Below are positions 1 to 48,551 of a stretch of 48,551 bases of DNA, in pieces. Both the position numbers and the translations under genes were made by a program. How positions within the stretch are numbered: position 1 is the first letter of the stretch; every line of letters starts with the position of its first letter. Origin of the DNA: Brucella haematophila (GTDB taxonomy: Bacteria; Pseudomonadota; Alphaproteobacteria; Rhizobiales; Rhizobiaceae); contig NZ_VCPE01000025.1 of assembly GCF_005938105.1 (NCBI RefSeq), positions 1 through 48,551 of the forward strand, written 5' to 3'. The notes beneath the pieces were generated by a model. The model was not told where the DNA came from, did no database searches, and saw only the letters and a program-made list of their open reading frames with translations.

Positions 1-1
1 C

Positions 2-46
2 GACAAGGCTTCCGACCATGCCGACCTTTTTAAGGGCTCTTACTAA
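2..46 (+). CDS. possible 3' end of an upstream gene (partial)
   Basis: The first 46 bases read in one frame as 14 residues ending in ...DLFKGSY followed by TAA, which has the look of a protein C terminus. The rest of the gene lies outside the window, so no function can be given. The other two frames also stay open for a short distance, so this is a weak call. Confidence 0.3.
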   Translation, partial: DKASDHADLFKGSY

Positions 47-56
47 CACATAACAA

Positions 57-126
57 AACCACTTCTAGTGGTTCAAGCGTAGCGTCCCAAACCTCCACCT
101 CTGGTGGAGGTCATGACTTTGCGTCA
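57..126 (+). promoter_or_regulatory. three consecutive stem-loops upstream of the porin gene
   Basis: Three inverted repeats follow each other: 57-63 with 67-73 (AACCACT/AGTGGTT), 91-99 with 103-111 (ACCTCCACC/GGTGGAGGT, loop TCT), and 113-117 with 122-126 (ATGAC/GTCAT). The first two are perfect, with three-base loops. No U-run follows, so they are not classic terminators. They could be the end of the preceding transcript or a structured leader of the outer-membrane gene that starts at 211. I infer regulation only from position. Confidence 0.5.
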
Positions 127-210
127 TTCCTTAAATATCTCCCGATTTTTATCAGGCATTAACCATAGGCGTTCATAATTGAGACTATTCTTATGAGCGG
201 GGATCTCATC

Positions 211-900
211 ATGTTTGCGAAGTGGCGTGCTCTCAACCTGTCGGCGGTTGCTCTGGCGGGTTTCAGTGTTGCATCCGTTGCCTCGGCGGCCGATCTCGAT
301 GCCGTTGGTTACGAACCTGTCGTCGAAGCGCAGCCTGTGGAAGTCGGCTCTGGCTGGTATCTGCGCGGCGATCTTGGTTATAACATTTCTTCGAAAACCG
401 GGCTTTCGGCCAGAGACCAGTTTGGAAACAGCGTTTCCGAGAGCTTCGATCTGGACAAGAATTTCGTGCCTTCGGTCGGTATAGGTTATCAGTTCACCGA
501 TTATCTGCGCGCCGACGTGACCGGCAGCTATTCCAAGCAGGATCTGGACGGCTTCCCGGCCGAAGCCCGCATCTGGGACATGATGGCCAATGCATATGTT
601 GACCTCGGCAATTTCTCCGGCTTCACGCCTTATCTCGGCGGTGGTCTAGGCTTTGCCAACGTGCGCTACAGCTTCGACACGGGCGCCGGCGACTTCAAGT
701 CCGACGATGATTATCGCTTTGCCTGGGCACTGATGGCAGGTGTCGGTATCGACGTTGCTTCCAACATCAAGCTCGATCTCGGCTACCGTTACGGTGTCAT
801 CAGCAGTGGCGATGTCGTCAGCGGCAACGGCATCACGATCAGCGACAAGGATATCAAGTCGCATCAGCTGCGCGCCGGTATTCGCTTCACGACCTGGTAA
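211..900 (+). CDS. outer-membrane beta-barrel protein (Omp25/31-like porin family)
   Basis: A protein of 229 residues predicted to sit in the outer membrane. It opens with a signal peptide (basic MFAKWRA, hydrophobic stretch, cleavage after ASA near residue 26). The rest has alternating polar and aromatic strands such as GWYLRGDLGYN and FTPYLGGGLGFANV, and the chain ends in LRAGIRFTTW; a terminal aromatic residue is the usual outer-membrane barrel signal. Eight strands would fit the length. I chose ATG 211 because GGGGAT lies seven bases upstream; ATG 193 would add six residues ahead of the signal peptide and has no clear ribosome site. The family is common in Brucella and other Rhizobiales (Omp25/Omp31 relatives), but this member is not one I can name. 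It is monocistronic, with a hairpin-rich leader and a terminator right after it. Confidence 0.85.
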   Translation: MFAKWRALNLSAVALAGFSVASVASAADLDAVGYEPVVEAQPVEVGSGWYLRGDLGYNISSKTGLSARDQFGNSVSESFDLDKNFVPSVGIGYQFTDYLRADVTGSYSKQDLDGFPAEARIWDMMANAYVDLGNFSGFTPYLGGGLGFANVRYSFDTGAGDFKSDDDYRFAWALMAGVGIDVASNIKLDLGYRYGVISSGDVVSGNGITISDKDIKSHQLRAGIRFTTW

Positions 901-928
901 TTTATGGTGTCAGAAGCTGACTGAAGAC

Positions 929-950
929 AGGGCCCCTCCGGGCCCTTTTT
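929..950 (+). terminator. Rho-independent terminator of the porin gene
   Basis: AGGGCCC (929-935) pairs with GGGCCCT (940-946) around a four-base loop and is followed by a run of T. Confidence 0.85.
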
Positions 951-1067
951 CCGTCCTTGCAAGACCGTTCTACCGTTGGCAGCCTCTTGCTTGATTTCAG
1001 GGCAAAATATTCCCGAAAAGCCATGTTGTGCAAAAATGCGCTTTCCGCTATTCCCATCAGTGGGCCA

Positions 1068-1105
1068 CGTCTCCCCACCGAGACGCGTGCTATCTGAGAG
1101 GATAG
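1068..1105 (+). promoter_or_regulatory. serC RNA motif (two-hairpin leader)
   Basis: Two perfect hairpins stand directly before serC: CGTCTC 1068-1073 with GAGACG 1080-1085, and CTATC 1090-1094 with GATAG 1101-1105. The second loop (TGAGAG) and the first base of its closing arm carry the likely Shine-Dalgarno sequence GAGAGG. Tandem hairpins upstream of serC in alphaproteobacteria are described as the serC RNA motif, a presumed cis-regulatory element. Here the structure would hide the ribosome site, which fits control of translation. The assignment is by position and shape; I have not aligned it to the family. Confidence 0.65.
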
Positions 1106-1112
1106 AAACAAC

Positions 1113-2288
1113 ATGACGACGATTGCGAAGCCGGTAGTTCGCCCGGCTAACCCTAATTTTTCATCCGGTCCCTGTGCAAAACGTCCCGGCTGGTCGCTTA
1201 ATGCGCTGGTCGATGCCGCTCTTGGCCGTTCGCATCGCGCGAAAATCGGCAAGACCAAGCTGAAGGACGCCATCGACCTTACCCGCGAAATCCTGCAGGT
1301 GCCTGCCGATTATCGTATCGGCATCGTTCCGGCATCCGATACCGGCGCTGTGGAAATGGCGCTGTGGTCCATGCTCGGCGCGCGTGGCGTCGATATGGTC
1401 GCGTGGGAAAGCTTCGGTGCGGGCTGGGTGACGGATGTGACCAAGCAGCTCAAGCTCGAAGATGTGCGCACTTTCACAGCGCCTTACGGCGAGATTGTCG
1501 ATTTTTCGCAGGTCGATTTCGACCGCGATGTCGTCTTCACCTGGAACGGCACCACGTCTGGCGCGCGCGTTCCGAACGGCGATTTCATCCCGGCTGATCG
1601 CAAGGGTCTGACCTTCTGCGATGCAACCTCTGCAGCTTTCGCGCAGCGTCTGGATTTCACGAAGCTCGATGTCGTCACCTTCTCCTGGCAGAAGGTTCTG
1701 GGCGGCGAGGGCGCACATGGCATGCTGATCCTCAGCCCGCGTGCGGTCGAGCGTCTGGAGAGCTACAAGCCGGCATGGCCGCTGCCCAAGATTTTCCGCA
1801 TGACTTCCGGCGGCAAGCTGATCGAAGGCATCTTCGTCGGTGAAACCATCAACACGCCATCCATGCTCTGCGTGGAAGACTATCTCGACGCGCTCAACTG
1901 GGCAAAGTCGATTGGTGGTCTTGACGGGCTTGTCGGACGTGCCGACAGCAACTTTGCCGTTCTGGATGCTTTCGTGGCCAAGACGCCATGGATCGCCAAT
2001 CTGGCCGCCAAGCCGGAAAATCGTTCCAACACCTCCGTGTGCCTCACCATCGTTGATCCCGAAGTGACGGCGCTTCCTGCCGAAGCTCAGGCAGCTTTTG
2101 CCAAGGGCATCGTCACGGCGCTGGAAAAGGAAGGCGTCGCCTATGACATCGGCGCTTATCGTGATGCGCCTTCGGGTCTGCGTATCTGGGCTGGCGCCAC
2201 GGTCGAAACCTCCGATCTGGAAGCACTGACCCATTGGCTCGACTGGGCTTTTGAAGCGCAGAAAGCTGCACTCAAGGCTGCTGCCTGA
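1113..2288 (+). CDS. serC: phosphoserine aminotransferase
   Basis: A 391-residue cytosolic PLP enzyme converting 3-phosphohydroxypyruvate and glutamate to phosphoserine and 2-oxoglutarate, the second step of serine synthesis. The pyridoxal lysine is K194 in [11 protein letters not shown], and [15 protein letters not shown] at the N terminus is the substrate-binding start typical of the alphaproteobacterial SerC subgroup, which is longer than the E. coli enzyme. The start is ATG 1113, eight bases after the second leader hairpin. serA follows 216 bases downstream on the same strand, so the two probably work as a pathway unit, although a hairpin at 2306-2335 and a palindromic repeat lie between them. 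Confidence 0.95.
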
Positions 2289-2305
2289 GGCGCGCTCTTG
2301 CTTAG

Positions 2306-2335
2306 GCCGTGGCTGGCCACCGGTTAGGCCACGGC
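2306..2335 (+). other. hairpin between serC and serA
   Basis: GCCGTGGC (2306-2313) and GCCACGGC (2328-2335) form an eight-base-pair stem. No U-run follows, so it may stabilise the serC mRNA end or reduce read-through rather than terminate outright. Confidence 0.45.
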
Positions 2336-2438
2336 TCGCATTCCCCAATATTTGCAGCATTTCGCATGAGCCAGAATGAGCCAAATGCGTTGCGCATCTG
2401 CAAGCTCATTGCTTGAAATGCTTGGTCAGGACATGTTC

Positions 2439-2485
2439 GAGCACATCCCGAAAAGTGTGAAACGGCTTTCGGACAAGATGTGCTC
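2439..2485. repeat. palindromic intergenic repeat (Bru-RS-like), copy 1
   Basis: GAGCACATC at 2439-2447 is the exact reverse complement of GATGTGCTC at 2477-2485, with CCGAAAAGTGTGAAACGG and a matching CTTTCGG inside. The same core recurs at 4620-4666. It lies just before the serA ribosome site, within the region that an over-long serA start would translate. Confidence 0.8.
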
Positions 2486-2504
2486 AAAACAAAAGGAGGC
2501 CCAA

Positions 2505-4106
2505 ATGGCACCTCGCGTTCTCGTATCCGATAAGCTTTCACCCACTGCCGTCCAGATTTTCAAGGATCGCGGTGTTGAAGTCGATTACTTGCCCGATCTC
2601 GGCAAGGATAAGGAAAAGCTTCTCGAAGTCATCGGTCAGTATGATGGTCTGGCAATTCGTTCGGCCACCAAGGTTACGGAAAAGCTGATCGCTGCTGCCA
2701 AAAATCTCAAGGTTGTCGGTCGCGCCGGTATTGGCGTGGACAATGTCGATATCCCGGCTGCATCGCGTCGCGGTATCATCGTGATGAACACGCCGTTCGG
2801 CAATTCGATCACCACTGCAGAACATGCCATTGCGCTGATGTTCGCCGTGGCGCGTCAGTTGCCGGAAGCAGACGCCTCCACCCGCGCAGGCAAGTGGGAA
2901 AAGAACCGCTTCATGGGTGTGGAAATCACCGGCAAGACGCTCGGCGTCGTCGGTTGCGGCAATATCGGTTCAATTGTCGCCACACGCGGCATTGGCCTCA
3001 AGATGCATGTGGTTGCTTTCGATCCGTTCCTGTCCGAAGCACGCGCTCAGGAACTGGGCGTGGAGAAAGTGGATCTGGACGAGCTGCTCGCCCGCGCCGA
3101 TTTCATCACGCTGCACACGCCGCTGACCGACAAGACCCGCAACCTCATCAATGCGGAAAGCCTTGACAGGACCAAGCCGGGCGTTCGTATCGTCAATTGT
3201 GCACGCGGCGGTTTGATCGTCGAAAAGGACCTCATCGCTGCGCTGAAATCGGGCCATGTGGCCGGTGCCGGTATCGACGTCTACGAAGTCGAGCCAGCGA
3301 CGGAAAACGAACTTTTCTCCCTGCCGAATGTCGTCTGCACGCCGCATCTGGGTGCATCGACCTCGGAAGCGCAGGAAAATGTTGCGCTTCAGGTGGCCGA
3401 ACAAATGTCGGACTATCTGGTCAAGGGCGCGGTTTCCAACGCCATCAACATGCCGTCGATCACGGCTGAAGAAGCGCCGCGTTTGCGCCCGTTTGTGAAG
3501 CTTGCGGAAGTTCTCGGCGCTTTTGTCGGTCAGGTGACCGACGAGCCGATCGAGGAAGTGGAAGTGCTGTTCGACGGCTCCACTTCCGGCATGAACACGC
3601 GCGCGCTTTTGAGTGCCGCTCTGGCCGGTCTCATTCGCCCGCAGGTTGCCGATGTCAACATGGTTTCGGCACCGATCATGGTGAAGGAACGCGGCATCAT
3701 CGTTTCGGAAGTGAAGCGCGACAAGTCCGGCATTTTTGACGGCTATATCAAGCTGACCGTCCGCACGACGCTGCGCGAGCGCTCGATTGCGGGAACCTGC
3801 TTCTCGGACGGCAAGCCGCGCTTCATCCAGATCAAGGGAATCAACCTCGATGCCGAGGTTGGTCCGCACATGCTCTATGTCACGAATAAGGACGTTCCGG
3901 GCATGATCGGCCTGCTCGGCACGATCTGCGGCAAGCACAATATCAACATCGCAAATTTCTCGCTTGGACGCGACCATCCCGGTGGTGACGCCATTGCCAT
4001 GCTCTATGTGGATGAACAGATTCCGCATGCAGCACTTGACGAACTGATAGCTCAGGAGGCAATCAAGGCGGCAACACCGCTTGAGTTCAACGTCGGAGAA
4101 GTTTGA
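2505..4106 (+). CDS. serA: D-3-phosphoglycerate dehydrogenase
   Basis: A 533-residue NAD-dependent enzyme that oxidises 3-phosphoglycerate, the committed step of serine synthesis. The Rossmann motif VVGCGNIGSI has its glycines at 150, 152 and 155. The catalytic residues of the D-2-hydroxyacid dehydrogenase family are R234 (NCARGG), E263 (EVEP) and H281 (TPHLG). After about residue 310 come the intervening ASB domain and a C-terminal ACT domain (MLYVTNKDVPGMIGLLG), making this the long form seen in many bacteria. ATG 2505 follows AAAGGAGG by seven bases. An open frame continues upstream to 2376, but it runs through a palindromic repeat and is not credible. A GNAT gene starts four bases after the stop, so they are probably cotranscribed. 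Confidence 0.95.
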   Translation: MAPRVLVSDKLSPTAVQIFKDRGVEVDYLPDLGKDKEKLLEVIGQYDGLAIRSATKVTEKLIAAAKNLKVVGRAGIGVDNVDIPAASRRGIIVMNTPFGNSITTAEHAIALMFAVARQLPEADASTRAGKWEKNRFMGVEITGKTLGVVGCGNIGSIVATRGIGLKMHVVAFDPFLSEARAQELGVEKVDLDELLARADFITLHTPLTDKTRNLINAESLDRTKPGVRIVNCARGGLIVEKDLIAALKSGHVAGAGIDVYEVEPATENELFSLPNVVCTPHLGASTSEAQENVALQVAEQMSDYLVKGAVSNAINMPSITAEEAPRLRPFVKLAEVLGAFVGQVTDEPIEEVEVLFDGSTSGMNTRALLSAALAGLIRPQVADVNMVSAPIMVKERGIIVSEVKRDKSGIFDGYIKLTVRTTLRERSIAGTCFSDGKPRFIQIKGINLDAEVGPHMLYVTNKDVPGMIGLLGTICGKHNINIANFSLGRDHPGGDAIAMLYVDEQIPHAALDELIAQEAIKAATPLEFNVGEV

Positions 4107-4110
4107 AAAC

Positions 4111-4620
4111 ATGACTGAAGAGATGGCACAGCCGGAATGGCGGCGCATGCACGAGCAGGATATCGAGCGCGTGACTGTGGTAGCCAATGTGGTCCATCTC
4201 GACTTTTTCGAGGATGAGGCGGTCTTCCGGGACCGCTTCAAGCTCTACCCGGCGGGTTGTTTCGTCTATGCCCGTGACAATGACATTCTGGGCTATGGCA
4301 TCAGCCATCCCTGGAAACTCGATACGGTTCCCGCGCTGAATTCCGTTCTCGGCGAATTGCCGGAAGATACCAGCACCTATTACATCCACGATATTGCGCT
4401 TTTGCCTGCTGCCCGCTCCGCAGGCGCTGCCACGCGCGTGCTTGAGCTGATGGCCGCCCAGGCCGAGACCGATGGCTTTTTCACCATGTCACTGGTGGCC
4501 GTGAATAATTCCGAAGGTTTTTGGGAAAAGAAGGGCTTCGTCTCCCGCGACCTGCCTGCACTGGAAGAAAAGCTGAAAAGCTATTCGGATGATGCCATCT
4601 ATATGGTTCGCGCGGGATAG
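4111..4620 (+). CDS. GNAT-family N-acetyltransferase
   Basis: A 169-residue cytosolic acetyltransferase of unknown substrate. The centre of the fold is seen in YYIHDIALLPAARSAGAATRVLELM, where the acetyl-CoA loop (R/Q-x-x-G-x-G/A) appears as ARSAGAA, a slightly degenerate form, followed by the late strand FTMSLVAVNNSEGFWEKKGF, the usual GNAT end. ATG 4111 is four bases after the serA stop with GGAGAAG upstream, so translation is probably coupled to serA. The stop codon TAG shares its last G with the first base of a palindromic repeat. A role in serine metabolism is only suggested by location. Confidence 0.75.
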   Translation: MTEEMAQPEWRRMHEQDIERVTVVANVVHLDFFEDEAVFRDRFKLYPAGCFVYARDNDILGYGISHPWKLDTVPALNSVLGELPEDTSTYYIHDIALLPAARSAGAATRVLELMAAQAETDGFFTMSLVAVNNSEGFWEKKGFVSRDLPALEEKLKSYSDDAIYMVRAG

Positions 4621-4666
4621 AGCACATCCCGAAAAGTGGGAACCGGTTTTCGGATTGGATGTGCGT
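4620..4666. repeat. palindromic intergenic repeat (Bru-RS-like), copy 2
   Basis: GCACATCC (4622-4629) mirrors GGATGTGC (4657-4664), with an inner stem CCGAAAA/TTTTCGG. The sequence is close to copy 1 at 2439-2485. It begins in the stop codon of the preceding GNAT gene. Confidence 0.8.
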
Positions 4667-4752
4667 GAGAAAAAACTCGCAGATATTCCGCTTCTGACGG
4701 TCTGCAAATGGCGTGATTTTTCGCTTCCGGTGCTCATGTCGTTCTCTTTTAC

Positions 4753-4795
4753 GCATAGTCTTATCCGAAAAGTCTGCAACTTTTCGGGACTATGC
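4753..4795. repeat. palindromic repeat with nested stem
   Basis: GCATAGTC (4753-4760) mirrors GACTATGC (4788-4795), enclosing CCGAAAAGT and ACTTTTCGG. It is related in its inner part to the GAGCACATC repeats and sits in the 426-base gap before purA. The rest of this gap (4667-4959) holds a second diffuse inverted pair around it (CCGGTGCTCATGT and ACATTCCGCTCCGG) and no believable gene. Confidence 0.7.
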
Positions 4796-4959
4796 ATGGA
4801 AGTACATTCCGCTCCGGTTCTCAAATCCCACCATTTTCGCCTCGTCATAAACGGAAGCTCAAGCGACCTAAGCGCCTCTTCCGTCCACCGTGTTCTCAAA
4901 AATCGTGATTTTTTTGCACGAAAGAGTCGCGTAAGCGGGATTCAGTCTGTATAGAGACG

Positions 4960-5004
4960 AGGGATCAGCACCCCGCGAACCTTTCGGGGAAGCTTGCGAT
5001 CCTT
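4960..5004 (+). promoter_or_regulatory. candidate structured leader of purA
   Basis: AGGGATC (4960-4966) can pair with GATCCTT (4998-5004, one G-U pair), enclosing a tight inner hairpin CCCCG (4971-4975) with CGGGG (4985-4989). It ends 42 bases before the purA start. I know of no named riboswitch with this shape in front of purA, so the function is open. Confidence 0.4.
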
Positions 5005-5046
5005 GGGCTATCAACGGCTGTAATGCCGACCGAGGAGTTTTCTTAA

Positions 5047-6336
5047 ATGGCAAATGTGGTTGTCGTCGGGTCGCAATGGGGCGACGAGGGCAAGGGTAAG
5101 ATCGTGGACTGGCTGTCCGAACGCGCCGATGTCATCGTGCGCTATCAGGGCGGTCATAATGCCGGTCATACGCTTGTTATCGATGGCGTCAGCTACAAGC
5201 TTTCGCTGCTGCCTTCCGGTCTGGTGCGCGGCAAGCTCAGCGTCATCGGCAATGGCGTCGTCGTTGATCCGCATCATTTCGTCTCTGAAGTCGCGAAGCT
5301 TCGCGCACAGGGCATCGAGATTTCTCCGGACGTTCTGCGCATTGCCGAAAATGCGCCGCTCATTCTGTCGATCCATCGTGACCTCGACGCCATGCGCGAA
5401 GGCTCCAATTCGGGCCTCAAGATTGGCACCACCAAGCGCGGCATCGGTCCTGCTTACGAAGACAAGGTCGGCCGTCGCGCCATCCGCGTCATCGATCTGG
5501 CCGAGCCGGAAACGCTGGAGCCCAAGGTTGAGCGCCTGCTGTCGCACCACAATCTGCTGCGTCGCGGCATGGGCCTCGAGGAAATCGCCGTTGAGACGAT
5601 CCTCAAGGAACTGACCTCGGTTGCCGATGAGATTCTGCCTTATATTGATCAGGTCTGGCGCGTCCTCGATGAACGCCGCAAGGCTGGCGCCCGCATCCTG
5701 TTCGAAGGTGCGCAGGGCGCACTGCTCGACAACGACCACGGCACCTATCCGTTCGTGACCTCGTCGAACACGGTTGCCGGTCAGGCTGCTGCCGGTTCGG
5801 GTCTCGGCCCGACAGCGATCGGCTATGTGCTGGGCATCACCAAAGCCTACACGACCCGCGTTGGCGAGGGTCCGTTCCCGACGGAACTCCATGATGAAAT
5901 CGGCGAATTCCTCGGCACCAAGGGCCATGAATTCGGCGTGGTGACGGGCCGCAAGCGCCGCTGCGGCTGGTTCGACGCCGTGATCGTGCGTCAGACGGTT
6001 CGTACCTCCGGCATTACCGGTATCGCACTGACCAAGCTTGATGTTCTCGATGGTCTGGACGAAATCAAGATCTGCGTTGCCTATGAACTCGATGGCAAGC
6101 GCATCGACTATCTGCCGTCCTCCATGGGCGCGCAGGCTCGCGTCAAGCCGATCTATGAAACGCTGCCGGGCTGGTCGGAAACGACCGCAGGTGCCCGTTC
6201 GTGGAACGATCTGCCAGCGCAGGCTGTCAAATATGTTCGCCATATCGAAGAACTGATCGGCGCTCCGGTGGCCATGCTGTCCACCAGCCCGGAACGCGAG
6301 GACACCATTCTCGTTACCGATCCGTTCCAGGATTGA
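5047..6336 (+). CDS. purA: adenylosuccinate synthetase
   Basis: A 429-residue cytosolic enzyme joining IMP and aspartate with GTP to make adenylosuccinate, the first committed step to AMP. The N terminus [19 protein letters not shown] is the GTP-binding signature of the family, and GGHNAGHT follows with the catalytic histidine. [23 protein letters not shown] and the C-terminal [11 protein letters not shown] are further family blocks. The length is normal. GAGGAG lies nine bases before the ATG. It is a single gene between a long repeat-rich leader and a strong terminator. Confidence 0.97.
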
Positions 6337-6361
6337 TCTTTTCAAGGTCGCGCTATTGATC

Positions 6362-6406
6362 AACCCGAAGCAGTTTTGCATAAACTGCTTCGGGTTTTCA
6401 GTTTTT
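6362..6406 (+). terminator. Rho-independent terminator of purA
   Basis: A perfect 15-base-pair stem (6362-6376 with 6382-6396, loop TGCAT) is followed by T-rich sequence to 6406. The rest of the gap to 6616 shows no gene; it should hold the promoter of the next one. Confidence 0.9.
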
Positions 6407-6616
6407 AAGCGTTGCAGCGGTGTCCGGTGGTTCAGATTGGCCAGAAAATGCTCGAAGCTTTGTCAAATCTGCCGCTATTTCGCCTCATCGTTTTGAAAAG
6501 CTTCGCTTAATTACTGCCAGACACTTTGCTTTCCCTTGATTATTGTGATTATTGGGACATTTAATTGCATCCAGTGCTTGTGGTATCTGAACGGGCAATA
6601 AACCGGGTAAGACGGA

Positions 6617-8071
6617 ATGGCGGATTTTGTAGCTGTACTGAAAAAGACGATCGATGCGCAGGCGGACAAATCGCCTGAATTGCGCCAGCGCGTTTACGCG
6701 AAGGCGCGCGCGACGATCGAGCAGAAGCTTGTGACGGCAAATGCCTCGCAGGCTGTGGCGGTACGCCAGCGCAATATTCTTGAAGATGCGATTGCAGAAG
6801 TCGAAGCCTTTTACGCGCCCGCCGCTGCTGCTGCCCCGGATCCGGTCAATGATGCGCTTGAGGATTTCCTGCAGGAAGCGAATCAGGGTGTAAGCGCGTC
6901 GCGTGCTCACCATGAAGACGATGACGCCAGCGCATTTTCCGCTACGCCAGCGGCAGAGCGCCAAACGCGCGCGTCCGAACATGATGAAGATGCGTCGTTC
7001 AGCGCGGAACGCAGCGGCGACTGGAAGATCGACCGCGCCAAGGAAAAGGCGCAAGCACGCCGCAGTGAGTATATCGAGCGCAGTGCCGTCAAGGAAAAGC
7101 GCTCCTATAAGGGCCTGATTGCCGGTCTCATCGCCGTACTCGTTCTGGGCGGCGCAGGTTATGGCGTCTGGGCCAACAAGGACAAGATTCAGGAACTCGC
7201 ATCGAGCCTTGGCCGCAATGATGCGCCGTCGACCCCGACTGCGAGCGGCGGTGACAGCACTGCGACGCCACCTCCCACCGAGAGCCACGAAGCAGATAAA
7301 GAAACCACGCTGCCGGCTGAACATCAGACGCAGCAACCGGTTGGCGAGCAGAAGCTTACCCAGCGTTTGATGCCGGATGGCAGCGAGACGGACGAAGGTC
7401 CGGCTGGCGGCGCGGCAGGTCTCGGCGAAGGCAAGTCCACAGCAGCTTCGACATCCGCTGGTGCGCAGGCTGGCTCACAAGCTGGCACTCCGGCGACGCC
7501 GGGCGAACAGACGCCAGCTTCGCAGCAGGCTGTGGCTGTTGGCCAGCAGGCGCTGCTCTATGAAGAGCGCGGCAGCACGGAGTCCGGTTCCGTGGAAAAG
7601 GGCAACGTCGTCTGGTCGGTCATTCAGGAAAGCCCGGGTGACGGGCAGCCGGAAGAACCGGCGGTGCGCGGCATGGTGACGATGCCGACGAGCAATGTTC
7701 AGCTGAAAATGACCATCCGCAAGAATACGGATCAGTCTATTCCGGCCAGCCATCTGATCGAGATGGTGTTCACTGTTCCGGATGGTTTTTCCGGCGGCGC
7801 AATCGACAATGTCCAGCGCATCACCTTCAAGGATACGGAACAGGCGGCGGGCAACCCGCTGATCGCGGTTCCGTCCAAGATCGCGGATAATTTCTTTATC
7901 ATCTGGCTCAACGATGCCCGCACGGCGCAGGATACCAACCTGTCGCTGATGCGCCGTCTGCAATGGATCGACATTCCGGTATCCTATCGCAATGGTCGCC
8001 GCGCGCTGATCAGCCTTGAAAAGGGTGTGCCGGGCGAGAAAGCCTTCACCGATGTTCTGGGCGCAAACTAA
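6617..8071 (+). CDS. conserved one-pass membrane protein of unknown function
   Basis: A 484-residue protein I do not recognise by name. Residues 1-65 form a charged helical N-terminal domain (MADFVAVLKKTIDAQADK...). An acidic linker (about 90-135) and a basic segment follow, then one membrane helix at about 165-186 (GLIAGLIAVLVLGGAGYGVW). After it comes a low-complexity stretch rich in Thr, Ala, Gly and Gln (190-310) and a compact C-terminal domain from VVWSVIQESPG to the end. With the positive N-terminal side this suggests a cytoplasmic N terminus and a periplasmic C-terminal domain. Such an architecture is seen in envelope-associated proteins of Rhizobiales, but I can give no activity. It stands alone and has its own terminator. 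Confidence 0.75.
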   Translation: MADFVAVLKKTIDAQADKSPELRQRVYAKARATIEQKLVTANASQAVAVRQRNILEDAIAEVEAFYAPAAAAAPDPVNDALEDFLQEANQGVSASRAHHEDDDASAFSATPAAERQTRASEHDEDASFSAERSGDWKIDRAKEKAQARRSEYIERSAVKEKRSYKGLIAGLIAVLVLGGAGYGVWANKDKIQELASSLGRNDAPSTPTASGGDSTATPPPTESHEADKETTLPAEHQTQQPVGEQKLTQRLMPDGSETDEGPAGGAAGLGEGKSTAASTSAGAQAGSQAGTPATPGEQTPASQQAVAVGQQALLYEERGSTESGSVEKGNVVWSVIQESPGDGQPEEPAVRGMVTMPTSNVQLKMTIRKNTDQSIPASHLIEMVFTVPDGFSGGAIDNVQRITFKDTEQAAGNPLIAVPSKIADNFFIIWLNDARTAQDTNLSLMRRLQWIDIPVSYRNGRRALISLEKGVPGEKAFTDVLGAN

Positions 8072-8092
8072 AGCGCTGACAGCAGAATGAAG

Positions 8093-8117
8093 AAAGGCCG
8101 CGTTGAGCGGCCTTTTT
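8093..8117 (+). terminator. Rho-independent terminator
   Basis: AAAGGCCGC (8093-8101), loop GTTGA, GCGGCC and TTTTT (8107-8117). Confidence 0.9.
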
Positions 8118-8159
8118 GTTTGTAGATGAAACGCATCCCGAAGCTCTTGTGATGCGAGC

Positions 8160-8296
8160 TGGAGCATTTCCAGCAAAAGTGCGTAGCGCCTACGCGGGGA
8201 AATCAGTCCACTGGACTGATTTCTGATCCCGCTTCGATGCGTAAAAACAAATAGATAGAGCGGTTCCACGATTCCGTTTTAACCGGAACCGCTCTA
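8160..8296. repeat. composite palindromic repeat (Bru-RS-like), copy 3
   Basis: The block contains a perfect palindrome with 12-base arms, GAAATCAGTCCA (8199-8210) and TGGACTGATTTC (8212-8223), flanked by GCGTAGCGCCTACGCGG and ATCCCGCTTCGATGCG. A second inverted pair AGAGCGGTTCC (8257-8267) and GGAACCGCTCT (8285-8295) is joined on its right. The first part matches, in opposite orientation, the repeat at 10571-10672. It lies between convergent genes. Confidence 0.85.
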
Positions 8297-8308
8297 GAAA
8301 ATATCGGC

Positions 8309-8917
8309 TTATTTCTTGTTCTTTTCCGTGAAATTCTTGATGGCTCCGGCAACTTCATTCTGTGCGGCTTCAGCCGTATCGAAGCCACCGAGTTCCACGG
8401 CCTTGCGGCCTTCCGGCAGCTGCTTGTAAACGCGGAAGAAGGCTTCCAGACGCTGCTGCTCTATCTTCGGCAGGTCGGCGATTTCCTTGATATTGTCGTA
8501 GGTCGGATCGATCTTCGAGGTCGGAACGGCCACGATCTTGTCGTCCTTTTCACCGCCGTCGATCATCTTCAGGACGCCAATCGGGCGAACCTTGATGATG
8601 GCGCCCGGTACGATCGGCTCGCGCGTGTAAACAAGCGCATCGAGCGGGTCGCCGTCGCCAGCCAGCGTGCTGGTGATCGAGCCGTAATTGGCCGGGTAGA
8701 CGACCGGCATCGACTGATAGCGGTCGACAACGATATGGCCCGTTTTATCGTCGATTTCGTATTTGGTGAAGCTGCCCTGTGGGATTTCGATGGCCGTGAA
8801 GAATTCCTTCCCGTCCTGTTCCTTCTGCGGATAGTCGAGATAGGAAACATAGTCGGAAGCAGATGCGGCAGTGGCAGCGGTCAAGGCGAGGGCTGCGGCA
8901 AGCAGGAGCTTTTTCAT
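8309..8917 (-). CDS. ppa: inorganic pyrophosphatase, exported form
   Basis: A 202-residue family I pyrophosphatase that hydrolyses PPi to two phosphates. The metal-binding signature DGDPLDA (D88, D90, D93) and the later MIDGGEKDDK block are present. Unlike the common cytosolic Ppa, it begins with a clear signal peptide, MKKLLLAAALALTAATAASA, with cleavage near residue 20, so the enzyme should act in the periplasm. The start at 8917 has AAGGA seven bases before it; the open frame extends further upstream but without a credible start. In the genome a cytosolic paralogue would be expected elsewhere. Confidence 0.88.
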   Translation of the reverse strand: MKKLLLAAALALTAATAASASDYVSYLDYPQKEQDGKEFFTAIEIPQGSFTKYEIDDKTGHIVVDRYQSMPVVYPANYGSITSTLAGDGDPLDALVYTREPIVPGAIIKVRPIGVLKMIDGGEKDDKIVAVPTSKIDPTYDNIKEIADLPKIEQQRLEAFFRVYKQLPEGRKAVELGGFDTAEAAQNEVAGAIKNFTEKNKK

Positions 8918-8975
8918 AGGATGTCCTTTAGGCATCGGTGAAACACGCTTTTTGCCTAAAGGCCTTCCATTGCAG

Positions 8976-9980
8976 TTATTTGAAGCTTTTATTGCGGTTG
9001 GATGACGGTTCCGCGAGGAAGCGCCTGCGATATTCCGCAGGGCTGATGCCGACCTTCTGCCGGAAATGATGGCGCAGCGTGTAGGCACTGCCGAAGCCCA
9101 CGGAAGCGGCGATATCGTCGATGTTGGCCGGGCTCTGGCAGAGCAGTTGCTTGGCCGTCGTCACCCGTTCGGCAACCAGCCAGTCGCCGGGTGTGGTCGC
9201 GGTCGCCTCCGCAAAACGCCGCAGAAAAGTGCGGGCGCTCATACGGCATTCGCTGGCCATCCGTTCGATGGTCCATTCCGAGGCGAGATTGCTCCTGATC
9301 CGGTCGAGGAGGGGGCTGATTTCGGTGCCTTCACGTTTGGCGACCGGTCTTTCCAGAAACTGCGCCTGTCCGCCCGTGCGATGGGCTGGCATGACCAGAC
9401 GGCGGGCGACGGAATTGGCGGCCACAGGCCCAAAGTCCTGCCGCACGATTTCGATCAACAGGTCCATTCCGGCGGCACTTCCGGCCGAGGTCAAAATGCG
9501 GTCGTGCTCGCGATAGAGCGATGCATCATCGACTGCAATATTCGGGTGCCTGTCGCGCAGGGCTTGCGCATAGCGCCAATGGGTCGTGGCTTCACCTCCG
9601 TCAAGCAGACCCGTCGCAGCCAGTACGAATGCGCCGGAACAGATCGAAGCCAGCCGTGCACCCCGTTGATATGCGTGCCGCAGTCTTTCGCAGATCGCTT
9701 CGGGAACGGGAATATCCGCGCCTTTCCAACCGGGCACGATGATGATGTCGGCCTCGTCAATCAGTTCCGGCCCATGGTCAGGGGTGATGACAAAGCCGCC
9801 ATGCGCGCGCAATGGGCCGTCCTCAATCGGGCAACTGGCAAAGCGATACCAGTCTGGCCCCATTTCCGGGCGCGGCAGGCCGAAGATTTCGGCGACGATG
9901 CCGAATTCGAACGTACAGAGGCCATCATAGAGAAGGGCGACGACCAGTGGGCCGGTGAGTTGTGGCTTCAGGTTTGGCAT
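8976..9980 (-). CDS. GlxA/FtrA-type transcriptional regulator (DJ-1/PfpI plus AraC)
   Basis: A 334-residue regulator. Residues about 10-170 form a DJ-1/PfpI amidase-like domain with the nucleophile-elbow cysteine in ASICSGAFVLAATGLL. The last 100 residues are an AraC-type double helix-turn-helix (WTIERMASECRMSARTFLRRF and IDDIAASVGFGSAYTLRHHFRQKVGISPAEYRRRF). This architecture is the GlxA family; the sequence resembles FtrA. The inferred ligand is a small metabolite that is not known. I chose ATG 9980; a TTG at 10001 is possible. It is divergent from the rhodanese gene at 10067, and the shared 86-base space is the obvious place for its operator. Confidence 0.88.
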   Translation of the reverse strand: MPNLKPQLTGPLVVALLYDGLCTFEFGIVAEIFGLPRPEMGPDWYRFASCPIEDGPLRAHGGFVITPDHGPELIDEADIIIVPGWKGADIPVPEAICERLRHAYQRGARLASICSGAFVLAATGLLDGGEATTHWRYAQALRDRHPNIAVDDASLYREHDRILTSAGSAAGMDLLIEIVRQDFGPVAANSVARRLVMPAHRTGGQAQFLERPVAKREGTEISPLLDRIRSNLASEWTIERMASECRMSARTFLRRFAEATATTPGDWLVAERVTTAKQLLCQSPANIDDIAASVGFGSAYTLRHHFRQKVGISPAEYRRRFLAEPSSNRNKSFK

Positions 9981-10066
9981 GATCTTTACGTATATTGTCA
10001 ATCACGCCAATTGCAAGCGGGCAGTCGTTCGAGCGAAAAGAATGGCGAACACAATAGGAGATCGCC

Positions 10067-10495
10067 ATGACCATAGCGATGAAGACTGCCGCCAAATCCG
10101 CCGTGACTGTCATAGAAGCCGCGCCAAGTGCTGTGGCACGGAAACATTTTGCAGCACAATTCGCCTTCGAGACGGATTGCTGGGATGTACACGATGCGCT
10201 TTCGAAGGGTGCCGATTTCGTGCTTCTCGATGTGCGCGGCCCGAACCTGTTTGCAAAAGGGCATATTCCGGGTGCCATCAACCTGCCGCATGGCAAGATC
10301 ATCAGTTCGAAAATGGCGGAGTGGCCGCATGAAACGGTGTTTGTCACCTATTGCGCGGGGCCGCATTGCAATGGCGCGGCGCGTGGCGCTCTGCGGCTTG
10401 CCGACCTCGGCAGGCCGGTCAAGATCATGGCTGGCGGGATAACCGGCTGGGTCGATGAAGGTTTTGCGCTGGCAACGGCGGAGGCGGGGGAATAG
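10067..10495 (+). CDS. rhodanese-like sulfurtransferase
   Basis: A 142-residue single-domain rhodanese, predicted cytosolic. FVLLDVRGPNLFAKGHIPGAINLP is the standard N-terminal half of the fold. The active-site loop is YCAGPHCNGAARGA with the persulfide cysteine probably C96 and a second cysteine at C101, a loop seen in a distinct rhodanese subgroup. AGGAG seven bases before ATG 10067 supports the start; an in-frame ATG lies four codons later. The divergent GlxA-type regulator next door is the likely controller. Its sulfur acceptor is unknown. Confidence 0.88.
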   Translation: MTIAMKTAAKSAVTVIEAAPSAVARKHFAAQFAFETDCWDVHDALSKGADFVLLDVRGPNLFAKGHIPGAINLPHGKIISSKMAEWPHETVFVTYCAGPHCNGAARGALRLADLGRPVKIMAGGITGWVDEGFALATAEAGE

Positions 10496-10512
10496 CCGCG
10501 TTCAGAAACAAG

Positions 10513-10547
10513 TCTGCCGCAGGGCGCTTCACGCATCCTGCGGCAGA
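10513..10547. terminator. inverted repeat between convergent genes, probable terminator of rpoH
   Basis: TCTGCCGCAGG (10513-10523) and CCTGCGGCAGA (10537-10547) form an 11-base-pair stem. Read on the minus strand it is followed by CTTGTTTCTG, so it may end rpoH; on the plus strand there is no U-run. Confidence 0.5.
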
Positions 10548-10570
10548 AAACAGTTCACATCGCTCTATTC

Positions 10571-10672
10571 TTTTGCATCAAAGCGCATCTTACCCGATCG
10601 AAGCAGGATTGGAAATCAGTCCAGTGGACTGATTTCCCTGCGGAGGCGCTTCACACTTTTCGGGATGCGCTT
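10571..10672. repeat. palindromic intergenic repeat (Bru-RS-like), copy 4
   Basis: The centre is the palindrome GGAAATCAGTCCA/TGGACTGATTTCC (10611-10637). Its reverse complement follows the order of the repeat at 8160: GCGCATCCCGAAAAGTGTG, AAGCGCCTCCGCAGG, palindrome, then ATCCTGCTTCGATCG. It directly abuts the rpoH stop codon at 10673. Confidence 0.85.
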
Positions 10673-11584
10673 TTATGCGTGAGCGGGTTCGACGTGGTTC
10701 AGCGCCTTTTGCTGCTTGAATGCAGCAGCCTTGACGGCAGCCTGCACCTTTTCGAAGGCACGCACTTCGATCTGGCGCACGCGTTCGCGGCTGATGCCGA
10801 ATTCACTGGAAAGATCTTCCAGCGTCATCGGATCGTCGGAAAGGCGGCGGGCTTCGAAGATACGACGCTCGCGATCATTCAGCGTGTCCATGGCCTGTTC
10901 AAGCATCGAGCGGCGGTTTTCCAGCTCGTCCTGTTCGATCAGAACCTGTTCCTGGCTGTTGCTGTCATCGACCAGCCAGTCCTGCCATTCGCCGGATTCA
11001 CCTTCGCTTGCACGCAGCGGCGCATTGAGCGAGGCGTCACCCGACAGACGGCGGTTCATGGAAACCACTTCGTCTTCACTGACATTCAGCTTGGTCGCGA
11101 TCTGCTTGACCTGATCCGGCTTGAGATCGCCATCGTCGAGCGCCTGAATCTTGCTCTTCATCTTGCGCAGATTGAAGAAAAGGCGCTTCTGGTTGGCAGT
11201 CGTGCCCATCTTCACAAGGCTCCACGAACGCAGGATATATTCCTGGATCGAAGCCTTGATCCACCACATGGCGTAGGTGGCAAGACGGAAGCCGCGTTCC
11301 GGCTCGAAGCGCTTGACGGCCTGCATCAGGCCGACATTGCCTTCGGAAATGACCTCGCCAATGGGCAGGCCATAGCCGCGATAGCCCATGGCAATCTTGG
11401 CCACGAGACGCAGATGGCTCGTCACCAGCTTGTGGGCGGCTTTCGGGTCGGCATGTTCATGATAACGCTTGGCCAGCATATATTCTTCTTGCGGCTCAAG
11501 CATGGGAAAACGGCGGATTTCTTCCAGGTAACGGGTAAGGCCACCGTCGCCGGACGTAATGCTGGGAAGATTCATCTGGGCCAT
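10673..11584 (-). CDS. rpoH: RNA polymerase sigma factor RpoH (sigma-32)
   Basis: A 303-residue heat-shock sigma factor. Region 2 is intact, with the RpoH box-like segment QKRLFFNLRKMKSKI after region 2.4 (RLATYAMWWIKASIQEYI), which separates RpoH from the housekeeping sigma. Region 4.2 ends in LSSEFGISRERVRQIEVRAFEKV. The sequence looks like the RpoH1 branch of Rhizobiales, which usually carry a second copy elsewhere. AAGGAGGGTG lies just before the ATG. rluD and the DUF6476-like gene are its upstream neighbours. A GCAAC-N16-CGTT sequence at 11739-11763 on this strand resembles an EcfG promoter with one mismatch, too weak to call. Confidence 0.96.
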   Translation of the reverse strand: MAQMNLPSITSGDGGLTRYLEEIRRFPMLEPQEEYMLAKRYHEHADPKAAHKLVTSHLRLVAKIAMGYRGYGLPIGEVISEGNVGLMQAVKRFEPERGFRLATYAMWWIKASIQEYILRSWSLVKMGTTANQKRLFFNLRKMKSKIQALDDGDLKPDQVKQIATKLNVSEDEVVSMNRRLSGDASLNAPLRASEGESGEWQDWLVDDSNSQEQVLIEQDELENRRSMLEQAMDTLNDRERRIFEARRLSDDPMTLEDLSSEFGISRERVRQIEVRAFEKVQAAVKAAAFKQQKALNHVEPAHA

Positions 11585-11930
11585 AGAGCACCCTCCTTTA
11601 TAGTTTCAGGTCCCCATTTGGCGAACCTGTCGCGGGGGCTGCCTCCTGCACTTCCCTCACGCGAGCCTCCATATATAGGCATGATTTTGGCGAAAACACG
11701 ATCCTTTAACTCATGAAACAATCTGTCACTGCAATGTGAACGCTCATCCGCGCGAAAAGTTGCAGAAGCATCCTGTAAAGCGGGCTGGATTTGACTGTTC
11801 CTGATGATCCAGGCGCAGCGTTGACATCAACTGCACCCGGATTGGTATTGGTCCGGCCTTTCCCAATGCGCTTCCAGGTCCATGTTTACATGCACTGCGA
11901 AGCGAGGAAGAACCGGAAGACCTGACAGTA
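11585..11930. other. 346-base intergenic region between rpoH and rluD
   Basis: The space upstream of rpoH and downstream of rluD contains no convincing gene. It should hold the rpoH promoter(s). The only suggestive sequence is a degenerate EcfG-like pair (GTTGC at 11759-11763 and AACG at 11739-11742 on the plus strand). Confidence 0.5.
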
Positions 11931-12935
11931 TTATATGGAGTGCGCGCGGAAATTTTCCAGTAGGTGCTCCATATCTTCGGGCACCGGCGCTTCAAATCGC
12001 ATCAATTCATCGGTTGCGGGATGCGTGAAGGCGAGAAGCCAGGCGTGAAGCGCCTGCCTGTGAAAACCGCGCACAGCTTCCTTCAGCGGTTCCGGCAGTT
12101 TGTTGGCCTTGGTTTTGTAGGCGCTGCCATAATCCATATCACCGACCAATGGGTGGCCGATATGGGCCATGTGCACGCGAATCTGGTGCGTGCGGCCGGT
12201 TTCAAGGCGGCACTCCACCAGAGAAGCCAGTGCCGTGGCATCCTCACGGGGGCCGAATTTTTCCACCGTCGCATAATGGGTGACGGCATGGCGCGCGTCT
12301 TCGCGCTCTTCATTGACCACGGCCTGCTTTGTGCGGTCGCGATGCGAGCGTCCGAGATGCGCGTCGATGACGCCTTGCGGGCGTTCGGTCATGCCCCAGA
12401 CGAGGGCGAGATAGGCGCGCTCCAGATCGCCGGTGCGGCCATGGTCTGCAAATTGCTCGCTTAAATGCCGGTGGGAACGGTCGTTCTTGGCCACGACCAT
12501 GACGCCGCTCGTATCCTTGTCGAGACGATGAACAATGCCCGGACGGCGGATTCCGCCTATGCCGGACAAGCTATCGCCACAATGATATATAAGGGCATTG
12601 ACAAGCGTTCCCGTCCAGTTGCCGTTGCCGGGGTGAACGACAAGGCCAGCAGGCTTGTTGATCACGATGAGATCATCGTCCTCGAAAAGAATATCGAGGG
12701 GAATGTTCTCGCCTTGCGGTTCGGCAGGTTCAGGCTCGGGCAGCACGATGGCGATCTTCATGCCTTCGCGCAGCTTCTGCTTGGTTTCACGAGCAGGTTC
12801 ACCGTCGATGGTCACATGACCGTCGGCAATCAGGGACTGAACGCGACTGCGGGAGAGTTCCGGCCCTAATGCTGCGGCCAGCCACTGGTCCAATCTTTTG
12901 CCCGCAGCATCAGTGTCGGCAATTAGTTCTTTCAA
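11931..12935 (-). CDS. rluD: 23S rRNA pseudouridine synthase (RluA/RluD family)
   Basis: A 334-residue RNA-modifying enzyme. An S4 RNA-binding domain (RLDQWLAAALGPELSRSRVQSLIADGHVTIDG) is followed by the RluA catalytic domain with the invariant aspartate D139 in HRLDKDTSGVMVVAKN, and ETGRTHQIRVHM near the C terminus. RluD itself modifies helix 69 of 23S rRNA; family and neighbours (rpoH) favour RluD, but RluA/RluC relatives cannot be fully excluded. No ATG is well placed. I prefer TTG 12935 preceded by GGGAAGAGA, because a start at 13004 would overlap the divergent gene at 12992. Confidence 0.87.
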   Translation of the reverse strand: MKELIADTDAAGKRLDQWLAAALGPELSRSRVQSLIADGHVTIDGEPARETKQKLREGMKIAIVLPEPEPAEPQGENIPLDILFEDDDLIVINKPAGLVVHPGNGNWTGTLVNALIYHCGDSLSGIGGIRRPGIVHRLDKDTSGVMVVAKNDRSHRHLSEQFADHGRTGDLERAYLALVWGMTERPQGVIDAHLGRSHRDRTKQAVVNEEREDARHAVTHYATVEKFGPREDATALASLVECRLETGRTHQIRVHMAHIGHPLVGDMDYGSAYKTKANKLPEPLKEAVRGFHRQALHAWLLAFTHPATDELMRFEAPVPEDMEHLLENFRAHSI

Positions 12936-12991
12936 TTGTCTCTTCCCTTCGTTATCACGCGCCACACGGGTGCATGAACCGGAGTCATTTA

Positions 12992-13474
12992 ATGCAGGAT
13001 CCACACTATCCGCGATACCAGAATCAGCAGGATTCAGGATATCAGGACTATCAGCAGGGCTATTATCAGGACGAACAACCGTCCGAGCCTGTGCTTGATC
13101 CGGCTATGGAACGTGTGCGCCGCAAGATGATCCGGCTTCTGGCTGTTTCCATCGGCGTCATGCTGATCGGTCTTATGGCCGTGCTCGCCGCCGTTGTCTA
13201 CAAGATCAATCGCGCGCCCGAAACCCCTGCCACGCAGGAAGCACGTTCAGATATTCCAGGCCAGGCCGCAGCCCAGCCTGTGAAGCCGGAACCGCCGAAG
13301 CTGATCGAGTCGCAGATCAACCTCGTTCCCGGCACGCGCCTTCTGTCGCAAAGCCTGTCCGGCAATCAGCTTTCGCTGGAAACGCTGCTGCCCGATGGCG
13401 GCACCGAACTCATCATTTACGATTATCGCGAGTCCCGCGTGATTGGCCGCATCAAGCTCGGCAGCGTCGAGTAA
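12992..13474 (+). CDS. DUF6476-like one-pass membrane protein
   Basis: A 160-residue protein of unknown function. The first 45 residues are rich in Gln, Tyr and Asp (PHYPRYQNQQDSGYQDYQQG). A basic turn (MERVRRKMIRLLAV) leads into one membrane helix at about 47-70 (VSIGVMLIGLMAVLAAVVYKI). A short periplasmic domain follows (ESQINLVPGTRLLSQSLSGNQLSLETLLPDGGTEL). This pattern and the place next to rluD and rpoH agree with the alphaproteobacterial DUF6476 family, from memory. GGAG seven bases upstream supports ATG 12992. Confidence 0.75.
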   Translation: MQDPHYPRYQNQQDSGYQDYQQGYYQDEQPSEPVLDPAMERVRRKMIRLLAVSIGVMLIGLMAVLAAVVYKINRAPETPATQEARSDIPGQAAAQPVKPEPPKLIESQINLVPGTRLLSQSLSGNQLSLETLLPDGGTELIIYDYRESRVIGRIKLGSVE

Positions 13475-13500
13475 GATCGGGGTGCGTTGCACACTTAAAC

Positions 13501-13523
13501 AGGCGGCCAATGGCCGCCTTTTT
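13501..13523 (+). terminator. Rho-independent terminator
   Basis: GGCGGCCA with TGGCCGCC around a very short loop, then TTTTT, 27 bases after the stop of the preceding gene. Confidence 0.9.
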
Positions 13524-13582
13524 ATATTCCCGGATTGCGCTTTTCTGTAAGGGCGATTATATCAGCCAACAACAGACCCTGT

Positions 13583-13657
13583 GCGCCCATCGTCTAGCGG
13601 TTAGGACGGCGCCCTCTCACGGCGCAAACAGGGGTTCGATTCCCCTTGGGCGTACCA
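13583..13657 (+). tRNA. tRNA-Glu (anticodon CTC)
   Basis: The full cloverleaf can be drawn. The acceptor stem is GCGCCCA with TGGGCGT, with a G-U pair at its end. The D arm is GTCTAGCGGTTAGGAC, the anticodon stem GGCGCC/GGCGC has loop CTCTCAC giving anticodon CTC, and the T arm is AGGGGTTCGATTCCCCT. A73 and an encoded CCA end at 13657. The overall sequence is that of bacterial tRNA-Glu. Confidence 0.95.
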
Positions 13658-13753
13658 GTCACCTTCGACATATTTTCCCGATAGGCTTCAAACGGCAGCA
13701 ATGGCAGCGGTTGCGGTACAGGTCCGTCTGAATTCGGATGTGTTCTGGCGGAG

Positions 13754-13852
13754 CTATCCTTTGCCGCGCAGTTCCTCGACGACCAGCAATATGACAGCCG
13801 GCAGAATGACCATCACGAAAAATGCCGTCAGCCCAACATTGAACCAGTACAT
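13754..13852 (-). CDS. 32-residue predicted membrane miniprotein
   Basis: A short frame encoding a protein of 32 residues: MYWFNVGLTAFF, then VMVILPAVILLVV, then the charged tail EELRGKG. It is one hydrophobic helix with a small charged C terminus. GGGAGG stands seven bases before the ATG, which is strong for so small a frame. It lies between tRNA-Glu and the Cys-containing small protein gene. I do not recognise it. It may have escaped annotation because of length; a role cannot be inferred beyond membrane location. Confidence 0.55.
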   Translation of the reverse strand: MYWFNVGLTAFFVMVILPAVILLVVEELRGKG

Positions 13853-13983
13853 GGAAGCCCTCCCAAACGCCCATATGCCCGATAATCGTCGTCCACATTA
13901 ATTTGAATTTTGGGAGACTGATCAGCTGGCGGGTTTGACAGGGAAAAATATTGAACAGACTGAGGTGTTTCCTTTCTGAACAG

Positions 13984-14009
13984 AATAAAAACCCCGCCTG
14001 AAGCGGGGT
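13984..14009 (-). terminator. Rho-independent terminator of the 58-residue protein gene
   Basis: ACCCCGC (13991-13997) pairs with GCGGGGT (14003-14009); on the minus strand the stem is followed by a run of T. Confidence 0.9.
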
Positions 14010-14039
14010 CTATATCAGAAGGAATGTGGTTGTTTGTGA

Positions 14040-14216
14040 TTATTTAGGGCATTGAGATTCGTCGACATACGTGATGCCCTTATCACCATCAACGATCAAA
14101 CATTTATTGGTACCCTCTATGCAATAACAAGAGCCTCGTTGCTCTGCAGCTGCTCCCGACATTGATGCACCAGTTAGTACGGCCACATATAATGCCAAGC
14201 CAACAAAAGTTCTCAT
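14040..14216 (-). CDS. small exported cysteine-containing protein
   Basis: A 58-residue protein starting with a signal peptide (MRTFVGLALYVAVLTGASMSGAAA, cleavage near residue 24). The mature part of about 34 residues has four cysteines in the order C-Y-C, C, C (GSCYCIEGTNKCLIV and SQCPK), which suggests two disulfides in the periplasm. GGAGG eight bases before the ATG at 14216 fixes the start. Base composition is lower in G+C than nearby genes. A terminator follows. I do not recognise the family. Confidence 0.7.
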   Translation of the reverse strand: MRTFVGLALYVAVLTGASMSGAAAEQRGSCYCIEGTNKCLIVDGDKGITYVDESQCPK

Positions 14217-14370
14217 GTAAAAATCCTCCAAATAAGCCTCATGAATGATTTTGAAAATATTTTCGGCAGGCATTCCTCGCAATCACAATAGGTTCTCCGC
14301 CAAAAGCCACTGGTAACAAATATGGCGCTTGAGAGGTCCCCATTAGATCACTGGGGAGATCGGCATCATT

Positions 14371-14394
14371 CCAGTTGCGAAAATTTGCAACTGG
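14371..14394. promoter_or_regulatory. inverted repeat upstream of mur, candidate operator
   Basis: CCAGTTGC (14371-14378) and GCAACTGG (14387-14394) are perfect eight-base arms around GAAAATTT, ending 25 bases before the mur start. The size and place fit an operator, perhaps for autoregulation, but the sequence is not a Fur or Irr box that I know. Confidence 0.5.
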
Positions 14395-14419
14395 CGACGT
14401 GAAGGTGCATAATCAGCTC

Positions 14420-14845
14420 ATGAACGAACGATACAAAAAGCCCGATTACGAACAGGAACTGCGACAGGCCGGTGTGCGCATCACGCGCCCGCGCCGTATC
14501 ATCCTGAACATTTTGACCGAAACGGAAGACCATCCCGATGCGTTGGAGATCTTCCGCAGGGCGGTCGAGATCGACAGCAGTATTTCCCTGTCGACCGTTT
14601 ATCGCACCATGAAACTTCTGGAAGAGCTTGGCGCCATTCATCGTCATGCTTTTGCAGGCGGCCCGTCGCGCTTCGAACAGGCAAGCGGCGCGCATCACGA
14701 CCATATCATCGATATGGATTCCGGCGATGTGGTCGAGTTTCGCTCCGACAAGATTGAAAAATTGCAGGAAGAGATCGCCCGGTCGCTTGGCTATGAGATC
14801 GTTCATCACCGTCTTGAACTTTATTGCAAAAAAATAAAATCCTGA
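14420..14845 (+). CDS. mur: Fur-family regulator, manganese-responsive Mur type
   Basis: A 141-residue DNA-binding repressor. The winged helix covers residues 10-80 ([37 protein letters not shown]). The metal site HHDH at 92-95, with E86 and H130 nearby, is the Fur regulatory site. The second, structural zinc site is missing (only one Cys, near the end), as in alphaproteobacterial Fur/Mur. In Brucella, the Fur homologue next to the phyR locus is Mur, which senses manganese and controls mntH and irr; I rely on memory for that link. It is not Irr, which lacks this pattern. ATG 14420 is the first good methionine; the ribosome site is poor. Confidence 0.85.
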
Positions 14846-14846
14846 T

Positions 14847-14871
14847 GGAACTAATTTTCGGCGGTCGCGTT
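14847..14871 (+). promoter_or_regulatory. EcfG (sigma-E1) promoter of the small RNA candidate
   Basis: GGAAC at 14847-14851, sixteen bases, then CGTT at 14868-14871 is an exact match to the alphaproteobacterial general stress promoter. It starts two bases after the mur stop codon and points at a region without protein genes. Confidence 0.75.
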
Positions 14872-14877
14872 TTTGAT

Positions 14878-15041
14878 CCATGAAGACCGTGACCCCGCCC
14901 CCCAACACGGTCTTCATAGTTCGCCCGAACTCCCCCAAAGGGTGGACGGCGTGAACGCCGCGCAAACGGTGAACCGTTGTGCCAGCAGGCGTTTCGCTCA
15001 TTTTAATAAGCCGTCATGGTTCACCCATGGCGGCTTTTATT
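14878..15041 (+). ncRNA. candidate stress-induced small RNA with C-rich loops
   Basis: About 164 bases from the expected start after the EcfG promoter to a terminator. There are four stem-loops. SL1 has 12-base arms at 14880-14891 and 14906-14917 and a 14-base loop consisting mainly of C. An unpaired segment with CTCCCCCAAAGGG lies around 14930-14942. SL2 (14947-14960) and SL3 (14965-14978) both have TGAA loops. SL4 is the terminator. There is no credible protein frame. C-rich single-stranded loops are typical of sRNAs that pair with Shine-Dalgarno sequences; the Caulobacter stress RNA GsrN, also EcfG-controlled, is a possible functional analogue. Identity with GsrN is not shown. The antisense strand contains no gene here. 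Confidence 0.68.
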
Positions 15042-15042
15042 T
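15008..15042. terminator. bidirectional terminator (sRNA candidate and histidine kinase)
   Basis: AAGCCGTCATGG (15008-15019) pairs with CCATGGCGGCTT (15025-15036, one G-U) around TTCAC. TTTTATTT follows on the plus strand, and TTATTAAAA follows on the minus strand, so it can also serve the kinase gene ending at 15058. Confidence 0.85.
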
Positions 15043-15057
15043 GGCCGGATAGGAAGC

Positions 15058-16065
15058 TCAGGAATCAAATTGTTCGGCAGGTATGGTCAGCGAATAGACT
15101 GCGCCGGTGCCATCGATGCGATATTGCGCCTGTCCGTTGACCGAGGCGGGAACGATGCGTTGCAGAACGGCGCTGCCAAATCGCGGGTCGTGCTGGTAAA
15201 CTTCGGGCATGGCCGGATTGGTTTCTTCCCAAAGAAAAACCAGTTTTTCTTCTTCGTTTTCGGCCCGGATGACATGTGCCGAAATCGCCACACGGCCGTA
15301 GGGTATGGAGAGCCCGCCAAACGACGTGGCATTGACCACTAGCTCGTGCAGCGCCAGGCCAACATGAAGTGCTGCACCGGGGAACAGATACGGATTGTCG
15401 CCTTCAAGGCTCAGGCGCTCATCGGTGACATCGATATATTTTTCGACCTGGGAATGGACGAGATCGCGGAAGAGCGCGCCACGCCAGTTGGAATCGGTCA
15501 CCAGACCCTGCGAATAGGACAGTGACTGGATGCGCCCGCGAAATTTCAGCAGAAAATCATCGATCGTATCGGTGAAACGCGCCGTCTGGCTGGCAATGCT
15601 CTGCACGATGGCCAGCATGTTTTTGGAGCGATGGCTGACTTCGCGCAATAAGGTTTTCAGCACTTGTTCGCGGCGCTTCAGCTCGCTGATTTCCAGCGCT
15701 GTCGTCACCAGACCGAGCAGATTGCCGTCCGTATCGCGGTCACAATCGATATGAAGTTCCATCCAATGGAGCTTGTTGCCATCCATGACAGAGAGTTCGA
15801 CATTTTGCGCGGTCATGGTTTCAAGCGCGATTTGCTTGGCCGCCTTCAACTTGGCGAGTGAGGTGGAAACGATGAAATCCTCATCAATGCCGCCGGCTTT
15901 CCAGCTCTTCTGCCAATAGGAGGGGAGATTTTCGCCCCAGGCATAGGCCAGATCGGGGCGTTGGTAGAGCACGCAGACATTGCTGTTACGAACGGCTCGA
16001 AGGAGCGCGCGCAGACGGGCTGCATCCGGTTCGGCTTCGCGTAATGGCAGGTCTGATGCGCTCAT
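15058..16065 (-). CDS. PAS-domain histidine kinase of the HWE/HisKA_2 type
   Basis: A 335-residue soluble sensor kinase. Residues about 20-125 are PAS-like (VCVLYQRPDLAYAWGENLPSYW ... DTDGNLLGLVTTALEISELKRREQ). The dimerisation/phosphorylation box LREVSHRSKNMLAIVQSIASQ carries H145, and ALHELVVNATSFGGLS is the divergent N box of HWE-type kinases. No membrane helix is present, so it senses inside the cell. It lies beside the PhyR locus; kinases of this family phosphorylate PhyR in related bacteria, which makes this a candidate input to the general stress response. The start ATG 16065 has only a weak GAGAC upstream. Confidence 0.85.
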   Translation of the reverse strand: MSASDLPLREAEPDAARLRALLRAVRNSNVCVLYQRPDLAYAWGENLPSYWQKSWKAGGIDEDFIVSTSLAKLKAAKQIALETMTAQNVELSVMDGNKLHWMELHIDCDRDTDGNLLGLVTTALEISELKRREQVLKTLLREVSHRSKNMLAIVQSIASQTARFTDTIDDFLLKFRGRIQSLSYSQGLVTDSNWRGALFRDLVHSQVEKYIDVTDERLSLEGDNPYLFPGAALHVGLALHELVVNATSFGGLSIPYGRVAISAHVIRAENEEEKLVFLWEETNPAMPEVYQHDPRFGSAVLQRIVPASVNGQAQYRIDGTGAVYSLTIPAEQFDS

Positions 16066-16255
16066 TATAGTCTCGATGACTGTCGATTGGCCCGGAAGGC
16101 GTGCTTTGACTGAAGGTCTATGCGGTGGGTCTCATTTCGCTCCAGAAAGCAAACCGCCGCGCAGTCTTGCGCGACGGTATGCGGTTGATCATATCGGTAC
16201 GGCCGGTTTGCGGCCAGAAACAGACCAGTTTCGAGCTGGACCTTTCGTCGGTTCA

Positions 16256-16420
16256 TCAAGCCTTGCGGATTGCCGAAGCGATCAGCGACACGACGAGAAG
16301 GGCGAGGAACACGAAGAACAAAATCTGAGCGATACCCGCCGATGCCCCGGCAATGCCGCCAAAGCCCAGCGCACCTGCGACCAGTGCCACGACGAGAAAT
16401 ACGAGCGCGTAGTAAAGCAT
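16256..16420 (-). CDS. DUF1328 small membrane protein
   Basis: A protein of 54 residues with two hydrophobic helices ([22 protein letters not shown] and [20 protein letters not shown]) joined by a GIAGASAG turn; this is the DUF1328/YtjA pattern. GAGGAG seven bases before the ATG at 16420 sets the start. An exact EcfG promoter lies 31 bases upstream of the start, so it is expected to be induced by general stress. The function of DUF1328 proteins is unknown; a membrane stress role is inferred from regulation only. Confidence 0.88.
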
Positions 16421-16451
16421 ATCCAATCTCCTCTTTTTTATATGAGGAATA

Positions 16452-16477
16452 AACGTCTTTGCTATGCATTCGGTTCC
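16452..16477 (-). promoter_or_regulatory. EcfG (sigma-E1) promoter of the DUF1328 gene
   Basis: On the minus strand GGAAC (16477-16473), 17 bases, CGTT (16455-16452). It is the general stress consensus. Confidence 0.75.
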
Positions 16478-16554
16478 TGCCCAGCGTGTAAAAAGCAACA
16501 TCTCAGGTTGAAGGCGGGTTTGCCTTTAGGTTGCAAGATGGGAAACAAAATCCG

Positions 16555-16586
16555 CTCCGGGGAGAGGGATTTCCCTACTCCCGGAG
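16555..16586 (-). terminator. probable terminator of phyR
   Basis: CTCCGG (16555-16560) and CCGGAG (16581-16586) close a long hairpin with an inner AGGGA/TCCCT stem. On the minus strand the T-rich CGGATTTTGTTTCC follows. Confidence 0.65.
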
Positions 16587-16625
16587 ACGGTCAAATTCTC
16601 CAAACGTGTTGATTGCGGACCGATA

Positions 16626-17420
16626 TCAGGCCGCGACTTGAGAGGCCTCTTCGAAAAACAGTGCCTGACTGATCAGTGCCTTCACCATGTCAGGATTGAA
16701 CGGTTTGGTGACGAGGAAGGTCGGCTCGGGACGTTCGCCAGTGAGCAGGCGTTCCGGAAAGGCCGTGATGAAGATGACCGGGATCGTGTCGTCTTTCAGA
16801 ATCTCGTTCACGGCATCAATGCCCGAGCTGCCATCGGCAAGCTGGATATCGGCCAGAACCATACGCGGCTTTTCTTTTTCATAAAGCGCAACCGCCTCGT
16901 CCTTGGTACGGGCGATGCCAACGACCTCGTGACCGAGGCTTTCGACCATTTGCTCGATATCCATGGCGATCAGCGGTTCATCCTCGATGATCATCAGGCG
17001 CGTTGCGACCTGACGCGAGATTTCCGTCGAGGCGGAGGAAAGAAGACGGCCCAGTTCGGCGTCGTCGACATTGAGCACCTCGGCGGCTTCCTTGTCATTG
17101 AAGCCTTCCACCGCCACCAGCAGGAATGCCTGACGCGGGAGGGGCGCGATATGCGCAAGATTGCGGTTTGCCTGCTTTTCCCAGCCGATCTCTGACGATT
17201 GTTCCGGAACGCGGATCGATGCGGTCTTATAAAGGTCGCTGAACAGGCGATAGAGCCCGATACGGTCCGACGATGTATCCGGGAAAATGCTCACATCCGC
17301 GATCAGGGCTTCGAGCGCCGCAGCCACATAGGCATCGCCGGAGGCCTGAGAACCGGTAAGGGCACGGGAGAAACGGCGAAGATAGGGAAGGTGCGGCGCG
17401 ATACGCGTCGATAACGTCAT
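16626..17420 (-). CDS. phyR: general stress response regulator PhyR
   Basis: A 264-residue response regulator. Residues 1-135 form a sigma-factor-like domain that mimics EcfG, ending in QAFLLVAVEGFNDKEAAEVLNVDDAELGRLLSSA. The C-terminal receiver (LMIIEDEPLIAMDIEQM...) holds the phosphoacceptor D191 in LADIQLADGSSG and the conserved lysine in VTKPF. When phosphorylated, PhyR binds the anti-sigma factor NepR and frees EcfG. It is divergent from nepR-ecfG, and an exact EcfG promoter lies upstream, giving positive feedback. ATG 17420 is chosen, with AGGAG ten bases upstream; one upstream ATG in frame overlaps that site. Confidence 0.95.
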   Translation of the reverse strand: MTLSTRIAPHLPYLRRFSRALTGSQASGDAYVAAALEALIADVSIFPDTSSDRIGLYRLFSDLYKTASIRVPEQSSEIGWEKQANRNLAHIAPLPRQAFLLVAVEGFNDKEAAEVLNVDDAELGRLLSSASTEISRQVATRLMIIEDEPLIAMDIEQMVESLGHEVVGIARTKDEAVALYEKEKPRMVLADIQLADGSSGIDAVNEILKDDTIPVIFITAFPERLLTGERPEPTFLVTKPFNPDMVKALISQALFFEEASQVAA

Positions 17421-17545
17421 GATAATGGAACTCCTCATGTGCCGCATTGTTTTACATTCGCATGAATCCGGTTGGAATAACCGGCTTGAACCAGCTTTTG
17501 GCCAAGCGCGATCATCGCGCAACCGGGCGCGGCATTACGGATCAA

Positions 17546-17570
17546 AACGACGCGGCTTGAAAAAAGTTCC
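17546..17570 (-). promoter_or_regulatory. EcfG promoter of phyR
   Basis: On the minus strand GGAAC (17570-17566), 16 bases, CGTT (17549-17546). It faces away from the nepR promoter; AAAAAAGTTCC (17560-17570) is an exact inverted copy of GGAACTTTTTT (17591-17601). Confidence 0.78.
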
Positions 17571-17590
17571 GAACTATCGGCATAATTCGG

Positions 17591-17615
17591 GGAACTTTTT
17601 TGGGGCTGGTGCATT
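17591..17615 (+). promoter_or_regulatory. EcfG-like promoter of nepR-ecfG
   Basis: GGAAC at 17591-17595 is followed after 16 bases by CATT (17612-17615), one base off the CGTT consensus. Position, about 62 bases before nepR, and the symmetry with the phyR promoter support it. Confidence 0.55.
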
Positions 17616-17676
17616 CCTCGTCCAACAGAAGCTTTGTAACAAACAGGACAGGGCTCCCCGCCTAGAATGATAGAAT

Positions 17677-17898
17677 ATGACAGATAAAGATAACCTTCAT
17701 ACGAATGGCGCCACAGTATCGCGGCGCGTCCCGAAGGACATATTAGGACCCAATTGTGAAGTCGGATTGAAACTCAAGGCGTTATACGCCTCGATTCAAG
17801 ATGAGACGATCCCGGACCGTTTCCTCGATCTTCTCGAAAAACTCGATCAGGCTGAACAGGAGAGTATGCGTGGACAGAGCACCCGGTCCGTCGGTTGA
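17677..17898 (+). CDS. nepR: anti-sigma factor NepR
   Basis: A 73-residue cytosolic protein that holds EcfG inactive until phosphorylated PhyR takes it away. The conserved NepR core is LGLKLKALYASIQDETIPDRFLDLLEKLDQAE-like: here EVGLKLKALYASIQ then DETIPDRFLDLLEKLD. The ATG at 17677 has a poor ribosome site. The 3' end overlaps ecfG by 29 bases, so translation of the two is probably coupled, which helps keep sigma and anti-sigma in balance. Confidence 0.93.
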   Translation: MTDKDNLHTNGATVSRRVPKDILGPNCEVGLKLKALYASIQDETIPDRFLDLLEKLDQAEQESMRGQSTRSVG

Positions 17899-18454
17899 TG
17901 GCAATGCCCCGCAGGGGGCGCAGTTCAAGCGCGAGATGCTGGCTTCGTTGCCAAGCTTGCGTGCGTTTGCCGTGTCGCTCATCGGGCAGCATGACAAGGC
18001 AGATGATCTGGTGCAGGACACGATCATGAAGGCCTGGGCCAAGCAGGAAACCTTCGAGATGGGCACCAATATGAAGGCCTGGCTCTTCACCATCCTGCGC
18101 AATGAATTCTATACCCAGATGCGCAAGCGCGGACGCGAAGTGCAGGATACGGATGGCGTATTCAGTGAACAGCTTGCCGTGCATCCTTCGCAATATGGCA
18201 CGCTCGACCTTCAGGATTTCCGTGCGGCTCTGGAACAATTGCCAGACGATCAGCGCGAAGCGATCATTCTGATCGGCGCTTCAGGCTTTGCTTATGAAGA
18301 GGCGGCCGAGATTTGCGGTTGCGCCGTCGGCACGATCAAAAGCCGTGTCAGCCGCGCGCGGACCCGTCTTCAGGAAATCCTCAAGATCGAGGGTGAAGGC
18401 GATTACGGTCCGGATGCGGATTCCTCCCGCGTGACCTTGCGAAGCTTTGCCTGA
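17870..18454 (+). CDS. ecfG: general stress ECF sigma factor EcfG (RpoE1)
   Basis: A 194-residue ECF sigma factor. Region 2 is visible as LPSLRAFAVSLIGQHDKADDLVQDTIMKAWAKQETFEMGTNMKAWLFTILRNEFY in pieces (DDLVQDTIMKAW is the core-binding part). Region 4 is LPDDQREAIILIGASGFAYEEAAEICGCAVGTIKSRVSRARTRL. It directs RNA polymerase to GGAAC-N16/17-CGTT promoters. I chose GTG 17870 because AGGAGAG lies six bases upstream; the next methionine (17936) would remove part of the N terminus. A hairpin at about 18463-18487 follows the stop but has no U-run. Confidence 0.93.
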   Translation: MDRAPGPSVDGNAPQGAQFKREMLASLPSLRAFAVSLIGQHDKADDLVQDTIMKAWAKQETFEMGTNMKAWLFTILRNEFYTQMRKRGREVQDTDGVFSEQLAVHPSQYGTLDLQDFRAALEQLPDDQREAIILIGASGFAYEEAAEICGCAVGTIKSRVSRARTRLQEILKIEGEGDYGPDADSSRVTLRSFA

Positions 18455-18677
18455 TTTATTTTGCCGCCGGGCTTCGTGATCCGGCGGTATAAAATGCGGT
18501 TTTAACAAAAGGTTAGAGCTGCAATCCCGACTCAAGGGACCAGATTTTTACAAAGGTGCACAGGTTTCTGTGCCGTTTTGATCTAAAAAGCGCGATGCCG
18601 CCGTCCGGCGACATTTATTTTCGCTCGCAATGATAGTTTTTTGCTCCAGCCACTTGAAGGTTAGCCGTCACTGATAT

Positions 18678-20126
18678 TTGCTATCAGAGGTGGGTCATCA
18701 ATTTGTATTGGGGCGCGTTTTGCCATCAGCCGTGTTGCAGAGATTGCTTCAGTCTTCGCCGAAACCGATCGCGGTTATCGTATCACTCGGACTCGTGCTG
18801 CTCTCGGCTGTGATGACGCTGTTTCTTTCATCGAGTGTTACGCATCAGGTTGTCGATATTTCACGCAATTATACCCTGCGCCAGCAGGTGGATAAGGTTG
18901 CCCGGCTTGCCAACAATATCGAGATGAGCCGTCGCGGCTATCTCCTGACATTGGATGAGGCGCATCTCGATCTCTATCGCAATTCGATTCTGTCCGTCGA
19001 TCAGACATTGACCGATCTGGAAGCGCTGTCGGGCCCCAATCCGTTGCAGGATGCGCGGGTCAAGCAGATCCGCGCTCTGATCGAGCGGGAAGAGGCGGAT
19101 GTTCGTGAGACGGTGGAATTGGCGTCGTCCGGCAATGTCGCTGCTGCTATGGAGCGGGTACGCAGCGATGAAGGCAAGGCCCTGATGGACCAATTGTCCA
19201 CCACCGTGTCGGACTTCATCGATGTGGAAGAAAAGCAGCTTGCCGAGCGCAATGAGCGCATCAACCGGATGCGCTATTGGATGACGGCGACATCCATTGT
19301 GGCGCTGGCTTCGGCGGCAGTGCTGGGCTGGCTTCTTTTCAGCCGGGTGCAGCGTTATGCGCGCACCATGTTCGAAGGCCAGACGGCCCTTCGGTCTGAA
19401 AACGAGATTCTCGAACAGCGGGTGCGCGAACGCACAGCCGAACTGGAAGAAGAGCGCCGGATTGCGGAGCGCGAGCGTTATCGCGTCGAGCTTCTGCTTC
19501 AGGACACCAACCACCGTATCGGCAATTCTCTGGCGACCGTCTCGTCCCTGTTGGGCTTGCAGATGCGGCAGGCGCGCAGCGAAGATGCGCGGGCCGCATT
19601 GTCGGCAGCGCGCGACCGGGTGCAGACGGTTTCAACGGCTCATCGGCGTTTGCGGCTGGGCGAGGACATGGAAACCGCACGCGTCGACGAGTTTCTGACC
19701 ACGGTTGTCAACGATATCCGCAACGCCATCGGTCAGGACCGCCAGATCGAGATCGTGACGAATTTTGCGCAGCTTGATCTGAAAGCCCGTGATGTGACGA
19801 CCATCGGCATCATTGTCGGCGAACTGGTCACCAACGCCATCAAACATGCTTTCAAGGGGAGACCCGGTGGGCAGATTGCCGTCAGTTTCCAGGCGGATGC
19901 GGATGGCGTGCCGGTTCTGGCGGTGGAAGATGACGGTGTCGGCTGGGGTGCGGAGGGGACTGCGAAGCCTGGCGACAAGAACGGTCTCGGCACGCTGGTG
20001 GTCGAGCAGCTTTGCATGCAGTTCGGTGAAAAGCCGGTCTATGGCGAGGCAGAAGGTCGGCCCGGTTCACGTGTATCGGTGCGTCTTGCTTCACTGGTGG
20101 ATAATGCCGACGCGGCTGCGCAGTAA
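18678..20126 (+). CDS. membrane histidine kinase with CHASE3 domain, HisKA_2 type
   Basis: A sensor kinase of up to 482 residues. A first membrane helix at about 31-53 and a second at 201-222 enclose a CHASE3-like periplasmic helical domain (NIEMSRRGYLLTLDEAHLDLYR). A coiled coil (EILEQRVRERTAELEEERRIAERERYR) follows. The phospho-box LLLQDTNHRIGNSLATVSSLL contains H279, and the ATPase part has ELVTNAIKHAF and DDGVGWG. Position next to ecfG fits the PhyK role of feeding envelope signals to PhyR; this is inference. No ATG is available. Starts at TTG 18678, GTG 18690 or TTG 18708 are all possible. Confidence 0.85.
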   Translation: MLSEVGHQFVLGRVLPSAVLQRLLQSSPKPIAVIVSLGLVLLSAVMTLFLSSSVTHQVVDISRNYTLRQQVDKVARLANNIEMSRRGYLLTLDEAHLDLYRNSILSVDQTLTDLEALSGPNPLQDARVKQIRALIEREEADVRETVELASSGNVAAAMERVRSDEGKALMDQLSTTVSDFIDVEEKQLAERNERINRMRYWMTATSIVALASAAVLGWLLFSRVQRYARTMFEGQTALRSENEILEQRVRERTAELEEERRIAERERYRVELLLQDTNHRIGNSLATVSSLLGLQMRQARSEDARAALSAARDRVQTVSTAHRRLRLGEDMETARVDEFLTTVVNDIRNAIGQDRQIEIVTNFAQLDLKARDVTTIGIIVGELVTNAIKHAFKGRPGGQIAVSFQADADGVPVLAVEDDGVGWGAEGTAKPGDKNGLGTLVVEQLCMQFGEKPVYGEAEGRPGSRVSVRLASLVDNADAAAQ

Positions 20127-20150
20127 AAAAGAACTCCTGTCGAAAACAGA

Positions 20151-20183
20151 AAAACACCGGAACAGGTTCCGGTGTTTTCGTTT
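20151..20183. terminator. bidirectional Rho-independent terminator
   Basis: AAAACACCGGAA (20151-20162) pairs with TTCCGGTGTTTT (20167-20178) around CAGG. It lies between the kinase gene and the oppositely oriented holin-like gene. Confidence 0.9.
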
Positions 20184-20197
20184 TCATGGCTCTGTTA

Positions 20198-20638
20198 TCA
20201 GGCCTTGGGTGGGCGCTTCTTCTTGTCTGAAAGCAGCGACACCAATGCGATACCTGCCAGCGGCAGGGCTGCTGCCAATATAGGTCGCTTCAGGATCGAA
20301 GGGATAGTCGCCAATGCGGCTGTCGCCATCATCGCCGACTTGTCTGCCTCGATCCGCTGCTTGCGCTTTTTGGCTTCGGCTGCGGCCTGAATTTTCAAGA
20401 CCGCGAGGACAAGCAGCGCCAGAATCAACGAAATCGCGGCCAGAATCAGTGCGGCAAGCGGGCCGCCATAGGCCTGTGCCAGCGCCAGAAAGGCGGCGAC
20501 ACAGAGAAATGTGACCGTGATGATGCCGAGAATGGCAATCGCCACGCCGAAAATCGCTGCGCGTCGCGTCTGGCTGACGGCAAATTTCACTTCTTCGCCA
20601 GCCAGAGCGGTCAGAATGGGTGCCAAAGCTTTAAGCAT
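20198..20638 (-). CDS. holin-like/DUF1469-type membrane protein
   Basis: A 146-residue membrane protein with two adjacent long helices (AAIFGVAIAILGIITVTFLCVAAFLALA and GPLAALILAAISLILALLVLAVL), a basic helix (AEAKKRKQRIEADK) and a third hydrophobic stretch ending in a Lys-rich tail. This is the pattern of proteins annotated as phage holin family or nutrient-deprivation-induced, although there is no phage nearby. It starts eight bases after the DUF883 gene ends, so the two form an operon. Their place beside the stress locus suggests they are part of the stress regulon; direct proof is absent. Confidence 0.7.
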   Translation of the reverse strand: MLKALAPILTALAGEEVKFAVSQTRRAAIFGVAIAILGIITVTFLCVAAFLALAQAYGGPLAALILAAISLILALLVLAVLKIQAAAEAKKRKQRIEADKSAMMATAALATIPSILKRPILAAALPLAGIALVSLLSDKKKRPPKA

Positions 20639-20646
20639 GGGACGCC

Positions 20647-21000
20647 TCAGCGGCGGGAAAGAAGGGCGAGCAGATAGCCAATGCCGAGCGCGGTTGCGAG
20701 CGACGTGATCGGACGTTCGCGCACGGTTGCTGTCAATTGCGCTTCCAGATCCTGCGCCTTTCCGCAGAGTTCATCGACGACATCGCCGCCTTGCAGATAG
20801 GCGCTCTTATAGGTTTCCTTCGCGCTGCGCTTGGCATCACGGACGGTCTGGTTGCCAAGGTTGGCGAGTGTCGCGGCGATGGCTGCGATGTCTTCCTTCA
20901 ACTGCTCGACTTGCGTCTGCAAGTCCTCGGTCGTCGAATCGGTCAACGCTTCCTCGATCTTTTCTTCGATCTTGCTCGTCTTCGCGGATGCACGCGCCAT
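20647..21000 (-). CDS. DUF883/YqjD-like membrane-anchored protein
   Basis: A 117-residue protein with a coiled-coil body (EEKIEEALTDSTTEDLQTQVEQLKEDIAAIAATLANLG in pieces) and a C-terminal hydrophobic anchor SLATALGIGYLLALLSRR. This matches ElaB/YqjD/DUF883 proteins, which in E. coli are tail-anchored, stress-induced and associate with ribosomes. AGGAGGCC six bases before the ATG at 21000 gives the start. A longer frame upstream has no such site. The holin-like gene follows eight bases later. Confidence 0.82.
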   Translation of the reverse strand: MARASAKTSKIEEKIEEALTDSTTEDLQTQVEQLKEDIAAIAATLANLGNQTVRDAKRSAKETYKSAYLQGGDVVDELCGKAQDLEAQLTATVRERPITSLATALGIGYLLALLSRR

Positions 21001-21035
21001 GTCTGGCCTCCTGTCATAACGGATTGTCGTTGTAA

Positions 21036-21060
21036 CAACGCTTTTCGTCACCAATGGTTG
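21036..21060 (-). promoter_or_regulatory. possible degenerate EcfG promoter of the DUF883 operon
   Basis: On the minus strand GCAAC (21060-21056), 16 bases, CGTT (21039-21036), one mismatch from GGAAC. It ends 36 bases before the DUF883 start. The location is right, the match imperfect. Confidence 0.35.
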
Positions 21061-21186
21061 CACGCAATAGCGGATCGCGGCAACGCTGCGCGCCACTTCT
21101 TATGCGTCATGGTAAACGGGCAAGTCTGCCACAGGCCTTGTTGAGAACAAGGTCCGTTCGCGTTCATCGCGGCCAGTCAGACAATA

Positions 21187-21345
21187 TCAGACGAGAAACA
21201 GATAGGCCGCGCCAGCGATCATCAGGAAGGCGAGGCCGACATGGGCTGGTTTCAGCGCGCGCTGCGGAGCCGGCAGCGGATCATCATTGCCCGCCATGGC
21301 GGTTCTTGCCGCATGTTCGAGTGCCTGAATGTCTTTGTGCATCAT
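21187..21345 (-). CDS. 52-residue membrane-anchored small protein
   Basis: A short frame with a strong ribosome site (AGGAGG, nine bases before ATG 21345; ATG 21351 would be only three bases away). The product begins MMHKDIQALEHAARTAMAG, continues with a Pro-rich link (NDDPLPAPQRALKPAH) and ends in one hydrophobic helix VGLAFLMIAGAAYLFLV. It is therefore likely tail-anchored in the inner membrane, like its neighbours. I know no name for it. It may belong to the same stress-related group as the DUF883 and holin-like genes. Confidence 0.65.
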   Translation of the reverse strand: MMHKDIQALEHAARTAMAGNDDPLPAPQRALKPAHVGLAFLMIAGAAYLFLV

Positions 21346-21509
21346 GTGCATGCTCCTCCTGCCGGTCCATACGCCTCCTGGGGGAGATGAACGCTTCCGG
21401 CATGATCATCAGGTCTGATTTGCCCACATTATGCAACAGCTATTTATAAGGGGTTTGACAGGCCGCGCTTACCCAAAAGGTTGCAGAAAATGGCTGTCAC
21501 AATAAAACA

Positions 21510-21524
21510 TGACTTGCATCATCA
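21510..21524. promoter_or_regulatory. possible RirA iron-responsive operator upstream of exbB
   Basis: TGA, nine bases, TCA (21510-21524) is the short RirA-box pattern of Rhizobiales, 97 bases before the exbB start. The pattern is loose and could occur by chance; the iron role of the operon is the main support. Confidence 0.3.
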
Positions 21525-21621
21525 TATTATTGGGGGTTAAAAAGAGGCCAACAAGCAGCGCCACGGCCTGCGTGATGGGTCGTCCTTGGCGCCCGAGTTG
21601 AACAATCAAAAGGCGATCAAG

Positions 21622-22626
21622 ATGACTGGTTTCTGTCGGAAGGGCTTCATGGCTGCGGCGATGGGCATTGTCTTGCTGGGCGTTGGTCCGGCATTGGCTC
21701 AAGAGGCGACGCAGCCCAATCCTTCAGCGGCTCCCGCAGCCGCTCAGCCGACCACCCAGCCAGCAGCGCCAGCAGCGTCTGCGCCATCCGCTCCGGCAGC
21801 ACAGCCAGCGCCTGTAGAGCAACAGTCGCAGGCTCCTGCTTCAACTCCGGCCCCACAGGCCGAACCGCAGCCCGTCATCGCTGGTCAGCCAGCAGTAGAA
21901 GAAAGAGATGCCAGCCTGCCGCATGACCTGTCGCCATGGGGCATGTTCATGGCTGCCGACTGGATTGTGAAGGCGGTGATGATCGGTCTCGGTCTTGCCT
22001 CGCTCGCAACATGGACCATCTGGGTCGCCAAGTCGCTCGAACTGGCGGGTGCGCGCCGCCGCGCCAACAAGGCGCTGAAGACCATCGGTCATTCCGCAAC
22101 GCTTTCCGATGCTGTCCGTGCACTTGATGGCGTCAAGGGCCCGGGCGCCATCATGGTGCGCGCTGCCGAAGATGAGGTTCGTCTCTCCAGCCCTGCGCTG
22201 GCACGCGCCGGGGGCGAGGGCCTCAAGGAGCGCGTTTCGTCGCGCCTGTCGCGTATCGAAGCCAAGGCTGGCCGTCGCCTCTCCAAGGGCACAGGCATTC
22301 TGGCCACCATCGGCTCCATCGGACCATTTGTCGGTCTGTTCGGCACCGTCTGGGGCATCATGAATTCGTTCATCAACATCAGTGAAGCGCAGACGACCAA
22401 TCTGGCCGTTGTGGCTCCGGGTATTGCTGAAGCGCTGCTCGCCACCGCTATTGGCCTCGTCGCCGCTATTCCGGCGGTTGTGATCTACAACGTCTTTGCC
22501 CGTGCGATCACTGGCTATCGTTCGCTTCTGGCCGATGCATCGGCTGGTGTCGAACGTCTGGTCAGCCGTGATCTGGATTTCAGGGCAGCCGGCGTGCGTG
22601 AAGGCACGCTGCACGCAGCGGAGTAG
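21622..22626 (+). CDS. exbB: TonB-system energiser ExbB
   Basis: A 334-residue inner-membrane proton-channel subunit that, with ExbD and TonB, powers uptake of iron complexes through outer-membrane receptors. A signal-like N terminus (MTGFCRKGFMAAAMGIVLLGVGPALAQ) is followed by about 75 residues of Ala/Pro/Gln, a long extension typical of Rhizobiales ExbB. The MotA/TolQ/ExbB domain has helices at DWIVKAVMIGLGLASLATWTIW, LATIGSIGPFVGLFGTVWGIM and APGIAEALLATAIGLVAAIPAVVIYN. ATG 21622 follows AAGGCG by eight bases. exbD starts five bases after the stop. Confidence 0.93.
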   Translation: MTGFCRKGFMAAAMGIVLLGVGPALAQEATQPNPSAAPAAAQPTTQPAAPAASAPSAPAAQPAPVEQQSQAPASTPAPQAEPQPVIAGQPAVEERDASLPHDLSPWGMFMAADWIVKAVMIGLGLASLATWTIWVAKSLELAGARRRANKALKTIGHSATLSDAVRALDGVKGPGAIMVRAAEDEVRLSSPALARAGGEGLKERVSSRLSRIEAKAGRRLSKGTGILATIGSIGPFVGLFGTVWGIMNSFINISEAQTTNLAVVAPGIAEALLATAIGLVAAIPAVVIYNVFARAITGYRSLLADASAGVERLVSRDLDFRAAGVREGTLHAAE

Positions 22627-22631
22627 GCGTC

Positions 22632-23147
22632 ATGGCGAGTAAAATTCGCGAAGGCGGCGGTGACGATCTCGAGCTTAATCACGAGATCAACGTAACGCCC
22701 TTCATCGACGTCATGCTGGTTCTGCTGATCATCTTCATGGTGGCAGCGCCGCTTGCGACCGTGGATGTGAAGGTTGACCTGCCTGCGTCGACCGCTGCTG
22801 CTGCGCCACGTCCCGACAAGCCGCTTTATGTGACGTTGAAGGACGATCTGAGCATCAGCGTCGGCAATGATGTGGTTGCACGCGAGCGTCTCGGCCTCGC
22901 TTTGGACGGCCTGTCCGAGAAGAACAAGGAAACGCGTATTTTCCTGCGGGCCGACAAAGCTGTCCCTTATGAAGAACTGATGCGCATCATGAATTTGCTG
23001 CGAGAGGCGGGCTATCTGAAGATCGCGCTGGTCGGCCTTGAAACCGTCGGTGCATCGGCACCAGCGGCAGCCCCTGCGCAAGCGCCAACTCAGACGCCTG
23101 CCCCGGCAGGGGCTGCACCCGGAGCTACGCCCGGAGTTGCCCAATGA
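22632..23147 (+). CDS. exbD: TonB-system energiser ExbD
   Basis: A 171-residue inner-membrane protein with one helix near the N terminus. The segment INVTPFIDVMLVLLIIFMVA carries D26, the essential proton-carrying aspartate. The periplasmic domain (LYVTLKDDLSISVGND ... IFLRADKAVPYEELMRIMNLLREAGYLKIALVG) is standard. The last 25 residues are an Ala/Pro-rich tail that most ExbD proteins lack. Its stop overlaps the tonB start as ATGA. Confidence 0.94.
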   Translation: MASKIREGGGDDLELNHEINVTPFIDVMLVLLIIFMVAAPLATVDVKVDLPASTAAAAPRPDKPLYVTLKDDLSISVGNDVVARERLGLALDGLSEKNKETRIFLRADKAVPYEELMRIMNLLREAGYLKIALVGLETVGASAPAAAPAQAPTQTPAPAGAAPGATPGVAQ

Positions 23148-24112
23148 ATGCTCTACCGCCCGATCATCCTCCCGTGAAGGTGGCTTCTGCCGACGCCCAT
23201 CATCATTCCTTCTGGCATGATGCGGGACGCTGGATCGGCGCGGGCATTCTTGTCCTGACAGTGCATGCGGCTGGAGCCTACGCCATTCATCTGGCGCAGG
23301 AAGAAGATCAGCCGGATGGCGGGCAGGTCGCGGCCATGGTGGTCGAGCTTGCGCCGGAGCCTATGGCTCCGATGGAAGAGCAGGTTGCCGACGAGGCGCA
23401 GCCGGAAACGGCAGAAGCTCCGAAAGAAGTCGAGCCTGAACCCGTTGTTCAGCCGGAACCGCAGCCTGAAGAACCGACGCCGCCGGAGCCAGAACAGGTG
23501 ACACCGCCGGAACCCGAGCCGCAACCAGAGCCAGAAGTTCAGGAGAAGCCGGAAGAGATCATTCCGGATGTGGTCGAGGCCGAAAAGCCGGAAGTGGCCG
23601 TGCCTATGCCGGTTGAAAAGCCGGAACCAAAGCCCGAGCCGAAACCGGAACCCAAGAAGGTCGAAAAGCCGAAAGTTGAAAAGCCAAAGCCGCAAAAGGT
23701 TGAGAAGCCGAAGCCCAAGAAGGCTGAAAAGGCTCAGGAAACCCGACAGGCGAGTGCACCGCGTATGGATGCCGACAATGGTTCCCGCGCTGCTGCAAAC
23801 CGTCGTGGCGAAAACAACGCATCGGCTGGTGCCGCTTCGAACAAGTGGAAGTCGAAGGTGCAGGCCCATATGATCCGCAATGCCCGGTATGCTCAGCGTA
23901 AAATGCGCAATGCTAAGGGTCTTGTGACGGTAACGTTCACCATAGACCCTTCGGGTAACGTCTTGTCGACTCGTGTGATGGGTTCATCAGGTGACCCAGC
24001 TGTTGATCAACTCGCGCTGGAAACGGTACGCCGCGCTTCGCCTGTACCCGCTCCGCCGCCAGCGCTTGCCGAGGCACGTCAAACGGTCAGCGTGCCGCTG
24101 ATGTTCAAGTAA
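23144..24112 (+). CDS. tonB: TonB energy-transducing protein
   Basis: A 322-residue protein. A single membrane helix at about 28-48 (WIGAGILVLTVHAAGAYAIHLA) is followed by a very long periplasmic rod of Pro-Glu and then Pro-Lys repeats (residues about 75-200), which spans the periplasm. The C-terminal domain (MIRNARYAQRKMRNAKGLVTVTFTIDPSGNVL ... AVDQLALETVRRASPVPAPP) is the receptor-binding TonB fold. It overlaps exbD by four bases and is followed by a strong terminator, so the three genes form one operon. Confidence 0.93.
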   Translation: MNALPPDHPPVKVASADAHHHSFWHDAGRWIGAGILVLTVHAAGAYAIHLAQEEDQPDGGQVAAMVVELAPEPMAPMEEQVADEAQPETAEAPKEVEPEPVVQPEPQPEEPTPPEPEQVTPPEPEPQPEPEVQEKPEEIIPDVVEAEKPEVAVPMPVEKPEPKPEPKPEPKKVEKPKVEKPKPQKVEKPKPKKAEKAQETRQASAPRMDADNGSRAAANRRGENNASAGAASNKWKSKVQAHMIRNARYAQRKMRNAKGLVTVTFTIDPSGNVLSTRVMGSSGDPAVDQLALETVRRASPVPAPPPALAEARQTVSVPLMFK

Positions 24113-24137
24113 AGCAGCAGTCAGATTATCGATAGTG

Positions 24138-24176
24138 AAAAGCCGGTCTGGTTCTGTCCAGACCGGCTTTTGTTTT
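24138..24176. terminator. bidirectional terminator between tonB and macB
   Basis: A 14-base-pair stem (24138-24151 with 24158-24171) around TTCTGT, with T-rich flanks on both strands. Confidence 0.92.
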
Positions 24177-24179
24177 GGC

Positions 24180-26132
24180 CTATTCCGACGATAGCGCCAC
24201 GGCTGGAAGCAGGCGCGACGCCTTGCGAGCTGGCAGGAAGCCGAAGACCAACCCAGTGGCGAAGGCGCATGCGAACGCCAGCAGAACCGGACCAATGCTG
24301 TAACCGACCGAAAGACCTGCCCAACCGGCAATGGCAGCAGCGCCAAGGCCGATGACCACGCCGAAAGCGCCGCCAATGGCCGAAACGGTGAGCGCTTCCG
24401 TGATGAATTGCAGGAGGATATCGCGCCGCCGCGCGCCGGTCGCCATGCGCACGCCGATTTCGCGTGTGCGCTCTGTCACGCTGACCAGCATGATATTCAT
24501 CACGCCAATGCCGCCGACCAGAAGCGAGATGGCGGCGACGGATCCTAAAAACAGCGTCATGGTGCTGCCCATGGCCGCCGCATCGTCACGCACCGACGAC
24601 ATGTTGGTGATCATCGTGTCGCGCTGCTTATGGCGCTGGTCGAGCAATTCCTGAATCTGTTCCTGCGTTGTGTTGATCAGATCCGAATCCTTCACCTGAA
24701 CAGTGATGGTGCGCACATATTTCTGGCCGAACAGCCGCAGATTACCGGTCGAAAGCGGAACGACAACCACATCGTCCTGATCGGTGCCGCCGAAGCCCGC
24801 ACCTTTCGGCTCCAGCGTGCCGATGACCTGAAACGGGATTTTCTGGATCAGAATATGTTGTCCGATCGGGTTGCTGCCATCCGGAAACAGTGTCTTGACC
24901 ACCGTGGCCCCAAGAACGGCGACCGGCGCATAGGACGTCATATCGTTCTGGGTGATGAAATCGCCCGTCGCGAGCTTCCAGGACTTGGCCTCCGAGAAAG
25001 CCGGAACCGTGCCGTTGGCCTGTGACTGATAGTCGACATTGCCGCGTCTGAGCGTGACCGTGCCTGTCACTTCCGGCACAGCCGATTTGATGTTCGGCAG
25101 TTCGAGAATCGCGTCCGCATCGGCAGGCACAAGCGTTGCAATACTGCCCCCGCGAAAGCCCGGCATGGAGGGGCGCACGAGCACCAGATCGGTGCCCATG
25201 GCGTTGATGCGGTCGAGGATCGAGTTTTGCGCGCCGGTGCCGATGGCCAGCATCGTCACCACCGAACTGACACCGATAATGATGCCGAGAAGCGTCAGCA
25301 CCGTGCGGAAAATATTGGCCCGCAAGGCACGCATGGCCATTTTCACGGCTTCCGAAATATCGGCAATGCGCGCCGCATGCCCGTCGCCCGCCTGTTGCAA
25401 ACGCTGCGGAGCCTGCCGGTCCGGAATGTCGCGCTTGGTCGTATCGGAAAGGATTTCACCGTCCTTGATCTCGATCAGCCGGTCTGCGCGCTCCGCCACC
25501 TCGCGGGCATGGGTGATGACAATGATGGTATGGCCCTGCTGGTGCATGGAGCGCAGCAGTTCCATCACATCCTCGCCGCTCTGGCTGTCGAGCGCGCCTG
25601 TCGGCTCGTCCGCGAGAATGATGCGGCCGCCATTCATCAAGGCGCGCGCGATGGAAACACGCTGTTGCTGGCCACCTGATAGCTGGTTGGGGCGGTGGTC
25701 GATACGATCACCGAGCTTCAGCGAGTTCAACAATTCGGCAGCACGTTCGTGACGTTCGGCAGCGGGCATTCCGGCATAGATCGCCGGAACCTCGACATTT
25801 TCCTGCGCGGTTGATGTCGAGATCAGATTATAGCTCTGGAAGACGAAGCCGAATGTGCGGCGGCGCAATGCGGCAAGTGCGTCGGCATCGAGTGTCGAGA
25901 CATCCTCGCCGTCGAGCAGATATCGCCCGCCTGTCGGGCTGTCGAGGCAGCCCAGAATATTCATGAGGGTGGATTTGCCTGAACCTGATGCACCCATGAT
26001 GGCGAGGAATTCGCCGGCATGGATATCGAGGCTGATACCATGCAGAACCTCAACGGCGAGGTCGCCGTTGTGATAGGTCTTGCTGATGCCTTCAAGCCGG
26101 ATGAGGGGCGCGTCTTGCATGGGCGCTGTCAT
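24180..26132 (-). CDS. macB: MacB-type ABC exporter (fused ATPase and permease)
   Basis: A 650-residue inner-membrane protein. The N-terminal ATPase has Walker [10 protein letters not shown] (47-55), signature LSGGQ (151-155) and Walker B IILADEP (171-177). After a linker, four membrane helices are arranged as one before ([24 protein letters not shown]) and three after a large periplasmic domain. This mechanotransmission design is MacB, which with MacA and an outer-membrane channel exports macrolides or peptides. The start codon ATG shares its A with the macA stop (TGATG), showing tight coupling. No outer-membrane partner is in the window. Confidence 0.92.
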
Positions 26133-27469
26133 CAGAAGAAGGACATGCCGCCGGGGCGACGACCGCCACGTGCGTTTGAACTTCCGGCAGGTCCGCCACT
26201 GGAAGCGCTGGTGACGACGACCTTGTCGCCTTCTTCCAAACCGCTTTTCACTTCGGCCTGCACACGGTTCCGCACGCCGATTTCAACTGTGCGCTCGGTG
26301 AGTGTGCCGCTGGCGTCGACAACCTTGACGATGACTTGTGGCTTTCCGCGGTACTGCCCGTCACGTGGGCGGTCGCCATTGCCTGGTCCCTTGCGCTGGC
26401 CCTGTGGGCGTTCGGCCTGCTGGCCTTCCAGGCTACCGGATGGATCGCGGCGCTTGAAGCTGAGAGCGGAGGTCGGAACGAGCAGCACATCCTTGGCCGA
26501 ATCGATCACGAAATAGACCTGCGCGCTCATATTGATCATGAGTTCGCCGGTCGGATTCGGCACATCGAACAGCGCATAATAAAGCACGACATTGTTTTCC
26601 GTCGCTGGTGTCGGCTTGATCTGGCGCAGGGTGCCTGCGAACCGCTTGTCCGGCTGGCCGAGCAGGGTGAAATAGACCTCCATGCCGGGCTTGAGCTTGG
26701 AAATATCGGCTTCGGAAACCTGCGCTTCAACTGTCATGACCTTGAGGTCGGCGACCGTCACGACGGTCGGCGCCGTCTGCGATGCATTCAGCGTTTCGCC
26801 TTCCTTGGCGGACTGGTCGACAACCGTGCCCTCCATGGGGCTGTTAATCTTGGTATAGCCGAGATCAACCGTGTCGCTGGCCAATTGCGATTGCTGCTGG
26901 CGAATCTGTGCGCCAAGCGCTTTCACATCGGCATCCGCTATGGAAAGGTCTGCTTCGGCCTGATCGACCGTCGATTGGGACACGCCTTGCGTGGCAAGCA
27001 GGGATTTTTGCCGCGCCGCATTCAGCTTCTTCAGCGTGAGCTGCGCTTCCTTGCTGAGAAGCTGGGCTTTCAGATTGTCGAGCTGCGCGCTGGCGATTTC
27101 GACTTTCTTCTCAAAGGGAGAGGGATCGATTTCGGCGATGAACTGGCCTTCCTTGACCTGATCGCCGATTTCCACCTTCACGGCCTTGAGCTGGCCCGAG
27201 ACCTGTGCGCCGACATTGATGCTGCGCAGGGCGCTGAGTGTGCCAACGGCGGTAATCGCATTTTCGATGTCACCACGCGTAACGGTTTCAGCGAGATAGC
27301 TGCCTTTTTCGTTCACGGCGGCCCGCGCATCATAGAAATACCAGCCAGCACCCACAGCAATGGCCGCGGCAGGCAGCCACAACCACCAGCGGCGACGCCT
27401 GACGGAAGTGCGCTTTTGCGGCGATGCAGCCTTCTGGTCAGAACCGGATGAAGCGGAAGATGTGCGCAA
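26132..27469 (-). CDS. macA: MacA-type periplasmic adaptor
   Basis: A membrane-fusion protein of about 445 residues. One N-terminal helix ([20 protein letters not shown]) anchors it. A lipoyl half ([25 protein letters not shown]) is followed by a long alpha-helical hairpin (residues about 125-200), then the second lipoyl half and beta domains. The tail holds a Gly/Arg/Gln-rich insert (about 360-390, [19 protein letters not shown]) and a Gly-rich end, which are not usual in MacA. I prefer TTG 27469 because AGGGGG lies six bases upstream; a GTG at 27499 is the alternative. macB follows with one base of overlap. Confidence 0.9.
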
Positions 27470-27499
27470 CGAAAACCCCCTGAATTCCTGAGTCCCCAC

Positions 27500-27996
27500 T
27501 CACGCGGGAAAGCTCTTATTTGTCCCTGAAAACACCATTGAGGGATGAAAGCCGCTGCGCCTGATCGCTGGTGCGCGCGAATGTTTATCCCAACAAATTG
27601 GTGCTTTGCGGTATCTAAACTTTCGCACTCAAGATTTCACCTTAAATATTTGTCATGCAACCAGCCATTGTCGGCGTTGCGCGCGCTGGCGGACGGGAAG
27701 GGGCAAGCGTTGGGCGCAGGTGCTTGTAGACAAGGATAGGCGCTCATTTAGTTATTTTCTTATGCAACCTGTAGTTATAATTTACCTTGAGTTGAATAAG
27801 GTTTTGCTGCTTCTATCTATTTAGCTTTTATTAAATTATTTTATGTTGATATGGTGTAGACGGCGATATCATGAGTAATTACGATAATAAAATCGAACGC
27901 ATTTCTTCTGGCGAACAGTTGAGTGCGCGTGCATGAAGCACGTTCATTCGTAATGTATATACAACTAAGTTTATCTGCTCTTGGACGGGAGGGCAT
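27500..27996. other. 497-base AT-rich intergenic region before tadE
   Basis: The region is divergent between macA and tadE and visibly AT-rich from about 27740 to 27960. It should hold both promoters. A 21-codon frame at 27871-27936 begins MSNYDNK but has a poor ribosome site, and I do not call it. No repeat or RNA gene was recognised. Confidence 0.5.
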
Positions 27997-28494
27997 ATGG
28001 ACTGTGGGGGCACAGTTAGAACGATTAATCTCCCCTTATTGAAAAGAAAAATACGGCTTCCTGATAGTTTAAAATCGACTGTTCTTTTTTCCCGCAATAA
28101 AGCGGGAACTGCGGCAGTTGAGTTTGCGATATTGGCACCGGTTTTTCTGTTGCTGCTGATGGGCGTCATCGCCTTCGGCATCTATCTGGGGGCGGCAAAT
28201 GCGGTGCAGCAACTTGCTGCGGACGCAACACGCACGGCGCTTGCGGGGATTGACGCGACGGAGCGGCAAACGCTGGCTGCGACTTATATCCAGAAAAACG
28301 CGGCCAAATATTCGCTGATCAATCCAGCGCAGATACAGACCACGATTGACAATGCGGCGTCGGATCCGAGCCAGTTTACGGTCACGATCAGCTATAACGC
28401 GGCCAATCTGCCGATCTGGAATTTGATGACCGGATTGCCGCTACCCGGCAAGACGATCACGCGTGCTTCGACAATCCGGCTCGGGGGAACATGA
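27997..28494 (+). CDS. TadE-like pseudopilin/assembly protein
   Basis: A 165-residue protein with a short cytoplasmic N terminus and the TadE motif SRNKAGTAAVEFAILAPVFLLLLMGVIAFGIYLG (in two parts: GTAAVEFAILAPVF and one membrane helix). The conserved Glu of TadE proteins is present in AAVEFA. TadE proteins are minor pseudopilins of Flp/Tad pili. The ribosome site is GGGAGGG. The tadG-like gene begins one base after the stop. The other tad genes are not in this window. Confidence 0.82.
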   Translation: MDCGGTVRTINLPLLKRKIRLPDSLKSTVLFSRNKAGTAAVEFAILAPVFLLLLMGVIAFGIYLGAANAVQQLAADATRTALAGIDATERQTLAATYIQKNAAKYSLINPAQIQTTIDNAASDPSQFTVTISYNAANLPIWNLMTGLPLPGKTITRASTIRLGGT

Positions 28495-28495
28495 T

Positions 28496-30241
28496 ATGTG
28501 GGCGGGGGCCTTACGTTTTCTTCAGGCGCGCAACGGCAATCTGGCCACCATGGCAGCCCTTGTCACGCCGATATTTCTGGCAATTGCCGCTCTCACCATC
28601 GATTCAAGCTCGCTCTATCTGGAGCGACGACAATTGCAGAACATGGCCGATCTCGCCGCGATCAGTGGTGCAAGCGCGATTGGAACTGCCAGCGACGCCG
28701 TCAAAAAGCAATTGCTGGCCAATGGGCTCACTCCCGTCATGATGACGGGGACGTATGCCCCCTCTGTGGTCAAGGGCAAGACGGATAATCTCACACGTGT
28801 CTGGGTGGAGACCGGCAACTACACCGCCGATAAATCGGTGGCTGTGGGGTCGCGTTTCGTGGCGGGCGGCACAAGCCCTGATGCTGTGCGGGTGACGCTC
28901 GCAAAGCCCGGCAATCTCTATTTCGGTCAGGCGCTGATGGATCGCCCTGCAGTTGGTGCGAGTGGTATGGCTGCCTCCCATGCGGAAGCGGCTTTTTCCA
29001 TCGGTTCACGACTGGCCAGTCTGAACACGGATCAGAGCGTACTCAATGGGCTGCTGGGCGGCTTGCTGGGCACTTCTCTCAATCTCAAGCTGGTGGATTA
29101 TAACGCGCTAGCCGCCACCGATATCAATCTGCTTGGCTTTCTCGACAAGCTTGCTCCGCAGGTCGGCTTGACCGCCGGAACATATGATCAGTTGTTGAAT
29201 ACAAACGTCTCGGTGGGCGTGCTGGCAAAGGTGATGGCCGATGTCGTGACCAACAATGCGACGGCCAAGGCGGCACTTAATCTTTTGGGAAAAGACGCGG
29301 CGGCGCTTGCCACCAAATTGCCGGTAGGAAAACTGTTGGGGCTTGGTTCTCTGGCGAACGCCAGCATCGGGTCAGCGGGCAATTACAACATAACAGCCAA
29401 TGTGTTGCAGATGATTACTGCCGCAGCCATGCTCGGCGGAAAGCATCAAATCTCTTTGGGTAGTGGTGTGAGCGTTTTGGGGTTAACCAAAATCACTGTT
29501 AGCCTCACGATCGGAGAGCCTGCACAGCAGACACCGTTTTTCAGAGTTGGTGCTGCCGGCTCCTTCGTGCGGACAGCTCAAATCAGGCTGCAGCTCAACA
29601 TAACTATAGGCACCGGCTCGGGTGCTCTCCTAGGGGTTGAATTACTCAATCTGAACTTGCCGTTAGCAATTGATATTGCTTCGGCTGAGGGCGAGTTGAA
29701 AAGTGTAAGCTGTCCCTCAGGTCCCAAAAGCGCGAAAGTGGTTGTTGCTGCAACGCCAGGTTTGGCCGGTGTTTACCTTGGGGATGTTGGTAGCTCTTTT
29801 ACTGATTTCAATCAAAGACCGTCAGTGCAGCAGGCAAGTATTGCCTCTGTGAGGGTTGTTGTGCTGGGTATTCCCGTAATAAACGGAATCGATCTCAATG
29901 CTAAGGCGGCGATCAGTTTAGGAAATAAGAAGACAACGTTGTTGACTTTTAATTATAGCGACATCGAAAATAAAAAGACGCAAACCGCATATTCCCAAGA
30001 GGTGGTGTCATCGCTTTCAGCTTCTCTTTTGAAGAATATCCAGATTGATCTGTCTATACTTGGGATCATCAAACTGTCTCTGGGAGAAGTGCTCGGCCTC
30101 GTTGGCGCGATTTTGACCCCGGTCGCACCTGCCGTTGACAACTTGATCTTCGGTCTACTCGATCTCCTCGGTGTCAAGTTGGGTGAAGCTGATGTGCAGG
30201 TTACCGGCGTGATCTGCCAACAGGCGGCGCTGACGCAGTAA
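28496..30241 (+). CDS. TadG-like protein with pilus-assembly N terminus
   Basis: A 581-residue protein. The N terminus FLQARNGNLATMAALVTPIFLAIAALTIDSSSLYLERRQLQNMADLAAISGA in parts is the TadG/pilus-assembly motif with one membrane helix. The large outer part has many Leu/Gly-rich segments and no von Willebrand domain that I can see. GGGGGAA eight bases before ATG 28496 marks the start. From about 29400 to 30090 the DNA turns more AT-rich, with different codon choice (TTA, AGA, GTT), unlike the first half, which suggests a replaced or imported segment. A terminator follows. Confidence 0.78.
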   Translation: MWAGALRFLQARNGNLATMAALVTPIFLAIAALTIDSSSLYLERRQLQNMADLAAISGASAIGTASDAVKKQLLANGLTPVMMTGTYAPSVVKGKTDNLTRVWVETGNYTADKSVAVGSRFVAGGTSPDAVRVTLAKPGNLYFGQALMDRPAVGASGMAASHAEAAFSIGSRLASLNTDQSVLNGLLGGLLGTSLNLKLVDYNALAATDINLLGFLDKLAPQVGLTAGTYDQLLNTNVSVGVLAKVMADVVTNNATAKAALNLLGKDAAALATKLPVGKLLGLGSLANASIGSAGNYNITANVLQMITAAAMLGGKHQISLGSGVSVLGLTKITVSLTIGEPAQQTPFFRVGAAGSFVRTAQIRLQLNITIGTGSGALLGVELLNLNLPLAIDIASAEGELKSVSCPSGPKSAKVVVAATPGLAGVYLGDVGSSFTDFNQRPSVQQASIASVRVVVLGIPVINGIDLNAKAAISLGNKKTTLLTFNYSDIENKKTQTAYSQEVVSSLSASLLKNIQIDLSILGIIKLSLGEVLGLVGAILTPVAPAVDNLIFGLLDLLGVKLGEADVQVTGVICQQAALTQ

Positions 30242-30251
30242 ACTCCAGACA

Positions 30252-30280
30252 AAAAAGCCGGGCGAAATGCCCGGCTTTTT
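30252..30280. terminator. bidirectional terminator between tadG and dut
   Basis: AAAAAGCCGGGC (30252-30263) pairs with GCCCGGCTTTTT (30269-30280). Confidence 0.93.
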
Positions 30281-30300
30281 CAATCGTCGTTCTCACTCGA

Positions 30301-30774
30301 TCAGGCTGTGCCGGTCGAGCCGAAGCCGCCAGCGCCGCGTGCGGTCTCGGTCACTTCGGCGCGTTCCTCGATTTTCGGCTGCACCACCGGCGCAAAGACC
30401 GCCTGTGCGATGCGCATGCCGCGTTCGATGCGGAAATCGTCGTCACCCAGATTGACCAGCAGCACCTTCACTTCGCCGCGATAATCGGAATCGATGGTTC
30501 CCGGCGTGTTGAGGCAGGTGATGCCATTTTTGAAGGCGAGGCCGGAGCGCGGGCGAATCTGCACCTCATAGCCTTCCGGGATTTCGAAAATCAGGCCGGT
30601 TGGCACCAGCGTCCGCCGTCCGGGCAACAGCACGATCTGCCGGTCTTCGGCAACGGCCGCGCGCAGGTCCATGCCTGCGGAACCGGAGGTTTCATAGGCG
30701 GGGAGATCAAGGCCATTCGCATGTTCGAGGCGAATGATGCCGAGCGTTGGTGCTTGAGCGGATGCTGCGGTCAT
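30301..30774 (-). CDS. dut: dUTP diphosphatase
   Basis: A 157-residue trimeric enzyme that splits dUTP to dUMP and PPi, keeping uracil out of DNA. All five motifs are present: I AGMDLRAA (D36), [10 protein letters not shown] (74-81), [17 protein letters not shown] (89-102), [20 protein letters not shown] (146-155). The start at 30774 is the M of MTAASAQAP; the open frame continues upstream without a ribosome site. The SDR gene upstream on the same strand ends 136 bases away. Confidence 0.96.
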
Positions 30775-30910
30775 GAGGGAGCCTTTCCTGCGGGGATTCA
30801 AATTGGCGACGCTCATACGTGAAAACAGATCAAAGGTGTACCGCCTATTTGGCGTTTTGCAATGATAGTACGGCACAGGATCATGTTTTTATCGGATGGA
30901 GTGTTCCCCG

Positions 30911-31651
30911 TCAGTGCATGATGAGGCCGCCATCCACAGCATATTGGCTGCCCGTGACATAGGATGCATCGTCGGAAAGCAGAAACAGAGCCACCGCCGC
31001 TGCCTCGTTGGCGGTGCCAGCGCGACCGAGCGGCACCTGATCCAGCACGAAACGCTCGAAACCGTTGCGGGCTTCCTTGGGCAGAAAATGCCGGAAGTTG
31101 GTTTCGATGGGGCCGGGCACCAGAACATTGACCCGTATGCCACGCGGGGCCAGCGCCGAAGCCCAGGATCGCGCCATGGCGACAACGGCGCCCTTGGTGG
31201 CCGCATAAAGGCTTGTCGCCGCAGCGCCTTCATATGTGGAACTGGAGGAGGTCAGAACCACCGAACAACCCGGATTGAGAAGATCGGACAGGCTGGCAAG
31301 CTGGAGAACCGGCCCGCGCACATTGGCGGCCATCATGTCATCGAAGGCGGCTGCCGTGATCTGTTCCGGCGCGCCGATGGTTGCGAAGGCAGCATTCAGC
31401 CACAGGCCGTCCAGTCCGCCCTTCGAACGAATAGCCGCAGCCAGCGCTTCTGCCGAGGCCGGATCGGCAGCGTCGTTCTTCAACACCTGCGCCTTGTCGC
31501 CCAGTTCCTGCGCAACCGATGCGAGGCGTTCGTCGTTCAGTCCCGTGATGACGGTCGTGCCACCCTCAGCAATGATGCGGCGAGCGCCGGCCAGCCCCAT
31601 GCCGCTCGTTCCGCCGGTGATGAGTACCCGCTTTCCGTCAAATCTTTTCAC
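30911..31651 (-). CDS. short-chain dehydrogenase/reductase
   Basis: A 246-residue NAD(P)-dependent oxidoreductase with unknown substrate. The cofactor motif TGGTSGMG (12-19), N110, and the catalytic serine with Y149-x3-K153 (SLYAATK) are intact. The C-terminal VDGGLIMH end is usual for the classical family. I prefer GTG 31651, preceded by AAGGAAA, because an ordinary SDR starts just before the first strand (KRFDGKRVLITGG); ATG 31702 would add 17 residues with no ribosome site. The Lrp-type gene lies upstream in the same direction and could control it. Confidence 0.85.
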   Translation of the reverse strand: MKRFDGKRVLITGGTSGMGLAGARRIIAEGGTTVITGLNDERLASVAQELGDKAQVLKNDAADPASAEALAAAIRSKGGLDGLWLNAAFATIGAPEQITAAAFDDMMAANVRGPVLQLASLSDLLNPGCSVVLTSSSSTYEGAAATSLYAATKGAVVAMARSWASALAPRGIRVNVLVPGPIETNFRHFLPKEARNGFERFVLDQVPLGRAGTANEAAAVALFLLSDDASYVTGSQYAVDGGLIMH

Positions 31652-31732
31652 GAGGTTTCCTTCCGTCAATGCGCCATCAACGAGAATGCGCACTTTTGCC
31701 ATGTAGGCATGCCGTTGTGAGAAGCAACGGTT

Positions 31733-32203
31733 TTAGCGCATATCGAGCGGAACGGCGGTGGTTTCCTTGATCTCCTCCATCACGAAGGAAGCCGAAACAT
31801 CCGACAGCGGAACGCTGGCGATCAACTGCTGGTAAAGCCGGTCATAGGCTTTCACGTCGGCAACGCGCGCCTTCAGCACATAATCCAGATCGCCCGTCAT
31901 GCGATAGACGCCGACGATTTCCGGAAACCGCGCCGTGGCATTGCGGAATTTCGACAGCCATTGCGGATCGTGACTGGATGTGCGCACCAGAATGAAAACG
32001 GACAGGCCGCAGCCCACCATCTCGGCATCCACCAGCGCGACGCGCGCCTTGATGATGCCCTCTTCCTCCATGCGCTTCACCCGTCGCCAGCAGGCGTTGC
32101 GCGAAAGGTTCACGCGTTCCGATAGAGAATCAACAGACAACGTGCCGTCAATCTGCAGTTCTCCCAATATTTTGCGATCAATTTCGTCAAGTGAAGCTAT
32201 CAT
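31733..32203 (-). CDS. Lrp/AsnC-family transcriptional regulator
   Basis: A 156-residue regulator. The helix-turn-helix is ILGELQIDGTLSVDSLSERVNLSRNACWRRVKRMEEEGII, the Lrp N-terminal pattern, and the rest is the RAM effector-binding domain (FPEIVGVYRMTGDLDYVLKARVADVKAYDRLYQQLI). The protein should form dimers or octamers and respond to an amino acid that cannot be told from sequence. The SDR gene follows 81 bases after its stop (51 if ATG 31702 is used). Divergent from the DUF6356 gene at 32351; the 147-base gap is AT-rich and may hold its operator. Confidence 0.92.
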   Translation of the reverse strand: MIASLDEIDRKILGELQIDGTLSVDSLSERVNLSRNACWRRVKRMEEEGIIKARVALVDAEMVGCGLSVFILVRTSSHDPQWLSKFRNATARFPEIVGVYRMTGDLDYVLKARVADVKAYDRLYQQLIASVPLSDVSASFVMEEIKETTAVPLDMR

Positions 32204-32350
32204 GGTGGGATGATTGTCCCAATTCTATACTAATTTCAAGGATATTTTGAGATTTCATCTTCCGCATTCTTGCTAAAATGATTTTCCAGAAGGGCGCTTT
32301 GGCGCCAGACAAAAGAGAAAGAATTTCTCAATCAAACGGGAGCATTTGCA

Positions 32351-32566
32351 ATGACCACGCGTATTACCCGCATTTTCACCGAACATCCCTCATCGGTCGA
32401 TGAGACCTATTTCGAGCATATGGCCTTTGCATCGCGGTTTTCATTCAAGCTGTTTGGAGCGGCATTTGCTGCTTTGATCCATGCATTTTTGCCATTTTTG
32501 TTCGAAAAGACTGCGAGCACCATTGTCCGTCAGCTTTACGAGCGGACGCATAACAGAGGTCGCTGA
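32351..32566 (+). CDS. DUF6356 small protein
   Basis: A 71-residue protein. The start MTTRITRIFTEHPSSVDETYFEHMAFA and the hydrophobic helix FGAAFAALIHAFLPFLFEKTAS match my memory of the DUF6356 family of Rhizobiales, which has no known role. One amphipathic-hydrophobic segment suggests membrane association. GGGAG lies nine bases before the ATG. The amidotransferase gene starts 47 bases downstream, so the two may be cotranscribed. Confidence 0.8.
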   Translation: MTTRITRIFTEHPSSVDETYFEHMAFASRFSFKLFGAAFAALIHAFLPFLFEKTASTIVRQLYERTHNRGR

Positions 32567-32613
32567 GTTACGCGGTTTCCGCTTTCGGGCGACACGTTTG
32601 TATCGGATCGCAC

Positions 32614-33420
32614 ATGTGCCGTTGGGCAGCCTATCTCGGACCTGAGACCTATCTGGAAGACATTATTTCGTCTCCCTGTCATTCGCTCGTGGCGCAGAGC
32701 CACGACGCGCATGAAGCCAAAACACGCACAAATGGCGACGGTTTTGGCGTTGCCTGGTATGGGCATCGCACCGAGCCGGGCCTTTATCGGGATATTCTGC
32801 CCGCATGGTCCGATCAGAATCTGGGTAGCTTGGCGCGACAAATCCGGTCGCGCCTTTTTCTTGCGCATGTGCGCGCCTCGACAGGCGGGCTGACCAGCCG
32901 TTCTAACTGTCACCCCTTCGTTTCGGGGCGCTGGAGCTTCATGCATAACGGGCAGATCGGTAGTTTCGACCGATTGCGCCGCAGGCTTGAAGCGCATTTG
33001 AGCGATCACGTCTATGCGCAGAAGCACGGCGCAACCGATTCCGAACTGATCTTTCTGCTGATGCTGGAATTCGGCCTCGACGGTGATCCGGTTCAGGCGA
33101 TGAAGCGCATGGTCGCCACGATTGTGGACGAAGCCGGGAAGGCCGATGTGCCGCCATTTCTGCGGTTGACCGCTGCCTTCTCAGACGGCAACCAGCTTTA
33201 CGCGATCCGCTATGCCACTGATGCTTTTGCGCCGACGCTTTATACCGCGACGCTTGGCGCATCGTCCGGCATTTGTGTGGTGTCGGAGCCGCTGGATGGC
33301 GAAGCCGCCAACTGGATGGCTGTACCGGCAAACAGTTTTGTCACTGTCTCCCGGCAGGGCCGCATCGCCATTGATGGCTTTGAGGGGACCATGGCGCTCG
33401 CACAGGACATAAAAGCCTAG
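32614..33420 (+). CDS. class II glutamine amidotransferase (YafJ/EgtC-like)
   Basis: A 268-residue Ntn-hydrolase. Removal of Met exposes C2 (MCRWAAYLG), the glutaminase nucleophile. RTNGDGFGVAWYG, LAHVRASTGG and CHPFVSGRWSFMHNGQI are the glutamine-binding blocks of the GATase type 4 group, whose members include YafJ and EgtC. EgtC acts in ergothioneine synthesis, but no other egt gene is near, so a generic name is safer. The target amide acceptor is unknown. The end overlaps the 3' end of mbfA by four bases on the opposite strand. Confidence 0.88.
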   Translation: MCRWAAYLGPETYLEDIISSPCHSLVAQSHDAHEAKTRTNGDGFGVAWYGHRTEPGLYRDILPAWSDQNLGSLARQIRSRLFLAHVRASTGGLTSRSNCHPFVSGRWSFMHNGQIGSFDRLRRRLEAHLSDHVYAQKHGATDSELIFLLMLEFGLDGDPVQAMKRMVATIVDEAGKADVPPFLRLTAAFSDGNQLYAIRYATDAFAPTLYTATLGASSGICVVSEPLDGEAANWMAVPANSFVTVSRQGRIAIDGFEGTMALAQDIKA

Positions 33421-34412
33421 GCGTTGCCAATCAGAATACCCGCTGCCAGAACCAATGCGCCGCCCAGCACGACTTGCAGGACCGAGCGGAAGAATGGCGT
33501 TTCCATGAAGCGGTTCTGGATGAAGGCGATGGCCCAGAGTTCGAAGAACACGATAACGACTGCCAGAGACGTAGCGGTCCAGAAATCCGTGATCAGATAG
33601 GGCAGAGCGTGGCCGAGGCCGCCGAGTGCCGTCATGATGCCGCAGGACAGGCCGCGTTTGATCGGCGATCCGCGACCCGACAGCTTGCCGTCATCGTGAA
33701 TGGCTTCCGTGAAACCCATCGAGATGCCCGCGCCAACCGAGGCTGACAGGCCGACGAGAAATGTCTGCCAGGTATCCTGCGTGGCAAAGGCGGCAGCGAA
33801 GATCGGCGCAAGGGTCGAGACCGAACCGTCCATCAGGCCTGCAAGGCCGGGCTGGACATAGGTGAGGATGAACTGCTTGCGCTCAAGCGCGCGTTCCTCG
33901 TCCTGCACGTTTTCGGGTGTCAGTTCATGTTCCAGCGATTCGGCCTTCACCTCGTGCTGTTTTTCCTGAAGCGCCAGATCGCCCAAAAGCTTGCGCGTGC
34001 CCGCATCGGTGACGCGCTTCGCCGCTTCCACATAGAAGCGGTAGGCCTGATCTTCCATTTCAGACGCCGCGTCGCGCACCTTGTCGATGCCCAGCGGACG
34101 TACCAGCCAGTCGGGCTTGCGGTCGTAATAGCCGCTGACATGCTCGCGGCGAATGAGCGGAATATGGTCGCCGAACCGCGCCCGGTGCCGCTCGATCAGC
34201 GCATCGCGGTGCCCGTGCTCTTCTTCCGCCATCTGTTCGAAAATCTTGGCCGATTGCGGGAACTCTTCGCGCAGGCCATCGGCGTAAGCAAGATAGATGC
34301 GCGCATCATCCTCTTCAGACGAGATGGCAAGCGCCAGTATTTCCTGTTCGGAAAGCGAATCGAACGGGCGGCGACCGTTGCGGAAAAATCGACTCAGCAT
34401 AATCATATCCAT
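33417..34412 (-). CDS. mbfA: MbfA membrane-bound ferritin-like iron exporter
   Basis: A 331-residue inner-membrane protein with two parts. The N-terminal erythrin/rubrerythrin domain (about 20-165) has the iron-ligand residues EEDDARIYLAYAD, EEEHGHRDAL, EMEDQAYRFYVEAA and EKQHEVKAE. The C-terminal half is a VIT1-like transporter with five hydrophobic helices, starting at GLAGLMDGSVSTLAPIFAAAFA. MbfA exports iron and protects against peroxide plus iron. A perfect Irr operator lies three bases upstream of the ATG, so Irr should repress it in low iron. Three ATG codons (34412, 34406, 34400) compete; no clear ribosome site decides. Confidence 0.93.
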   Translation of the reverse strand: MDMIMLSRFFRNGRRPFDSLSEQEILALAISSEEDDARIYLAYADGLREEFPQSAKIFEQMAEEEHGHRDALIERHRARFGDHIPLIRREHVSGYYDRKPDWLVRPLGIDKVRDAASEMEDQAYRFYVEAAKRVTDAGTRKLLGDLALQEKQHEVKAESLEHELTPENVQDEERALERKQFILTYVQPGLAGLMDGSVSTLAPIFAAAFATQDTWQTFLVGLSASVGAGISMGFTEAIHDDGKLSGRGSPIKRGLSCGIMTALGGLGHALPYLITDFWTATSLAVVIVFFELWAIAFIQNRFMETPFFRSVLQVVLGGALVLAAGILIGNA

Positions 34413-34415
34413 CAG

Positions 34416-34432
34416 TTTAGAATTATTCTAAA
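34416..34432. promoter_or_regulatory. Irr-binding site (iron control element) of mbfA
   Basis: TTTAGAATTATTCTAAA is a perfect palindrome matching the ICE consensus TTTAGAA-N3-TTCTAAA. It sits between a TTGACT -35-like box (34453-34458 on the minus strand) and the start codon, the right place for repression by Irr. Confidence 0.9.
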
Positions 34433-34561
34433 TTTATAATCAGCATGCTGAAAGTCAAGTCTTGCGATGCAGTGCTGTTTGGCGCATTACATTTCGGCTC
34501 CGGTAAAACGGGGTTTTGTAAAGCAATGACATGACGGAAAAGCCAGAAAAGAACAGGATCG

Positions 34562-35917
34562 ATGGCATCGATGAACACACACGCGCAAGGCAATAGCCCC
34601 CGTCCACTCACCGGACAGGATTTCCGCACCCTCGGCCTTTCGGCCCTTGGCGGCGCGTTGGAGTTTTATGATTTCATCATCTTCGTATTCTTTGCCAGTG
34701 TGATCGGGCATCTGTTCTTTCCACCGGACATGCCGGACTGGCTGGTCATGATCCAGACCTTCGGCATTTTCGCAGCCGGTTATCTGGTGCGCCCGGTCGG
34801 CGGCATTGTGCTGGCGCATTTCGGCGACAAGTTCGGTCGCAAGCGGGTTTTCGCTTTCTCAGTGTTTCTGATGTCGATCTCGACATTGGCCATGGCCTGC
34901 CTGCCCACCTATGCGACGCTGGGTGTCGGCGCGCCGATCCTGCTGATCGTTTTTCGCATGTTGCAGGGCGCGGCCATTGGCGGCGAGGTTCCCGGCGCCT
35001 GGACCTTTGTGGCGGAACATGTGCCTGCCAACCGGGTCGGCATGGCCTGTGGCTTCCTCTGTTCCGGCCTGACGCTCGGCATCATGATTGGCTCGCTGAT
35101 CGCAACGGCAATCAACTGGATTTTTACCCCGGAAGAACTGTCCGCCTATGCATGGCGCATTCCGTTCTTCATTGGCGGTATTTTTGGTCTGCTCGCGGTT
35201 TATCTACGGCGCTGGTTGGCGGAAACGCCGATCTTTACCGAAATGAAGAACAGCCATCTGCTCAAGGACAAGCTGCCGCTCAAGACGGTGCTGCGCGAGC
35301 ATATGCATGGTGTCATCATTTCCGTGCTTCTAACCTGGATTCTGTCAGCCGGTATCGTCGTGACCACGCTGATGACCGCGACCTTCCTGCAAAAGCTTTA
35401 CGGCTACAGCCCGTTGCAGTCGCTTGCCGCGACCAGCTTCGGCACGCTTTTCCTGATGTTCGGCACAGTGACTGCCGGGTCGATTGTCGACCGCATCGGT
35501 AGCGGGCGCTTTTTTGCGGTGGCCGGTGTGTTCTTTGGCATCGCCACCTTCGTTTTCTACAGCTTTGCCGGCACGTCGCTGCCGGTGCTGTTTGCGCTAT
35601 ATGCGGTCATGGGACTTTCCGTCGGCATGGTTGGCGCGGTGCCCTATGTCATGGTGCGCGCATTCCCGGCCCCGGTTCGGTTCTCGGGCCTGTCGTTTTC
35701 CTACAACATTTCCTATGCGGTATTCGGTGGCCTGACGCCCGTGATCGTGACGACGATGCTCGCGGTCAACCCGATGGCACACGCCTGGTATCTGGTCTTT
35801 ATCGCTGTGCTGACCAGCGGTCTCGGCCTCTATCTCATGGCGCGCAGTGATCAGGTGGAAGGGGCCATCGGCCTTGATGATCTGCCGGTTGGGACTGCTG
35901 TTCCACACAGGAGCTAA
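34562..35917 (+). CDS. MFS transporter of the metabolite:H+ symporter group
   Basis: A 451-residue inner-membrane protein with about 12 helices. FGDKFGRKRVFAFSVFLMS is the loop 2-3 motif of the major facilitator superfamily, and ALGGALEFYDFIIFVFFASVIG with IQTFGIFAAGYLVRPVGG is typical of the MHS branch (ShiA/ProP/KgtP-like). The substrate is probably an organic acid, osmolyte or similar compound; the sequence alone does not say. AGGA just before ATG 34562 supports that start; ATG 34571 is possible. It has its own terminator and stands alone. Confidence 0.88.
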   Translation: MASMNTHAQGNSPRPLTGQDFRTLGLSALGGALEFYDFIIFVFFASVIGHLFFPPDMPDWLVMIQTFGIFAAGYLVRPVGGIVLAHFGDKFGRKRVFAFSVFLMSISTLAMACLPTYATLGVGAPILLIVFRMLQGAAIGGEVPGAWTFVAEHVPANRVGMACGFLCSGLTLGIMIGSLIATAINWIFTPEELSAYAWRIPFFIGGIFGLLAVYLRRWLAETPIFTEMKNSHLLKDKLPLKTVLREHMHGVIISVLLTWILSAGIVVTTLMTATFLQKLYGYSPLQSLAATSFGTLFLMFGTVTAGSIVDRIGSGRFFAVAGVFFGIATFVFYSFAGTSLPVLFALYAVMGLSVGMVGAVPYVMVRAFPAPVRFSGLSFSYNISYAVFGGLTPVIVTTMLAVNPMAHAWYLVFIAVLTSGLGLYLMARSDQVEGAIGLDDLPVGTAVPHRS

Positions 35918-35919
35918 CA

Positions 35920-35950
35920 AAAGGGCCGCATCAGCGGCCCTTTCTTTTTT
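35920..35950. terminator. terminator between the MFS and SulP genes
   Basis: AAAGGGCCGC (35920-35929) pairs with GCGGCCCTTT (35934-35943), followed by TTTTTT on the plus strand. The sulP gene ends convergently at 35955. Confidence 0.9.
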
Positions 35951-35954
35951 ATGT

Positions 35955-37439
35955 TTAGTGCGCCGCCAGTTTGGCGGCACCCGGTTCCTTGTCGTGGACG
36001 GCGAAGCGATCCACCATATCGGCGCTGGCTTCATTAAAGCCGATCACCGACACATTGGTGCCGCTGGCGCGATATTTCAGGACAATCTTGTCCAGTGCGC
36101 CAACCGAAGTGATGTCCCACAGATGTGCATGGCTGACATCGATGGTGATCTTCTTGGCAGGCTTGGAGAAATCGAACGCGGCGATAAAATTCTGCGCCGA
36201 AGCGAAGAAAATCTGGCCCTGAACGGTATAGATGCGTTCGCTGCCGTCGCTGTTTTCGGTCTCGGTGACGCGGAACATCTTGGCGACCTTGCCCGCGAAG
36301 AACACGCCGGAAAGCAGAACGCCAACAAGCACGCCTTTCGCCAGATCATGCGTTGAAACGACGGTGACGACCGTTGCCAGCATGACGAAGGACGAGGATG
36401 GCGGGTTGCGGCGCAGATCGAGGATCGACCGCCACGAGAATGTGCCGATGGATACCATGATCATCACGGCCACCAGTGCCGCCATCGGAATGATGCGCAC
36501 GAGATCGTCGAGAACGAGAATCAGGAACAGCAGAAAGGCCCCCGCCACGAAGGTCGAAAGCCTGCCGCGTCCACCGGACGAAACATTGATCACCGATTGC
36601 CCGATCATCGCGCAGCCGCCCATGCCGCCAATCAGCGCCGAGGCGATATTGCTCGTGCCCTGACCGATACATTCCTGGCTCTTATTGCTGGTCGTGTCGG
36701 TCATGTCGTCGACAATCTGGGCGGTCATCAGCGATTCGAGCAGTCCGACCGCTGCGAGCGTGATCGAATAGGGCAGAATGATCTGCAAGGTTTCGAGTGT
36801 CAGCGGCACTTGTGGCAGGGCGAAAACCGGCAATGCGGATGGCAATTCACCGAGATCGCCCACGGTGCGAAGATCCATCCCGCTCCACCAGGCCAGTGCG
36901 GTGAGAACGGCAATGGCAACCAGCGGGGAGGGGATCGCCTTGGTCAGGCGCGGGAACAGATAGATGATGGCAAGGCCACCCGCGATCATCCAATAGGTCT
37001 GGACCGGCACGTGGATCAGTTCCGGCAACTGCGCCATGAAAATGAGGATCGCCAGCGCATTGACGAAGCCGGTGATGACCGACCGCGACACGAAGCGCAT
37101 CAGGCGTCCGAGTTTCAGGAAACCTGCAAGGATTTGCAGGAAGCCCATCAGAATGGTGGCGGCAAAGAGATATTGCAGCCCGTGTTCCTTGACGAGTGAG
37201 ACCATCACCACGGCGGTTGCAGCCGTGGCGGCTGAAATCATGCCGGGGCGTCCGCCGGTAAAGGCGGAAACGCAGGCAATGGCGAAGGAAGCGAAAAGGC
37301 CGATCTTCGGATCGACCCCGGCGATGACCGAAAAGCCGATGGCTTCCGGAATAAGGGCAAGTGCTACGACGATGCCGGAAAGAATATCGCCGCGAATATT
37401 GGAGAACCACTCGCGGCGGTAGGCAGCAAGACGTGTCAT
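35955..37439 (-). CDS. SulP-family anion transporter
   Basis: A 494-residue inner-membrane transporter. The N-terminal SulP signature region [34 protein letters not shown] is followed by about 11-14 helices ([20 protein letters not shown]). The C terminus from about 395 is a STAS domain ([47 protein letters not shown]). SulP proteins carry sulfate, bicarbonate or dicarboxylates; substrate not decidable here. ATG 37439 with GGAAAA six bases upstream is the best start; the frame runs back to 37565. Confidence 0.9.
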
Positions 37440-37589
37440 TGAATTTTCCGCAAATAGAAGACGGGCGTTGAGAGCCGTCCGATTCAACATGGCCGATTGT
37501 AAAAATGGGGATGTTGTTGCGTTGTCTGGCGGATAGGCGGCCAGAAGAGCCACCCGGGCTTTCACCGGGTCCTTGCGAATGCGCTTGTA

Positions 37590-37629
37590 TAAACAAAAAG
37601 AACGCAGCAGGGCAATAACCCGCTGCGTT
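37590..37629 (-). terminator. terminator of the XRE-GNAT-GNAT operon
   Basis: AACGCAGC (37601-37608) pairs with GCTGCGTT (37622-37629); on the minus strand a T-rich CTTTTTGTTTAT follows. Confidence 0.85.
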
Positions 37630-37653
37630 TTCTATTGTTCTATATTGAATAGA

Positions 37654-38148
37654 TCAGAGAATCTTCTGCATGAAGGTCAGATCGAGCCAGCGGCCGAATT
37701 TCTGGCCGACCTGTTTCAAGGTACCGCAATCCTCAAAACCCTGCGATCTGTGCAGCGCGATGGACGCCGCATTGCCCGCTTCAATGCCAGCCACCAGCAC
37801 ATGCACCTTGCGGCGGCGCGCTTCTTCCACCAGCTCGGCCAGCAAGGCGCGACCAATGCCGCCGCCCCGCGCATCGCTTGCTACATAAACCGACAGTTCG
37901 GACGAATGGCGGAAGCCTTCAAAGGGCCGGAAAGGACCATAGCTGGCATAGCCGACGACTTTGCCGTCGCGCTCGGCCACCAGCACCGGGAACCCGTCGC
38001 GATTGCGGCCTTCGAGCCATAGGCGCCGATTTTCCAGATCGACCAGTGTTTCATTCCAGATGGCGAGCGTGTTTTCGACCGCATCATTATAGATGGCGAG
38101 GAGCGTCGGGAGGTCGGCTGCCGTCGCATGGCGGATGGAGAGGGTCAT
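37654..38148 (-). CDS. GNAT acetyltransferase, phosphinothricin/methionine-sulfone type
   Basis: A 164-residue N-acetyltransferase of the Pat/MnaT branch. IRHATAADLPTLLAIYNDAVENTLAIWNET is the hallmark start of this group, and YVASDARGGGIGRALLAELVEEAR contains the acetyl-CoA loop (R-G-G-G-I-G). Members acetylate methionine sulfone, methionine sulfoximine or phosphinothricin; the real substrate here is not known. It starts one base after the stop of the second GNAT gene, so translation is coupled. Start 38148 has AAGGCA upstream. Confidence 0.88.
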   Translation of the reverse strand: MTLSIRHATAADLPTLLAIYNDAVENTLAIWNETLVDLENRRLWLEGRNRDGFPVLVAERDGKVVGYASYGPFRPFEGFRHSSELSVYVASDARGGGIGRALLAELVEEARRRKVHVLVAGIEAGNAASIALHRSQGFEDCGTLKQVGQKFGRWLDLTFMQKIL

Positions 38149-38149
38149 T

Positions 38150-38659
38150 TCAGATGCCTTTGTAAAAGATCGTGGTGGCGCAGGGGCTACCATCGGGGAA
38201 AAGCGCGTAATTCGGAATGATGCCGACAGGCTGCCAGTCAAGATGCGTATAGATCGCTTCGGCGGGGCTGCCGGTGACTGTGTCGAGGCAGATGAGTGTT
38301 TTGCCTCGGCTGCGAGCTTGCAGTTCTGCCTGTTCCAGCAGTTTGCGCGCAAGGCCGAGGCCGCGCGCCTTGCGGTGGACGAGCAGCTTTTTCAGGTCAG
38401 CGCGGTGCGGCTGATTGGGCATTTGGGAGAGACCAAGCTGAACCGTGCCGACGATCTCGCCTTCATGTTCAGCAACGATGAGCAGCGTATCGCCGTTCTC
38501 GGCTTCGCGGGCGATACGGGTCCAGTACGGCGTAAAATCCTGCGGCTCGCACGGGGCCATGAATCCGACCGATGCGCCACCCATGACGCAATCCGCCAGG
38601 ATTTCGGCGAGCGCGGGGATGGCTCGTTTCGCTTCTTCCGCATTGAGAACGTGAATCAT
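38150..38659 (-). CDS. GNAT-family N-acetyltransferase
   Basis: A 169-residue acetyltransferase. ADLKKLLVHRKARGLGLARKLLEQAELQARSRGKTLICLDT shows the beta-4/alpha-3 acetyl-CoA loop in the form RGLGLA. The N-terminal half (EEAKRAIPALAEILADCVMGGASVGFM) resembles a stand-alone GNAT common in proteobacteria. Substrate unknown. It is the middle gene of a three-gene set: an XRE-cupin regulator ends eleven bases upstream and the Pat-like enzyme follows at once. Confidence 0.86.
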   Translation of the reverse strand: MIHVLNAEEAKRAIPALAEILADCVMGGASVGFMAPCEPQDFTPYWTRIAREAENGDTLLIVAEHEGEIVGTVQLGLSQMPNQPHRADLKKLLVHRKARGLGLARKLLEQAELQARSRGKTLICLDTVTGSPAEAIYTHLDWQPVGIIPNYALFPDGSPCATTIFYKGI

Positions 38660-38670
38660 TGGTCGGTCTT

Positions 38671-39252
38671 TCAGAGGCTGCCGCGGCGTTCGAGCACGAT
38701 GGCGTAGCGCGCAAGGGTCGAGCCTGGATTGTGAAAGGTGATACCAGCCATGATCGGCATATAAAGGCAGTCGCCGGGCTTGAGGCTGTAATGCGTGTCG
38801 CCAACGGTCATTTCCATCTCACCGGCAAAGAGCCACATATGCTGCGTGATGCCAGCATTGGCGGTCTGCGGCGCGAAAGTGACCTTGCCGCCAGCTGGAA
38901 ACTCGACCTCGATCATGTCGACATTCGAGCCGGTGCCGGGTGGAGAAACCGACCGGCGCACATAGCCGGTGTCGGGATCGCGCCAGACGGGCTGGCGATC
39001 ATGGGGAAGGTGGGGCGAGGGCGGAGCTTCCGCATCGCCGAAAAAGGCCGAAAGCGAAGTGCCAAGGGCGGCGCAAATGCGCGCCAGAAGCTGGGCCGTC
39101 GGGCTTGTCTCGCCACGCTCGATCCGCGAGATCATGGCCCGGCTCACACCGGAAGCATCGCCCAGCGCATCCAGCGTCATGCCTTGCGCCAGACGCAGGC
39201 GGCGCAGGTTCTCGCCAATGGCATTGTCGAGTTGTTCGATTGCATTTTCCAT
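38671..39252 (-). CDS. XRE-family regulator with cupin domain
   Basis: A 193-residue regulator. The lambda-type helix-turn-helix (IGENLRRLRLAQGMTLDALGDASGVSRAMISRIERGETSPTAQLLARI) occupies residues 10-60. A cupin of the PuuR/SutR kind follows (HMWLFAGEMEMTVGDTHYSLKPGDCLYMPIMAGITFHNPG). Regulators of this design often sense a metabolite and control the genes beside them, here the two acetyltransferases. The start ATG 39252 lacks a ribosome site. An inverted repeat ATAATA-TC-TATTAT at 39263-39276 lies just upstream and may be its own operator. Confidence 0.88.
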   Translation of the reverse strand: MENAIEQLDNAIGENLRRLRLAQGMTLDALGDASGVSRAMISRIERGETSPTAQLLARICAALGTSLSAFFGDAEAPPSPHLPHDRQPVWRDPDTGYVRRSVSPPGTGSNVDMIEVEFPAGGKVTFAPQTANAGITQHMWLFAGEMEMTVGDTHYSLKPGDCLYMPIMAGITFHNPGSTLARYAIVLERRGSL

Positions 39253-39262
39253 TATGTTAGAA

Positions 39263-39276
39263 ATAATATCTATTAT
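39263..39276. promoter_or_regulatory. inverted repeat upstream of the XRE-cupin gene
   Basis: ATAATA and TATTAT separated by TC, eleven bases before the start codon at 39252. In AT-rich sequence such pairs arise easily, so it is a weak operator candidate. Confidence 0.35.
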
Positions 39277-39406
39277 AATGGAGTCAAGCGATTTCGGATA
39301 CATTGAGCTGCAACTGCTACGAATGGCAGTTTAATTTAATATATTTTTAATATATTGTTTCTTTATCAGAAAAATTACTTTTAATAATAAATATAAGGAT
39401 ATAGAT

Positions 39407-39721
39407 ATGAGTCTACGTAGAAATATAGATGTCTATAAAGGCAATGATTTCATTTCAGGATCTAAGTATAGTGTAATTATTTCTTCACTTGAGTATCACG
39501 GCGTGGCACCGGAGGGCGGCGACAAGGGAATTTACGTTGCATACAGAAGTGGCGGAGGTGCATTTAGATTATTCATTTCAAATGATGATTTTGCAATGCA
39601 GATCAAGCTAAATACTGTAATTTCAATTTTCAGCGGCTCAAAAGAAGAGACTCCGTTTGTTGTGTTTTTCCTGAACTATAAATCAGATTCAGAATCAGCA
39701 CTTATCGACTTGTGGTATTAG
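39407..39721 (+). CDS. AT-rich orphan protein of unknown function
   Basis: A 104-residue protein with no motif that I know. The sequence (MSLRRNIDVYKGNDFIS ... YVAYRSGGGAFRLFISNDDFAMQ ... VVFFLNYKSDSESALIDLWY) looks globular, mostly beta, soluble, without signal or membrane segment. AAGGA precedes the ATG by nine bases. The surrounding DNA is strikingly AT-rich (13 of 60 bases are G or C in 39361-39420) and codons such as AGA, ATA and TTA are frequent, unlike any neighbour. It has its own perfect terminator. This suggests recent acquisition, for example a cargo or immunity-type gene; that is inference only. Confidence 0.65.
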   Translation: MSLRRNIDVYKGNDFISGSKYSVIISSLEYHGVAPEGGDKGIYVAYRSGGGAFRLFISNDDFAMQIKLNTVISIFSGSKEETPFVVFFLNYKSDSESALIDLWY

Positions 39722-39734
39722 GCGTCCTCTCATG

Positions 39735-39775
39735 AAACATACCTTTCACAGTTTCAGAATGTGAAAGGTATGTTT
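39735..39775. terminator. strong bidirectional terminator between orphan gene and glcB
   Basis: A 16-base-pair perfect stem (39735-39750 with 39760-39775) around a nine-base loop, with T-rich ends. Confidence 0.88.
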
Positions 39776-39790
39776 TCAAGAATATTAGAA

Positions 39791-41962
39791 TCAGCCCTGC
39801 GCCTTCAGCTCCAAACGGCGGCGATGCAGGACCGGCTCGGTATAACCGTTCGGCTGTTCGCGACCCTTAAAGACGAGGTCGCAGGCAGCCTGAAAGGCAA
39901 TGGACATGTCGAAGTTGGCAGCCATCGGGCGATAGAGCGCATCGCCTTCATTCTGCTTGTCGACGACAGCGGCCATGCGCTTCATGGTTTCCATGACCTG
40001 CGCTTCCGTGACAACGCCATGGTAGAGCCAGTTGGCGAGGTGCTGGGCGGAAATACGCAGCGTCGCACGGTCTTCCATCAGGCCGACATTGTTAATGTCC
40101 GGCACCTTCGAGCAGCCGACGCCCTGATCAACCCAGCGCACGACATAGCCCAGAATGCCCTGTGCGTTGTTGTCGATTTCCTTCTGGATGTCTTCCGGCG
40201 TCCAGTTCGGACGGCTGGCGACCGGCACCGACAGAATATCGTCGAGCTTGGCGCGCGGGCGGCTCTTCAGCTTTGCCTGAACGGCGGCAACGTCCACCTG
40301 ATGATAGTGGGTGGCGTGCAGCGTGGCGGCGGTTGGCGACGGCACCCAGGCGGTGTTTGCACCAGCCTTCGGATGGGCGATCTTCTGTTCCAGCATTGCC
40401 GCCATCAGGTCAGGCATGGCCCACATGCCCTTGCCGATCTGCGCGTGGCCGGAAAGGCCGCATTCGAGACCGATATCGACATTCCACTGCTCATAAGCCC
40501 CGATCCAAGCGGCCTGCTTCATGTCGCCCTTGCGGATCATCGGGCCAGCTTCCATCGAGGTATGGATCTCGTCGCCGGTGCGGTCGAGGAAGCCGGTATT
40601 GATGAACACAACGCGATCCTTGGCGGCGCGAATGGCTTCCTTGAGATTGATGGTCGTGCGGCGTTCCTCGTCCATCACGCCCATCTTGAGCGTGTTGGGC
40701 TGCATGCCGAGCAGTTCTTCGGTCCGGGTGAAGATTTCATTGGCGAAAGCCACTTCTTCCGGGCCGTGCATCTTCGGCTTCACGATATAGACCGAACCTT
40801 CGCGCGAATTCATGTGACGGCCATTGGGGCCGATATCGTGCAGGGCGATCAGGCTGGTGAAGGCTGCATCCATGATGCCTTCCGGCACTTCATTGCCCTC
40901 AGTGTCGAGAATGGCCGGATTGGTCATGAGGTGGCCGACATTGCGAACCAGCATCAGCGAGCGGCCCTTGAGCGTCAGGCCGGAGCCGTCGGCACCGTGA
41001 TAGCTGCGGTCGCCATTGAGGCGGCGCGTCATCTGCTTGCCGTTCTTTTCGAACGTGTCTTCCAGCTTGCCGTTCATCAGGCCGAGCCAGTTGCGATAGA
41101 CCGCAACCTTGTCTTCGGCATCGACGGCGGCAATCGAATCTTCGCAATCCTGAATCGTGCTGATGGCCGATTCCAGAACCATATCGGCAATATGCGCCGG
41201 ATCGGTCTTGCCAATCGGATGATCGGCATTGACGACGATATCGACATGCATGTTGTTCTTGGCTAGCAGCACATTGGTCGGGTTGGCGGCATCGCCATTA
41301 TAGCCCTTGAACTGGCTTGGGTCTTTGAGAGCCGTGGCGGAGCCATCGGTGCGCTTGATGTCGAGCTTGCCATCCTTGATGGAAAGGCCAGCAACTTCGG
41401 CCCATTTGCCGGAGGCAAGCGGAGCACTTTCATCGAGGAAATTCTTCGCCCAGGCGATAACCTTTTCGCCGCGCTTCGGATTGTAGCCCTTGCCCTTTTC
41501 CGCGCCATCGGCATCGGAAATCGCATCGGTGCCGTAAAGCGCATCATAAAGCGAACCCCAACGTGCATTGGCGGCGTTGAGCGCATAGCGTGCGTTCATG
41601 ACCGGCACGACGAGCTGCGGACCGGCAATATGGGTGATTTCCGGATCGACATTGGCGGTCGAAACGGAGAACTCCCCGCCTTCCGGCAGGAGGTAACCAA
41701 TATCTTTCAGGAACTGCTGGTAATCCGCCTGGCTATAACCCTTGTCGCGGTTTTCCTTGTACCAGCTGTCGATCTTCGCCTGCATGTCGTCGCGCTTTTT
41801 CAGAAGCGCCCGGTTCTTCGGGGCAAGATCGCGAACGATGGCGGCAAAGCCTTTCCAGAACGTGTCCGGATCTACACCGGTGCCGGGGGCGGCCTCCTTC
41901 GCCAGAAACTCCACGAGTTCCGGGGCAACACGCAAACCTTCGATTTCGACGTAATTGCTCAT
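39791..41962 (-). CDS. glcB: malate synthase G
   Basis: A 723-residue cytosolic enzyme that condenses glyoxylate with acetyl-CoA to malate (glyoxylate shunt and glycolate use). The length and the N-terminal [25 protein letters not shown] are those of isoform G. Blocks such as [59 protein letters not shown] and [34 protein letters not shown] are typical of the family active site. AAGGAGGCC is eight bases upstream of the ATG at 41962. No glc partner gene lies beside it. Confidence 0.97.
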
Positions 41963-42097
41963 GGCTTGGCCTCCTTCAGAATAAACACAACTATCGCCAG
42001 CGCTTTTACCGCCAGCTATCCTGTTGCCTTTGAACCGCTTTGGCGCGCTTTCGTCAATCGGTGCGCGGGCACATCATTTGTGACGCTGGGGCGAAAA

Positions 42098-42979
42098 TCA
42101 CCGCTCCAGTTTCAACATGTCGCGAATATCGTTCGGGGTGGAACCCTGTTCGCGTAGCGATGCAAGAGCGGTATCCTTGCGGCTTTTCGACAGTTTCAGC
42201 CCGTCATCACCCAACACCAGATGGTGGTGGTGATAAAGTGGTTCCGGCAGGTCGAGGAGCTTTTGCAGGAGACGATGCACTGCGGTCGCTTGGAAGAGAT
42301 CGCTGCCGCGCACGACATGGGTAACGCCTTGCAGGGCATCGTCCACCACCACGGAAAGATGATAGCTGGTTGGCGTGTCCTTGCGTGCGATGATCACGTC
42401 ACCCCATTTGGCGGGGTCGGCGGCAATGCGCCCCGTTTCGCCATCCGGCCCCGTGCCGCTTTCTTCCCAGAACAATGGCTCGCCCGCAGCGGCCAGAGCC
42501 TTTTCCATATCAAGACGCCAGGCATAGGCAACGCCCGAGACGATCCGTTCCAGCCGCTCTTTTTCGGAGAGGTTGCGCTCGCCGCTTGGATAAAGCGGCG
42601 TCCCGTCGGGATCGGACGGCCAGTCCTTGCCCTTGGCGTGGGCTTCACCGATCCGCTCGCGCACTTCGCCACGGCTGAGAAAGGCTGGATAGACGAGGCC
42701 CTTGTCGGCCAGTTTTGTCAGCGCATTGCGATATTCGCCGAAATGTTCCGACTGGCGGCGCACGGGCTTTTCCCATGAAAGGCCAAGCCAGTGCAGATCG
42801 TCGTAAATGCCCTGTTCAAGCTCCGGCGTGCAGCGCGCCGTGTCGATATCTTCCATGCGCAGCAGAAAGCGACCGTCGATTTCGTTCGCCATGCGTGCAT
42901 TGAGAAGGGCTGAATAGGCATGGCCGAGATGCAATTGGCCATTGGGGCTTGGTGCGAAGCGAAAGACGGGTCTGGTCAT
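42098..42979 (-). CDS. gluQ: glutamyl-Q tRNA(Asp) synthetase
   Basis: A 293-residue tRNA-modifying enzyme (GluQRS) that puts glutamate on queuosine in the anticodon of tRNA-Asp. It is a glutamyl-tRNA synthetase fragment with HLGH (HIGH box) at the start, RMEDIDTARC, and KLSKS (KMSKS box) near the end, but without the anticodon-binding domain. The four zinc-ligand residues of the E. coli enzyme (a C-x-C and later Y/C) are absent here: the segment reads VYPAFLSRGEVRERIG and PLYPSGERN. So this member probably has no zinc. Confidence 0.9.
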   Translation of the reverse strand: MTRPVFRFAPSPNGQLHLGHAYSALLNARMANEIDGRFLLRMEDIDTARCTPELEQGIYDDLHWLGLSWEKPVRRQSEHFGEYRNALTKLADKGLVYPAFLSRGEVRERIGEAHAKGKDWPSDPDGTPLYPSGERNLSEKERLERIVSGVAYAWRLDMEKALAAAGEPLFWEESGTGPDGETGRIAADPAKWGDVIIARKDTPTSYHLSVVVDDALQGVTHVVRGSDLFQATAVHRLLQKLLDLPEPLYHHHHLVLGDDGLKLSKSRKDTALASLREQGSTPNDIRDMLKLER

Positions 42980-43061
42980 GATTGTGGCAGTTGCCGGTTC
43001 TTATTGATTGTCATTGAGGCACATTGGTACTTTGTTGGTGATTGAAATGAAAGGCCACAGC

Positions 43062-43706
43062 ATGCAGCGCATCGATACATTGGACGATATAGAGGCAGGC
43101 CTCGAAGCGCTGGTGCTTGCCGATGAGCGGCTGGCCGATATTCGCAGCCGCGCCCATGCCGTGCCGCTGCGCCGCTCACAGCCCGGCTTTGAAAGTCTGG
43201 CTTCCATTATCGTGGCGCAGCAGGTTTCAACCGCAAGCGCTGCGGCCATCTGGGCGCGGTTGAAACAGGCGATCGATCCGCTGACGCCGCAGGCCTATAT
43301 TGACGGCGGCGAGGAGGCATGGCGGTTTGCCGGCCTGTCGCGGCCCAAGCAAAGGACGCTTCTGGCTGTGTCGCAGGCGCTGGCGGATGACGGGCTTGAT
43401 CTGCACGGGCTTTGCGACTTGCCTGCGGAGGAAGCTATTGCCGCTCTCACGGCGATAAAGGGCATCGGGCCGTGGACGGCTGAAGTCTATCTGCTGTTTG
43501 CAGCCGGTCATCCGGATGTGTTTCCGGCGGGCGATGTGGCGCTGCAAGCAGCCGTCGGCCATGCCTTCGCGCATGAAACGCGCCCGGACGCCAAAGCGTT
43601 GCGGCTTTTGGCGGAAGATTGGGCGCCCTGGCGCGGCGTTGCGGCGCGATTGTTCTGGGCCTATTACGCGGCAATCAAGGGGCGCGAGGCGGCCCCACTT
43701 TTGTAG
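43062..43706 (+). CDS. DNA-3-methyladenine glycosylase (AlkA/HhH-GPD type)
   Basis: A 214-residue base-excision enzyme that removes alkylated bases. The helix-hairpin-helix LTAIKGIGPWTAEVYLLFA (129-147) and the catalytic aspartate D158 in FPAGDVALQAAVG are clear. The N-terminal part (FESLASIIVAQQVSTASAAAIWARL) fits the DNA glycosylase half. It is shorter than E. coli AlkA, as usual for this subgroup. I chose ATG 43062; ATG 43047 and 43008 are also in frame. It is divergent from gluQ. Confidence 0.88.
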   Translation: MQRIDTLDDIEAGLEALVLADERLADIRSRAHAVPLRRSQPGFESLASIIVAQQVSTASAAAIWARLKQAIDPLTPQAYIDGGEEAWRFAGLSRPKQRTLLAVSQALADDGLDLHGLCDLPAEEAIAALTAIKGIGPWTAEVYLLFAAGHPDVFPAGDVALQAAVGHAFAHETRPDAKALRLLAEDWAPWRGVAARLFWAYYAAIKGREAAPLL

Positions 43707-43980
43707 ATGCTTCTGTAAATGTTGCGTGTTTCCGGTGGCATAAATGCGTTTCCGCTTCACAATCCTGTCACGTCGGGCTTACATTATCCGCATCAGCTGA
43801 TGACGGTATTTCGATTCGCAGAAGCTTGATTTTCTGCTGATTGCAGTCCCGTCCTCGCGAGGTTGGAGCGTCGTTGTTGCGCCCACAATGGACGCGCGGC
43901 GCTCCGATGAAGAGCGCAATTCCGCTTGGAAAGTCGTCGTTTTCGCCCTTTCTCGGAGTTGCTCTGAAGGAGGTGCGTCC

Positions 43981-44553
43981 TTGACCATTGCAGTCTCACC
44001 CCGGACCGTCTCGACGAGTGGCTTGCCCGCTCTGGTCCTCAATGCGGATTATCGTCCGCTCAGTTATTATCCCTTATCGCTCTGGTCATGGCAGGATGCG
44101 ATCAAGGCGGTCTTTCTCGAACGCGTGAATATCGTCGCGGAATACGATCAGATCGTTTCCTCGCCGTCTTTCTCCATGCGTGTTCCGAGTGTGATCTGCC
44201 TGAAGGATTATGTGAAGCCGCCACGCTATCCGGCGTTTACGCGCTTCAATCTCTTCCTGCGTGATCGTTTTGAGTGCCAGTATTGCGGCTCGCCGCATGA
44301 CCTGACCTTCGATCACGTCACCCCGCGTTGCCATGGCGGCGAGACGACGTGGGAAAATGTGGTCGCCGCATGCTCACCATGCAATTTGCGCAAGGGCGGT
44401 CTCATGCCTGCCGCTGCGCATATGTGGCCGCGTCAAAAGCCGGTCATGCCGACCGTGCAGGATCTGCACAATAATGGTCGTCTTTTCCCGCCCAACCATC
44501 TGCACGATAGCTGGCTCGATTTTCTGTATTGGGATGTCGAACTGGAGCCTTGA
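43981..44553 (+). CDS. HNH endonuclease-fold protein
   Basis: A 190-residue protein. The HNH site is FECQYCGSPHDLTFDHVTPRCHGGETTWENVVAACSPCN, here in positions: zinc cysteines C99, C102, C131 and C134, catalytic H112 after D111, and N126. Proteins like this are widespread in alphaproteobacteria as single genes; their role is unknown (DNA repair or processing is a guess). The start is a TTG at 43981 with an excellent AAGGAGGT six bases before it. The frame extends back to 43888, but the ribosome site settles the choice. A 274-base leader without a gene precedes it; it holds a palindrome CATCAGCTGATG near 43792. Confidence 0.87.
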   Translation: MTIAVSPRTVSTSGLPALVLNADYRPLSYYPLSLWSWQDAIKAVFLERVNIVAEYDQIVSSPSFSMRVPSVICLKDYVKPPRYPAFTRFNLFLRDRFECQYCGSPHDLTFDHVTPRCHGGETTWENVVAACSPCNLRKGGLMPAAAHMWPRQKPVMPTVQDLHNNGRLFPPNHLHDSWLDFLYWDVELEP

Positions 44554-44635
44554 CGCATGTTGCGCAAAACCGCGTAGCAATCTTGCGACAACAATATGCG
44601 AAAAAAGAAGACCTAAGCCCCCTCAGAATCTTCCC

Positions 44636-45157
44636 TTACTTCCCACTCTTCGCAAAAGCGCCGTAGTAGCCGATGGCTGCAAAGAGCAGACTTGCGACGA
44701 CATTCCATCCGGCAAAGGACAGACCGAGGAAAAAGCCGGGTGCGCTGTCGCATGCAGGCGGATGCGTGTTGAGGTCACCTAAGAGATTACCCGCATCCAG
44801 CGTGACTTTCATCGTCGCCGCGCTGCAATCGGTGGGGCCGGGCCAGTATTTCAGCTCAACGCCCGTGTGATAGGCGGCCAGCGCCAGACCATAGGTCATC
44901 AGCAGCGCGCCGATCAGGATCAGGCCGCGCGTCAGGATTGGCGGCCACTTCAATCCATAAGAAAGCCACGCTACTGCCAGAACCGGTACGCCAATATAAT
45001 AAGGCATGCGCTCTTCAAGGCAGAGCTTGCATGGCATGAAGCCCGCAAGGTGCTCGAAGCCAAGGGCGGTGCCGACGGTTGCGGCCAGACCGACCGTCAT
45101 GATGCCAGCGGTCCAAACCTGAACCTTGCCAACCGGATTATTGAGTGCAAATGCCAT
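44636..45157 (-). CDS. dsbB: disulfide bond formation protein DsbB
   Basis: A 173-residue inner-membrane protein that re-oxidises the periplasmic thiol oxidase DsbA and passes electrons to quinone. Four helices are visible. The two active cysteine pairs are C43-K-L-C46 on the first periplasmic loop and C111 with C136 on the second (PTDCSAA, PPACDSA). The start ATG at 45157 follows GAAATTTCAG-like sequence with a poor ribosome site (TCAGGAAATTTCAG). dsbA is not in the window. Confidence 0.92.
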   Translation of the reverse strand: MAFALNNPVGKVQVWTAGIMTVGLAATVGTALGFEHLAGFMPCKLCLEERMPYYIGVPVLAVAWLSYGLKWPPILTRGLILIGALLMTYGLALAAYHTGVELKYWPGPTDCSAATMKVTLDAGNLLGDLNTHPPACDSAPGFFLGLSFAGWNVVASLLFAAIGYYGAFAKSGK

Positions 45158-45251
45158 CTGAAATTTCCTGACGCAGCTCTTTATATGCAGCTAAACTAAG
45201 ATAGAGGCTTGTTTCCAAGCAATTTATTTTGACCGGCGTGAGGCAGCCGGA

Positions 45252-45842
45252 TCAGGCGTGAAGATATTTCACAGCAAAAAACAGGGCGATGAGCACCACC
45301 GCCACGGCGCTGGCGATCAGGCCAAGGCGTTTTTCGATGAAATGGCGGATCGGCTCGCCATAGCGGCGCAGCAGCCAGGCCAGAAAATAGAAGCGCGCGC
45401 CGCGTGCTACGATTGCCGATGCGATGAACAGCCAGATATTGACGCCGGCCGCGCCCGACAGGATCGTCACCACCTTGATCGGCGGCAGATGGGCAAGGCC
45501 AGATGTAATGAGCATCAGCAAAATGGCGTCGGCGCTGGTCGTGCCGCGCAGCTGCTCGAACGTGTCGAGCTTGCCATACATTTCCAGCACCGGCTTGGCG
45601 ATCTGTTCATAGGCGTGATAGCCGAGATACCAGCCCGCAATACCGCCAAGCACCGACGAAACGGTGGCGATAAAGGCATAGCGCCAGGCGCGTTCCGGAC
45701 GGGCCAGTGCCATTGGCAGAAACAGAACATCTGCCGGGACAAGGAAAACCGAACTTTCCACGAAAGCGATGATGGCCAGCCACCATTCGGCTGATTTTCG
45801 GGAGGCAAGTGAGATCGTCCAGTCGTAAAGGCGGCGCAGCAT
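45252..45842 (-). CDS. YqaA/DedA-related membrane protein
   Basis: A 196-residue inner-membrane protein of the VTT (SNARE-associated/DedA) superfamily. The family block is SSVFLVPADVLFLPMALARPERAWRYAFIATVSSVLGGIAGWYLGYHAYE (pieces), followed by AHLPPIKVVTILSGAAGVNIWLFIASAIVARGARFYFLAWLLRRYG. YqaA-type members lack a proven substrate; DedA relatives move lipids across membranes. I chose ATG 45842; the frame extends to 45935 but through the gabD terminator. It follows gabD on the same strand. Confidence 0.86.
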   Translation of the reverse strand: MLRRLYDWTISLASRKSAEWWLAIIAFVESSVFLVPADVLFLPMALARPERAWRYAFIATVSSVLGGIAGWYLGYHAYEQIAKPVLEMYGKLDTFEQLRGTTSADAILLMLITSGLAHLPPIKVVTILSGAAGVNIWLFIASAIVARGARFYFLAWLLRRYGEPIRHFIEKRLGLIASAVAVVLIALFFAVKYLHA

Positions 45843-45895
45843 GGATTGTCCGGATAATGTGCGGCGGATAGCCGTCGTTGCGATTGCACCGTCTA

Positions 45896-45932
45896 TAAAT
45901 AAAAAAGACGGCGCGAACAATGCGCGCCGTCT
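45896..45932 (-). terminator. Rho-independent terminator of gabD
   Basis: AGACGGCGCG (45906-45915) pairs with CGCGCCGTCT (45923-45932); the minus strand continues in TTTTTTATTT. Confidence 0.93.
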
Positions 45933-45952
45933 CATTCATTACATTGCAACGA

Positions 45953-47404
45953 TCAGCGCTTGTAGGCGCTGCAGATATATTTGGTTTCTAGATATTCCTC
46001 GATGCCGTATTTCGAGCCTTCGCGGCCGAGACCCGATTGCTTGACGCCGCCGAATGGAGCGACCTCGTTGGAGATCAGGCCGGTATTGTGGCCGACCATG
46101 CCATATTCGAGGCCTTCGCCGACGCGGATCGCACGGCTGAAGTTCTCTGTATAGAAGTAAGCGGCGAGACCGAAGATCGTATCATTGGCCATGGCCAGCA
46201 CTTCTTCTTCCGTGTCGAAGGCGAAAAGCGGAGCCAGCGGGCCGAATGTCTCTTCCTGCGCGACGGCCATGTCAGACGTGACGCCGGTGAGAATGCCCGG
46301 TTCGAAGAACAGGCCGCCCAGTTCCTTGCCGCCGGTGATGAGCTTTGCGCCTTTCGAAACGGCATCTTCAATATGCGCCTTGACCTTGGTGATCGCCTTT
46401 TCCTCGATCATCGGGCCGATGGCGACGCCCGGTTCCGTGCCGTTGCCAACCTTCAGCGCCTTGACCTTTTCAGCGAGCTTTTCGGCGAACTTGTCGTATA
46501 TGCCGCGCTGAACATAAATGCGGTTGGCGCAAACGCAGGTCTGACCGGCATTGCGATATTTGGAAATCATCGCGCCTTCCACAGCGGCGTCGAGATCGGC
46601 GTCGTCAAAGACGATAAACGGCGCATTGCCGCCAAGTTCGAGCGACACTCTTTTGATCGTCGGTGCGCACTGCGCCATCAACAGGCGGCCTACTTCGGTC
46701 GAGCCGGTAAAGGAAAGCTTGCGCACAATATCATTGCTGGTCAGTTCGGCACCGATATCGCGTGCCTTGCCGGTCACGATCTGCAACACACCAGCAGGGA
46801 TGCCAGCCTTTTCAGCCAGAACGCCAAGCGCCAGAGCCGTCAGCGGGGTCAGATCGGCGGGGCGCACGATCATTGTGCAGCCAGCAGCAAGCGCGGGTGC
46901 AGCCTTGCGGGTGATCATGGCCGCAGGGAAGTTCCATGGTGTGATTGCTGCGGTGACGCCGACCGGCTGGCGGATCACCGTCAGACGCTGTCCAACCTGC
47001 GGGGCAGGGATGGTGTCGCCATAGACACGCTTCGCTTCTTCCGCGAACCATTCAATGAAAGACGCGGCATAGAGCACTTCACCGCGCGCTTCGGCCAGAG
47101 GCTTGCCCTGTTCCGACGTCATGATCAGCGCGATATCGTCTGCATTGGCGACAATGAGGTCGAACCATTTGCGCAAAATGCCGGCGCGTTCCTTGGCGGT
47201 CTTCGCGGCCCAGCCGGGCAGCGCCTTGGCGGAAGCATCGATAACGTCCTTGATCGTGTCCACCGACAGCGACGGGACGGTGCCGACCACCGAGCCATCA
47301 GCCGGGTTTGTCACATTGATGGTCTTGCCGTCAGCCGCATCGATCCAGCGACCGTCGACCAGGCATTTCGATTGAAGCAGCGAGGGGTCTTTCAAGGTGA
47401 TCAT
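45953..47404 (-). CDS. gabD: NAD(P)-dependent succinate-semialdehyde dehydrogenase
   Basis: A 483-residue aldehyde dehydrogenase that oxidises succinate semialdehyde to succinate, ending the GABA shunt. The catalytic cysteine C290 (NAGQTCVCANR) and general base E256 (SLELGGNAP) are present, with WNFP at 157-160 and FTGSTEVGR. PWNFPAAMITRKAAPALAAGC is typical of GabD. One oddity is R181 in IVRPADLTP, where most relatives have Lys that holds the cofactor. I prefer ATG 47404 over 47431, which lacks a ribosome site. Divergent from an IclR regulator with a shared palindrome, so it is probably regulated by it. Confidence 0.9.
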   Translation of the reverse strand: MITLKDPSLLQSKCLVDGRWIDAADGKTINVTNPADGSVVGTVPSLSVDTIKDVIDASAKALPGWAAKTAKERAGILRKWFDLIVANADDIALIMTSEQGKPLAEARGEVLYAASFIEWFAEEAKRVYGDTIPAPQVGQRLTVIRQPVGVTAAITPWNFPAAMITRKAAPALAAGCTMIVRPADLTPLTALALGVLAEKAGIPAGVLQIVTGKARDIGAELTSNDIVRKLSFTGSTEVGRLLMAQCAPTIKRVSLELGGNAPFIVFDDADLDAAVEGAMISKYRNAGQTCVCANRIYVQRGIYDKFAEKLAEKVKALKVGNGTEPGVAIGPMIEEKAITKVKAHIEDAVSKGAKLITGGKELGGLFFEPGILTGVTSDMAVAQEETFGPLAPLFAFDTEEEVLAMANDTIFGLAAYFYTENFSRAIRVGEGLEYGMVGHNTGLISNEVAPFGGVKQSGLGREGSKYGIEEYLETKYICSAYKR

Positions 47405-47439
47405 GTCAGATGTTCCGTCCCGGTCTTGCATTGATTAAT

Positions 47440-47474
47440 TGTTCAATATATTGAACAGTCTTCGATATATTGAA
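47440..47474. promoter_or_regulatory. palindromic operator between gabD and the IclR gene
   Basis: TGTTCAATATATTGAACA (47440-47457) is a perfect 18-base palindrome, and a second, imperfect copy TTCGATATATTGAA (47461-47474) has its centre 19 bases away. The pair lies in the divergent promoter region. IclR-type proteins bind palindromes of this size, so this is the likely operator for both genes. Confidence 0.75.
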
Positions 47475-47556
47475 TTAAACAGATCATGCCGACCAAAGTC
47501 AATCACTCAGCCGATGATCTGTTGGGCAGATGGCGAGCAAGCACAGGAATGAAACG

Positions 47557-48375
47557 ATGACTGACCAGGCAGGTTCCCTCAAACTGGTTCCGGCGGTCAT
47601 GCGCGCGGCCCAGATACTGGATCTAATCGCCAAGGCCGGTGACGGCATAAGCGGGGCGCTGAAACTATCCGATATTGCGCGTCAGGCCGGATTACCCAAA
47701 AGCAGCGTGCATGGGCTTTGCCAGACATTGGTTCATCTGAAGCTTCTCAAATTCAATAATGACGGCAGCTTTTCCATGGGGCCGCAGTCGGTGCGCTGGG
47801 CCAATGTCTTTCTGGCGGGTAGCGATATTGTCGAGGTGTTTCATGAGGCGGTCGCGCAGGCAGAGGGGCTTGGCGCCTATACGCTGACGCTTTCACATCT
47901 CGATGGTCCGGATGTCATCTATCTATCCTGCCGCAATTCCACCGCGCCGCTCGGGATTACGTTCCGCATCGGCATGCGTGTTCCCGCAGTCTTTACGGCG
48001 ACAGGCAAGGCGATGCTCGCGGCAATGCCGGATGAGGAGCGGGTGCGTCATCTTCCGGAACATTGGCCGGATCTCGCCACACCGGCGAGCGTCGCTTCGC
48101 TGAAAGCACTCGAAGTCGAGATGGCTGGTGTAAAAGAGAAGGGCTATTCCCTTGATGACGGCCAGTTGCGCGAAGGCATGTTCTGTATTGGCGCTGCAAT
48201 CTATGAACAGCCGCACCGTCCCAGCGCGGGCATTGCTCTTTCCATGATGGCGGCAGAGGCTCGTCCCGAAGTGATTGTTGAGATCGGCCGGCGGATGCGA
48301 GCGCTTGCGGATGATGTCGCCGAGCGAATGGGCTGGGCTTCCGCGTCAGAATCACCTGTTCAGATTGATGAATAA
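47557..48375 (+). CDS. IclR-family transcriptional regulator
   Basis: A 272-residue regulator. The winged helix is LKLSDIARQAGLPKSSVHGLCQTLVHLKLLKF (about 45-80). The effector domain from residue 100 ends in GIALSMMAAEARPEVIVEIGRRMRALADDVAERMGW, the usual IclR finish. It is divergent from gabD, so control of succinate-semialdehyde or GABA metabolism is inferred. The start ATG 47557 has AGGAA upstream; ATG 47530 is in frame but without a site. Confidence 0.9.
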   Translation: MTDQAGSLKLVPAVMRAAQILDLIAKAGDGISGALKLSDIARQAGLPKSSVHGLCQTLVHLKLLKFNNDGSFSMGPQSVRWANVFLAGSDIVEVFHEAVAQAEGLGAYTLTLSHLDGPDVIYLSCRNSTAPLGITFRIGMRVPAVFTATGKAMLAAMPDEERVRHLPEHWPDLATPASVASLKALEVEMAGVKEKGYSLDDGQLREGMFCIGAAIYEQPHRPSAGIALSMMAAEARPEVIVEIGRRMRALADDVAERMGWASASESPVQIDE

Positions 48376-48436
48376 GGAGTAAATTTCTGTCTTTCTCTCT
48401 GTGGAAAAGAAAATCGCTTTTTTGGTGAAACGCGTG

Positions 48437-48466
48437 TTGACAGTTTGAGAGCTGGGGGCCTATATA
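48437..48466 (+). promoter_or_regulatory. strong promoter, probably of an rRNA operon
   Basis: TTGACA (48437-48442), 18 bases, TATATA (48461-48466), followed by GCGCCACAACG. No protein gene starts after it within the window. In Rhizobiales this near-consensus promoter with such a leader is usual upstream of 16S rRNA genes. The rRNA itself lies beyond the window end. Confidence 0.65.
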
Positions 48467-48534
48467 GCGCCACAACGAGGGCGGCGACGCTGCTAGCGGC
48501 AGGTTGCTTCGTCCTTGAGTTCTGGTGAAAGTGG

Positions 48535-48540
48535 TTGACT
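48535..48540 (+). promoter_or_regulatory. possible second -35 box before the rRNA operon
   Basis: TTGACT near the right end may be the -35 element of a second tandem promoter. Its -10 box would lie outside the window. Confidence 0.3.
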
Positions 48541-48551
48541 TAGTGTTGGCT

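What the first reader, a model, noticed from the sequence alone, without database searches (positions are those of the whole stretch)
14847..15042. Stress-promoter-driven structured RNA between mur and a histidine kinase
An exact EcfG promoter (GGAAC-N16-CGTT) begins two bases after the mur stop and leads into a gene-free stretch with four stem-loops. The first has 12-base arms and a 14-base C-rich loop, two have TGAA loops, and the last is a 12-base-pair terminator with TTTT. An unpaired CTCCCCCAAAGGG segment is also present. This looks like a small RNA of the general stress response placed inside the stress locus. Seen: promoter, stems, terminator. Known: EcfG consensus; Caulobacter has an EcfG-controlled sRNA (GsrN) with a C-rich loop. 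Inferred: it is expressed and pairs with G-rich ribosome sites.
Basis: partly seen in the sequence, partly recalled or inferred. Interest (0 to 1): 0.82.

Follow-up and report, generated by a model that had tools for sequence, protein, structure and literature searches.

The report
Stress-sigma small RNA beside phyK
Between two genes of a soil relative of Brucella lies a conserved, stress-promoter-driven small RNA gene whose C-rich hairpin loops probably pair with messenger RNAs; RNAs of like design occupy the same place in several other rhizobial genera, and one had been predicted for Brucella.

Summary
GGAAC-N16-CGTT (14847-14871) starts one base after the mur stop and leads into an RNA (about 14878-15042) that folds far better than shuffles (z -6.9) and ends in a 12-bp terminator. 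31 of 35 genus genomes hold it once between mur and phyK, 30 with the exact box. Covariation supports the fold: 17 of 43 pairs change on both sides, against 7.4 in shuffles. Both C-rich loops keep an invariant CCCC. In 31 other-genus loci with phyK in tandem with phyR, 11 have an EcfG box (at most one mismatch) and two or more C-loop hairpins convergent to phyK; five control regions give 0 of 31 each. Best reading: a GsrN-like sigma-EcfG sRNA. Tien et al. 2018 predicted one near this locus in B. abortus and rhizobia; RpoE1-dependent Bsr6 may be the same gene (not verified). Expression and targets could not be tested. New member of a known kind.

The parts
14396..14845 (+). mur (Fur-family regulator), upstream gene
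   Evidence: Pfam FUR 5.1e-40; reading frame; the name mur by comparison with the gene next to phyK in B. ovis (PMC12354254, passages)
14847..14871 (+). sigma-EcfG promoter box GGAAC-N16-CGTT
   Evidence: identical place in 30 of 35 genus genomes, spacer variable
14878..15042 (+). predicted small RNA, about 165 nt (5' end inferred from promoter spacing)
   Evidence: fold z -6.94; conserved and covarying; R1 match 14872-15044, 158.9 bits (this sequence was in the model)
14880..14917 (+). hairpin P1, 12 bp, 14-base loop ACCCCGCCCCCCAA
   Evidence: 6 of 9 consensus pairs with double changes
14919..14947 (+). hairpin P2, 8 bp, loop GAACTCCCCCAAA (C-rich, anti-Shine-Dalgarno-like)
   Evidence: 6 of 8 pairs with double changes
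14948..14998 (+). domain P3: long-range helix (14948-14959 with 14988-14998) enclosing a small UGAA hairpin (14965-14978)
   Evidence: 99.2% of cells paired, 2 of 14 pairs with double changes; stem column identity 0.934
15008..15036 (+). intrinsic terminator, 12 bp, T-rich tail to 15042
   Evidence: 3 of 12 pairs with double changes, 99.7% of cells paired
15058..16065 (-). phyK, HWE-family histidine kinase, convergent with the RNA
   Evidence: Pfam HWE_HK 7.4e-25; name by comparison with phyK next to mur in B. ovis (PMC12354254, passages)
16629..17522 (-). phyR, general stress response regulator
   Evidence: Pfam PhyR_sigma2, PhyR_sigma-like and Response_reg
17801..18454 (+). ecfG sigma factor gene
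   Evidence: Pfam Sigma70_r2 and Sigma70_r4_2

Best explanation
The stretch is the gene of a trans-acting small RNA of the general stress response. Under stress PhyR frees sigma EcfG from NepR (recalled pathway), EcfG starts transcription near 14878, and a 165-nt RNA ends at the terminator. Two exposed C-rich loops (P1 and P2; a third C-run inside P3 in part of the genus) act as seeds that pair with G-rich stretches near ribosome sites or in leaders of several mRNAs and change their translation or stability, as GsrN does in Caulobacter. The conserved P3 domain is probably a stabilising or protein-binding module. Shown here: promoter sequence, position, covarying fold, invariant CCCC in the loops, terminator, and RNAs of like design at the same place in other genera. 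Inferred: transcription, EcfG dependence, pairing, targets.
For: Exact box one base after the mur stop in 30 of 35 genus genomes, a one-mismatch box in G009. RNA in 31 of 35, one strong match each (69-187 bits; any further matches are at most 36.6 bits). 98.9% of pair cells paired, 87 double-change cells against 21.5 shuffled, 0 of 500; slid structures 33-50% paired. CCCC in both loops invariant in 28 of 28 rows of A1. Other genera: of 31 loci with phyK in tandem with phyR, 14 have a box (at most one mismatch) plus one or more CCCC hairpin loops convergent to phyK (one, L262, looks spurious, z -0.76) and 11 have two or more; five control regions give 0, 0, 1, 0, 1 and 0 of 31 each. Five of those loci had already been seen in a pilot look; without them 9 of 26 and 7 of 26 remain. 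Exact boxes followed by two or more C-loop hairpins: 8 of 205, against 0 of 306 control motifs and 3 of 3000 random windows. Print: GSR-dependent expression was one basis for predicting such an RNA in B. abortus (PMC5869019 section 14); Bsr6 requires RpoE1 and has its box (PMC12772402).
Against: No expression data could be examined. Three genomes (G004, G022, G026) lack the gene cleanly and a fourth (G028) lacks it too, so it is dispensable. Taken whole, the loops are only slightly more conserved than their stems (column identity 0.79 against 0.76 for P1, 0.76 against 0.69 for P2); it is the CCCC core that is invariant. R1 does not recognise the syntenic RNAs of other genera, so kinship there rests on place and design. 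17 of 31 other-genus loci show no such RNA by my criteria, and these criteria were set after looking. No target is established; a 7-base katG match is met by 2.2% of random windows. C-rich loops also occur in other families (ar7, ar14).
Confidence: 0.78

Rival explanations
1. It works chiefly as a protein-binding or sponge RNA: the nearly invariant P3 domain or the C-rich loops titrate a regulator, and mRNA pairing is secondary.
For: P3 stems are the most conserved part (column identity 0.934 against 0.764 and 0.687 for P1 and P2 stems), with double changes at only 2 of 14 pairs, as expected of a site read by sequence.
Against: C-loops are kept both in the genus and in the RNAs of other genera, which by eye mostly lack a P3 of this kind (sequences printed).
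Confidence: 0.12
2. It is a 3' untranslated region of mur with a terminator shared by mur and phyK, not an independent gene.
For: It directly follows mur on the same strand; the terminator stem is symmetric.
Against: Its own exact EcfG box is kept in 30 of 35 genomes; genomes without the RNA keep mur and phyK 30-32 bases apart; in other genera 12 of the 14 positive loci show no mur hit in the fetched region (L247 and L248 do).
Confidence: 0.05
3. Transcription towards phyK regulates phyK by antisense read-through or collision.
For: The RNA is convergent to phyK in the 31 genus genomes that have it and in 8 of 8 hits of the other-genus scan that was not tied to phyK.
Against: A strong, covarying terminator precedes the phyK stop; covarying C-loops are not needed for this.
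Confidence: 0.07
4. The stretch encodes a small protein from the ATG at 14880.
For: An ATG reading frame of 24 codons exists in the window; 27 of 31 relatives have an ATG or GTG there.
Against: 4 of 31 lack the start; reading frames run from 20 to at least 99 codons (the longest is cut by the stretch read) with differing C-termini, and 2-base indels in the P1 loop shift the frame; changes follow base pairs.
Confidence: 0.02
5. It is a diverged copy of the alphaproteobacterial sRNA family ar7 (or ar14) that moved under EcfG control.
For: 20 of the 22 non-genus R1 loci returned were checked and all 20 are Rfam ar7 loci; ar14 gives 26.6 bits, E 0.0046, on the window.
Against: Far under gathering scores (ar14 58.8, ar7 60); ar7 is not listed at E up to 10 on the window; ar7 over its cut-off lies elsewhere in 34 of 35 and ar14 in 35 of 35 genus genomes; R1 also gives 31.6 bits on a C-rich coding end at 24003-24177.
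Confidence: 0.06

Closest known systems
GsrN (Caulobacter crescentus) and the GsrN-like RNAs predicted in Rhizobium, Sinorhizobium, Agrobacterium and Brucella abortus (Tien et al. 2018, PMC5869019; section 14 and passages read)
   Same: EcfG-type promoter, 5' C-rich hairpin loop, place near phyR-nepR-ecfG
   Different: The paper reports BLASTn hits of GsrN only in Caulobacteraceae; here at least two C-loops and a P3 domain; katG is missing from most genomes of this genus
Bsr6 of B. abortus (PMC12772402; parts 1-3 of 5 and passages read)
   Same: An sRNA that requires RpoE1 (EcfG) and has an RpoE1 box
   Different: Its genome position is not given in the text read; identity not verified; its deletion did not change spleen colonisation of mice
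Bmsr1 of B. melitensis M28 (table in review PMC9751625, passages; original paper not held)
   Same: Listed orientation gene-> sRNA-> <-gene at BME_RS01840/01835, which may be the neighbourhood of BMEI0375 (listed as ferric uptake regulator, taken by me as mur) and rpoE1 (BMEI0371)
   Different: The old-to-new locus tag mapping was not found; listed as 121 nt; identity not verified
Rfam ar7 (RF02342) and ar14 (RF02344)
   Same: Hairpins with C-rich or anti-Shine-Dalgarno loops plus terminator
   Different: Below family cut-offs; copies over the cut-off lie elsewhere in the genomes; the ar14 member NfeR1 has a sigma-70 promoter (PMC7143759, passages)

Membership tests
GsrN-like sigma-EcfG sRNA | EcfG-type promoter directly upstream | tested here: met
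   Exact box, kept in 30 of 35
GsrN-like sigma-EcfG sRNA | Gene near phyR-nepR-ecfG | tested here: met
   About 1.6 kb from phyR in the window; RNAs of like design at the same place in 11 (two or more C-loops) to 14 (one or more) of 31 other-genus loci
GsrN-like sigma-EcfG sRNA | Exposed C-rich loop near the 5' end | tested here: met
   14-base loop of P1, CCCC invariant in 28 of 28
GsrN-like sigma-EcfG sRNA | EcfG-dependent transcription | not testable with these tools
   No RNA data available
GsrN of Caulobacteraceae | Sequence homology to GsrN | not tested
   GsrN sequence not at hand; the paper reports BLASTn hits only in Caulobacteraceae
GsrN of Caulobacteraceae | Activation of katG through its leader | tested here: inconclusive
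   katG over the cut-off in 7 of 35 genus genomes, so not the shared target; a 7-base match in the window genome's katG leader is weak
Rfam ar14 | Score at or above gathering (58.8 bits) | tested here: not met
   26.6 bits
Rfam ar7 | Score at or above gathering (60 bits) | tested here: not met
   Not listed at E up to 10 on the window; a genus copy (G029) scores 31.1
Rfam BSnc120 | Score at or above gathering (114 bits) | tested here: not met
   21 bits; the better match of this genome lies on another contig
Bsr6 / Bmsr1 | Same locus between mur and phyK | not testable with these tools
   No classical Brucella genome recognised among those held; papers read give no usable coordinates

The most novel reading that the evidence does not exclude
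A syntenic EcfG-driven sRNA with several interchangeable C-loops, paired convergently with phyK, is an ancestral fixed part of the general stress locus of Rhizobiaceae; it keeps design and place while its sequence turns over, and the Brucella-Ochrobactrum clade added a nearly invariant P3 module with a second, protein-binding function.
Probability: 0.3. Interest if true: 0.65.

Novelty: new member of a known kind. Interest (0 to 1): 0.45.

Why it matters
It gives a post-transcriptional arm of the general stress response a defined gene, a covariation-supported structure and candidate seed loops in a clade that includes important pathogens and symbionts, and it shows that such an RNA can be tracked by place and promoter when sequence search fails. 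That makes the question whether GsrN-like RNAs are a general part of the alphaproteobacterial stress response directly testable.

Tried and rejected
Small protein reading: rejected. ar14, ar7 and BSnc120 membership: rejected by score and by better-scoring copies elsewhere. Family-wide R1 hits as homologues: the 20 of 22 non-genus loci checked proved to be ar7, so R1 hits of 20-41 bits outside the genus are not counted as this RNA. katG as the shared target: rejected for the genus. In the window genome's katG leader CUUUGGG is complementary to 7 bases (P2 loop plus its closing G), but 2.2% of random 65-nt windows do as well; of 49 gene starts in the window 1 reaches 7 or more.

Order of the other-genus work: a pilot look at 28 loci with 1.5-kb flanks showed such RNAs by eye in six (G083, G078, G037, G136, G062, G139). 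I then fetched 40 of the 89 other-genus genomes with a PhyR match, roughly the best-scoring (G111, G124, G047 and G123 skipped), the six among them. A strict scan with a terminator demand passed 3 of 205 boxes and 0 of 243 control motifs; I dropped that demand (8 of 205), printed all regions next to phyK, and only then set the one-mismatch test. The thresholds are therefore not blind. G078 (L251) has no tandem phyK and is not among the 31.

Location of Bsr6 and Bmsr1: searches and the readings gave no coordinates that settle it. A genome-wide target prediction was not done.

Full report
What is there. The window comes from an Ochrobactrum-type organism of the genus that GTDB calls Brucella (naming recalled): its PhyK is 99% and 97% identical to those of 'Rhizobiales bacterium isolate AFS001111' and 'Ochrobactrum sp. 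RH2CCR150'. The order is mur (+), the stretch in question, phyK (-), phyR (-), ecfG (+). GGAAC-N16-CGTT stands at 14847-14871, one base after the mur stop. An RNA from about 14878 to 15042 folds at -75.4 kcal/mol, z -6.94, and ends in a 12-bp terminator. The 5' end is inferred from promoter spacing.

Conservation in the genus. Of 35 genomes, 31 hold the RNA between mur and phyK, one strong match each (69-187 bits; further matches in some genomes are at most 36.6 bits) (positions). In 30 of 35 the box is exact with spacer 16 and starts one base after the mur stop; G009 has CATT instead of CGTT. GGAAC is kept in 31 of 31 and, after one further base, AA in 31 of 31, while most of the spacer is variable. 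G004, G022 and G026 have only 30-32 bases between mur and phyK, and G028 lacks the arrangement; none of the four has a match at E 1e-4 anywhere. G022 is a 72% complete assembly. Among named records, 16 of 17 close PhyK loci (L021-L037) carry the RNA, Falsochrobactrum tianjinense included; B. gallinifaecis (L027) does not. Two more distant loci given to that call (L038, L039) have no strong match. No classical Brucella genome was recognised among those held, so presence there was not tested.

Structure. On 28 sequences (A1; G009, G017 and G032, with 55-97 extra bases in the P3 region, were left out) the consensus has 43 pairs in four helices. 98.9% of cells are paired; 17 pairs and 87 cells show double changes (shuffled means 7.4 and 21.5, 0 of 500 reach them); slid structures pair 33-50%. 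P1 and P2 carry most of the covariation (6 of 9 and 6 of 8 pairs). Their loops keep CCCC in 28 of 28 rows, though taken whole the loops are only slightly more conserved than the stems (0.79 against 0.76, 0.76 against 0.69). P3 is a long-range helix around a small hairpin, almost invariant (2 of 14 pairs with double changes; column identity 0.934).

Outside the genus. R1 searched over 394 family genomes gave, outside the genus, only hits of 20-41 bits. 20 of the 22 non-genus loci returned were scanned with Rfam, and all 20 are ar7 loci. So R1 does not find this RNA elsewhere, but finds another C-loop sRNA of like build. I therefore looked by place. A pilot look at 28 phyR loci showed EcfG boxes followed by C-loop hairpins in six (by eye). 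All 8 lie convergent to a phyK homologue next to phyR. Allowing one mismatch, 14 of 31 tandem phyK-phyR loci have a box plus C-loop hairpin there, 11 with two or more; five control regions give 0, 0, 1, 0, 1 of 31 and 0 of 31 each. Without the five positive loci seen in the pilot, 9 of 26 and 7 of 26 remain. Thirteen of the 14 fold with z from -2.8 to -6.1 (60 shuffles each); L262 (z -0.76) looks spurious. On the eight loci R1 gives only one match, 18.3 bits at another place, and Rfam has no family at the RNA in the seven of them scanned. The thresholds were set after a stricter scan (3 of 205) and after seeing the regions.

Literature. Tien et al. 2018 (PMC5869019; section 14 and passages read) describe GsrN, an EcfG-dependent sRNA with a 5' C-rich loop, and predict GsrN-like RNAs near the stress locus in R. 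etli, S. meliloti, A. radiobacter and B. abortus among others, the B. abortus one from GSR-dependent expression, proximity and a box. Caudill et al. 2025 (PMC12772402; parts 1-3 of 5 and passages read) report by Northern blot that Bsr6 needs RpoE1 and that its promoter has the RpoE1 box; its deletion did not change spleen colonisation of mice. The Brucella sRNA review (PMC9751625, passages) lists Bmsr1 with orientation -> -> <- at BME_RS01840/01835; BMEI0375 is listed as ferric uptake regulation protein (PMC10582347, passage; taken by me as mur) and rpoE1 is BMEI0371 (PMC3747064, passage). That one of these is this gene seems likely to me but is not verified. phyK next to mur is reported for B. 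ovis (PMC12354254, passages). The search (listing only) showed no report of this RNA in Ochrobactrum.

Mechanism. The most likely mechanism is seed pairing by the C-loops with G-rich leaders or ribosome sites under EcfG control. An invariant CCCC core on turning-over stems fits this. Nothing here shows pairing. katG, the GsrN target, is over the family cut-off in 7 of 35 genus genomes and so cannot be the shared target; in the window genome's katG leader there is a 7-base match, no better than 2.2% of random windows.

Verdict. A real, conserved sRNA gene of the general stress locus, of a kind already predicted for this clade; new, as far as the papers seen show, are the covariation-supported structure, the genus-wide survey with losses, and the count of C-loop RNAs convergent to phyK across other genera.

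Noticed in passing
window 17546-17570 (-) and 16452-16477 (-): Two more exact EcfG boxes, upstream of phyR and of a small membrane-protein gene (about 16256-16420, -, read by eye); by eye the same boxes stand before the same genes in several other genera.
   Followed up: partly
window 24003-24177 (+): The R1 model scores 31.6 bits on the C-rich end of a proline-rich TonB-like gene (gene name by eye), which shows how high its background is for C-rich sequence.
   Followed up: partly
L149, L151, L152 (G017, G032, G009): These relatives, with low Mur identity (84-88%), carry about 55-97 extra bases inside the P3 domain.
   Followed up: no
L154, L155, L156 (G004, G022, G026): Clean absence of the RNA gene: the mur and phyK stops are only 30-32 bases apart, and no match elsewhere.
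   Followed up: yes
window 1058-1110 (+) and 37520-37575 (-): Rfam matches to the serC leader and to sul1 RNA.
   Followed up: no
window 20159-20182 (+): Another exact EcfG box lies in the short gap between the CHASE3 histidine kinase gene (ends 20126) and the convergent gene that ends at 20198.
   Followed up: no
35 genus genomes: Sub-threshold BSnc120 matches of 54-73 bits (cut-off 114) occur once each in 27 of 35 genomes, away from this locus; the Rfam cut-off may be too strict for relatives.
   Followed up: no
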